Source: an uncultured Christensenellaceae bacterium | Lineage (GTDB): Bacteria > Bacillota > Clostridia > Christensenellales > Christensenellaceae | Reading direction: 5' to 3' | Length of the DNA: 45,130 bases | Assembly (NCBI GenBank): GCA_934555865.1 | Contig: CAKTFI010000007.1 | Coordinates: 1 to 45,130, forward strand | Shown here: positions 1 to 45,130 of the stretch, in pieces | How positions within the stretch are numbered: the first letter of the stretch is position 1 | How the letters are laid out: every line of letters starts with the position of its first letter | Translations under genes and position numbers: made by a program | The notes under the pieces: model-generated | What the model saw: only the letters and a program-made list of their open reading frames with translations | What the model was told of the DNA's origin: nothing | The model's database searches: none

Positions 1-29
1 AGGATCACCCCCGCTTACGCGGGGAAAAG
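1..29 (-). CRISPR. Type I-E CRISPR repeat at edge of array
   Basis: A single 28-29 nt repeat is visible. On the minus strand it has stem CCCCGC, loop GTAA, stem GCGGGG, followed by an 8-nt handle-like end GTGATCCT. This is the hairpin plus 5'-handle layout of type I-E repeats, and the GGGGGTGATCC end resembles Streptococcus-type I-E repeats. It lies 38 nt after the cas2-dnaQ stop in the same orientation, so it is most likely the leader-proximal repeat of an array running out of the window to the left. Only one copy is in view, so repeat length and spacer length cannot be measured here. Confidence 0.8.
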
Positions 30-67
30 ACTAAAAAAATCCCATAAAATCGGCCTTTGGCAATTTG
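30..67 (-). other. Short AT-rich CRISPR leader
   Basis: These 38 nt separate the cas2-dnaQ stop codon from the first repeat. Read on the minus strand they are AT-rich and end in a run of seven T just before the repeat. I see no convincing -35/-10 pair inside. The array is therefore either read through from the cas operon or driven by a promoter inside cas2-dnaQ. Adaptation signals in I-E leaders usually lie within about 60 nt of the first repeat, so part of the leader may overlap the 3' end of cas2-dnaQ. Confidence 0.5.
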
Positions 68-2516
<2,449 letters not shown>

Positions 2517-2520
2517 CCGC

Positions 2521-3189
2521 TCACCTCAATTCCCGCATGGGGTCGTGTTCCGCTTCCCCTGTCCAGACCTGCCACGCCTCCCGCGCCGCGCGGTAGGCAT
2601 ACTGCCGCTTTTCCGGGCTGTAGGACACCGGCACATCGGCGAGATAGGCGCTTCCCATCGGATCCTCCAGCAGTAGGCGCGCCTGTCCCGGCGTCTTGTC
2701 CCGCCCCCAGTCCCGCACGGCAAGGCACGGTTCCTGCCGCAGCGCCTGTTCCAGGTCCAGCTCCCTCCGACCGAGGCAGACACGACCCTCCGGCGGACAG
2801 GACCGCCGCCCGAGAAACAGCGGGAAGGCCGGATGTGACACGGCCTCCTCGAGCTGCCGCATCCACGCTTCGTCCTCTCCGTAAAAGCCGACCAGAAACA
2901 CCGCATCGCACAGGTAGTAGCGTTCGGTCACAAAGACCGCCTGCTTTCCTCCCTGCTGATGCACCATGTGAAAGTCCCGCAACAGCTTTCCCTCGCGGTC
3001 GACGCGCACCCCAAAGTGCAGTGCCGTTAGTTTCCCGAGCGATGCATCGCGCCGCAGACCCAAAGCCGCCGCCAGCAGACCCGTCGCGCCGCTCTTGGTC
3101 GGTTCGCGGTTTGTCTTGCGGATCTCAAAGCGGGAATCCACGCCCCACGCCTGCATCGGCCCGGCAAAGCGCAGCAGCAGGGTACTCAT
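2521..3189 (-). CDS. cas5e: Cas5e (CasD), Cascade subunit
   Basis: This 222-residue subunit grips the 5' handle of the crRNA at the foot of Cascade. The N-terminus MSTLLLRFAGPMQAWG followed by RFEIRKTNREPTKSG is the classic Cas5e signature. The start chosen at 3189 overlaps the cas7 stop (ATGA). An in-frame codon five residues upstream lacks that coupling. Length and order between cas7 and cas6e fit the family. Confidence 0.95.
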   Translation of the reverse strand: MSTLLLRFAGPMQAWGVDSRFEIRKTNREPTKSGATGLLAAALGLRRDASLGKLTALHFGVRVDREGKLLRDFHMVHQQGGKQAVFVTERYYLCDAVFLVGFYGEDEAWMRQLEEAVSHPAFPLFLGRRSCPPEGRVCLGRRELDLEQALRQEPCLAVRDWGRDKTPGQARLLLEDPMGSAYLADVPVSYSPEKRQYAYRAAREAWQVWTGEAEHDPMRELR

Positions 3190-4247
3190 GCCTCGGCCCC
3201 CCACTGCGCGGCCAGCGCCTGGACCGCGTCCAGCACCTGCCGCATGGGCATCGGCTCTGCTAGCTCCGCCATGCCGCTGCCGATCGCAAAGGCTGCCTCC
3301 GGCTCGCCCAGATAGTCCCGATACAGCGCCTTGGCATGCCTGACGAGCGCCTTCATGGAGGGCTGCACATAGCCGTCCATGCCCGCCGCGATCGGCTTTT
3401 CAAACGCCCCCGCGAGGTTGAGCGGCTGGTCGCGGCGGATCGCCACATAGACCGCGTCGGGCAGCGTGTTGTTGGCATAGGAATTGCGCTTGCCCGTGGG
3501 CATGCTGCACAAAAATGCCTGCAGGAAGACGCGCACCGCCTCCGGCGTGCGGCCGCCCAGATGCGCCGCGAGCTCGCCGATGTTGACCGTCGCATAGCGG
3601 TACAGCGTCGAGGAGTTGTATTCCGTCGTGTCCATATGCGCTGCGCCCATGCTGCCCTCCGGCGCGCAGTCGTCCAATGCGGTGAAGAAGTCGAACTCGT
3701 TCTGCACCGCATGCGTCGAGATCGCATGCGCCACCTGCGCCGCCGCGTCGTAGTTCAGGCTCGGGTCCTCCGCGGCCATGCGCCCAAACAGCGCGATGTC
3801 CACCGCCGGATTTTCCCGCATAGCCTTTTGGCACTCCTTTTTGTCCAGCTTGCCGCCCTCCGCGCCAAGGACGACCTCCGCCAGCGCCACAAGCTGCCCC
3901 GGGCTGACAAAAAACAGCGCGTCTCTCTTATCTCCCTCTTTCACGGAGACGCCCGCCGCCGCGAGGCCGTCCTTGGCCAGCTTTTCGGCATTCGCCTCCG
4001 GCGCGCGCGCCCGGATCTCCTCCACGAGGAGGCTGTACAGCAGCTTTGTGCGCTTGCCCACCTCTTCCGCCGGAAGCGCTTGGCGGAAATAGTCGCGCAT
4101 CGCCTTTTTCCAAGCCTGCGAAGAGACGCGCGCCCGGGTCACCCCGCCATAGAAAGCCGTCTTGGGGCTGCCGGTGTCGTCGCGGTTGACGCAGCTCGGC
4201 GGGACCGTCTGCAGCACATGAATGTCCATATAGAGAGAATTACACAT
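3186..4247 (-). CDS. cas7e: Cas7e (CasC/Cse4), Cascade backbone subunit
   Basis: This 353-residue RAMP-fold protein forms the filament along the crRNA, each copy covering 6 nt of spacer. The segments MDIHVLQTVPPSCVNRDD and TGSPKTAFYGGVTRARVSS are the conserved N-terminal block of CasC. The start at 4247 (MCNSLYMDIH) follows an AAAGGACGG ribosome binding site by nine nt and overlaps the end of cse2. A second ATG six codons later is possible. The 6-nt spacing per subunit matters for the unusual guide upstream of cas3. Confidence 0.95.
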   Translation of the reverse strand: MCNSLYMDIHVLQTVPPSCVNRDDTGSPKTAFYGGVTRARVSSQAWKKAMRDYFRQALPAEEVGKRTKLLYSLLVEEIRARAPEANAEKLAKDGLAAAGVSVKEGDKRDALFFVSPGQLVALAEVVLGAEGGKLDKKECQKAMRENPAVDIALFGRMAAEDPSLNYDAAAQVAHAISTHAVQNEFDFFTALDDCAPEGSMGAAHMDTTEYNSSTLYRYATVNIGELAAHLGGRTPEAVRVFLQAFLCSMPTGKRNSYANNTLPDAVYVAIRRDQPLNLAGAFEKPIAAGMDGYVQPSMKALVRHAKALYRDYLGEPEAAFAIGSGMAELAEPMPMRQVLDAVQALAAQWGAEA

Positions 4248-4848
4248 AAGTTTGTTCCGTCCTTTCTTCTTTCGTCTGTCTGGTTTGCCGGTAAAAATCC
4301 TGTCCCCAGGCGAGGCGCACACGCGCCGCCCCTTCCGGGAACTGGAAGCTATATAGATCCACTGCCAACTGCGCATAGTCGAGCGGGATCTTGCCTCCGC
4401 GCAGCAGCCGCACGAGCCCGCGCAGGTGCTGCGCCGCCTCGGCGATGCCGTTTGCCGTCGCCGCCATCTGCAATCGCCGGGCGATGCGCCCTTCTTCCCC
4501 CTCGTCCGTTACAAGCTGCCTAGCCGCGGCCCCGAGCCGCCTGCCCGGCCGATGCATGCAGCCCTCCGGCCCAGTTGCCTCGCTGCCCTGCTGATGCAGC
4601 GCATACAGCGTGAGCGCCGTATAGACCGCCCATTCCTCCCGTGTCGGCTCGCCGGAGATGCTTAAAAATTCCTCCGGCAAGTCGCCGAACAGGATCCCCC
4701 AAAGCTCCGGCAGGTCGCCGGGCTTCTTGCCGACGCCGCGCCGCAGCATGGCCAGCTGTGCGCGCACATAGCTCCGGTCGGAAGCGTTTTGATACCTCTC
4801 CAACCGGCGATCCATGTACGCCTTTAGTTCTCTGCTTCGATTCGCCAT
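4240..4848 (-). CDS. cse2: Cse2 (CasB), Cascade small subunit
   Basis: This 202-residue, all-helical, arginine-rich protein lies between cse1 and cas7, the fixed position of CasB. Two copies form the belly of Cascade and hold the displaced strand. Recognition rests mainly on position, size and composition, plus the segment RRGVGKKPGDLPELW, which fits the conserved N-terminal block of Cse2. ATG at 4848 is preferred because GGGAGG precedes it at good distance. A TTG seven codons upstream is the only alternative. Confidence 0.88.
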   Translation of the reverse strand: MANRSRELKAYMDRRLERYQNASDRSYVRAQLAMLRRGVGKKPGDLPELWGILFGDLPEEFLSISGEPTREEWAVYTALTLYALHQQGSEATGPEGCMHRPGRRLGAAARQLVTDEGEEGRIARRLQMAATANGIAEAAQHLRGLVRLLRGGKIPLDYAQLAVDLYSFQFPEGAARVRLAWGQDFYRQTRQTKEERTEQTYV

Positions 4849-4861
4849 CTCTGTCCTCCCT

Positions 4862-6439
4862 TCATCCAAGCAGCTGCTTTATCTGATACTGAAACTGATT
4901 ATACGCTTCCGGCAGGCTATAGCGCCGGCCGTCCTGCTTCCGCCCGAGGAAGGCGGCGGGGAGCGCCCGGCCGATCAATTCCTCCCCCAGCGCCAATGCG
5001 ATGCGCCGTTCCTCCTCTCGCCATTCCTCCCGCCAGGCGGCCTTTCCTTCATAGTCCGCCTGTGGATCGATCTTTTCCAAAAAGCGCCGGAACGGGATGT
5101 CGACCCGGTAATAGAACTGTGTCTTTGCAAAGTCGGCGAGCGCACCGTTTGCATGACCGTTTGCGCTATCCAGGTTCCTGCCCAGCTGCGCGACGATCCC
5201 GGCGGCCCGATCCGCCAACGCGACCTCGTCCTGCACCCGGCGGTTCCATTCCCGTCCGGCCTCGGCCAACAGCGCCGTGTGGAACTGAATCGAGTCGCTG
5301 AAAATATCTTTTATAAAGAAGTCTTTGTCGCCGTATTTCACCCCCGCAACGCACAGGCGCACAAGCAGGCTCCGCCGCAGCATTCCGTTGTATTCCAAAA
5401 GCTCCCGCCAGCGCACGACGCCCGGCTTTCCCTTCGGCGTCTCCGTCGAGGCGATGGACGCGAATTCCCGCCAGATCTGTTTCTGCGGGTCGTGGCGGCG
5501 GGGCTGCCAATAGTCAGCCGCCTTGCCCTTCGCGTCGATATGCGCCCAGATCGTCATCTGTTCGGAAAAGGCGTTCTTTCTGTCAAAGAAATCTCCGCCC
5601 AGCAGGGTGACGCCCGTCACCCCGCGCGCATCGCGCTGAAGCAGCAGCCGCCGGGATTGCAGCGTCAAAAGCTGCATTTGGCTTTGCGGCAGGGCGATCT
5701 CCCGGCGCTCCTGTTCCGGCGGTGCGTCCAGTTCCCAAACGGGGCCGCTCTCGTCCCAGAGTTCTTCATTGTCGTCCAGCATCACAAAGTTCAGCATCAG
5801 CGTCTCAAACAGATTGTCGCCTTCCGCCCAGACGAGCCCCAATTTCCCGAGCCAACCCGCCCCCGGAGAGGGCAGCCCCTTCTGCTTCGGCTTCGCCGAG
5901 GTGTCGTCATAGCCGTTTAGGTGCAGCAGCCATCGGGCCGCTTCCGCATAGGTGAGGACCTCCTTAGCTTCCCCCGCTCTGTCCGCAAAAAACCGGTATT
6001 TATTCCCGCTTTCCGCGATCACGCCGTTCAGCTTCGCCGCCTTAAAATAGGTGCCAACCTCCGCTGCCTTCGCCTGCCAAAACGGCCGTTCCGGGTGAAA
6101 CAGGTAAAACCGCTCCCGATAGGCCTCCAGATAGGCGCGGATAGGCTGTTCCGGGAAGTGTCCGCCCTCCCAAAGCGTCTGCCAACGCTGCAGAGCGTCG
6201 TCCGCGTCCGCAAGCGGCTCGGCGCCGCCCGCCTCCCTCGTGCGGGCAAACACGGCATACAGCACCGCCAAAAGCAGGCGGAGCATCGCCGCGTCCTGCG
6301 TGGGCAATTCCCCCGCCAGCGCGCGGAAGGTGTGCGCCCGCACAAGCGCGTCCACAAGAGAGACCTCCTCCACCGTGCAATCCTGCCGCAGCACCCGGAT
6401 CCACGGTTCCTCCAGCAAACAAAATTCCTTTTCCTTCAT
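4862..6439 (-). CDS. cse1: Cse1 (CasA/Cas8e), PAM-sensing large subunit
   Basis: This 525-residue protein is close to the length of E. coli CasA. The N-terminus CLLEEPWIRVLRQDC and the FRALAGELPTQDAAMLRLL block match the Cse1 family. This subunit reads the PAM, starts target unwinding and recruits Cas3. It begins at an ATGA overlap with the cas3 stop. No truncation or frame problem is visible. Confidence 0.94.
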   Translation of the reverse strand: MKEKEFCLLEEPWIRVLRQDCTVEEVSLVDALVRAHTFRALAGELPTQDAAMLRLLLAVLYAVFARTREAGGAEPLADADDALQRWQTLWEGGHFPEQPIRAYLEAYRERFYLFHPERPFWQAKAAEVGTYFKAAKLNGVIAESGNKYRFFADRAGEAKEVLTYAEAARWLLHLNGYDDTSAKPKQKGLPSPGAGWLGKLGLVWAEGDNLFETLMLNFVMLDDNEELWDESGPVWELDAPPEQERREIALPQSQMQLLTLQSRRLLLQRDARGVTGVTLLGGDFFDRKNAFSEQMTIWAHIDAKGKAADYWQPRRHDPQKQIWREFASIASTETPKGKPGVVRWRELLEYNGMLRRSLLVRLCVAGVKYGDKDFFIKDIFSDSIQFHTALLAEAGREWNRRVQDEVALADRAAGIVAQLGRNLDSANGHANGALADFAKTQFYYRVDIPFRRFLEKIDPQADYEGKAAWREEWREEERRIALALGEELIGRALPAAFLGRKQDGRRYSLPEAYNQFQYQIKQLLG

Positions 6440-9147
6440 CGTTCCTCCTTTTCGTATTGCAGACCGTCTTCCCCGTCATAGCGGAGACGCTGCCCCAAGA
6501 GCGACGCCTCCCCCGCCGGGTCGAGCAGCAAGAACAGTTCCCGCCCCACCCGGGGCGAGCGCGCCCATTCGCGAAGCACCCCCTGCCGGACGGCCTCCAG
6601 CTGCTCGATCGTTTCTTTCATCCGATAGGGCAGGCTGAAGAAATAGGGCAGGCGCAGGCTTTGCCGCAGAATGACCTCCGCCTCTTCCCGCGAGGGCGGG
6701 GTATCCGGCGCGATGCAGAGCGCCTCTCCCGTCAGGGTGTGCAGCATGCCATCCTTTCCGTATTGAAGCAGCAGCACCTCGATCGACGCCGCCCCGTCGC
6801 GGACGCCGGCCTCCGCCTGCGCCTCGTTGATCGGCGTGAAATCGTGATCCAGGAGGCCGTGGATATAGTGCTTTCTGCTCCCCGGATCACGCGGCGCGTT
6901 GGGCAGGCACATCGATTTCGCGTTTTTGCCGCGGTCGTCCATTTCTTTTTCATACTTCGCCCGCAGGATATCCAGCCCCAGGGCCGCGTCGTTTCCCGCG
7001 GCGTATACCTCCTGCACCAGGCGCGAGATGTCTCCGGGCAATTCAATCTTTTCCGGCAGCAGGCACAGGGTCTTGCGCAGCAGATATTCGCCGTAGATGG
7101 CCTGCGCGCCGCCCTCCAGCGCCTCTCCCTCCGTCCCCAGCACGAGGCAGGCCGCCCGCTTGACGCCTGCCGGGCGGTCGCGCCCCGGGTGCCGGTGCAG
7201 CCGCCCCAGGCGCTGCAAAAGCAAGTCCATCGGACACAGGTCGGTGACCAGCACATCGAAGTCGATGTCCAAAGACTGCTCCAGGACCTGCGTCCCCACG
7301 ACCAAGTAGCCGTTCCGTTCGGCCGGAGTGGAGTGCTTGCCGAGCTTTTGCTTCAGCCGTTCCTCCTTGCGGAGGCGGTCCGGCATTGCAAATTGCGCAT
7401 GGTTCAGGATCACCTCCGCCCCCGGAAAGGCCCGGCGCAAATCGGCGGCGACCTGCTGCGCCCGCCGCACGGTATTGACGATCACGCCCGCGCAGCCGCC
7501 TGCCCGCAGGCGCTCCCGCAGGAAGGGGACAACCCCCGCATCCTCCCTGCGGAGGATCTCCACCTCGGTGGATGGGGCGGAAAGCGCTACCGTCTCCGTA
7601 TGCACGGCCGCCCCGTCCGTCCAGGTGAGCAAGGGATAGGCCTCCTCCCCCTCCAGCGCCGCGCTCCCGTCAAAGTCCCCGTGCAGGTATGCCGCCGCGA
7701 GTTCCCGGCGGCGCTTGCCGGGAAGCGTTGCGGAGAGCAGAATGACCGGCGTCTGATACGCGCCGAGCCAAGATAGCATCGCATTCAAAAACCGGCTCAT
7801 ATAGGAATCGTAGGCGTGCACCTCGTCCACGACGACCACCTTGCCCGCCAGCCCCAGGTGCTTGAGCATGAAATGCTTTTGCCGGAACGCGCCCAGCAGC
7901 AATTGATCGACCGTGCCGACCACAAAGTCGGCGAGCAGCTGCGTCTTGCGCCCGAGGAAGAAGGTATGCGCCGAAAGTCCGCCCGCAGATTCGTCCTCGT
8001 CCATCGAGGCCGCGTGTTCCGCCAGCGCCGCAAACGCTTCGTTCAACATCGCCTTGCCGTGCGCCAACTCATAGGACAACGGCGCCCACTGGGCAAACTG
8101 CGCTGCCCACCCGCTCACGCGTTCGTTCATAGCATTGGCCGTCGCCTGCGAGGGCAGGAAAAAGGCCAGCCCGCCCTCCTGCCTTTTCTCGGCCAATATC
8201 TCGCTGGCGGCGAGCGCCGCCTCCGTCTTGCCCATGCCCATCGGCGCTTCCAGGATAAACAGCCCCGGCTCTGCCGCCTCTCCGGCCGCCTTTTGCATCA
8301 TCTGCTGCACAGCGTTGCTCGCGGCAAAGCCAAACCGGGCGCAGCAAAGATCCTCGTAGCGCCATTCGTCGTTTGGCGCCCATTTCTCCGGGAGGTCCAG
8401 GCGGGCAATCGCCCGTTCACTGCGCGCGGGATAGGCCGACTCCCCCACCATATTCTGCCCATCGACAAGCGGAAAGAGCTCCGTATTGCTGGCCAGCCAG
8501 TCGCCCATGATGAGCAGCCCAGAGAAGAGCAGCTGCGCTGGCTTGTCCAGCGGATATTGCCCGAGCGTGTCCGTCAGTTCCTCCTTCGTGGTGTCCGCCA
8601 GGCGAAAGGCCTGTTCCAGCACGGCTTTCCAGCAGTCCTGCCACAGGCGAGCGTTGCCCCGGCGGCCGTACAGGTTCCCCTCGGCCGCCAGCATGTCCTC
8701 CCAGGCAGGCGCGCGCTGCAAAGTCTTTCCGTGGTGTGCGCCCACGATCGCGCAGAGCTCCTCCGGGATCTTTTCCTTATACAGGATGGCCGCGCCCGTG
8801 CAGGTGTGATGCGCAAAGGCGCGCTCTGCCGCGTCCGGCTGGGTGATGGTCCGCGGGTCCCACCCCGCGCGGGCGAATTCCAGCTCCATCCCGGCCACGC
8901 GCCCCAGCACCTGCGATTGAAAGGCGGCCGTCGCCTTGCCGATGTCGTGCACCGCACCAAGAAAGATCGCCGTTTGCAAAAACGCCTTGCGGGGGAGCTT
9001 GACCGCCCGCCGCACACCGGCCGGCAGCCATTCCTGCACCAAATAGCGCATGACCTCCGCCGTGTCCCGCAGATGCATCCAGAGTGGCAGATCGTTTTCC
9101 GGATTCTGCGGATCCGTCTTGGCGATCAGGCATTCCCATGCGGCCAT
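6436..9147 (-). CDS. cas3: Cas3, HD nuclease-helicase effector
   Basis: The 903-residue protein is the target-degrading enzyme of type I systems. The N-terminal HD nuclease shows H25 (LWMHLRDTAE), the HD pair at 67-68 (AVHDIGKA) and later HHTCTGAAIL and VGAHHGK. The SF2 helicase part shows a P-loop-like EAPMGMGKTEAAL, the DEVH box in VVVDEVHAYDSYMS, LLSATLPG and a conserved C-terminal QRLGRLHRH. ATG at 9147 is chosen because AGGAGG precedes it by nine nt. The open frame extends 37 codons further into the promoter region, but that part looks non-coding. It heads the cas operon. Confidence 0.96.
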   Translation of the reverse strand: MAAWECLIAKTDPQNPENDLPLWMHLRDTAEVMRYLVQEWLPAGVRRAVKLPRKAFLQTAIFLGAVHDIGKATAAFQSQVLGRVAGMELEFARAGWDPRTITQPDAAERAFAHHTCTGAAILYKEKIPEELCAIVGAHHGKTLQRAPAWEDMLAAEGNLYGRRGNARLWQDCWKAVLEQAFRLADTTKEELTDTLGQYPLDKPAQLLFSGLLIMGDWLASNTELFPLVDGQNMVGESAYPARSERAIARLDLPEKWAPNDEWRYEDLCCARFGFAASNAVQQMMQKAAGEAAEPGLFILEAPMGMGKTEAALAASEILAEKRQEGGLAFFLPSQATANAMNERVSGWAAQFAQWAPLSYELAHGKAMLNEAFAALAEHAASMDEDESAGGLSAHTFFLGRKTQLLADFVVGTVDQLLLGAFRQKHFMLKHLGLAGKVVVVDEVHAYDSYMSRFLNAMLSWLGAYQTPVILLSATLPGKRRRELAAAYLHGDFDGSAALEGEEAYPLLTWTDGAAVHTETVALSAPSTEVEILRREDAGVVPFLRERLRAGGCAGVIVNTVRRAQQVAADLRRAFPGAEVILNHAQFAMPDRLRKEERLKQKLGKHSTPAERNGYLVVGTQVLEQSLDIDFDVLVTDLCPMDLLLQRLGRLHRHPGRDRPAGVKRAACLVLGTEGEALEGGAQAIYGEYLLRKTLCLLPEKIELPGDISRLVQEVYAAGNDAALGLDILRAKYEKEMDDRGKNAKSMCLPNAPRDPGSRKHYIHGLLDHDFTPINEAQAEAGVRDGAASIEVLLLQYGKDGMLHTLTGEALCIAPDTPPSREEAEVILRQSLRLPYFFSLPYRMKETIEQLEAVRQGVLREWARSPRVGRELFLLLDPAGEASLLGQRLRYDGEDGLQYEKEER

Positions 9148-9176
9148 GTTTTCAATCCTCCTCTTCTCATTGTCTA

Positions 9177-9201
9177 TGGACGCGCAATTTATTGGCGTCC
9201 A
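9177..9201. promoter_or_regulatory. Inverted repeat in the cas3 5' untranslated region
   Basis: A perfect 7-bp inverted repeat, TGGACGC and GCGTCCA, is separated by 11 nt. It sits between the proposed cas3 start site and its ribosome binding site. It could be a repressor operator or an mRNA hairpin. No T run follows, so it is not a terminator. Confidence 0.4.
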
Positions 9202-9209
9202 ATTTATTT

Positions 9210-9224
9210 CTCTTACTTTTATAT
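9210..9224 (-). promoter_or_regulatory. Predicted Cascade target site in the cas3 promoter
   Basis: On the minus strand this reads ATATAAAAGTAAGAG. It matches the first 15 nt of the spacer in the small RNA at 9246-9428 (ATATAGAAGTAGGAG) except at positions 6 and 12. On the non-target strand it is preceded by AAC, placing AA where the AA of the E. coli AAG PAM lies. It overlaps the proposed cas3 -10 box, so bound Cascade should block transcription initiation. Confidence 0.6.
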
Positions 9225-9247
9225 GTTCTGTATAATAGATTCGACAA
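9218..9247 (-). promoter_or_regulatory. Candidate cas operon promoter
   Basis: On the minus strand, -35 TTGTCG (9242-9247) and -10 TATAAA (9218-9223) are 18 nt apart. A second possible -10, TATACA, lies a little upstream. The promoter begins immediately after the T run of the upstream RNA's terminator, so that RNA and the cas operon appear to be separate transcription units. The -10 lies inside the predicted Cascade target. Confidence 0.55.
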
Positions 9248-9295
9248 AAAAACCGCAATTCCTGCCTCGCAGCAAAAAAAATTGCGATCTTTTTT
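9246..9295. terminator. Bidirectional intrinsic terminator between guide RNA and cas3
   Basis: The stem is CGCAATT (9254-9260) pairing with AATTGCG (9280-9286). On the minus strand it is followed by G and seven T (9246-9252). On the plus strand six T (9290-9295) follow three nt after the stem. It would end the small RNA before the cas3 promoter and stop plus-strand reading as well. The stem is AT-containing with a large loop, so efficiency may be incomplete. Confidence 0.65.
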
Positions 9296-9322
9296 CGGCA
9301 CCCCCGCTGCCGCGGGGAATAT
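9295..9322 (-). repeat. Pseudo-repeat 2 of the CRISPR-like mini-array
   Basis: It agrees with the array repeat at the window start at 20 of 28 positions. The stem CCCCGC/GCGGGG is intact, the loop is TGCC on the plus strand rather than TTAC, and the outer handle has decayed (TCGGCA in place of GGATCA). Loss of the handle in the downstream copy is expected if only one guide is made, since this copy supplies just the 3' hairpin. Confidence 0.8.
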
Positions 9323-9343
9323 ACAAACTCCTACTTCTATATA

Positions 9344-9371
9344 GGATCACCTCCGCTGCCGCGGAGAACGC
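9344..9371 (-). repeat. Pseudo-repeat 1 of the CRISPR-like mini-array
   Basis: It agrees with the array repeat at 21 of 28 positions. The handle side GGATCA is fully kept. A C-to-T change at 9352 is matched by a G-to-A change at 9365, so the stem CTCCGC/GCGGAG still pairs. That compensatory change indicates selection for the RNA hairpin. The loop TGCC is shared with pseudo-repeat 2. The two copies are 49 nt apart, against about 61 nt in standard type I-E arrays. Confidence 0.82.
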
Positions 9372-9374
9372 TTT

Positions 9375-9406
9375 GCGCGCCCGCTGCCGCCGTCGGCAAG
9401 GCGCGC
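9375..9406 (-). other. Strong GC hairpin at the 5' part of the guide RNA
   Basis: GCGCGCC (9375-9381) pairs with GGCGCGC (9400-9406), and inside it TGCCG pairs with CGGCA around a four-base loop. It lies between the RNA start and pseudo-repeat 1. The 8-mer CCGCTGCC recurs at 9303, 9353, 9381-9382 and 9406 (slightly varied), so this segment may descend from further decayed repeats. It is not followed by a T run. Confidence 0.55.
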
Positions 9407-9433
9407 CGCTGCCCGTCACATCGGGACACTTTT

Positions 9434-9462
9434 ATTATACCTGCTGCGCCGCCGAAACGCAA
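9434..9462 (-). promoter_or_regulatory. Promoter of the CreR-like RNA
   Basis: On the minus strand, -35 TTGCGT (9457-9462), a 17-nt spacer and a perfect -10 TATAAT (9434-9439). This is clearly stronger by consensus than the cas3 promoter below it, as expected for an RNA that must be abundant relative to the cas transcript. Confidence 0.8.
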
Positions 9463-9497
9463 TTTCCGTTTTCGCGGAAATTTTCGCGTGATTTCCC

Positions 9498-9526
9498 TTG
9501 ACAACCCCCACCTGGATTGCTATAAT
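9498..9526 (+). promoter_or_regulatory. Promoter of the T-box operon
   Basis: Perfect consensus sigma-A promoter: TTGACA (9498-9503), 17-nt spacer, TATAAT (9521-9526). It diverges from the CreR-like RNA promoter and begins the T-box leader. Confidence 0.92.
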
Positions 9527-9544
9527 GCCTGTAATTTCACAAAC

Positions 9545-9805
9545 GAAATGCAGCGAAGGAATTATGTGCTTCTTCCCATCGTATAGAGAGTTGACGGTTG
9601 GTGCAAGTCAATCCAAGGGAGAATGCGCAGTCTCGTTCCGGAGCAGGATTCCCGATACTAAGGAATCCCGGCCGCCCCGTTACCATGGCTGGAGGTTTTT
9701 TTGAACCTTGACAGAGAGCGGCTGCCCCCGGGGCAGCAAGCAGGGTGGTACCGCGATCCACAAAAATCGTCCCTGAAGCCAGTTGGCTTCGGGGATTTTT
9801 ATTTT
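9545..9805 (+). promoter_or_regulatory. T-box riboswitch, leucine specifier
   Basis: The 14-nt T-box sequence AGGGTGGTACCGCG is at 9742-9755. It is followed by a terminator whose stem TCCCTGAAGCC (9770-9780) pairs with GGCTTCGGGGA (9785-9795) before a T-rich run. Stem I contains the GAGAG and GGTTGGTGCAAG elements. Pairing GTGC (9566-9569) with GCGC (9625-9628) and GGAA with TTCC (9636-9639) leaves a specifier loop holding CTC at 9632-9634, followed by a purine. That is the leucine codon usual in leu and ilv T-boxes. Uncharged tRNA-Leu should allow readthrough into the two genes below. The specifier comes from hand folding. Confidence 0.9.
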
Positions 9806-9825
9806 CCTACAAAAAAGGAGTACGG

Positions 9826-11247
9826 ATGTTGAAGACCATTGCATTTACGGATATTACATTGCGCGAAGAGGCGCACCGCATCGACAATGCCTTGAGTTTC
9901 AAGGAAAAGATCGAGATCGCCAAGCAGCTCGACAAGCTGCAGGTGGACGCGATCGAGTTCGCCCCCTTGCAGGACGAAAAGGCGGATACGCTGCTCATCA
10001 AGACCGTCGCCGCGCTCGTGCGGCAGAGCGCCGTCGCGCTGCCCATCGCGCTGACGCAGGCATCCATCGCCGCCTCCTGGGAGGCGATCCGGCACGCCGC
10101 GCACCCCCGGTTGGTCGTGAGCGTCCCCACCTCGCCGATCCAGATGGCCTACACCTGCCAAAAGAAGGCGCCCGCTGTGCTGGACATGATCTCGCAGCTC
10201 GTCGCGCAGGCCAAGGCCGTGTGCCCGGAGGTGGAATTCGCCGCCGAGGACGCCAGCCGCAGCGAGCTGCCCTTCCTGGCTGCCGCCATCTCCGCGGCGA
10301 TCGAGGCGGGCGCTTCCGTCATCACCGTGTGCGACACGGCGGGCGTCTTCCTCCCGGAGGAATGCCGGGCCTTTGTTCAAACACTCTATGCCCAAGTGCC
10401 CGCGCTTTCGGAGGTCACGCTCTATGTGCAGTGCGCTAACACGCTCGGCATGGCCGCCGCCTGCGCCATCGAGGCCGTGCAGGCCGGGGCGGCGGGCGTC
10501 AAGGCCTCTGCCAGTCAGGGTTGCTTCGCCATCCTCTCGGACATGGCCAATGTCATCCGCCACCGCGGCGATTCGCTCGGGCTGTGCTGCCGCTTAAAAT
10601 TCACCGAGATGCAGCGCATCGCCGGGCAGATCGCCTGGATCACGCAGACGCGCCGGGCGGAATCAACCCCGTTTGAAAACGGCGCCAACAACGCCGTTCC
10701 GCAGATCTCCTTTGACAAACACGACACGCTGGAGGCGGTCATCAAGGGCATCCGGCAGCTGGGCTACGATCTCTCCGAGGAGGACAACATCAAGGTCTAT
10801 GAGGCGTTCTGCCTGGTCGCGCAGAAAAAGAGCATCGGCGCCAAGGAGCTGGACGCGATCATCGCCAGCACAGCCCTACAGGTCCCGCCGACCTATAAGC
10901 TCAGCAGCTATGTCATCAACAGTGGCAATGTGATCAGCGCCTCGGCCAACATCCAGATGGAAAAGAACGGGCAGCCCGTCTCCGGCATCTGCGTCGGCGA
11001 CGGCCCGATCGACGCGGCCTTTCTGGCGATCGAGCAAATCGCCGGCCGGCACTACGAATTGGACGATTTTCAGATCCAGGCAGTCACCGAGGGCCGGGAG
11101 GCCATGGGCTCCGCACTCGTGCGGCTGCGCTCCGGCGGCAAGCTCTATTCCGGCAACGGCATTTCCACCGACATCATCGGCGCCAGCATCAAGGCCTATC
11201 TGAACGCGCTTAACAAGATCGTCTATGAAGAGGAGGGCAACGAATGA
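9826..11247 (+). CDS. LeuA-like protein with degenerate active site and intact regulatory domain
   Basis: This 473-residue member of the 2-isopropylmalate/homocitrate synthase (DRE-TIM) family has the C-terminal LeuA allosteric domain (about 345-473, GDGPIDAAFLAIE, TDIIGASIKAYLNALNK). The metal site is altered. RDG of the family is R13-E14-E15, the HxH pair is Q202 and A204 (YVQCANTLGM), and the N of NGIGERAGN is S230 (VKASASQG). Ordinary LeuA catalysis is therefore doubtful. It may have another reaction, or serve as a leucine sensor or partner subunit. ATG at 9826 follows AAGGAG. An upstream in-frame start would lie in the T-box terminator. It overlaps the next gene by 4 nt and is leucine T-box controlled. 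Confidence 0.85.
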   Translation: MLKTIAFTDITLREEAHRIDNALSFKEKIEIAKQLDKLQVDAIEFAPLQDEKADTLLIKTVAALVRQSAVALPIALTQASIAASWEAIRHAAHPRLVVSVPTSPIQMAYTCQKKAPAVLDMISQLVAQAKAVCPEVEFAAEDASRSELPFLAAAISAAIEAGASVITVCDTAGVFLPEECRAFVQTLYAQVPALSEVTLYVQCANTLGMAAACAIEAVQAGAAGVKASASQGCFAILSDMANVIRHRGDSLGLCCRLKFTEMQRIAGQIAWITQTRRAESTPFENGANNAVPQISFDKHDTLEAVIKGIRQLGYDLSEEDNIKVYEAFCLVAQKKSIGAKELDAIIASTALQVPPTYKLSSYVINSGNVISASANIQMEKNGQPVSGICVGDGPIDAAFLAIEQIAGRHYELDDFQIQAVTEGREAMGSALVRLRSGGKLYSGNGISTDIIGASIKAYLNALNKIVYEEEGNE

Positions 11248-13769
11248 AATTATCGTTTTCGACCAAGGGATGGAAGGGAGACTCCTTCCGGCATTTCTGC
11301 GACACGGCGGCCGAGCTGGGCTTTGCCGGCATCGAGCTATATGACCTGCACGCGGACAATTTTGCCGACAAATACAGCCCCGCCAACCCGGTGATGGCCG
11401 CAGCCATTCGGCGCGACCTCATGGAGCGCAAGCTCTCCCTTCCCTGCCTGGACTGCGTCGGCAACCCGGCCGACCCCACCGCGCAGGAGGCGGTCTCTCA
11501 GGAGATTTCCGAATGCATCCGCACGGCGGCCAACTTGAACATCCCCTATGTCCGCCTGCGCGCCGCACAGGTGGCCGGTAAGGCCGCGGACGATGCAGCA
11601 GTGATCTCCTGCCTGACGCGCGCGCTGCCCGAGGCAGAGCGTGCGGGCGTCGTGCTGCTCCTGGAAACAGCGGGGATCTATGCCGACACCGCCCGGCTGC
11701 GCGACATCTTAAACCACTTCGCCTGCGACTTCCTCGCGGCGCTGTGGGACCTGAACCACCCCTACCGGGAAAACGGCGAATCGCCGGAGGCGACCATCCA
11801 GAACCTCGGCGCCTACACCAAGCATGTGCACATCAAGGACTCCGAGCTGGTGGATGGCCGGGTGGAATACTGCCTGGTGGGCGAAGGATCGCTGCCCCTC
11901 GACGAGATGATCCAGGCGCTGCGCTCCATCAACTACAGCGGCTTCCTCTCCCTCGAGTGGGACCCGCAGTGGCAGCGGGACATCGACGACCAGGAGGTCA
12001 TCTTCGCGCACTTTGTGAGCATCATGAGCCGGTTCGAGCGCCCGGCGCGCCTGCGCGACCACTTGTACAGCAACAAGGCGGGCACGGGCAAGTTCGTCTG
12101 GAAAAAGGACAGCCTGATCGACAAGACTTTTTCCGAGGTGCTGGACAAAATGGTCGAGGAATTCCCCGACCAGCTGGCCTTCAAATACACGACGATGGAC
12201 TATACCCGCACCTATGCGGAATTCCGCGACGATGTCGACACCTTCGCGCGGGCGCTCGTCTCGCTGGGCGTCGGCGCGGGCGATCATGTCGCCGTCTGGG
12301 CGACCAACCTGCCGCAGTGGTACATCGCCTTTTGGGCGACCACCAAGATCGGCGCCGTCCTCGTCACGGTCAACACGGCCTACAAGATCCACGAGGCGGA
12401 ATACCTGCTCCGGCAGTCGGACACGCACACGCTGATCCTGATCGACGGATACCGCGATTCCAACTATGCGGCCATCCTCTCCGAGCTGTGCCCGGAACTG
12501 GAGACGACGCGCCCCGGCAGCCCACTGCACGCAAAGCGCCTGCCCTTTTTGCGCAATGTCATCACGATCGGCTTCCGGCAAAAGGGCTGCCTCACCTGGG
12601 AGGAGGCCGTCTCGCGCGCCGGGCGCGTCTCGATGGAGCAGATCCACCGCATGGCGGCCGCCGTCGATGTGCACGATGTCTGCAACATGCAATACACCTC
12701 CGGCACGACCGGCTTCCCGAAGGGCGTCATGCTCACGCATTATAACATCGTGAACAACGGCAAATGCATCGGCGACCGCATGGACCTTTCCACGGCGGAC
12801 CGCATGATGCTGCAGGTGCCCATGTTCCACTGCTTCGGTATGGTGCTCGCCATGACAGCCACAATGACGCACGGGGGCACGCTGCTCCCGCTGCCGTACT
12901 TCTCGCCGAAGCCGGCGCTCGCCTGCATCTCGAACGAGCGCGTCACCTGCTTCCACGGCGTCCCCACCATGTTCATCGCCATGCTGCAGCATGAGGACTT
13001 TGCCAAGACGGATTTTTCCTACATGCGCACGGGCATCATGGCCGGAAGCCCCTGCCCCATCGCCGTCATGCAGGATGTCGTGGACAAGATGCACATGCGG
13101 GAGATCACCATCGTCTATGGGCAGACGGAGGCCTCCCCGGGCTGCACCATGAGCAGCACCGACGACCCGTTGGAGGTGCGCGTCGCGACGGTCGGCCGGG
13201 CTCTCCCCGAGATCGAGTGCCGGATCGTCGACCCGGAAACGGGGCGGGAGCTGCCGGTGGGCGAGATCGGCGAATTCGTCGCCCGCGGGTACAACATCAT
13301 GAAGGGGTATTACAAGATGCCCCGCGCCACCGAAGCGGCGATTGACGCCGAGGGCTGGCTGCACACGGGCGACCTCGCTTGCCAGACGCCAGAGGGCAAC
13401 TTCCGCATCACCGGCCGCCTCAAAGACATGATCATCCGCGGGGGCGAGAACATCTACCCGAAGGAGATCGAGGAATTCATCTATACGCACCCAAAGGTGC
13501 AGGATGTACAGGTGATCGGCGTGCCGGATGACCGCTACGGCGAGGAGATCATGGCCTGCATCATCCTAAAAGAAGGCGCCTCCATGACGGAGGCCGAAAT
13601 GCGCACCTATATCACCGATCATATGGCGCGTCACAAGGTCCCCAAATACATCGACTTTGTCAAGGAGTTCCCCATGAATGTCGCGGGTAAGATTCTGAAA
13701 TACCAGATGCGCGAGGATGCCATCAAAAAGCTGGGGCTGCAAAAGGCCGCCACGATCGAAACCGCCTAA
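11244..13769 (+). CDS. Fusion: xylose-isomerase-like TIM barrel plus acyl-CoA synthetase
   Basis: The 841-residue protein has two catalytic domains. Residues 1 to about 270 form a sugar-phosphate isomerase/epimerase-type TIM barrel. Its expected metal ligands are present: E141 (LLLETAG), D169 (ALWDLNHPY), H196 (KHVHIKD) and E238 (SLEWDP). Residues about 290-835 are a FadD-type AMP-forming acyl-CoA synthetase, with the P-loop YTSGTTGFPKG at 484-494, GQTEASPG, GWLHTGDL, GRLKDMIIRGGENIYP and the C-terminal lysine motif GKILKYQ. Both halves look active. No internal ribosome site or stop suggests two genes. The substrate is unknown. Leucine T-box control and the LeuA-like partner hint at a branched-chain acid or hydroxy acid. 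Confidence 0.88.
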   Translation: MKLSFSTKGWKGDSFRHFCDTAAELGFAGIELYDLHADNFADKYSPANPVMAAAIRRDLMERKLSLPCLDCVGNPADPTAQEAVSQEISECIRTAANLNIPYVRLRAAQVAGKAADDAAVISCLTRALPEAERAGVVLLLETAGIYADTARLRDILNHFACDFLAALWDLNHPYRENGESPEATIQNLGAYTKHVHIKDSELVDGRVEYCLVGEGSLPLDEMIQALRSINYSGFLSLEWDPQWQRDIDDQEVIFAHFVSIMSRFERPARLRDHLYSNKAGTGKFVWKKDSLIDKTFSEVLDKMVEEFPDQLAFKYTTMDYTRTYAEFRDDVDTFARALVSLGVGAGDHVAVWATNLPQWYIAFWATTKIGAVLVTVNTAYKIHEAEYLLRQSDTHTLILIDGYRDSNYAAILSELCPELETTRPGSPLHAKRLPFLRNVITIGFRQKGCLTWEEAVSRAGRVSMEQIHRMAAAVDVHDVCNMQYTSGTTGFPKGVMLTHYNIVNNGKCIGDRMDLSTADRMMLQVPMFHCFGMVLAMTATMTHGGTLLPLPYFSPKPALACISNERVTCFHGVPTMFIAMLQHEDFAKTDFSYMRTGIMAGSPCPIAVMQDVVDKMHMREITIVYGQTEASPGCTMSSTDDPLEVRVATVGRALPEIECRIVDPETGRELPVGEIGEFVARGYNIMKGYYKMPRATEAAIDAEGWLHTGDLACQTPEGNFRITGRLKDMIIRGGENIYPKEIEEFIYTHPKVQDVQVIGVPDDRYGEEIMACIILKEGASMTEAEMRTYITDHMARHKVPKYIDFVKEFPMNVAGKILKYQMREDAIKKLGLQKAATIETA

Positions 13770-13780
13770 AAACAGGCACC

Positions 13781-13813
13781 AAAAAAGGACGCTTAGAAAG
13801 CGTCCTTTTTTTG
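13781..13813. terminator. Bidirectional terminator
   Basis: GGACGCTT (13787-13794) pairs with AAGCGTCC (13798-13805), with six A before and seven T after. It ends the T-box operon on the plus strand and the prsA-like gene on the minus strand. Confidence 0.93.
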
Positions 13814-13824
13814 CATGCGTAAGC

Positions 13825-15048
13825 TCAATAGATCCGATCCTTGTACTCCTCGATCGTCGCCTGGCGTTTCCAATTTTCATAGATCTCTTCGTAATACTCG
13901 GTCGCCTTTTCTTTGACGAGGATCGCCCGAATCTGATCGCGCACCTGCTCCACCGGGATTTCCTGCTCCACCGAGTCGCCCACATAGCGGATGATGTAGT
14001 AGCCATAGTCCGAACCGACCGGCTGTGAGACATCGCCGACATTCGCAAGGCCCATGGCGGCTTCCTTGAAGTTGTCCTCATAGCTCTTAGAGCCATCGTA
14101 AATGCGGTATCCTGTCTCTGCGTTTTCCGCGCCGGCCTTCATGCCCGGGTCGTCGCCATAGGCGGCGAGCAGCTCGTCATAGGATTCGCCGTTCTGGATG
14201 CGCGCATAGATCTCCTGCGCCTTGGCAGCGATCTTAGAAAGCTCCTGGTCGCGCAGGGCGTCCGCCTCCGCGTCCTTGCCGTCTGCGCGCAGCGAGGCGA
14301 TCTCCTCCCGCACAGAATCCGGGATCGCGATGAGCAGGTTCTTCACATAGCGGAAGCCCGCCGGCATGTACAGGTTGACGGATTCCGAAGTGTAGTAGTC
14401 GTAGTAGCTGAGGTCGCGCTCCATATAGCTCTTCTGGATGTCCAGATAGGTGTCGTAATAGTTCTGGATGGCCTTGTCCGTCGGCTCATAGTCGGCGGAA
14501 AGCGCCGTGCGCACCGCGTCGATCACGAGCTCCCACGCGCGCGTCTTTTCAAATTCCCCGGTCGAAATGCCGCGATAGGCGAGCCGGTCCTCGATGCGCT
14601 TTTTGCAGGCAGCCTCTTGGTCCATGTCCGGATCCTTCTTGGCGAGGTCAGCCGCCACCGTCTCCGCGCCGCTCTCGATCGCGGAAATGGTCTGCGCCTT
14701 TTCGTCCGCAATGCTCTGTTCCATTTCTGGGGTCAATTCCACCGAAGTGAGCTCCGCGGCGTACTGCTTGATCAATTGGTATTCGATGAGCGTCGAATAG
14801 GCGTTTTCCAGGAGGGTATTACGGCTGGAAATATACTGTTCCGTTTCCTCGTTCTCATCGGTCAGCCGGTAATAGTACCGGTAGGTATGGTATGCCGCCA
14901 TGACATCCGCCTTGGTAATCTCGACGCCGTTCACCCGCGCCACGACCTGTTCCAGGTCCTTCTGCTCGTCCTTCACCATCAGCTTGCAGGATGCGCAAGA
15001 AAGCACCATCAGCACCGCCAAAACGAGCATACAAACTCTTTTTTTCAT
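13825..15048 (-). CDS. prsA: PrsA-like foldase lipoprotein (SurA N-domain plus PpiC rotamase)
   Basis: This 407-residue lipoprotein has a signal ending VLSCASC (lipobox SCASC). A SurA-type N-terminal domain follows (ARVNGVEITKADV), then a helical region, and a parvulin-type PpiC domain near residues 230-380 (FRYVKNLLIAI, VGDVSQPVGSDYGYYIIRYV). It should act outside the membrane, helping exported proteins fold. The start at 15048 is set by GGAGGAGAGA just upstream. It lies 49 nt after mfd in the same direction, a gene order common in Clostridia. Confidence 0.88.
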   Translation of the reverse strand: MKKRVCMLVLAVLMVLSCASCKLMVKDEQKDLEQVVARVNGVEITKADVMAAYHTYRYYYRLTDENEETEQYISSRNTLLENAYSTLIEYQLIKQYAAELTSVELTPEMEQSIADEKAQTISAIESGAETVAADLAKKDPDMDQEAACKKRIEDRLAYRGISTGEFEKTRAWELVIDAVRTALSADYEPTDKAIQNYYDTYLDIQKSYMERDLSYYDYYTSESVNLYMPAGFRYVKNLLIAIPDSVREEIASLRADGKDAEADALRDQELSKIAAKAQEIYARIQNGESYDELLAAYGDDPGMKAGAENAETGYRIYDGSKSYEDNFKEAAMGLANVGDVSQPVGSDYGYYIIRYVGDSVEQEIPVEQVRDQIRAILVKEKATEYYEEIYENWKRQATIEEYKDRIY

Positions 15049-15097
15049 TCTCTCCTCCACACGGGCACGCCGTATTGACACAGTAAAACACAATTTA

Positions 15098-18526
<3,429 letters not shown>

Positions 18527-18537
18527 CCCGGCCCCCT

Positions 18538-19101
18538 TTATTTGGAGCTGTACTTCTGCTGCGCCGCCTCCAGCCCCGCGAGGACGATCTCCTCCGCCGC
18601 CTGCGCGCTCTTTTCCGCGCTCTCAGCATACAGCCGCTGTTCCTCGCGGCTTAGGTGATGCAGCACATAGTCCATGAGGCGCATGCCCTCCGGCGGCTTG
18701 CCGATGCCGAAGCGCACGCGCGGGAATTCCTCCGTCCCCAGGCACTCGATGACGGACTTCATGCCGTTGTGACTGCCCGCGCTGCCCTTCGCGCGGATGC
18801 GCAGCTTGCCAAGCGCCATGTCCTTGTCGTCATAGATCACGATGATCTTTTCCGGCGGGATATTGTAATACCGCGCGGCCGCGGCCACGCTCCGCCCGCT
18901 CAGGTTCATAAAGGTCTGCGGCTTTAGGAGCAGCACCTTCTCTCCCCCCAAAAACAGCTCGGCCGCCTGCGCCTCGAACGCGCTTTTGGAAAAGCGCACC
19001 TTCCACCGGCCGGCCAGTTCGTCAAGCGCCATAAACCCCGCATTATGCGGGGTTTTCCGATACTTCAGGCCGGGATTGCCCAGCCCCACGATCAAATACA
19101 T
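18538..19101 (-). CDS. pth: Peptidyl-tRNA hydrolase
   Basis: This 187-residue enzyme recycles tRNA by cutting peptidyl-tRNA released from ribosomes. Conserved motifs are LIVGLGNPGLKYRKTPHNAGF (catalytic His in HNAGF), KPQTFMNLSG and KGSAGSHNGMKSV. The ATG at 19101 follows AGGAAG. Upstream in-frame sequence overlaps glmU and is not coding in this frame. The gene sits between glmU and mfd, as in many Firmicutes. Confidence 0.96.
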   Translation of the reverse strand: MYLIVGLGNPGLKYRKTPHNAGFMALDELAGRWKVRFSKSAFEAQAAELFLGGEKVLLLKPQTFMNLSGRSVAAAARYYNIPPEKIIVIYDDKDMALGKLRIRAKGSAGSHNGMKSVIECLGTEEFPRVRFGIGKPPEGMRLMDYVLHHLSREEQRLYAESAEKSAQAAEEIVLAGLEAAQQKYSSK

Positions 19102-19112
19102 GTGTCTCTTCC

Positions 19113-20489
19113 TTACTTTCTGTGAATCTGGTAGCGCCCCTTGGCCCAGTTCGCCTTCACAAGCTCCCGGGCGCGCCCGATCGCGAGCGCCTCGGCCGGG
19201 ACATCCTTGGTCACCGTCGTCCCCGCGGCGATATAGGCGCCCTCGCCCACCTGCACCGGGGAGATCAGGTTTGTGTTGCACCCGATAAACGCGCCGTCAC
19301 CTACGACCGTCTTGTTCTTCGCCTTGCCGTCGAAGTTGACGAACACCACGCCGCAGCCGATGTTGATGTCCTCGCCAAGCTCCGCGTCGCCCACATAGGT
19401 GAGGTGCGAAACCTTGGTCCCATCGCCGATCACGGCGTTCTTGGTCTCCACAAAGTCGCCGATCCGGCAATGGCTGCCGATCCGGGTGCCCGGGCGCAGA
19501 TAGGCGTTCGGCCCGATCTGCGTATGCTCGCCCACCTCCGCCTGCAAAAGGACGGAGTTTTCCACCGTCGTCGCGTCCCCGATCGTGCACCCGACAAGGC
19601 GGCTGCCCTGATAGAGCGTGCACCCGCGCCCGATGCGGCACTTGCCCTCCAAAATGACGCCGGGATAGATCACCGTGTCCTCACCGATCTCCACCTCCGG
19701 GCCAATGTAGGTCGCGGCCGGGTCGATCATGGTCACGCCCGCAAGCATCAGCCGTTCGTTGATGCGCGCGCGGAGCGCCGCCTCTGCCTCGGCCAGCTGC
19801 ACGCGCGTGTTGACGCCCACGCATTCGCGCATGTCCTCGATCCGGATGCTTTCCACCTTGCCGCCCGCCCGGTACAGGATGCCGACGCAGTCGGTCAGGT
19901 AGTATTCATGCTGCGCGTTGTCCGGCTTCAGCTCCTCGAGCGCCCGGAGCAGCGCAGAGGTCTTGAAACAATAGAAGGAGAAGTTGAGCTCCTTGATCTG
20001 CTTCTGTTCCGGCGTCGCGTCCTTATCCTCGACGATGCCGCAGATCCGCCCTGCCGCGTCGCGCACGATGCGCCCATAGGGCGGCGTCTTTTCCGGGCAG
20101 GCCGTGAGCAGCATGCAGTCGCACCCGCTCTTCTGCGCCTCCTCCGCCAGCCGCGCGATCGTCTCCGGGCGGATGAGCGGCATATCCCCGGCCAGCACGA
20201 TCGTGTAATCGCTATCCCGGATCTCCTCCCGCGCGGTCAGGACGGCGTGCCCGGTGCCCAGGCGCTCCGCCTGATACACATAGCGGAACGCCTCACCCAG
20301 CGTTTCCCGCAATTGCTCGCCGCCGTTGCCATATACGAGCACCGGCTTTTCCGTCACGGCGCGCGCCGCCTCGGCCACCCATTCCACGAGGCTCCGCCCC
20401 GCCGCCTTATGCAATACCTTGGGGAGGGCGGAATGCATCCGCGTGCCCTCGCCCGCCGCCATAATGACTACTTCTATTTTCTGCTGCAT
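19113..20489 (-). CDS. glmU: GlmU, bifunctional UDP-GlcNAc synthesis enzyme
   Basis: This 458-residue enzyme makes UDP-N-acetylglucosamine for peptidoglycan. The N-terminal uridyltransferase (about 1-230) has MAAGEGTRMHSALPKVLH and the AGDMPLI segment. The C-terminal left-handed beta-helix acetyltransferase (about 250-458) has many hexapeptide repeats and the HLTYVGDAELG segment with the catalytic-region histidine. The start at 20489 follows a GAAACGAAG purine stretch. It is 16 nt after mnmA. Confidence 0.96.
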   Translation of the reverse strand: MQQKIEVVIMAAGEGTRMHSALPKVLHKAAGRSLVEWVAEAARAVTEKPVLVYGNGGEQLRETLGEAFRYVYQAERLGTGHAVLTAREEIRDSDYTIVLAGDMPLIRPETIARLAEEAQKSGCDCMLLTACPEKTPPYGRIVRDAAGRICGIVEDKDATPEQKQIKELNFSFYCFKTSALLRALEELKPDNAQHEYYLTDCVGILYRAGGKVESIRIEDMRECVGVNTRVQLAEAEAALRARINERLMLAGVTMIDPAATYIGPEVEIGEDTVIYPGVILEGKCRIGRGCTLYQGSRLVGCTIGDATTVENSVLLQAEVGEHTQIGPNAYLRPGTRIGSHCRIGDFVETKNAVIGDGTKVSHLTYVGDAELGEDINIGCGVVFVNFDGKAKNKTVVGDGAFIGCNTNLISPVQVGEGAYIAAGTTVTKDVPAEALAIGRARELVKANWAKGRYQIHRK

Positions 20490-20505
20490 CTTCGTTTCCT
20501 CTCGT

Positions 20506-21579
20506 TTATTCCAAAATTGCGTCCACCGGGCCGCCGCCCAGGCATTCGTCCCCGCTGTACAGCACAGCGTATTGCCCTGGCGTGACGGCGCGTTGCTTTT
20601 CCCGCGCCTCGATGAGGACATGGTCGCCCTCCACATAGACATGCACCTGCTGATCCGGCTGCCGATAGCGGAACTTCGCCATACAATCGAATTCCTTCAC
20701 ATCCATCGGATTGACAAAACTGAACGACCCGACGGCGCACACCCGGGAATACAGCTTCGGGCTGTCCTCGCCCTGCTCTACATATAATATGTTGTTTTTC
20801 AGGTCCTTATCGACGACGAACCAGCGCTCGCCCGTCCCGCGGCCGCCAATGTTCAGCCCGCGGCGCTGCCCCAGCGTATAATACATGAGCCCCTGATGCA
20901 TGCCGATGTATTCGCCGGCGGTCGTGCGCATCTCGCCGGGCTGCGCGGGGAGGTAGCCCTGCAGGAACTTGCGGAAGTTGCGCTCGCCGATGAAGCAGAT
21001 GCCCGTGGAGTTCTTCTTGTCCGCCACCGGCAGCCCCGCCTCCCGCGCGATCTGCCGGACATATTCCTTCGTATATCCGCCGACGGGGAATTCCACCCGT
21101 TCCAGCTGCGCCGCCTTGAGCGTGCACAGGAAGTAGGACTGATCCTTGCGCGAATCGCGCCCCTTTAGCAGCCTCGTGCCGTCCCATTTGTTGACGCGGC
21201 AGTAATGCCCGGTCGCGATCTCCTCTGCGCCGATGTCCAGGCAGAAATCCAAAAAGGCCTTAAATTTGATCTCCTTATTGCACAAAACATCCGGATTCGG
21301 CGTCCGCCCGGCCTTGTATTCCTCGAGGAAGAGGGAGAAGACCCGTTCCCAATATTCCCGCGCAAAGTTGACGGAATAGTAGGGGATGCCGATCTTGTCA
21401 CAGACGCGGCGGACATCCTCAAAGTCCTGATCTGCCGTGCACACGCCGTTTTCATCCTCTTCGTTCCAATTTTTCATAAAGACGCCCATGACATCATAGC
21501 CCTGCTTTTTCAGCAGATAGGCGCTGACGGCGGAGTCCACCCCGCCGGAAATTCCGATCGCAATCTTTGGTCTGCTCAT
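20506..21579 (-). CDS. mnmA: MnmA, tRNA-specific 2-thiouridylase
   Basis: This 357-residue enzyme thiolates U34 of tRNA-Lys, -Glu and -Gln. The PP-loop [13 protein letters not shown] binds ATP. The two catalytic cysteines lie in [12 protein letters not shown] and [12 protein letters not shown]. The start at 21579 ([13 protein letters not shown]) follows AGGTGAGGTG. It is the first gene of the minus-strand run through glmU, pth and mfd, with its own promoter upstream. Confidence 0.96.
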
Positions 21580-21601
21580 AGATCTACACCTCACCTATGT
21601 T

Positions 21602-21630
21602 AGAATAGCCCAATCTCCCGGGCAAGTCAA
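21602..21630 (-). promoter_or_regulatory. Promoter of mnmA
   Basis: On the minus strand, TTGACT (21625-21630), 17 nt, TATTCT (21602-21607), giving a start about 15 nt before the mnmA ATG. It diverges from the promoter of the oxidoreductase gene. Confidence 0.75.
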
Positions 21631-21647
21631 CAAAAAAGGCCGCCGCA

Positions 21648-21676
21648 TTGACGCACCCCCGCTTTTCCCGTATACT
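21648..21676 (+). promoter_or_regulatory. Promoter of the oxidoreductase operon
   Basis: TTGACG (21648-21653), 17 nt, TATACT (21671-21676), followed by the AAGGAGGG ribosome site at about 21699-21706. Confidence 0.8.
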
Positions 21677-21710
21677 AAACGCAGAAACCCATGTATCAAG
21701 GAGGGTCGTT

Positions 21711-22700
21711 ATGGTTCGTTTCGCCGTCGTCGGCACCAATTTCATCACCGACTACATCCTGGAGGCGGCCAAAGCCTGCCCGGATTTCCAATTGACCGCC
21801 GTGCATTCCCGCCGCGCCGAGCGCGCACAGGAATATGCCAAGACCTGGGGCGCACCCTATGCGTTCACCACATTGGACGAAGTCGCCGCCTGCCCGGAGG
21901 TCGACGCGGTCTATATCGCGACGCCCAACTTCACGCACAAGGACTATGCCCTGCAAATGCTGCGAGCGGGCAAGCATGTCCTGGTGGAAAAATCCGCCGC
22001 CGCCAATGCGCGGGAATGGCGGCAGATGACAAAGACGGCCAAGGAGCACGGCGTCATCCTGCTGGAGGCGCTGCGCACCGCGTTTAACCCCAATTACCGG
22101 CGCATCCGCGACGCGCTCCCGAGGCTCGGCACGCTGCGGCGCGGAGTGTTTTCCTGCTGCGCCTATTCCCGGCGCTATGACAATTTCAAGCGCGGCGTCA
22201 TCGAAAACGCCTTCGTGCCCGAGATGGCCAATGGCGCGCTCATGGACCTCGGCGTATATGCCATGAACTTCATGACCGGCCTGTTCGGCAAGCCGGAAAA
22301 CCTCACCGCCTCGGCCGTCAAGCTGCACAACGGCGTGGACGGCGTGGGCACGATCACCGCCGCCTATCCGGGCATGCTCGTCACGCTGTTCTATGGCAAG
22401 GTCGCGCCGTCCGGCAACGCCTGTGAGATCCAGGGCGAAGACGCCTACATGACCATCGAGGGCCTGAGCGCCCCGGAGCGCGTCACGATCACCTACCGCG
22501 ACGGCACGACGGAGGAGGTCCCGCTCGAGGACATCCCCTTCCGCCGCGACCTGTCCTATGAGCTTGCCGCCTTCACCCGCATGGTCCGCGAGGGCGGCGG
22601 CGAGGACGCGTATAACGCCCGCACGCTCACCTCCCTTGAAGTGATGGACGAGGCAAGGGCACAGATGGGCATGCATTTCCCAAACGACGACATTGACTAA
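21711..22700 (+). CDS. Gfo/Idh/MocA-family NAD(P) oxidoreductase
   Basis: This 329-residue protein has an N-terminal Rossmann fold (MVRFAVVGTNFITDYIL) and the family segment VYIATPNFTHKDYALQMLRA. The catalytic lysine motif is EKSAAAN (usually EKP), and the C-terminal substrate domain contains GALMDLGVYAMNF. Members oxidise or reduce sugars, inositols or trans-dihydrodiols; the substrate cannot be read from the sequence. ATG at 21711 follows AAGGAGGGTCGTT. It is followed after 12 nt by the nitroreductase gene, and the two probably form one transcript. Confidence 0.9.
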   Translation: MVRFAVVGTNFITDYILEAAKACPDFQLTAVHSRRAERAQEYAKTWGAPYAFTTLDEVAACPEVDAVYIATPNFTHKDYALQMLRAGKHVLVEKSAAANAREWRQMTKTAKEHGVILLEALRTAFNPNYRRIRDALPRLGTLRRGVFSCCAYSRRYDNFKRGVIENAFVPEMANGALMDLGVYAMNFMTGLFGKPENLTASAVKLHNGVDGVGTITAAYPGMLVTLFYGKVAPSGNACEIQGEDAYMTIEGLSAPERVTITYRDGTTEEVPLEDIPFRRDLSYELAAFTRMVREGGGEDAYNARTLTSLEVMDEARAQMGMHFPNDDID

Positions 22701-22712
22701 AGGAGGATCGCT

Positions 22713-23285
22713 ATGGAAGCTGTTTGGGATAACCCGGTATTGCAGGTCATCGCCGACCGCGCGAGCATCCGCGCCTATACGCGCGAGCCGCTGAGCCCGG
22801 CACAGATGGAGGCGCTCAAGCGGGCCGCCCTGGCCGCGCCCACCGCCGTCAATGCACAGACACAGCGGTTTTTGTTCGTCACCAATCCGGCGCTGCTGCA
22901 CGAGGTGGAGCAGGCGGTACTGCAAAAAATCCTTGCCAGCGGCGACGAAGCGGCCATTGCCCGCACCGCCGCGCGCGGCAATAAGGTGCTCTATGACGCG
23001 CCGCTGCTCGTGATCGTCACCATCGACCCGCAAAACGCCTATACCAAGATCGACGCCGGCATCGCGGCGCAGACGCTGGCGTTGGCGGCCAAGTCGATGG
23101 GGCTGGATTCGGTCATCGTGGGCATGCCGGGCATGGCGTTTTCCGGCCCGGAGGGCCCCGCGCTCAAGCAAAAGCTGCGCTTCCCCGCGGGGCTGGAATA
23201 CGGCATCGGCGTCCTAATCGGCCATCGCGCGATGGACAAGGCGCCGCACACCTCGCCCGCCTCACACATTTTGGAGATCTCTTAA
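22713..23285 (+). CDS. Nitroreductase-family flavoprotein
   Basis: This 190-residue FMN-dependent reductase has the N-terminal phosphate-binding motif DRASIRAYTREPLS and AALAAPTAVNAQ. GLDSVIVGMP lies near the second flavin contact. Such enzymes reduce nitro groups, quinones or flavins with NAD(P)H; the natural substrate is not evident. AAAGGAGG precedes the start. Confidence 0.9.
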   Translation: MEAVWDNPVLQVIADRASIRAYTREPLSPAQMEALKRAALAAPTAVNAQTQRFLFVTNPALLHEVEQAVLQKILASGDEAAIARTAARGNKVLYDAPLLVIVTIDPQNAYTKIDAGIAAQTLALAAKSMGLDSVIVGMPGMAFSGPEGPALKQKLRFPAGLEYGIGVLIGHRAMDKAPHTSPASHILEIS

Positions 23286-23287
23286 AC

Positions 23288-23331
23288 GCAAAAGCGCCCC
23301 AGGCCGCACAAGGCTTGGGGCGTTTCTTTTT
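23288..23331. terminator. Terminator between convergent genes
   Basis: GCGCCCCAGGCC pairs with GGCTTGGGGCG around a short loop and is followed by TTTCTTTTT on the plus strand. On the minus strand the opposite arm is followed by CTTTTGCG, so weak bidirectional use is possible. Confidence 0.88.
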
Positions 23332-23338
23332 GCCGCCG

Positions 23339-23881
23339 TCACCGGATGTCCGCGATCAACGCATCCAGCTCTTCCATCGTCAGCACCGTATTTCGGACAT
23401 GCACCACCTCTGCGCCCCGTTTTAGGAACAGGACATAGGGCAGCGTCCGCACGAGCAGGTCTCGTTCCAGGCATTTTTCCCGGTCATAGCACACGGGGAA
23501 GGTATATCCCCCTTCGCGCAGCACCTCGGCGGCGTCCTCCATCGTGTCCGCGCTGCCGTCGAAGGTGTTGACGACGAGGAACTGCACCTCCTCGCCATAC
23601 TTTTCATACGCCTGCTGCACCGCCGCGAGGCCCTTCACACTCTCCGGCGTGCGCGACGCCCAGAAGTAGAGCACCACCGGCTGCGCCTGCACCCAGCTTT
23701 CGCCGGTCTCGAAATAGACGCCCTCGGCATCATAGAAGCGCAGCACCTTCATATAGTGCTTGACGCGTTCCAATTCCTTGGCTTCCCATTCCTCGACACT
23801 TTGCTGCTTTTTGCAGCCGCAGACCGCCAAGGCCAGCATGCCCAGCGCCAACAGGAGCGCCCATATCCGTTTTCGTTTCAT
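23339..23881 (-). CDS. Thioredoxin-fold lipoprotein lacking the CxxC motif
   Basis: This 180-residue protein has a lipoprotein signal (MKRKRIWALLLALGMLALAV, lipid cysteine at 21 or 23). Its TlpA/thioredoxin-like domain contains PVVLYFWASRTPESVKG, FLVVNTFDGSADTMEDA and the cis-proline segment LVRTLPYVLFLKRG. Where WCxxC is expected the sequence is W74-ASRT, so no redox cysteine pair exists. It may bind a partner rather than exchange disulfides. It is the last gene after the ABC transporter on the same strand (63 nt gap), suggesting a role with that transporter or the secreted protein. Confidence 0.82.
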   Translation of the reverse strand: MKRKRIWALLLALGMLALAVCGCKKQQSVEEWEAKELERVKHYMKVLRFYDAEGVYFETGESWVQAQPVVLYFWASRTPESVKGLAAVQQAYEKYGEEVQFLVVNTFDGSADTMEDAAEVLREGGYTFPVCYDREKCLERDLLVRTLPYVLFLKRGAEVVHVRNTVLTMEELDALIADIR

Positions 23882-23944
23882 CGTTGTTTCCTTTCTTTCT
23901 GTTCGGCGCGCGGACGGTCTTTTCCCCGCGCGCCATGTTGTCCT

Positions 23945-24604
23945 TTACCGCTGCTTTTCGATATATCCGTCGCGCATCTGATAGGTGTGCTGCGCATACT
24001 GCAAAAGATCCAAGTCGTGCGTTACCATGATGAGGCTCGCCCCATACCGCCGGCACAGCTCCATCAGCAGTTCCAGCACCATTTTCCCGTTTTCCTCGTC
24101 CAAATTGCCCGTCGGTTCGTCCGCAAAGATGATCTTCGGCCGGTTGACCACCGCCCGCGCAATCGCCACCCGCTGCTGCTCCCCGCCGGAGAGCGCCATC
24201 GGCCGCCGCTTCAGTTTGTCCTTGAGGCCGAGCGCCTCGACCACCTCGCGGAAGGTCTCGCGGTCCTTGTTTTTGTCAAACCGCAGGGGCAGCGTGATGT
24301 TGTCCTCCACACTGAATTCCTGGATCAGGTTATAGGCCTGAAACACAAAGCCGAAGTCGTGACAGTGCAGCTTAGCCAGGTCGCAGTCTTGATAGATGGA
24401 CTTGCCCTCGTAAAATACATCGCCCTTGGTCGGCTGTTCCAGCCCCGCCATCATGTGCAAAAGCGTCGATTTGCCCGATCCGCTCTTGCCATAGATGAAA
24501 TGGATGCCCTCGGCAAATTCCATGCTCACCGGCTTCACCGCCTCCACGCGGGTGCTCCCCTGCCGGAATTCCTTGCCGCATTGTTCCAATCGAAGTAAGC
24601 TCAT
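23945..24604 (-). CDS. ABC transporter ATPase of the MacB/LolD type
   Basis: This 219-residue ATPase has Walker [11 protein letters not shown]-loop [11 protein letters not shown], signature [14 protein letters not shown], Walker [13 protein letters not shown] and H-loop VTHD. The [12 protein letters not shown] and NLDEENG segments are typical of ATPases that pair with FtsX-like permeases and drive mechanotransmission rather than import. The start at 24604 follows GGAAAGGAG. The permease is encoded just upstream. Confidence 0.94.
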
Positions 24605-24633
24605 TGTTGTCTCCTTTCCAAATTGCCGCCCCG

Positions 24634-27186
24634 TCATTCCGCAAAGCGGATGCAGGAGGCGATGTTCTTTCGAAATACGCTCCGGGAAACGCCGTAGGCC
24701 AGCAGCATAAACGCCGCGCCCAGCCCCAGCGCGATCCACCCGAGCTGCCCCGCCAACCGCACATAGTCCGCCGCCAACAGCAGCTGCCCCACGACCTGTT
24801 CAGCGAATTTTGTTACGCTCAGGATCGTCACGGCAACCATCGCCGCCACGATGAAGGCGAAGTACACGGAAAGCTCCGCCAGCACCGCCCGGAAGAGGTA
24901 GCTTTGCCGGTACCCCGTCGCGCGCAGAATGCCGAACATCTGCTGCCGCTGCAACAGGCTCCCGTACAGGATGCCCACCAGCGCCACCAGGATGAACAGC
25001 CCGAGCACTCCGCCCAGCACGGCATAGACCACGCCGATGGCACTCCATAGCTGCTGCATATACACTTTTGCATCCGCGGAATCGACGATATTTCCACCCT
25101 GTCCCGTCATGGCGATGCGATAAAATTCCCGCTCTACCGCTTCCTGCTGTTCCGGTGTGATATCCTGCGTTAGATAGACGATAAAGTGCGTCAATCGATT
25201 GAGATAGCTCATATCCTTTGCGGTCTCTTCCGTGATGACGACGGTGATCTCGCCTCCTTCCGAACCAACGACATAGGGGCGATCCAGCGCAAAAACTTCA
25301 TCCATGCACCGGCTGAGCGTCACGGTTTCCTCACAGTACCGAATCTTTTCCGGATGCTCTTTCACTTCCTCAAAGGTGCAATCGGCTTCCAAATGAGCCA
25401 GCCGCAGCGCATCACCCACGCGGAAAGCGTCATTATATACCGCATCGGTATCCAGCCCTTCCATGACGAGCGGTTTTGCAAAAAGCACCGCCTTGCCGGG
25501 CGCCAGATCCCGTTCCACATCGATGTCCGGATAGGCCGCCTCGAAATAGGGGAGGCTCCACGCATCCAACACATAAACGGTATAGGACATTGTGGCACGC
25601 AGCCCTTTCGGGATTGCCGGGACTTCCGACATTTCATGATCGATCGGCGGCTCTGCCGTCATCTGTGCCAGCCGCCGATAATAGGCGCTTTCTCCCTCCG
25701 GAAAAATCAACAGACTGCGGTTGTCCGTCCTCTTTTCCACACCCAATACGCCGGGCATCCCTTGGAAAACATCCACCGCTGCACGGGGATAGGTGTTGCG
25801 CGGCGCGCTGATCTCAAAATCGCCATATAGATAGAGCGCCCAGCCCGCACTCGCGCTTGCATATAGATTCGGGATCTCTTCCGCGATTTCTCGCCCGCGC
25901 ACCTGTTGATCGTATTGTGTGCAGAAGATCATCGCCACAAACATCACGACGAGCAGCCCCACGGCCGCCATGCGCCACCCGTTTTTGCGCAGGTAGGATA
26001 CCGCGATCGGCCCGCAGAGGCTCGGGGACGCGCCGAGGGCTTCGTCCTCTGCCGCCCGGCGGCGCAGGGCGGGAAAGAGCTTTTTGCCCTCTAACCCAAA
26101 GACGAAATACCCGGCCGCCGTCAGCAGCACCCCGGCCAGGAGGAACAGCAGCTGCGACCATTGCGCCAAGGGATGGATCTCCAGATGCAGCCCCGCGCGC
26201 ATGCACAGCGTGAACACCGCGCACCAAAGCGCGCCGAGCAGGATGCCGGCGAGGCCGAGGATCCCCGCCCACAGGAGCAGCAGTCCCAATCGCCGCGCGC
26301 GCGAAGCGCCCAATTGTTCCATCGTGCGCGCCACCGGGGCAAAGGTCCTAAAATGCGCCGTCAGGGCGATGCAGAGCAGCACCGCCGTGCCCGTCAGCAC
26401 CAGGATCGTGAACAGCCCGCGATAGGTATACACCGGGTAGATCATCAGCGGGAAATAGCTCCAGTAAGTCGCACTGTTAAAGATCATGTGATCGGCATCG
26501 ATATCGCCGATGTCGTTGGAAAGGCGAATAATTTCGCTTTCCGGCGATTCCATGCGATTCAATGTATATAAATAGAGCAGCGCCGCCGTCTTTGGCTCGC
26601 TGCCTAGGGTATCCCCTTTGCTGAGCAGGATGTTCAGGTAGTCGTTTTCGCCCGGGATGGGCACATCCGGCGAGGAACAAAACCCGGTGTAGTCCCGCAG
26701 GACGCCGCAGACGCGAAATTCCCGGGTGCCGTCCGGCGTATCGAGGGAGAACCGGCTCCCCACGCCGCTCCCTTCGGGGAGGAGGTAGAGCAGATGCTCC
26801 TCTACCGCGGCTTCGCCCGCCGCCTCGGGCAAGCGCCCTTGCAGGAGGCGCAGGCTGCCGAGCGAGACGGCCGTTTCGTCCATATGCCCGGCCGTGGCAT
26901 AGGCGTCTGTCCCGGCGAGAGGGAAGTTGCCGTAATTTTCCATCAAGCCCAGTTCCCGCACGAGCGGCGTCGCGCGCAGCTCTGCGACCTGTGCCTCGCT
27001 CAAGTCGAAGAAAGTCGCCTGAAACCGCCCCGACTTTTCCACAAAGCCGTCAAAGGTCGTGTCCAAAATCGCCGTAAAGATCGGCGCAATGCTCAGGATC
27101 AAAAACGCGGCCAGGGAAAGGAGGGCGACCATCATCGCGGTGCTCTTTTTGCGGTAAGTAAACAGCGAAACTGCCTGCCGCAGCAT
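24634..27186 (-). CDS. FtsX-family ABC permease
   Basis: This 850-residue protein has an N-terminal membrane helix (residues about 15-40) followed by a large extracellular domain. A central group of helices is followed by a second extracellular domain, and the last three helices lie near the C-terminus. That is the duplicated FtsX/MacB-like layout of permeases for lipoproteins, peptides or antibiotic resistance. ATG at 27186 is chosen because AAAGGAG lies eight nt upstream; an ATG six codons earlier lacks a site. It follows a small secreted protein gene and precedes its ATPase. Confidence 0.88.
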   Translation of the reverse strand: MLRQAVSLFTYRKKSTAMMVALLSLAAFLILSIAPIFTAILDTTFDGFVEKSGRFQATFFDLSEAQVAELRATPLVRELGLMENYGNFPLAGTDAYATAGHMDETAVSLGSLRLLQGRLPEAAGEAAVEEHLLYLLPEGSGVGSRFSLDTPDGTREFRVCGVLRDYTGFCSSPDVPIPGENDYLNILLSKGDTLGSEPKTAALLYLYTLNRMESPESEIIRLSNDIGDIDADHMIFNSATYWSYFPLMIYPVYTYRGLFTILVLTGTAVLLCIALTAHFRTFAPVARTMEQLGASRARRLGLLLLWAGILGLAGILLGALWCAVFTLCMRAGLHLEIHPLAQWSQLLFLLAGVLLTAAGYFVFGLEGKKLFPALRRRAAEDEALGASPSLCGPIAVSYLRKNGWRMAAVGLLVVMFVAMIFCTQYDQQVRGREIAEEIPNLYASASAGWALYLYGDFEISAPRNTYPRAAVDVFQGMPGVLGVEKRTDNRSLLIFPEGESAYYRRLAQMTAEPPIDHEMSEVPAIPKGLRATMSYTVYVLDAWSLPYFEAAYPDIDVERDLAPGKAVLFAKPLVMEGLDTDAVYNDAFRVGDALRLAHLEADCTFEEVKEHPEKIRYCEETVTLSRCMDEVFALDRPYVVGSEGGEITVVITEETAKDMSYLNRLTHFIVYLTQDITPEQQEAVEREFYRIAMTGQGGNIVDSADAKVYMQQLWSAIGVVYAVLGGVLGLFILVALVGILYGSLLQRQQMFGILRATGYRQSYLFRAVLAELSVYFAFIVAAMVAVTILSVTKFAEQVVGQLLLAADYVRLAGQLGWIALGLGAAFMLLAYGVSRSVFRKNIASCIRFAE

Positions 27187-27215
27187 AGTGTATTCTCCTT
27201 TCATTTTGGCGGGAA

Positions 27216-27236
27216 CGGCACGGTGTCTCCGTGCCG
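27216..27236. other. Intercistronic hairpin before the permease
   Basis: CGGCACGG and CCGTGCCG form a perfect 8-bp stem with a five-nt loop and no T run. It lies between the stop of the secreted-protein gene and the permease start. It could protect the 3' end of the upstream message or reduce transporter expression relative to the secreted protein. Confidence 0.55.
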
Positions 27237-27280
27237 CCCACCCTTTTAATTACTATTGTTCCATCAACAAATGATATGCT

Positions 27281-27706
27281 TTAGGATTCGTTATAGCTAT
27301 AGATCCGTGTCAAGCCATCGACGATTTCCGTATTGAGCGTCGAATCTACGCGCCAAGCGTACGACCCATATTTATTTCCTTTTGTATAAGTGCCGGAAAT
27401 ATCGCGCTGTACCAAGTACCCCAAATTGCATTTTGCTTGCTGCGCAGCTTTCCCGCCTGCACTTAGTACCACTTTGTAATAAGTATCCTCCGCGCCAACA
27501 TTGACCGTATTCGCCTGCGTCCGAATAAACATCTGTGAACTTGTCACTTGCGCCGTCCAAGTAAATGTCCGCGAACGCTGATTGGCACTGGTGATACTCC
27601 AATTGTATGCAAAGTGCTGCTTCGATGCCATCGCTGTCGTCACCAGGACGCTCAATACCAACACAAACAGGGCAACTCTCGTGATCCGTTTCATCGCTTT
27701 ACACAT
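27281..27706 (-). CDS. Small secreted protein of unknown function
   Basis: A 141-residue protein with a clear Sec signal: positive start MCKAMKRITR, hydrophobic VALFVLVLSVLVTTA and cleavage near AMAS. The mature part of about 115 residues is rich in Ser, Thr, Tyr and Asn, has one cysteine and ends ...TRIYSYNES. I do not recognise a family. The gene is visibly more AT-rich than its neighbours. AGGAGATATACAA precedes the start at 27706. It is followed by an FtsX-type ABC transporter, so it may be a substrate, a secreted peptide or a sensor for that transporter. Confidence 0.72.
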   Translation of the reverse strand: MCKAMKRITRVALFVLVLSVLVTTAMASKQHFAYNWSITSANQRSRTFTWTAQVTSSQMFIRTQANTVNVGAEDTYYKVVLSAGGKAAQQAKCNLGYLVQRDISGTYTKGNKYGSYAWRVDSTLNTEIVDGLTRIYSYNES

Positions 27707-27743
27707 TTGTATATCTCCTAAAAATATGTTTGAGTCTCTTTGC

Positions 27744-27770
27744 CTACTTTGCGCCCGCAAACTGGCCCAT
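27744..27770 (-). CDS. Possible 8-codon upstream ORF (MGQFAGAK)
   Basis: AAAGGAGG lies nine nt before an ATG that opens eight codons and a TAG, entirely within the leader of the secreted-protein gene and 37 nt before its start. The ribosome site is strong. It could be a leader peptide affecting translation below. The short length makes coding status uncertain. Confidence 0.3.
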   Translation of the reverse strand: MGQFAGAK

Positions 27771-27978
27771 GGGAATCAGCCTCCTTTCCCTTTCCTTGGT
27801 AACTTTTACAAACTTTCCCCGTGTTTTCAGAACTTTTTCCGCCTTTTGCTCCTCATTTGGGTACAAAAAATACAGTTTCCAAATTTTACACCGCTCGAAG
27901 CCAAGCTTTCTCGTCCGCTGTCCGCACGAAAAAACACTATACTGCGCTATATAAAATTTGAAAACTGTATTTACCTTT

Positions 27979-28006
27979 AATATACCAGATTTGTCAAAAT
28001 TGTCAA
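27979..28006 (-). promoter_or_regulatory. Promoter of the secreted-protein/ABC operon
   Basis: On the minus strand, TTGACA (28001-28006), 16 nt, TATATT (27979-27984). A second TTGACA lies within the spacer. Confidence 0.7.
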
Positions 28007-28009
28007 TGG

Positions 28010-28023
28010 TTTCCTATAGGAAA
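28010..28023. promoter_or_regulatory. Palindromic operator candidate upstream of the -35 box
   Basis: TTTCCTATAGGAAA is a perfect 14-bp palindrome ending three nt upstream of the -35 hexamer of the secreted-protein promoter. That is the usual place for an activator or response-regulator site. The regulator is not encoded in this window. Confidence 0.5.
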
Positions 28024-28230
28024 ACTAGAAAATCCCCTGCCCGCCAGGCGTACGGCATGGCTGTTTGGGTGGGGCGCCGCCACGCATACATTCGCCCTCA
28101 GCCGACAGCGCACCGCAGTTTGCATGCCACCCGATTCCCACAAATCGACCGGCGAGACCGTTGGGATGCACTCATTCATCCCCCTGCACAGATTGCCAAA
28201 AAGCATTTGCAAATAATGCCTTTCGCGCGC

Positions 28231-28259
28231 AAAAAAAGGCGGCGAAAAACTTCGCCGCC
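28231..28259 (-). terminator. ilvE terminator
   Basis: GGCGGCGAA (28238-28246) pairs with TTCGCCGCC (28251-28259). On the minus strand the stem is followed by seven T. Confidence 0.94.
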
Positions 28260-28275
28260 CGTCTGCCTTCTTTGT

Positions 28276-29340
28276 TTAGTCCACCAGCGTCGTCCAGCCG
28301 TAGGTGTCCTCGACCTTGCCCCACTGGATGCCCGTGAGACAGTCATAGAGCTTCTGCGTCAGCTCGCCCGTCCGGAAATCGTTGATCGTCACGGCATCGT
28401 CCCGATAGAGGAATTCCCCGATCGGTGAGATGACCGCCGCCGTGCCCGTGCCGAAGGCCTCCTCCAGCGTACCGTCGTGCCCGGCCCGCATGAGGTCGTC
28501 CACCGACAGGCGGTCTTCATGCACAGTATACCCCCAGTCGCGCAGGATGTGCAGGATGGAGTCGCGCGTCACGCCCGGAAGCACCGAGCCGTCGATCGGC
28601 GCGGTATAGATCTCGCCCGCAATCTTGAACATGACATTCATCGTGCCCACTTCCTCCACATACTTGCGCTCCACGCCGTCCAGCCAGAGCACCTGCGCAC
28701 AGCCCTTCGCCTCTGCCTTGACCTGCCCCAAGATGGACGCCGCATAGTTGCCGCCGCACTTGGCAAAGCCCGTGCCGCCCTTGACCGCGCGAACAAGCTC
28801 GTCCTCGATCAGGATCTTGACCGGGTTGACGCCCTCGGCATAATACGCGCCGCTCGGGCTTAGGACGATCACAAATTTATAGGACTTCGCCGCATGCACG
28901 CCGAGCGCGCCCTCGGTGGCGAACATGAACGGGCGGATATAGAGCGAGGTCTCCGGTTCGGAGGGCACCCAGTCCTCATCCATCTTGACGATCGCCTTGA
29001 CCGCCTCCACAAACATCTCCTCCGGGAATTCCGGCATGCACAGCCGGCGGTTGGAATTGATCATGCGCCGGGCGTTCATCTCCGGCCGGAAGAGCTGCAC
29101 CTTGCCGTCCGCACGGCGATACGCCTTGAGCCCTTCGAAGGTCTCCTGCGCGTAGTGCAGCGTGACGCAGGTCGGCTCCAGCGGGATCGGACCATACGGA
29201 ACGATGCGGGCGTCGTGCCAGCCCTGTCCGGCGTCATAGTCCATGACAAACATATGATCGGTATAGTACTTTCCAAACCCCAGATTCTTTTCATCCGGTT
29301 TCTGCTTGGGAACTGCGATTCTTTCCACACGAATTTCCAT
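28276..29340 (-). CDS. ilvE: Branched-chain amino acid aminotransferase
   Basis: This 354-residue fold-type IV PLP enzyme interconverts leucine, isoleucine and valine with their 2-oxo acids. Visible family segments are LHYAQETFEGLKAYR, SLYIRPFMFATE, GFAKCGGNYAAS (region around the PLP lysine), EVGTMNVMFKI and LPGVTRDSIL. Length fits the BCAT type II subgroup. It is a single gene with its own promoter and terminator and no T-box in its short leader. It supplies the last step of leucine synthesis and may share metabolites with the leucine T-box operon. Confidence 0.95.
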   Translation of the reverse strand: MEIRVERIAVPKQKPDEKNLGFGKYYTDHMFVMDYDAGQGWHDARIVPYGPIPLEPTCVTLHYAQETFEGLKAYRRADGKVQLFRPEMNARRMINSNRRLCMPEFPEEMFVEAVKAIVKMDEDWVPSEPETSLYIRPFMFATEGALGVHAAKSYKFVIVLSPSGAYYAEGVNPVKILIEDELVRAVKGGTGFAKCGGNYAASILGQVKAEAKGCAQVLWLDGVERKYVEEVGTMNVMFKIAGEIYTAPIDGSVLPGVTRDSILHILRDWGYTVHEDRLSVDDLMRAGHDGTLEEAFGTGTAAVISPIGEFLYRDDAVTINDFRTGELTQKLYDCLTGIQWGKVEDTYGWTTLVD

Positions 29341-29416
29341 GTTCTCTCTCCTCCTTGCGTCTTTGCATGGCCGTGCCCAAAAGCGCGCATATGCAGGCGT
29401 AAAATGATTTTTTCTT

Positions 29417-29445
29417 ATTATATATTAGGCCTTTTTCAAATTCAA
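29417..29445 (-). promoter_or_regulatory. Promoter of ilvE
   Basis: On the minus strand, TTGAAT (29440-29445), 17 nt, perfect TATAAT (29417-29422), about 70 nt before the ilvE start. Confidence 0.85.
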
Positions 29446-29513
29446 TAAAAAGAAGAATTTCAAACGAAAAAATTCTTTTTTGCAAACCGGCCGCCCCGGT
29501 GCGCGTGAAATGC

Positions 29514-29542
29514 TTGCAAGAGATTCGCTTTTGTTTTATACT
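29514..29542 (+). promoter_or_regulatory. Promoter of the SIS gene pair
   Basis: TTGCAA (29514-29519), 17 nt, TATACT (29537-29542). AAAGGAG follows at 29572-29578. Confidence 0.82.
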
Positions 29543-29585
29543 GTAATCAGGTAATGATTTACTCAAATTTAAAAGGAGAATGAAT

Positions 29586-30227
29586 ATGGATACCAAACAA
29601 ATTCTGACTCAAGCTGGCAACCATGTGGCGGAAGTTCTTTCCAAGATCGATCCGGCACAGGTAGATGCTATGGCAAAAGCGATTGCCAAGGCAAACCGTG
29701 TGTTCGTTTCCGGTTGGGGCCGTGCGGGCAATGTCGCTGGTATTCTGGGCATGGATATGTCTCAGATCGGCAAGGTCGTATTCCGTGTAGGCGATAACAA
29801 CACGCCTTCCATCCACGAAGGGGATATCCTGCTTGTCGTTTCCGGTTCCGGCAACACCAAGACGATTTCCATCATCGCGAAGGAAGCGAAGGATTTCGGC
29901 GCAACGGTCGGCTTGATCTCCACGAGCGAGCAGTCCATCATCGGCGAGATCGCGGACTACAACATCGTGCTCCCGCGCATCGAAACGCCCATGGCCAAGA
30001 TCATGAAGGACAAGAGACCGCCGCGTGACCCGAAGTTCAAGAGCACGGCTGGCACGCGCGAGACCTATGACCTCACCGCAGAAGAGAGAGAAGCGATCAC
30101 GCTGGATCAGGTGGAACTTACCTATCAGGCGGCGTTCGTCCTCAACGAAGTTCTCCAGCACAAGGTCATGGAAGAACTCGGCGAGACCTTCGAAGCGATC
30201 CACTACTATCACAACAGCCTTGAATAA
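29586..30227 (+). CDS. SIS-domain isomerase, 6-phospho-3-hexuloisomerase-like (copy 1)
   Basis: This 213-residue single-SIS protein has RVFVSGWGRAGNVAGILGMDMSQIG and the phosphosugar-binding VVSGSGNTKTISIIAKEA followed by GATVGLIST. That is the pattern of HxlB-type 6-phospho-3-hexuloisomerases of the ribulose monophosphate pathway. The partner hexulose-phosphate synthase is not nearby, so another phosphosugar is possible. ATG at 29586 is preferred over one two codons earlier because of distance to AAAGGAG. Codon choice (more T and A in third positions than neighbours) suggests high expression. It is followed after 20 nt by a paralogue. Confidence 0.82.
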   Translation: MDTKQILTQAGNHVAEVLSKIDPAQVDAMAKAIAKANRVFVSGWGRAGNVAGILGMDMSQIGKVVFRVGDNNTPSIHEGDILLVVSGSGNTKTISIIAKEAKDFGATVGLISTSEQSIIGEIADYNIVLPRIETPMAKIMKDKRPPRDPKFKSTAGTRETYDLTAEEREAITLDQVELTYQAAFVLNEVLQHKVMEELGETFEAIHYYHNSLE

Positions 30228-30247
30228 TTGAAGGGAGACTACTTAAC

Positions 30248-30883
30248 ATGTTAGATATTAAAAAATTGCTGGATTGCGCCGGCAAAAATGTTGCTGAAAC
30301 ATTGAACAAAGTTGATCCCGCACAGATCGAAGAAATCGCGACCGCGATCGCGGAATCCAAGCGCGTATTCACCGCTGGCTGGGGCCGTGCGGGTAACATC
30401 GTCCGCATCCTGGGCATGGACATGTCCCAGATCGGTATGCTCGTATACTGCGTCGGCGACAACGGCACGCCCTCCATTCATCCGGGCGACATCCTGCTCA
30501 TCAACTCCGGTTCCGGCAACACCAAGACGATTGCTGTAATCGCAGAGCAGGCAAAAGAGCAGGGCGCAAAGGTTGCTCTGATCTCGGGCGCTGCGCCGGA
30601 GGATTCCACCATCGGCAAGATCGCTGACATCAATGTCACCGTTCCGCGCCTCAAGAAGAATAACTTCCGCCCGCCGGTCAGCAAGGATGTCAAGAACAAA
30701 GGTCTTGGCGAGCGCGTTGACTGGGGTCTGACCGCAGAGCAGAGAGAAGAAATGGCTTATGACGATGTCACGGGCTATTATGAATCTGCTTTTGCCCTCA
30801 ACGAAGTTATCCGCAAAGCCGTTATGGAAAAGACGGGCGCGAAGACTGAGGACATCATGTACTATCACAACAACCTGGAATAA
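30248..30883 (+). CDS. SIS-domain isomerase, 6-phospho-3-hexuloisomerase-like (copy 2)
   Basis: This 211-residue paralogue of the preceding gene shares RVFTAGWGRAGNIVRILGMDMSQIG, GDNGTPSIHPGDILLINSGSGNTKTIAVI and the C-terminal YYHNNLE. It differs in the region about 115-150 (an insertion with APEDSTIGK and KKNNFRPPVSKD), which may change the substrate or allow a mixed oligomer. GGGAG precedes the start. The two genes share one promoter and one terminator. Confidence 0.82.
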   Translation: MLDIKKLLDCAGKNVAETLNKVDPAQIEEIATAIAESKRVFTAGWGRAGNIVRILGMDMSQIGMLVYCVGDNGTPSIHPGDILLINSGSGNTKTIAVIAEQAKEQGAKVALISGAAPEDSTIGKIADINVTVPRLKKNNFRPPVSKDVKNKGLGERVDWGLTAEQREEMAYDDVTGYYESAFALNEVIRKAVMEKTGAKTEDIMYYHNNLE

Positions 30884-30905
30884 GCCGCATCGTTCCAGCA
30901 TCAGA

Positions 30906-30936
30906 CGCATCGCCGGTATTCGGCGGTGCGTTTTTT
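30906..30936 (+). terminator. Terminator of the SIS gene pair
   Basis: CGCATCGCCG pairs with CGGCGGTGCG around GTATT and is followed by six T. Confidence 0.93.
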
Positions 30937-30940
30937 ATTT

Positions 30941-31282
30941 GTGGCGTGTTCGCCGGGCGGGGGCGTTTTCCCTTTGCGGGTTTCCCCTCGCACTTTGCAA
31001 ACCACATTATCCGGCATATTTCGAATTTTTGTAATTTGAAATTTCAGAAAAATTTCCGATTTATCTTGAAAAAATTTCTCGATTCGAATGTGGAATCCAG
31101 ATTTTCTAAATTCCATTAATTCTTATATAAATTTACAGATTATCTTGGGATTTTGACTGACCCTGTCTTCTGGAGAAGGTGTTGCGGCGCTACTCCGGCC
31201 GATCACGGTTCTTCCTCCCTAGCCTCCTTTGGGGCGCAGCTTTCCCGGCAGGAAAGGAAATTACGCGCGCAAAATGGGCAAC
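30941..31282. other. AT-rich intergenic region without a recognised gene
   Basis: Positions about 31010-31145 are unusually AT-rich, with repeated GAAATTTC/GAAAAATTTC-like words. The rest is GC-rich. No frame here has a good ribosome site and plausible protein. A 27-codon minus-strand GTG frame after GGGAGGAAGAACC at about 31205 is the only small ORF candidate. I see no tRNA or known riboswitch. Confidence 0.4.
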
Positions 31283-31316
31283 AAAAAGCCGGCGGATCTT
31301 CTTGGAACCGCCGGCT
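31283..31316 (-). terminator. prs terminator
   Basis: AGCCGGCGG (31287-31295) pairs with CCGCCGGCT (31308-31316). On the minus strand five T follow. Confidence 0.9.
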
Positions 31317-31333
31317 TACCATCGCTATGAATC

Positions 31334-32323
31334 TTATTTATCGCTTTCTTCCAAAACCTTTTCCGGGACTTTGGCAAACAAGGGGCTGACCGAAACGCGG
31401 TTGTGGATGCGCAGAACCGCCTCCGCAAACAGCGGCGCAGCCGATACCGTGACCATCTTGGGGCTGTCCGCCGTATAGGGGTTTTCCACCGTGTCCGTGC
31501 TGATGACCAGCTCGATCGGGCTTTCCTCGATGCGCTTGACGCCGGATTCCCGCAGGATGTTGTGCCCCAGGCAGGCGAAGATGCGCTTCGCGCCCTTGGC
31601 CTTCAACACCTTCGCGATGTCGATGAGCGTCCCGCCCGAGATGCTGAAGTCGTCCACGATCAGGCAGTCCTTGTCCGTCACATCGCCGATGAGTTCCAGG
31701 ATCTTTGCCTTTTCGTCATGCGCCACGCGCGTCTTGTCGCCGATCGCGACCGGCGTGCCGAGGTAGTCCGCATATTTGCGCGCCGTCTTGGCAAAGCCCG
31801 CGTCCGGAGAAACCACGACCAGGTTTTTCACATCGACATATTTCTTGACGCTCTCGCACAAAAGCGGCAGGGAATACAAGTGGTCAGAAGGAATGCGGAA
31901 GAAGCCCTGAATCTGCGGCGCGTGCAGATCCATCGTGATGAAGCGATCCGCCCCGACGACCTCGATGCAGTCCGCACAGACGCGCGCACGAATCGAGACG
32001 CGCGGCTCGTCCTTCTTGTCGCCCTTGGCATAGCCGAAATACGGTACGATCACCGTGATCGAGCTTGCGCTTGCCCGCTTGAAGGCGTCGATCCAGAACA
32101 GGATCTCTACCAGTTCGTTATTCGGGTCCATCCCGATGGGCTGAACCAGATAGACATCGCTGTTTCTTACCGTTTCCTTGATGCGCACAAAAATATTGCC
32201 ATCAGAGAAATGTATAACTTCCGAGTTTCCCAGTTCCGTGCCGAGGTAGTTGCACATCTTCTTTGCAAAGCTCTGGCCCGTCTTTCCCGCAAAGATTTTT
32301 ACATTTCCTTGTTCACTATGCAT
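31334..32323 (-). CDS. prs: Ribose-phosphate pyrophosphokinase
   Basis: This 329-residue enzyme makes PRPP from ribose 5-phosphate and ATP. Seen are DLHAPQIQGFF, the flexible-loop region PYFGYAKGDKKDEPR, VVSPDAGFAKTARKYA and the PRPP loop LIVDDFSISGGTL (usually DDMIDTGGT). The altered loop resembles a divergent clostridial branch. GGGAG lies seven nt before the start. It is monocistronic, with its own promoter and terminator, and is separate from glmU, unlike the Bacillus order. Confidence 0.92.
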   Translation of the reverse strand: MHSEQGNVKIFAGKTGQSFAKKMCNYLGTELGNSEVIHFSDGNIFVRIKETVRNSDVYLVQPIGMDPNNELVEILFWIDAFKRASASSITVIVPYFGYAKGDKKDEPRVSIRARVCADCIEVVGADRFITMDLHAPQIQGFFRIPSDHLYSLPLLCESVKKYVDVKNLVVVSPDAGFAKTARKYADYLGTPVAIGDKTRVAHDEKAKILELIGDVTDKDCLIVDDFSISGGTLIDIAKVLKAKGAKRIFACLGHNILRESGVKRIEESPIELVISTDTVENPYTADSPKMVTVSAAPLFAEAVLRIHNRVSVSPLFAKVPEKVLEESDK

Positions 32324-32367
32324 GTTTGATCTCCCATAGGTTCTAATATCAAAACTTTGATAAATTC

Positions 32368-32396
32368 ATCATATCACACCCCGCGGAAACTATCAA
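32368..32396 (-). promoter_or_regulatory. Promoter of prs
   Basis: On the minus strand, TTGATA (32391-32396), 17 nt, TATGAT (32368-32373). Confidence 0.72.
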
Positions 32397-32408
32397 CAAA
32401 AACAGCCC

Positions 32409-33245
32409 TCAAGGCTGCTTTTTTTCAAAAATCCGCCGGAGGCCTTCCCTCAGCAGCGGCGTGTCCGCCCCGCGCTGCTCCATGCCGAGGCGGGCTTCGC
32501 GGCGCGTGCCGTGAAAGTCGCTGCCCTGCGTCACAAACAGGCCATGTTTCCCGGCCAGTGCATAATACGCCCGGCACGCCGCGTCGCTGTGCAGGGGATA
32601 GAAGGCCTCCACCCCCTGAAGACCACCCGCCTTCAGACGGGCAAACAGCGCGTCATAGTCCTCCGCCTGTGTAAGCCCCGGGTGCGCCAGCACCGCCAGC
32701 CCTCCAGCCGTCTGTGCCGCCGCCAAAATCTCCTCTGCGCTAAGGCTCTGCCGCGGCACATACCCGGCCTGCCCGGGTATCAGATATTTTGCAAACGCCT
32801 CCGCGATCGATGCGGCATACCCGGCCCGGCAAAGCGCCTGTGCCAGGTGCGGCCGCCCGATCGAAGCGCCATCCGCACACCGCTGCACCGCATCATAGGA
32901 GAGTTCGACTCCCGCCCGGCGCAGCTGCTCCACCATGCGCCGCATGCGCTCCTCCCGCCGTTGCCGCAGGCCGCAGAGTGCCTGCCTAAGCGCAGCGTCC
33001 GCCGTGTCCGCCCCATAGACCAGGATGTGCAGCTCTCCTTCCCATTCGGCCGAAAACTCGATCCCGCTCACCGTCCGGATGCCCTGTGCCCGCGCCGCCG
33101 CCATAAAAGCCGCCGTCCCGGCCATCGTGTCGTGGTCGGTCAACACCGCATGCGTGAGCCCCGCCGCCCGGCACCGCTCCGCCAACGCTTTTGGGGCGTC
33201 CGTCCCGTCCGAAGCGGCCGAATGCATGTGCAGATCTACCTTCAT
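32409..33245 (-). CDS. PHP-domain phosphoesterase (RNase AM/TrpH type)
   Basis: This 278-residue protein has PHP metal motifs DLHMHSAASDGT, LTDHDTM, GIEFSAE, LAHPGL and GSDFHG. Relatives hydrolyse 3',5'-nucleoside bisphosphates or act as 5'-3' exonucleases on short RNA. The start follows GGAGGG by seven nt. It lies between the ftsH terminator and the prs promoter and is probably read on its own or by readthrough. Confidence 0.88.
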   Translation of the reverse strand: MKVDLHMHSAASDGTDAPKALAERCRAAGLTHAVLTDHDTMAGTAAFMAAARAQGIRTVSGIEFSAEWEGELHILVYGADTADAALRQALCGLRQRREERMRRMVEQLRRAGVELSYDAVQRCADGASIGRPHLAQALCRAGYAASIAEAFAKYLIPGQAGYVPRQSLSAEEILAAAQTAGGLAVLAHPGLTQAEDYDALFARLKAGGLQGVEAFYPLHSDAACRAYYALAGKHGLFVTQGSDFHGTRREARLGMEQRGADTPLLREGLRRIFEKKQP

Positions 33246-33263
33246 CCACCTGCCCTCCTTTCC

Positions 33264-33297
33264 AAAAAAAGGGCGAGAGATCGCTCTCCCGCCCCGT
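33264..33297 (-). terminator. ftsH terminator
   Basis: On the minus strand a GGGCGGGAGAG arm pairs, with one bulge, with CTCTCGCCC, followed by seven T. Confidence 0.85.
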
Positions 33298-33305
33298 TTT
33301 TCCGT

Positions 33306-35177
<1,872 letters not shown>

Positions 35178-35205
35178 TACTCCTCCTTCACAATGCGTGA
35201 ACGCG

Positions 35206-35763
35206 TTATACGCGGTAGATCTCGGGTTTTAGGGTGCCGACGAATTTCAAATTGCGGTACTTGCCGGCATAGTCGAGGCCATAGCCCACGAGGAACTTAT
35301 CCGGCACATCGAAGCCCACATAGTCCGCCTCGATCGGCGCCTCGCGGCGCTCCTTTTTATCGAGCAGGCAGCAGCACCGCACGCTCTTGGCCCCGCGCTT
35401 TTGGAACAGCTCCTTGAGCGCGCATAGCGTGTTGCCGGAATCGACGATGTCCTCGACGATGAGCACATCCTTGCCGGCGATGTCCGCCTCGAGGTCGTAG
35501 AGCATGCGGACATTGCCGGAGCTCTTCGTCCCCGCTCCATAGCTGGACACGCGGATGAAGTTCATCTCGAGCGGGATGTCCAGCTCCATGATCAGGTTGA
35601 TATAGAAGATCGCCGCGCCGTTTAAGACGCCGACCATCACAAATTCCTTGCCGGCATAGTCCCGGGTGATCTGCGCCGCGATCTCCCGCACGCGCGCCGC
35701 AATGTGTTCCTCGCTCAAGATGACCTCTTCGATGTCCTGCTTCAATTGGCTTTCCGCTTTCAT
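35206..35763 (-). CDS. hpt: Hypoxanthine phosphoribosyltransferase
   Basis: This 185-residue enzyme salvages hypoxanthine and guanine using PRPP. The PRPP loop is VLIVEDIVDSGNTL; KEFVMVGVLNGAAIF and VGYGLDYAGKYRNL are further family segments. The ATG overlaps the tilS stop (ATGA), which fixes the start. tilS-hpt-ftsH is a standard Firmicutes order. Confidence 0.96.
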   Translation of the reverse strand: MKAESQLKQDIEEVILSEEHIAARVREIAAQITRDYAGKEFVMVGVLNGAAIFYINLIMELDIPLEMNFIRVSSYGAGTKSSGNVRMLYDLEADIAGKDVLIVEDIVDSGNTLCALKELFQKRGAKSVRCCCLLDKKERREAPIEADYVGFDVPDKFLVGYGLDYAGKYRNLKFVGTLKPEIYRV

Positions 35764-37151
35764 AATTCCCGTTCCTTCGTTTTCTGATATTCCAGCATGC
35801 ACACGGCCTCTGCCTGTTCCGGCACGCGCAGCTTTTCGCTGAGCGCCCGCCCTGGGATCCACAGCACCTCTGCGCCGCGGCAGAGCAGCGGTTGTTTTTC
35901 CCGTTCCTCGCGGGGGATCTTGTGGTCGATAAACCATTTTTTGAGTTTCTGGCTGCCCGCCGCCCCAAAAGGCGAAAAGACATCACCCTCCCGCCGGGTG
36001 CGCAGACTGAGCGGCCCCATAAGCGCCTCCGCCGCGGCGTACTGCCGCAGGCTCTCCGCCGCCGGAAAGACCTCCGGCGCCTGTGCCGGCAGGATGCGCA
36101 GCACTGCGCCGTCCGCCAGACGGGTTTCTCCGGGACCGGCCGGCTGCGCCGGAGTCCCATTTATTGTATACATTTTTGCATCAAGAATCAATAAACCATA
36201 ACTAACCTGTGCAAAAAAAATATCGGGCAGGGAAAAGCTCTTGCCCGTCCGCCCCGGCAGGCAAAGGTCCTCGAGCTGCGCCAGCGCCGCGCTGGAGACA
36301 TCCCGGGTCGTGCCCGCGCACCGCGCGATCGCCAGGCGCAGCACCCGCCGCCGCATGGCCCCGCTCAGCAAGCAGAGCTCCTCCGTGTCCAGCAGGACGC
36401 GCCCGCCCTGTTCCCGGGCGATGCGGGCATATTCCCGCATCGTGTATTCCCGAAGCAGCGCGTCCTCCTCCCCGAGGAGGCGCGCCGCGCGCGCGATCGC
36501 CCCCACGGCGTCGGGGTTTAGCTGCTGCATCTGCGGGATCAATTCCCGCCGCACGAAATTGCGGCTGTAGCGCGTGTCCTGGTTGGTCGCGTCCTCCCGA
36601 AAGGGGACGCCGTGCGCGCGGGCATAGGCCTCGATCTCCGCGCGCGAAATGTCCAGCATCGGGCGGATGATCCCGTCCGGCCGCAGATACGGCATCGCGC
36701 AAAGCCCGGTCAAGCCGCTCCCGCGGAGCAGGTGCAGCAGAAAGCTCTCCGCCAGGTCGTTCTTATGATGCGCAACTGCGATGCGATCGATTCCATGCGC
36801 CCGGCGGCTGCGGGCAAAAAAATCATAGCGCAGCTCCCGCGCCGTCTCTTCCAGATTGGCCTTGTCCTCGGCCGCCGCCCGCGGGACATCGCCCCGTTCA
36901 AACAGCAGCGGCACGCCCCATGCCCGGCAGGTCTCCTGCACAAAGGCGAGGTCTTCTGCGGACTCTGTGCCGCGGATCCCGTGTTCGTAATGCAGCGCAT
37001 ACAGCCGCACGCCGCGTTTTTGCGCGATGCCCAAAAACAGGTGCAGCAGCACCATGGAATCCACCCCGCCGCTCACGGCCACGCCCACCTGCTGCCCGCA
37101 TTCGAGAAGCCGGTGCCGTATAATGGTAGATTCTACAATTTCTTCTATCAT
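35760..37151 (-). CDS. tilS: TilS, tRNA(Ile)-lysidine synthetase
   Basis: The 463-residue enzyme modifies C34 of tRNA-Ile(CAU) to lysidine. The PP-loop is VAVSGGVDSMVLLHLF, followed by LHYEHGIRG, VAHHKNDLAESFLLHLLRG, REDATNQDTRYSRNFVR and a C-terminal TilS domain (SLRTRREGDVFSPFG, KKWFIDHKIP). The start is uncertain. ATG at 37151 fits the protein family but has no close ribosome site, and a TTG 13 codons upstream is the alternative. Confidence 0.94.
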   Translation of the reverse strand: MIEEIVESTIIRHRLLECGQQVGVAVSGGVDSMVLLHLFLGIAQKRGVRLYALHYEHGIRGTESAEDLAFVQETCRAWGVPLLFERGDVPRAAAEDKANLEETARELRYDFFARSRRAHGIDRIAVAHHKNDLAESFLLHLLRGSGLTGLCAMPYLRPDGIIRPMLDISRAEIEAYARAHGVPFREDATNQDTRYSRNFVRRELIPQMQQLNPDAVGAIARAARLLGEEDALLREYTMREYARIAREQGGRVLLDTEELCLLSGAMRRRVLRLAIARCAGTTRDVSSAALAQLEDLCLPGRTGKSFSLPDIFFAQVSYGLLILDAKMYTINGTPAQPAGPGETRLADGAVLRILPAQAPEVFPAAESLRQYAAAEALMGPLSLRTRREGDVFSPFGAAGSQKLKKWFIDHKIPREEREKQPLLCRGAEVLWIPGRALSEKLRVPEQAEAVCMLEYQKTKEREL

Positions 37152-37208
37152 AATAGATTTTATTTTACGCTTTCCCTCCTCCCCTGACAAGTCCCGGCCC
37201 CATAAACA

Positions 37209-37222
37209 AATTATTAATAATT
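37209..37222. promoter_or_regulatory. Palindrome between tilS and kdgK
   Basis: AATTATTAATAATT is a perfect 14-bp palindrome in the divergent intergenic region, about 60 nt upstream of tilS and 30 nt upstream of the kdgK -35. It may be an operator or simply the AT-rich core of the tilS promoter. Confidence 0.35.
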
Positions 37223-37248
37223 CCCGCCCGGCGCTTCCTTTTTTACGA

Positions 37249-37278
37249 TTGCCGAGCGGAAAAGCCGCATGCTACAAT
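37249..37278 (+). promoter_or_regulatory. Candidate kdgK promoter
   Basis: TTGCCG (37249-37254), 18 nt, TACAAT (37273-37278). GAGGTG at 37299-37304 is the likely ribosome site. Confidence 0.6.
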
Positions 37279-37311
37279 GGGGATAGAATCTTACTTTTTG
37301 AGGTGTGATTT

Positions 37312-38262
37312 ATGAAAGGAAGTCAAATTCTACTCGCGGGAGAACCCATGTGCCTTTTCCGCTCCATGCAGGAGGGCGTCCCGCTGGCCGCCGTGCAGCA
37401 ATTCCACACGGGCGTGGCCGGGGCGGAGCTCAATGTCGCCATCGGCCTCACCCGCCTGGGGCACACGGCGACCTATTTGAGCAAGGTCGGCCGCGATCCC
37501 TTTGGCCGAGGCATCGTGGACGCGATCGCGCGCATGGGCATCAGCACGGACTGTATCACCTTTTCGGACACGCACCGCACGGGGCTAGTCTTTAAGGAGC
37601 AGAACGCCGCGGCCGATCCGGAGATCTTCTATATCCGCGCCGGTTCCGCCGCTTCGACCATCTCCCCGGCGGACATCGACGCCATCGACCTCACCGGGTT
37701 CCAGGCCGTGCACCTGACCGGCATCCTCCCCGCCCTGTCGGATTCCTGCCGGGCGGCCGCCTTCCGCCTCAAGGAGCGCGCACAGCAGGCCGGGCTGCTC
37801 GTCTCCTTCGACCCCAATCTGCGCCCGCAGCTCTGGGGCGATCTGGACCGCATGCGCGCGTTCATGCACCAATTTGCGGAGGGGTGCGACCTGTTCTTCC
37901 CGGGCATCGCCGAGGCGGAGCTCCTGACCGGCCTCACCGACCCGCAGGAAATGCTCCGCTTCTATCACGCGCTCGGCGCAAAGACCGTCCTTTTAAAGAT
38001 CGGCGGCAAGGGCGCGCTGTATAAGTGCGGACAGGAAGAAGGCGCCGTCCCCGGATTTTCCGTCCCGGTCGCCGACACGGTCGGCGCGGGCGACGGCTTT
38101 GCGGCGGGCGTGCTGAGCGCGCTTTTGGAAGGCCTCTCCCTGCCCGAGGCGATCCGCCGCGGGAATGCCTTGGGCGCGCGACAGGTGACGGTGCTGGGCG
38201 ACAACGAGGGCCTGCCCACGCGGGAGGAATTGGAGGAATTCTACCGGCAGCATTCCTGCTGA
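37312..38262 (+). CDS. kdgK: PfkB-family sugar kinase, probable 2-keto-3-deoxygluconate kinase
   Basis: This 316-residue ribokinase-fold enzyme has the N-terminal AGAELNVAIGLTRLGH, LSKVGRDPFGRGI and the C-terminal catalytic motif DTVGAGDGFAAGVLSALLEG. The arrangement FDPNLRPQLWGD is typical of KDG kinases. The next gene encodes a KDPG aldolase, which uses the KdgK product, and this supports the assignment. The pair would convert 2-keto-3-deoxygluconate from uronate breakdown to pyruvate and glyceraldehyde 3-phosphate. Confidence 0.9.
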   Translation: MKGSQILLAGEPMCLFRSMQEGVPLAAVQQFHTGVAGAELNVAIGLTRLGHTATYLSKVGRDPFGRGIVDAIARMGISTDCITFSDTHRTGLVFKEQNAAADPEIFYIRAGSAASTISPADIDAIDLTGFQAVHLTGILPALSDSCRAAAFRLKERAQQAGLLVSFDPNLRPQLWGDLDRMRAFMHQFAEGCDLFFPGIAEAELLTGLTDPQEMLRFYHALGAKTVLLKIGGKGALYKCGQEEGAVPGFSVPVADTVGAGDGFAAGVLSALLEGLSLPEAIRRGNALGARQVTVLGDNEGLPTREELEEFYRQHSC

Positions 38263-38268
38263 CGCGCC

Positions 38269-38286
38269 GCATGCCCCGGGGCATGC
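38269..38286. repeat. 18-bp perfect palindrome after kdgK
   Basis: GCATGCCCCGGGGCATGC is a perfect palindrome just after the kdgK stop. A second structure follows at 38308-38356, where GCATGCG and CGCATGC arms enclose a smaller hairpin. None has a T run. They probably form intercistronic mRNA structure between kdgK and the aldolase gene, or an operator for the latter. Confidence 0.55.
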
Positions 38287-38418
38287 CGTATTGTGCCCTC
38301 GGCCCCCGCATGCGGTTTTCCCTCGAGGTGAGTGCTCTTTCACACCCCTCGCATGCAACACGCGCTTTTCCCGGGACCGCAGTCTCGCCGCCCCGGCAAT
38401 CTCACGGAGGTATTTGTC

Positions 38419-39375
38419 ATGGATCTGTTTTCCCAGCTTTTCCGCATCGGCATCTTGCCGCTCGCTTCCCCGACCGACCCCGCCCAGGCCGTGCCGCTGG
38501 CACAGGCGCTGCAAAAGGGCGGCCTGCCCGTCCTGGAAGTCGCCTTCCGCACCCCGGCCGCCGCGGAAAGCCTGGCCCGCATCCACCGGGAGCTGCCGGA
38601 CTTTCTGCTCGGCGCGGGCACGATCACCACGCTGGAGGCGGCAAAGCTGGCCGTCGCCTCCGGCGCGCGCTTTCTTGTGAGCCCGTCGCTCGACCCAGAG
38701 GTCGTCCGCTTCGCCGCGGCGGAGGGCGTGCCCATCCTGCCCGGCGTCTGCACCCCGGCCGAGGTCGAACAGGCGCGGCGGCTCGGTCTCACGCACCTGA
38801 AGTTCTTCCCGGCCGCGGCAGGCGGCGGCCCCGCCATGCTGCGCGCCCTGCGCGGGCCGTATCCCGAGATGCGCTTTCTGCCGACCGGCGGACTTTCGGC
38901 GGAAAATTTCCCGGCCTACCTTGCCGAAGGCAATGTCTTTGCCTGCGCGGGCAGCTGGCTGGTCCCGGGCGCGGCGTTGGAGGCCGGCGACTTTGCGCAG
39001 ATCACCGCCCTTTGCGAACAGGCGGTGGACCGCATGCTGAACCTGCGCTTTGCGCACCTCGGCATCAACAACCCGGACGAAGCGGCGGGCCGCCGCGTCG
39101 CCGCGCTCTTTGCCGCCTTCCTGCACAGCGAAGTCGACGACAAGCCCGCCTCCCTCTTCCCCTGCCCACAGATCGAGTCCATCAAGTACCCGTTCCGCGG
39201 CAAAAACGGGCACATCGCCTTCTTCTGTTCCAATATCGAACGCAGCGTGTTCCACCTGCGGCAGCGCGGTGTGTTCGTCAAGGAGGACAGCTACGAATCC
39301 GATGCGCAGGGTCTGCGCGTCGTGTATCTGGCCGAGGAATTCGGCGGCTTCGCCATCCACCTCGTCCGGGCATAA
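38419..39375 (+). CDS. eda: KDPG aldolase fused to a C-terminal VOC-like domain
   Basis: The 318-residue protein is about 110 residues longer than ordinary Eda (about 205-215). Residues 1-205 are the class I aldolase: LPVLEVAFRTPAAAE, LGAGTITTLEAA, FLVSPSLDPEVV, HLKFFPAAAGGG with the Schiff-base lysine, and LPTGGLSAENF. Residues about 207-318 (FAHLGINNPDE to GGFAIHLVRA) look like a vicinal-oxygen-chelate/glyoxalase-type half, with NGHIAFFCSNIERSV and a repeated beta-alpha pattern. The start at 38419 follows ACGGAGG. The tail's role is unknown. Confidence 0.87.
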   Translation: MDLFSQLFRIGILPLASPTDPAQAVPLAQALQKGGLPVLEVAFRTPAAAESLARIHRELPDFLLGAGTITTLEAAKLAVASGARFLVSPSLDPEVVRFAAAEGVPILPGVCTPAEVEQARRLGLTHLKFFPAAAGGGPAMLRALRGPYPEMRFLPTGGLSAENFPAYLAEGNVFACAGSWLVPGAALEAGDFAQITALCEQAVDRMLNLRFAHLGINNPDEAAGRRVAALFAAFLHSEVDDKPASLFPCPQIESIKYPFRGKNGHIAFFCSNIERSVFHLRQRGVFVKEDSYESDAQGLRVVYLAEEFGGFAIHLVRA

Positions 39376-39390
39376 GCACTTTTTGCATTC

Positions 39391-39425
39391 AAAAAACGCG
39401 GAGCACCTGCCCCGCGTTTTCTTTT
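39391..39425. terminator. Terminator between convergent genes
   Basis: AAAACGCGG pairs with CCGCGTTTT around a 10-nt loop, with T-rich sequence on both sides, so it can serve both directions. Confidence 0.88.
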
Positions 39426-39451
39426 GCCCGTTTTTGCCCGACGCTGCCCGC

Positions 39452-41095
39452 TCAGGAGAGCTGCACGCCGAAGATCTGCATGCCGCGCGTGCCCACGACC
39501 AGCATGTCCCCCACGACGGCCGGGCTGGCCTCGATGTTTGCGCCGAGCGAGACCGCGTCCAGGTGCTTGCCCGTTTTGGCTTCCAACAGGTGCAGCATGC
39601 CCTCCGAATCGCCCTGCACGAGATATGCCTTGCCCGCCTCGTCATAGACGAGCACCGGCGAGCTCCAGGCATAGGCGTGCATGCGATAGCGCCAGACCTC
39701 CCGCCCGGTCCGCTTGTCCAGCGCGACGAGCAGTCCGTTTCGCACGCTGGGCGTGCGCGCGACCGGCAGGAAGAGGAGGTCCTCCACCTCGCCCCGGCCG
39801 AGCGCCGCCGTCGCCTGCACCCCGCCGGAGATCCCGGCGATCGTGTTGCAGAAATAGGAGCGGATCCACACATATTCGCCGGTGATGGCGTCCAGCTTGA
39901 AGATCGGGCAGTCGCCGAGGCGCAGCCGCTTGCTGGGCGACCAGTGCAGCGAGGTGCCGATGTACAGGTAAGGGTGCCCGTCCTCCATCGAAAAGACGGG
40001 GGAGCCGTTGGTGTCGTCCACCACATCCTGCGTCCATACGACCTGCATGGTGTTGACATCCACGCACAGCATCGTCCCGCCGTTGTCGGCGATATACAGG
40101 TAATTGCGCCAGACGACCGGGCTGTCCTCCATCCCGAGCCAGTAGCTCTGCTCGCTGGAGCGCGCCGTTTTATAGCGCAGCTTGACGAATTCCTTGGGGT
40201 CGATGCGCAGCTTGCCCTCCGCGTCGCGGTAGGGATTGAGTTTGAAGCTATAGAGGATCCCGTTTTCCGAAGGCTCCAGGATATAGTCGCCAAAGAACAG
40301 CGGCGCGCTGTCGAATCCGCAGAATTTGCGCAGCGAAAACGCGTCCTGCCCGCCGTATTCGAGCAGCTTTTCCCCGTCCTCCAGGCTGTAGAGATAGGCG
40401 CGGGCGTATTCCCCCTCTCCCGCGCCGGAATCGCCCGGCCCCAGGTGCAGGAGGGGCAGCGCCGGGTGCAGCGCGCCCGCCCCCTTAAAGGGCAGGCCGA
40501 CCTTTAGGACATCGCGCGTCGGCGTGCCGTCCTCGAGGTCCAGGAAGTAGACATTGCCGTCCATCGTGGAATACACGACCTCGAACAGGCTGTCCTTTTG
40601 CTTCTTGTCCGCATACAGGTTCATTTCCTGCTTTTCCTCGTCCCGCCAGCGCACGATGAGCGGCTGTCCCGTCCAGCCGCTGCCCGTCCAAAAGCCCTTG
40701 CCATAGCCCTTGGCGAGCTTGCCCGTCTGCGCGCTCCAGCGGACGCGCAGCTTGCCCTCCCGGATGTTCGCCGTCCCAAAGGAGGCGCTGCTGCGCAATT
40801 GGTCGCCGCGGAAGGTCACAATGCCCTCCCGCCCGGCATAGGGCGCGTCCTCCGGCACGAAGATCGGCTCGCTGCGCGTATAGGATTCTGCCCGCTGCCC
40901 GTCGACCTCCAATTCCGCCTGGATCCCGTGCGCCGCGGGCTGCGTCGCCGGCACGGCATGCGCCGGGGTGTCGCCCGCCTCGCGCTGCGGGCGGAAGCGC
41001 TGCAACTTCGTAAATTTGCGGAACGGCCGCAGCAGCGCCATCACAAACAGGTCCAGCGCCATCATAAAGATTCGAAAGATTCTACTGGTTTTCAC
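39452..41095 (-). CDS. Membrane-anchored PQQ-type beta-propeller protein
   Basis: This 547-residue protein has one N-terminal hydrophobic helix (IFRIFMMALDLFVMALL), a proline/alanine-rich linker, then a beta-propeller of PQQ-like blades. Blade motifs include VYSTMDGNVYFLDLEDG, YLYIADNGGTMLCVDVNTMQVVW, GLLVALDKRTGREVWRYR and LLEAKTGKHLDAV. A GTG start at 41095 is chosen because GAGGAG lies six nt upstream. No PQQ enzyme residues are evident, so a BamB-like binding scaffold or cell-surface protein is more likely than a dehydrogenase. It is a single gene between a convergent and a divergent operon. Confidence 0.85.
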   Translation of the reverse strand: MKTSRIFRIFMMALDLFVMALLRPFRKFTKLQRFRPQREAGDTPAHAVPATQPAAHGIQAELEVDGQRAESYTRSEPIFVPEDAPYAGREGIVTFRGDQLRSSASFGTANIREGKLRVRWSAQTGKLAKGYGKGFWTGSGWTGQPLIVRWRDEEKQEMNLYADKKQKDSLFEVVYSTMDGNVYFLDLEDGTPTRDVLKVGLPFKGAGALHPALPLLHLGPGDSGAGEGEYARAYLYSLEDGEKLLEYGGQDAFSLRKFCGFDSAPLFFGDYILEPSENGILYSFKLNPYRDAEGKLRIDPKEFVKLRYKTARSSEQSYWLGMEDSPVVWRNYLYIADNGGTMLCVDVNTMQVVWTQDVVDDTNGSPVFSMEDGHPYLYIGTSLHWSPSKRLRLGDCPIFKLDAITGEYVWIRSYFCNTIAGISGGVQATAALGRGEVEDLLFLPVARTPSVRNGLLVALDKRTGREVWRYRMHAYAWSSPVLVYDEAGKAYLVQGDSEGMLHLLEAKTGKHLDAVSLGANIEASPAVVGDMLVVGTRGMQIFGVQLS

Positions 41096-41183
41096 ACACA
41101 ACTCCTCGTTTTCTTCTGGTTTTTTCGGCATTTTCCCTGCTAGTATACCCTTTTTTCGCGCCCCCTGCAACCGTCCGCGCCGC

Positions 41184-41212
41184 TTGACTTTTGCCCCGGC
41201 GTCCAGTACAAT
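41184..41212 (+). promoter_or_regulatory. Promoter of the ABC importer operon
   Basis: TTGACT (41184-41189), 17 nt, TACAAT (41207-41212). The transcript would carry a leader of about 133 nt. Confidence 0.75.
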
Positions 41213-41238
41213 TTTTGCAGGCTGTTTTGCCGCCCGCG

Positions 41239-41261
41239 GCCCGCTTTGCCGGGCATTTTTT
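41239..41261 (+). terminator. Possible attenuator in the ABC importer leader
   Basis: GCCCG (41239-41243) pairs with CGGGC (41250-41254), followed by A and six T. It lies about 25 nt after the start of the leader and 90 nt before the first gene. A second GCCCG at 41232-41236 could compete for the same arm. No known riboswitch consensus was recognised, and the stem is short. Confidence 0.5.
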
Positions 41262-41351
41262 CCAAAAGACCGCCCCGCCCTGCATGGTTTATCCCGCGGC
41301 GGGCAATCTACGCAATAGGACTTTGCATTCCGAATAATAAGGAGTATCCAT

Positions 41352-42389
41352 ATGACGAAAGTATCCCGTTTTCTTGCCGTTGTGCTCTCCCTCGCGCTGC
41401 TCGCCGGGTGCCTGTGCGGCTGCGCCAAAGCTCCCGCACCGGCAGATGTCGTGCAAAACCCGGCTTCCAGCATCGTCACCCCGGCCGAAAAGGCCAAGAT
41501 CCGCGTGCTCGCGATCTCCGGCCCGACCGGCATGGGCATGGTCGAGCTGATGCAGGCAAACGACGAAGGCCGCGCCGCTAACGACTATACCTTTACCCTC
41601 ACCACCAACCCGAGCGACGCCATCGCCAAGCTCACTTCCCAGGAGGCGGACATCGCCGCGATCCCCGCAAACCTCGCCGCGACGCTCTATGCCAAGACGC
41701 AGGGCGGCATCCAGATTCTCGCGCTCAACACGCAGAACAACCTTTACATCGTGCAGACGGGCGAGGAAGTGACCTCCATCGAGAGCCTGGAGGGCAAGAG
41801 CATCGCCGTCTCCGGGCAGGGCTCCACCCCGGAATATATTTTGAACTATGTCCTCGCCGCCTATGCGCTGGAGGGCAAGGTGGACATCCACTTCTATGCG
41901 GAACACAGCGAGGTCGTCGCCCAGCTGGCCGCCGGAAAGGAGAGCATCGCGCTCCTGCCGCAGCCGTTTGTGAGCGTCGCGCAGAAGAAGATGGAAAACC
42001 TCTCCATCGCCGTGAACATGGAAACCGCCTGGGAGACCGCCTGCAAGAAAACGGGCAGCACCGCCGACATCGCGATGGGCTGCGTTGTGGCGCGCCGCGA
42101 ATTTGTCGAACAGAACGCGGCAGCCGTGCAGAGCTTTCTCGCGGAATACCTGAATTCCATCGGCTATGTGTCCACCAACACGAAGGAAGCGGCCAAATTG
42201 GTCGTGCAATACGGCATCCTTCCCGACGAGGAACTGGCCGAGGCCGCCCTGCCCTCCTGCGGGATCGCCTTTTTAAGCGGCGCGACCATGCGCGATTCCC
42301 TAAAGCCGTTCCTGGAGATCCTCTATGCGGCAAACCCCGCGGCCGTGGGCGGCGCCTTGCCGGGCGAGGATTTCTACTATCTGCCCTGA
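41352..42389 (+). CDS. NitT/TauT-type ABC substrate-binding lipoprotein
   Basis: The 345-residue lipoprotein has a signal MTKVSRFLAVVLSLALLAG and lipid cysteine around residue 20 or 24. The periplasmic-binding fold is of the SsuA/NMT1 class: KIRVLAISGPTGMGMVELM, DIAAIPANLAATLYAKT and SLEGKSIAVSGQGSTPEYIL. Family substrates include sulfonates, nitrate, thiamine precursors and others; the sequence does not decide which. AAGGAGTATCCAT precedes the start. Permease and ATPase genes follow. Confidence 0.92.
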   Translation: MTKVSRFLAVVLSLALLAGCLCGCAKAPAPADVVQNPASSIVTPAEKAKIRVLAISGPTGMGMVELMQANDEGRAANDYTFTLTTNPSDAIAKLTSQEADIAAIPANLAATLYAKTQGGIQILALNTQNNLYIVQTGEEVTSIESLEGKSIAVSGQGSTPEYILNYVLAAYALEGKVDIHFYAEHSEVVAQLAAGKESIALLPQPFVSVAQKKMENLSIAVNMETAWETACKKTGSTADIAMGCVVARREFVEQNAAAVQSFLAEYLNSIGYVSTNTKEAAKLVVQYGILPDEELAEAALPSCGIAFLSGATMRDSLKPFLEILYAANPAAVGGALPGEDFYYLP

Positions 42390-42438
42390 CCACCTTGGGA
42401 AAGCCCGTCGGCTTTCCCTTTTTTGTACAGGAGGCCGC

Positions 42439-43176
42439 ATGAAAAAATGGATTTCCCGCCTGGCCGTCCTTTTGTTTTGGCTGGGCGTCTGGCAGGCCGC
42501 AAGCCTGCTCGTCGCGCAGGAGCTGTTTATCCCCTCGCCCCGCCGCGTGTGCGAACGCCTCTGGGCGCTCGCGGGGAGCGCGTTTTTCTGGCGGGCCATC
42601 GGCGCGACCCTCCTCCGCATCGCCGCGGGGTATACGGCGGGGATGTGCCTGGGCAGCCTTTTGGGGCTGTGCACCTGGCGCTTTGCCGCGCTGCACCGCC
42701 TGTTTTCGCCGCTCCTGGCGCTGCTCCGCGCCGCGCCGGTCAGTTCCTTCGTGCTGCTGGTGCTGCTCTGGGTGCCGACCGGGCTGGTGCCCGTATGCAT
42801 CAGCACGCTGCTGGTCGCGGGGCTCTTTTGGCAGGCGGTGTATGACGGCGCGCAGGACATGGACCGGGCGCTTTTGGAAATGGCGCAGGTGTACCGCCTC
42901 TCTCCCCGCACGCGCTTTCGCGCGATCCTCTGGCCGTCGGTGCGCCCCGCGTTTTTGTCCACGGCCTCCACGGCGATCGGGCTGGCGTGGAAGTCCGGCG
43001 TCGCGGCCGAGGTGCTTTCCCATCCCGCGTTTTCCATGGGTAAGGCATTGTATGAATCCAAAATTTACCTGGAAACGCCCGACTTGTTCGCCTGGACCCT
43101 GCTCGTCGTGCTGTTCAGCATGCTGTTCGAGCGCTGTTTTCGCCGCCTATTTGCCCGTGCCGCGGCGCGCGCCTAG
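42439..43176 (+). CDS. NitT/TauT-type ABC permease
   Basis: This 245-residue inner-membrane protein has about six hydrophobic segments. The coupling-helix region contains DRALLEMAQVYRLSPRTRFRAI and a following LWPSVRPAFLSTA, the EAA-type loop of SsuC/TauC permeases. CAGGAGG precedes the ATG at 42439. It is the second gene of the importer operon. Confidence 0.92.
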   Translation: MKKWISRLAVLLFWLGVWQAASLLVAQELFIPSPRRVCERLWALAGSAFFWRAIGATLLRIAAGYTAGMCLGSLLGLCTWRFAALHRLFSPLLALLRAAPVSSFVLLVLLWVPTGLVPVCISTLLVAGLFWQAVYDGAQDMDRALLEMAQVYRLSPRTRFRAILWPSVRPAFLSTASTAIGLAWKSGVAAEVLSHPAFSMGKALYESKIYLETPDLFAWTLLVVLFSMLFERCFRRLFARAAARA

Positions 43177-43188
43177 GAAGGAGGAAGT

Positions 43189-43770
43189 ATGGACATCCGC
43201 TTTGCATCCGTCTCTAAGCGCTTCGGCGCGCTTTTCGTGCTGTCCGATTTTTCCTATACCTTCCGCGACGGGCAGACCTACTGCCTGATGGGCCCGTCCG
43301 GCTGCGGCAAAAGCACGCTACTGCGCCTGGCCTGCGGCCTCACGGCCCCGAACGGCGGGCGCCTGTCGGGGCAGACGCAGCGCTTTTCCGTTGTGTTTCA
43401 GGACAACCGCCTGCTCCCCTGGTTCAGCGCCCGGGAAAACCTGGCCGTCGCCTGCCGCTGCGGCACGCCGGAGGAATGGCTCCGCCGCGTCGGGCTTTCC
43501 GACTTTGCGGCCGCGCGGCCCGCGGACCTCTCCGGCGGCATGCGCCGGCGGTTGGCCATCGCCCGCGCCCTGGCTGCGGATGGGGATGCCTATCTGTTTG
43601 ACGAGCCCTTTTCCGGGCTGGACGCCGACAACCGGCAGGCGATGCTCTGCCTGATCCGCCGGTCTGCGGCGGGCAAGCTCTGCCTCTTTGTCACGCACAG
43701 CGCCGAAGAAGCGCAGGAGATCGGCGGTACGCTCCTGCGGTTCTCCGGCCCGCCGCTCCGCCTCCAGTAA
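43189..43770 (+). CDS. NitT/TauT-type ABC ATPase, short form
   Basis: This 193-residue ATPase has Walker A GPSGCGKST, Q-loop VFQDNRLLPW, signature LSGGMRRRLAIARA, Walker B AYLFDEPFSGLD and H-loop VTHSAEEA. It is about 50 residues shorter than SsuB/TauB, through compact loops and a missing C-terminal tail. All nucleotide-binding motifs are present, so it is probably functional. It ends the importer operon. Confidence 0.92.
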   Translation: MDIRFASVSKRFGALFVLSDFSYTFRDGQTYCLMGPSGCGKSTLLRLACGLTAPNGGRLSGQTQRFSVVFQDNRLLPWFSARENLAVACRCGTPEEWLRRVGLSDFAAARPADLSGGMRRRLAIARALAADGDAYLFDEPFSGLDADNRQAMLCLIRRSAAGKLCLFVTHSAEEAQEIGGTLLRFSGPPLRLQ

Positions 43771-43784
43771 ATGCCCTGCCTCCT

Positions 43785-43806
43785 GCCCGCGCCGCGGGCT
43801 TTTTTA
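43785..43806 (+). terminator. ABC importer operon terminator
   Basis: GCCCGC and GCGGGC form a 6-bp stem with loop GCC, followed by six T. Confidence 0.88.
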
Positions 43807-44117
43807 CTACGCACCGTTGTTTTTTGTCCATCTCGCCTGTATGTTTATGCATCCGGGGATGCATATTATTTGCTCTGTCTTTGCATCTTCAGCCGCCGTT
43901 TTTCGCCATCCATATACAATATTATGCAGTAGCCCCCGCTTCCGGACTTTGCGTCGCTTCGCTTTTCGGGGGCAGCCCCGACCGTCTTATGTCAGAAGCC
44001 GTTCCGCCCGACGCCTCTGTGGCATCCTGTTTTCGCAAGGCGCGCATCGATCGAACGCGATCGGCGCATCCGCCCGCACGGCATTTCCCTTGTCAAATTT
44101 CCGGCATTTTTTGCATC
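43807..44117. other. Intergenic region with a 20-bp palindrome
   Basis: No gene was recognised. At 43846-43865 there is a 20-bp palindrome with a two-base centre (TATGCATCC, GG, GGATGCATA), possibly an operator. Plus-strand open frames through this region have no ribosome site and run into the convergent terminator. Confidence 0.45.
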
Positions 44118-44153
44118 AAAAAACCGCGTGCTCCAAACAAGGCACGCGGTTTT
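44118..44153 (-). terminator. Terminator of the AIM24-family gene
   Basis: ACCGCGTGC (44123-44131) pairs with GCACGCGGT (44142-44150). On the minus strand about six T follow. Confidence 0.92.
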
Positions 44154-44165
44154 GCGCAATTTCGT

Positions 44166-44846
44166 TCAGTTCCGCTTGGATGGGATGTAGGGAATCATCT
44201 TCGCCGCGAATTCCGCGACACACATGCTCTGCACCCAGACCTTGCCCGGGCCCTCGAGCGCCGTCAAAAACAGCCCCTCGCCGCCGAACAGGATGTTCTT
44301 GAACCCCTTGACCATCTCCGCGCGGTAGCCCACCGTCGCCTCATAGAGCGCGACATGTCCGGTGCTCACCCGCAGCGTCTCGCCGGGCGCCAGCGTCTTT
44401 TCGATGACCGTGCCGTCGAGCTCCAAAAACGCCATGCCCTGCCCCGACAGCTTCTGCATGACAAGCCCCTCGCCACCCAGGAAGCCGCCGCTGCCAAATT
44501 GTGCATAGGCGGAAAGCTCCACGCCCTGCGTCGCGCACAGGAAGGACTGCTTTTGGCAGATGTATTCCATCCGGCCGTCCAGTTGTAGCGGCAGGATGCT
44601 CCCCGGCATCGTGGAGGAGATGAGCAGCTCCTGCGCCGGCCGGTTGGCGCGGAAGGTCGCCATAAAGAGCGATTCTCCCGTAAACAGCCGCCCCAGCCCG
44701 CCCAGCATACCGCCGCGCATGTTGGTCTCCATCGTGATGCCGTCCTGCATATAGGTCATGCCGCCGCTCTGCGTATACACGCTCTCGCCCGCATCCAGCA
44801 GGATGCGCACCGCCGGCATGGTCTCGCCCAAAATTTGATACTGCAT
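44166..44846 (-). CDS. AIM24/TIGR00266-family protein
   Basis: This 226-residue beta-rich protein shows the repeated glycine-rich segments of the AIM24 family: GESVYTQSGGMTYM, GGMLGGLGRLFTGESLF, QKSFLCATQGVEL and GEGLVMQKLSGQG. The biochemical role of bacterial members is not settled; a trimeric lipid- or protein-binding scaffold is suspected. GGAAAGG precedes the start. It follows the acetyltransferase gene after 25 nt and is probably co-transcribed. Confidence 0.9.
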   Translation of the reverse strand: MQYQILGETMPAVRILLDAGESVYTQSGGMTYMQDGITMETNMRGGMLGGLGRLFTGESLFMATFRANRPAQELLISSTMPGSILPLQLDGRMEYICQKQSFLCATQGVELSAYAQFGSGGFLGGEGLVMQKLSGQGMAFLELDGTVIEKTLAPGETLRVSTGHVALYEATVGYRAEMVKGFKNILFGGEGLFLTALEGPGKVWVQSMCVAEFAAKMIPYIPSKRN

Positions 44847-44871
44847 AAGCCTTTCCTTTCCCGATTTCCAT

Positions 44872-45130
44872 TTAGAGTGTTTTGCGCAGGATCAGGAAAT
44901 CCACATCGTCCCAAGCGGATTCCTCCGGCGCATTGATGACATGAAACCCGAGCGACTCGCGATAAATCTTGAGCGCCTTATAGTTGGAGGGGTGCACGCA
45001 GACCTCCGCCATGCGCAGGTTGCTCTCCTTCAAGTCGGCAAACGCGCTCAGCAGCAGCGATTCGCCGATGTGCTTGCCCGATTCCTGCGGCTTGACCGCG
45101 ATCTCGTACAAAAAGCACTTGCCGGGGTTG
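44872..45130 (-). CDS. GNAT-family N-acetyltransferase, 5' end beyond window
   Basis: Only the last 85 or so codons are visible. The frame is open to the window edge (NPGKCFLYEIAVKPQESGKH), so the protein starts outside. The acetyl-CoA-binding segment VKPQESGKHIGESLL is the GNAT motif A, and VHPSNYKALKIYRESLGF is motif B. The acceptor substrate is unknown. Confidence 0.85.
   Translation of the reverse strand, partial: NPGKCFLYEIAVKPQESGKHIGESLLLSAFADLKESNLRMAEVCVHPSNYKALKIYRESLGFHVINAPEESAWDDVDFLILRKTL

What the first reader, a model, noticed from the sequence alone, without database searches (positions are those of the whole stretch)
9210..9428. CRISPR-like mini-array RNA whose spacer matches the cas3 promoter except at positions 6 and 12
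Seen in sequence: a promoter-driven, terminator-ended RNA with two degenerate repeats encodes a spacer beginning ATATAGAAGTAGGAG. The cas3 promoter contains ATATAAAAGTAAGAG over its -10. The only differences in 15 nt are at positions 6 and 12. Known: in type I-E Cascade every sixth guide base is flipped out and does not pair, so these mismatches should cost nothing. Pairing ends after 15 nt, which should favour binding without Cas3 cleavage. Inference: this is a CreR-like autorepressor that lets Cascade shut down its own operon, sensing Cascade and crRNA levels and possibly anti-CRISPR attack. CreR RNAs are known in other subtypes; this locus may be undescribed.
Basis: partly seen in the sequence, partly recalled or inferred. 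Interest (0 to 1): 0.93.

Follow-up and report, generated by a model that had tools for sequence, protein, structure and literature searches.

The report
Self-silencing guide RNA beside cas3
Beside its cas3 gene this bacterium carries a tiny two-repeat CRISPR-like array whose guide matches 15 bases just upstream of cas3 except at two positions that such CRISPR complexes are known not to read, and a related genome has changed guide and target in step, so the RNA likely lets the CRISPR machinery turn down its own genes.

Summary
Upstream of a complete type I-E cas operon lies a two-repeat mini-array with a 20-nt spacer. Its guide matches a site ending 62 nt before the cas3 start at all 13 pairing positions among 1-15, with mismatches only at 6 and 12 and an AAC PAM. 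None of 20,000 shuffles reaches this. The decisive new evidence is covariation: in the nearest genome held (G001), four bases differ in the guide and the same four differ, identically, in the target, while both hairpins and the handle are unchanged. Among 137 cas3-upstream regions (125 distinct), 11 distinct two-stem units with an intact handle were found. Eight have a guide matching near cas3 with an AAC or AAT PAM, pairing 14-17 nt, and, in positions 1-14, mismatches only at 6 and/or 12; three have no such match. A review states that CreRs act in types I-B, I-E and V-A, so this is a new member of a known kind. Possibly new: spacers of 20 or 32 nt, two Cas7 steps apart.

The parts
9434..9462 (-). 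Mini-array promoter: TTGCGT (9462-9457), 17 nt, TATAAT (9439-9434)
   Evidence: Read by eye; both hexamers unchanged in G001; -35 only 3 of 6, not listed by the scan
9246..9428 (-). Predicted CreR precursor RNA (about 180 nt)
   Evidence: Inferred from promoter and terminator; 9430-9246 folds at -86.4 kcal/mol, z -3.9; no expression data
9343..9371 (-). Degenerate repeat 1, GCGTTCTCCGCGGCAGCGGAGGTGATCCT; stem kept by a C-G to T-A change on both sides; ends in intact 8-nt handle GTGATCCT
   Evidence: compared with the canonical repeat of the G001 array; stem of 7; one base (9369) differs in G001, outside stem and handle
9323..9342 (-). Guide (spacer), 20 nt, ATATAGAAGTAGGAGTTTGT
   Evidence: unit length 49 against 61 in the canonical G001 array
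9294..9322 (-). Degenerate repeat 2: Cas6-type hairpin CCCCGC-GGCA-GCGGGG kept, handle lost (GTGCCGAA)
9246..9286 (-). Intrinsic terminator separating the mini-array from cas3
   Evidence: unchanged in G001, where one base just before it is missing
9225..9227 (-). PAM, AAC
   Evidence: AAC or AAT at the eight matched sites; AAN is the PAM of St-Cascade (PMC10281945 passages)
9210..9224 (-). Target site ATATAAAAGTAAGAG upstream of cas3; matches the guide at 1-5, 7-11, 13-15
6436..9147 (-). cas3 (ATG 9147-9145, AGGAGG at 9162-9157)
   Evidence: TIGR01587 and TIGR01596 above cut-off
4862..6439 (-). casA/cse1 (type I-E)
   Evidence: TIGR02547
4240..4869 (-). casB/cse2
   Evidence: TIGR02548
3186..4376 (-). 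cas7/casC
   Evidence: TIGR01869
2521..3204 (-). cas5e/casD
   Evidence: TIGR01868
1890..2516 (-). cas6e/casE
   Evidence: TIGR01907
943..1893 (-). cas1e
   Evidence: TIGR03638
68..955 (-). cas2e fused to a DnaQ-like exonuclease domain
   Evidence: TIGR01873 over residues 4-88, exonuclease models over about 114-294
1..29 (-). Canonical I-E repeat, probably the first of an array that runs off the window
   Evidence: same unit as the 61-nt-period array that follows cas2 in G001

Best explanation
The locus is a two-repeat mini-array whose 20-nt guide matches the DNA just upstream of cas3 at every pairing position from 1 to 15, and it likely encodes a CreR-type RNA that would guide the cell's own type I-E Cascade to sit at the cas3 start region and repress the cas3-casABCDE-cas1-cas2 operon. 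Shown by sequence: the repeats, guide, target, AAC trinucleotide in the PAM place, terminator, and covariation of guide and target in one relative. Inferred: the RNA is made and cut by Cas6e; Cascade loads it; binding blocks RNA polymerase at or just after initiation; pairing that stops at 15 nt avoids Cas3 cleavage. Expected consequence, untested: repression weakens when other crRNAs or an anti-CRISPR tie up Cascade, so cas expression rises.
For: (1) Match of 13 of 13 pairing positions with AAC before it; 0 of 20,000 shuffles reach it. (2) In G001 the guide differs at 3, 5, 8 and 9 and the target differs at the same four positions to the same bases; by my arithmetic the chance that four target changes coincide in place and base is about 1 in 110,000. 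From the repeat-1 stem to the PAM, about 144 nt, nothing else differs but one missing base. (3) Eight of 11 distinct intact-handle units, in seven lineages, have a guide matching near cas3, all AAC or AAT; these eight sites carry 13 mismatches in positions 1-14, all at 6 or 12, and ranking with no position excused puts the AAN site first in seven and tied first in L084. (4) Cross control: 110 guide-by-foreign-region pairs gave one 12 and five 11s of 13, none of the six with AAN. (5) The repeat's last base is T or C in 14 of 14 counted G001 units, as expected if it is PAM-derived from AAY. (6) E. coli Cascade binds with as few as 5 bp, needs more than 18 bp for interference or priming, and flips out every sixth base (PMC5904413 passages incl. 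abstract). (7) In type I-B, spacers of 20-24 nt repress without adaptation (PMC10989794 passages).
Against: No expression or repression data. Only one close relative was found, so covariation rests on one pair of genomes. Three of 11 distinct intact-handle units (L075, L087, L141) have no match near cas3, and L082 (one-base-altered handle) only 11 of 13. In E. coli, partly paired off-target Cascade did not alter transcription, and promoter repression is said to fall strongly with six PAM-distal mismatches (PMC5904413 passages); the I-B study found 20-nt spacers weaker repressors than 21-24. Position 6 contributed to off-target binding for some E. coli guides. cas3's promoter is not firmly located. 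In L066, L082 and L084 the target lies upstream of the mini-array, so there the array's own promoter may be what is repressed.
Confidence: 0.85

Rival explanations
1. It is the antitoxin half of a CreTA-like module: the guide represses a small toxic RNA encoded between the target and cas3, and cas3 is only a neighbour.
For: CreA RNAs have the same anatomy (degenerate repeats, partial match to a promoter; PMC9458426 passages), and an ATG-AGA-AGA run lies at 9170-9162 in the gap. In L083 and L123 the gap from target to cas3 is longer and could hold a small RNA.
Against: In the window the gap from target to cas3 start is 62 nt and holds cas3's own ribosome site; the AGA-AGA run is ATG-AGA-AAA in G001, and the gap is among the diverged parts of the region.
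Confidence: 0.06
2. A decayed end of a former CRISPR array whose spacer matches the promoter by chance or by old self-acquisition.
For: The repeats are degenerate and the unit is short (49 against 61).
Against: Match never reached in 20,000 shuffles; four matched changes with G001; stems, handle and terminator are kept while the leader has diverged. A captured spacer would be expected to match at 6, 12 and beyond 15 too.
Confidence: 0.04
3. Guide and target stay alike through gene conversion between two copies, with no guiding function.
For: Same four changes in both copies.
Against: Conversion would tend to erase the differences at 6 and 12, yet both genomes keep them; the likeness stops at 15; the same 6n rule recurs in unrelated guides.
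Confidence: 0.02
4. The mismatches at 6 and 12 are tolerated as G-T wobbles rather than as flipped-out bases.
For: In the window and G001 both are guide G against target-strand T; so are position 12 in L123 and L138 and position 6 in L083.
Against: The other 6n mismatches (L066, L083 position 12, L084, L126) are C-T, A-A, C-A, G-A and U-T types that cannot wobble.
Confidence: 0.03

Closest known systems
CreR (cas-regulating RNAs), reported in type I-B, I-E and V-A
   Same: Mini-CRISPR RNA with partial complementarity to the cas promoter region, autorepression (PMC13131331 passage; PMC12737573 passages; PMC12948488 passage)
   Different: No expression test here; 20-nt spacer, two Cas7 steps shorter than the canonical 32. 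Whether the primary paper has this lineage or this spacer class is unknown: it is not held
CreA of CreTA (types I-B, I-F)
   Same: Degenerate repeats and a partly matching guide used by Cascade for repression (PMC9458426 passages; PMC10097628, start of abstract in the listing)
   Different: Target lies before cas3, with no conserved toxin RNA seen in the window-G001 comparison
scaRNA of Francisella novicida, and natural single-guide Cas9 autoregulation
   Same: CRISPR-derived RNA with a short match (15 bp for scaRNA, PMC9458426 passage) that turns the effector into a repressor
   Different: Those use Cas9; the operon here is Cascade type I-E. The single-guide Cas9 case is recalled

Membership tests
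CreR | Single-spacer mini-array with degenerate repeats beside cas genes | tested here: met
CreR | Guide partly complementary to the DNA upstream of its own cas operon, with a PAM | tested here: met
   13 of 13 pairing positions, AAC; shuffles and cross control. The PAM of this system itself is inferred
CreR | Target overlaps the cas promoter proper | tested here: inconclusive
   No consensus cas3 promoter called; the candidate -10 in the target is not conserved
CreR | Cognate Cas effector present and of a subtype with CreRs | tested here: met
   Complete type I-E operon; I-E named
CreR | Guide-target pairing kept by selection | tested here: met
   Four covarying positions with G001; one genome pair only
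CreR | RNA expressed, processed and bound by Cascade | not testable with these tools
   No RNA data
CreR | Guide-dependent repression of cas genes, relieved by crRNA load or anti-CRISPR | not testable with these tools
   Needs a reporter
CreTA | Toxin RNA gene under the targeted promoter | tested here: inconclusive
   62-nt gap, AGA-AGA run not conserved; no growth test possible
Canonical CRISPR array | Conserved repeats at 61-nt period | tested here: not met
   49-nt unit, both repeats degenerate

The most novel reading that the evidence does not exclude
Type I-E CreRs form a family spread across Clostridia and possibly beyond that comes in two quantised forms, with 32-nt or 20-nt guides. The short form would load a natural Cascade lacking two Cas7 subunits, a dedicated repressor unable to call Cas3, and guide-target coevolution in the family records in living genomes which bases Cascade reads (6 and 12 are free, the rest of 1-14 are not).
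Probability: 0.4. Interest if true: 0.72.

Novelty: new member of a known kind. Interest (0 to 1): 0.55.

Why it matters
If it works as inferred, the CRISPR complex is its own repressor and a gauge of free Cascade, so cells could raise cas expression when guides or anti-CRISPRs tie Cascade up. The covarying pair from two related genomes is a ready-made compensatory-mutation experiment, and the 6n mismatch pattern in seven lineages offers a natural test of the structural flip-out rule. The 20-nt class would be a natural design for a bind-only Cascade.

Tried and rejected
Rfam on 8900-9900: only the divergent T-box, no family for the mini-array. Viral contigs searched with one mini-array pattern: no match. 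Close relatives: of 18 genomes of G001's family two have a Cas3 match, G001 and the distant G008 at 33%; of 396 genomes drawn from the order 11 match at E up to 1e-100, of which only G001 is close. The first survey scans (output of 26 was cut) gave many coding-repeat and array hits; they were set aside because they lacked a two-stem mini-array. Gardnerella guides (L075, L087) match no site upstream of cas3; an 11-nt AAC site inside the 3' end of cas3 is shared by both and is left open. L141 keeps an intact handle on both repeats and may be an ordinary short array. CreT, wobble and gene-conversion readings are under rivals. The primary CreR paper is not held; its content is taken only from reviews.

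Left out of the survey before counting: Cas3 matches that were partial, distant or lacked upstream DNA (L005-L009, L021, L025, L026, L061, L063, L065, L068, L072, L080, L116, L117), duplicates L118 and L152, and four matches that were given no locus. One search kept the best 80 of 566 loci. 137 regions remained, 125 distinct; 2 have under 400 nt upstream.

Full report
What is there. The - strand from 9147 down to 68 carries a complete type I-E operon: cas3, casA, casB, cas7, cas5e, cas6e, cas1e and a cas2e-DnaQ fusion, each above the NCBIfam cut-off of an I-E or cas3 domain model. A canonical repeat at window 1-29 follows cas2 and probably begins an array that runs off the window; the nearest held genome, G001, has that array with 61-nt units at the same place. 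Upstream of cas3, on the same strand, lie a TATAAT with a weak -35, a leader, a degenerate repeat ending in the intact handle GTGATCCT, the guide ATATAGAAGTAGGAGTTTGT, a second degenerate repeat with a good hairpin but no handle, and a terminator with a long stem.

The match. The guide agrees with 9224-9210 at all of positions 1-15 except 6 and 12, and then stops. The site is preceded by AAC. No other place in the 45-kb window, the guide itself apart, reaches 11 of the 13 pairing positions, and none of 20,000 shuffles of the region reaches 13; nine reach 12. AAN is the PAM of the I-E Cascade of Streptococcus thermophilus (PMC10281945 passages); AAC and AAT are listed for I-E repeats of Bifidobacterium and Lactobacillus (PMC8482600 passages). 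In E. coli every sixth crRNA base is flipped out, though position 6 still helped off-target binding for some guides (PMC5904413 passage).

Covariation. G001 (Cas3 90 and 89% identical over its two halves) has the same mini-array with guide ATGTGGAGATAGGAG and upstream site ATGTGAAGATAAGAG. Positions 3, 5, 8 and 9 differ from the window in both guide and target, to the same bases; 6 and 12 stay mismatched in both genomes. From the repeat-1 stem through the PAM (9368-9225, about 144 nt) nothing else differs except one missing base between repeat 2 and the terminator, whereas the leader before (including one base at the start of repeat 1) and the stretch after the target are diverged. All four changes are A-G transitions. 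Gene conversion would tend to remove the 6 and 12 mismatches. The TATAAA inside the window target is TGTGAA in G001, so it is probably not the -10; a conserved TATTAT just upstream fits better and places the target at the transcription start.

Survey. Cas3 searches gave 137 usable cas3-upstream regions, window and G001 included, 125 distinct (what was left out is listed under Tried and rejected). A structural scan (handle behind a stem, a second stem at one of nine preset spacings, no further stems at array distance) gave 12 rows with a perfect GTGATCC handle, 11 distinct (L083 and L110 are one species), each with the guide within 350 nt of the cas3 match. Ten of the 11 also appear among the hits of the earlier scan, which set no spacing; L141 was dropped there because a second intact handle lies at array distance. 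Eight of the 11 have a guide matching near cas3 at 12 or 13 of 13 pairing positions with AAC or AAT: the window, G001 (L001), L066 Ornithomonoglobus, L083 Ndiopella, L084 Kineothrix alysoides, and the unnamed L123, L126 and L138. Three have none: L075 and L087 (Gardnerella) and L141, whose two repeats both keep the handle, so it may be an ordinary short array. L082, with a one-base-altered handle, has 11 of 13 with AAC. Each of 11 guides against the ten other regions (110 pairs) gave one 12 and five 11s, none of the six with AAN.

Rule of mismatches. Ranking sites by plain matches over 1-14 with no position excused, the AAN site is first in seven of the eight and ties with a GTA site in L084. 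Those eight sites have 13 mismatches in positions 1-14, all at 6 or 12; position 12 is mismatched in eight of eight, position 6 in five of eight. Window and G001 share ancestry, so the independent lineages number seven. Shuffled guides reached 12 or more of 14 in 62 of 3,600 trials, 8 with AAN. Six of the 13 mismatches (L066, L083 position 12, both in L084, both in L126) cannot be G-T wobbles. Pairing runs end at 14 to 17, below the more than 18 bp needed for interference or priming in E. coli.

Spacer length. Stem-to-stem distance is 49 nt, within one base, in the window, G001 and the two Gardnerella loci and 61 nt, within one base, in the other eight guides examined (in L082 measured from the handle, its first stem not being detected): spacers of 20 or 32 nt. 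Twelve is two six-base Cas7 steps; a Cascade with two fewer Cas7 is inferred, not shown. PMC10989794 cites stable Cascades of altered stoichiometry and found that 20-24-nt I-B spacers repress without adaptation, 20 nt being weaker than 21-24 (passages).

Placement of targets. In the window, G001 and L138 the target is on the cas3-sense strand between array and cas3; in L083, L123 and L126 it is there on the other strand; in L066, L082 and L084 it lies upstream of the array, in L066 directly before a TTGACA-17-TATTAT that would drive the array itself (promoter read by eye). So some members may repress the array together with cas3.

Against. No RNA or repression data exist here. E. coli off-target Cascade with partial R-loops did not alter transcription, and repression is said to drop with six PAM-distal mismatches. 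Covariation rests on one genome pair. The Gardnerella guides lack a site upstream of cas3; they share an 11-nt AAC site in the 3' end of cas3. The T-or-C rule for the last repeat base holds in 14 of 14 G001 units, but in another array (G056, L012) 8 of 25 units have A or G.

Known or new. [quoted passage not shown] another describes crRNA and Acr sensing (PMC12737573 passages). The primary paper is not held. In the listings (titles and starts of abstracts; one search listed nothing) I saw none that announces the 6n rule or the 20-nt class for CreRs, but I did not read those papers through and only open-licence papers are held. The locus is therefore filed as a new member of a known kind.

Noticed in passing
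9544-9777 +: T-box leader (Rfam RF00230, 101.8 bits, E 4.1e-23) with a perfect TTGACA-17-TATAAT promoter at 9498-9526, heading the divergent operon.
   Followed up: no
68-955 -: Cas2e is fused to a DnaQ-like exonuclease domain.
   Followed up: no
L075 and L087 (Gardnerella vaginalis), guides at 4743 and 4739 +; site 7690-7703 -: Mini-arrays with 20-nt spacers sharing the first 11 guide bases; no match upstream of cas3, but a shared AAC-preceded 11-nt match (mismatch at 6) inside the 3' end of cas3, before casA.
   Followed up: partly
L141, guide 299 nt before the cas3 match: A two-repeat unit whose guide has no match in the region searched; both repeats keep the handle, so it may be an ordinary short array.
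   Followed up: partly
G001 array (L011) and other arrays: The base after GTGATCC at the repeat end is T or C in 14 of 14 counted G001 units, as if derived from an AAY PAM; other arrays mostly agree, but 8 of 25 units in L012 have A or G.
   Followed up: partly
L138, second repeat of the mini-array: The second repeat hairpin has lost its handle and runs straight into a run of T, so it may serve as Cas6 hairpin and terminator at once.
   Followed up: no
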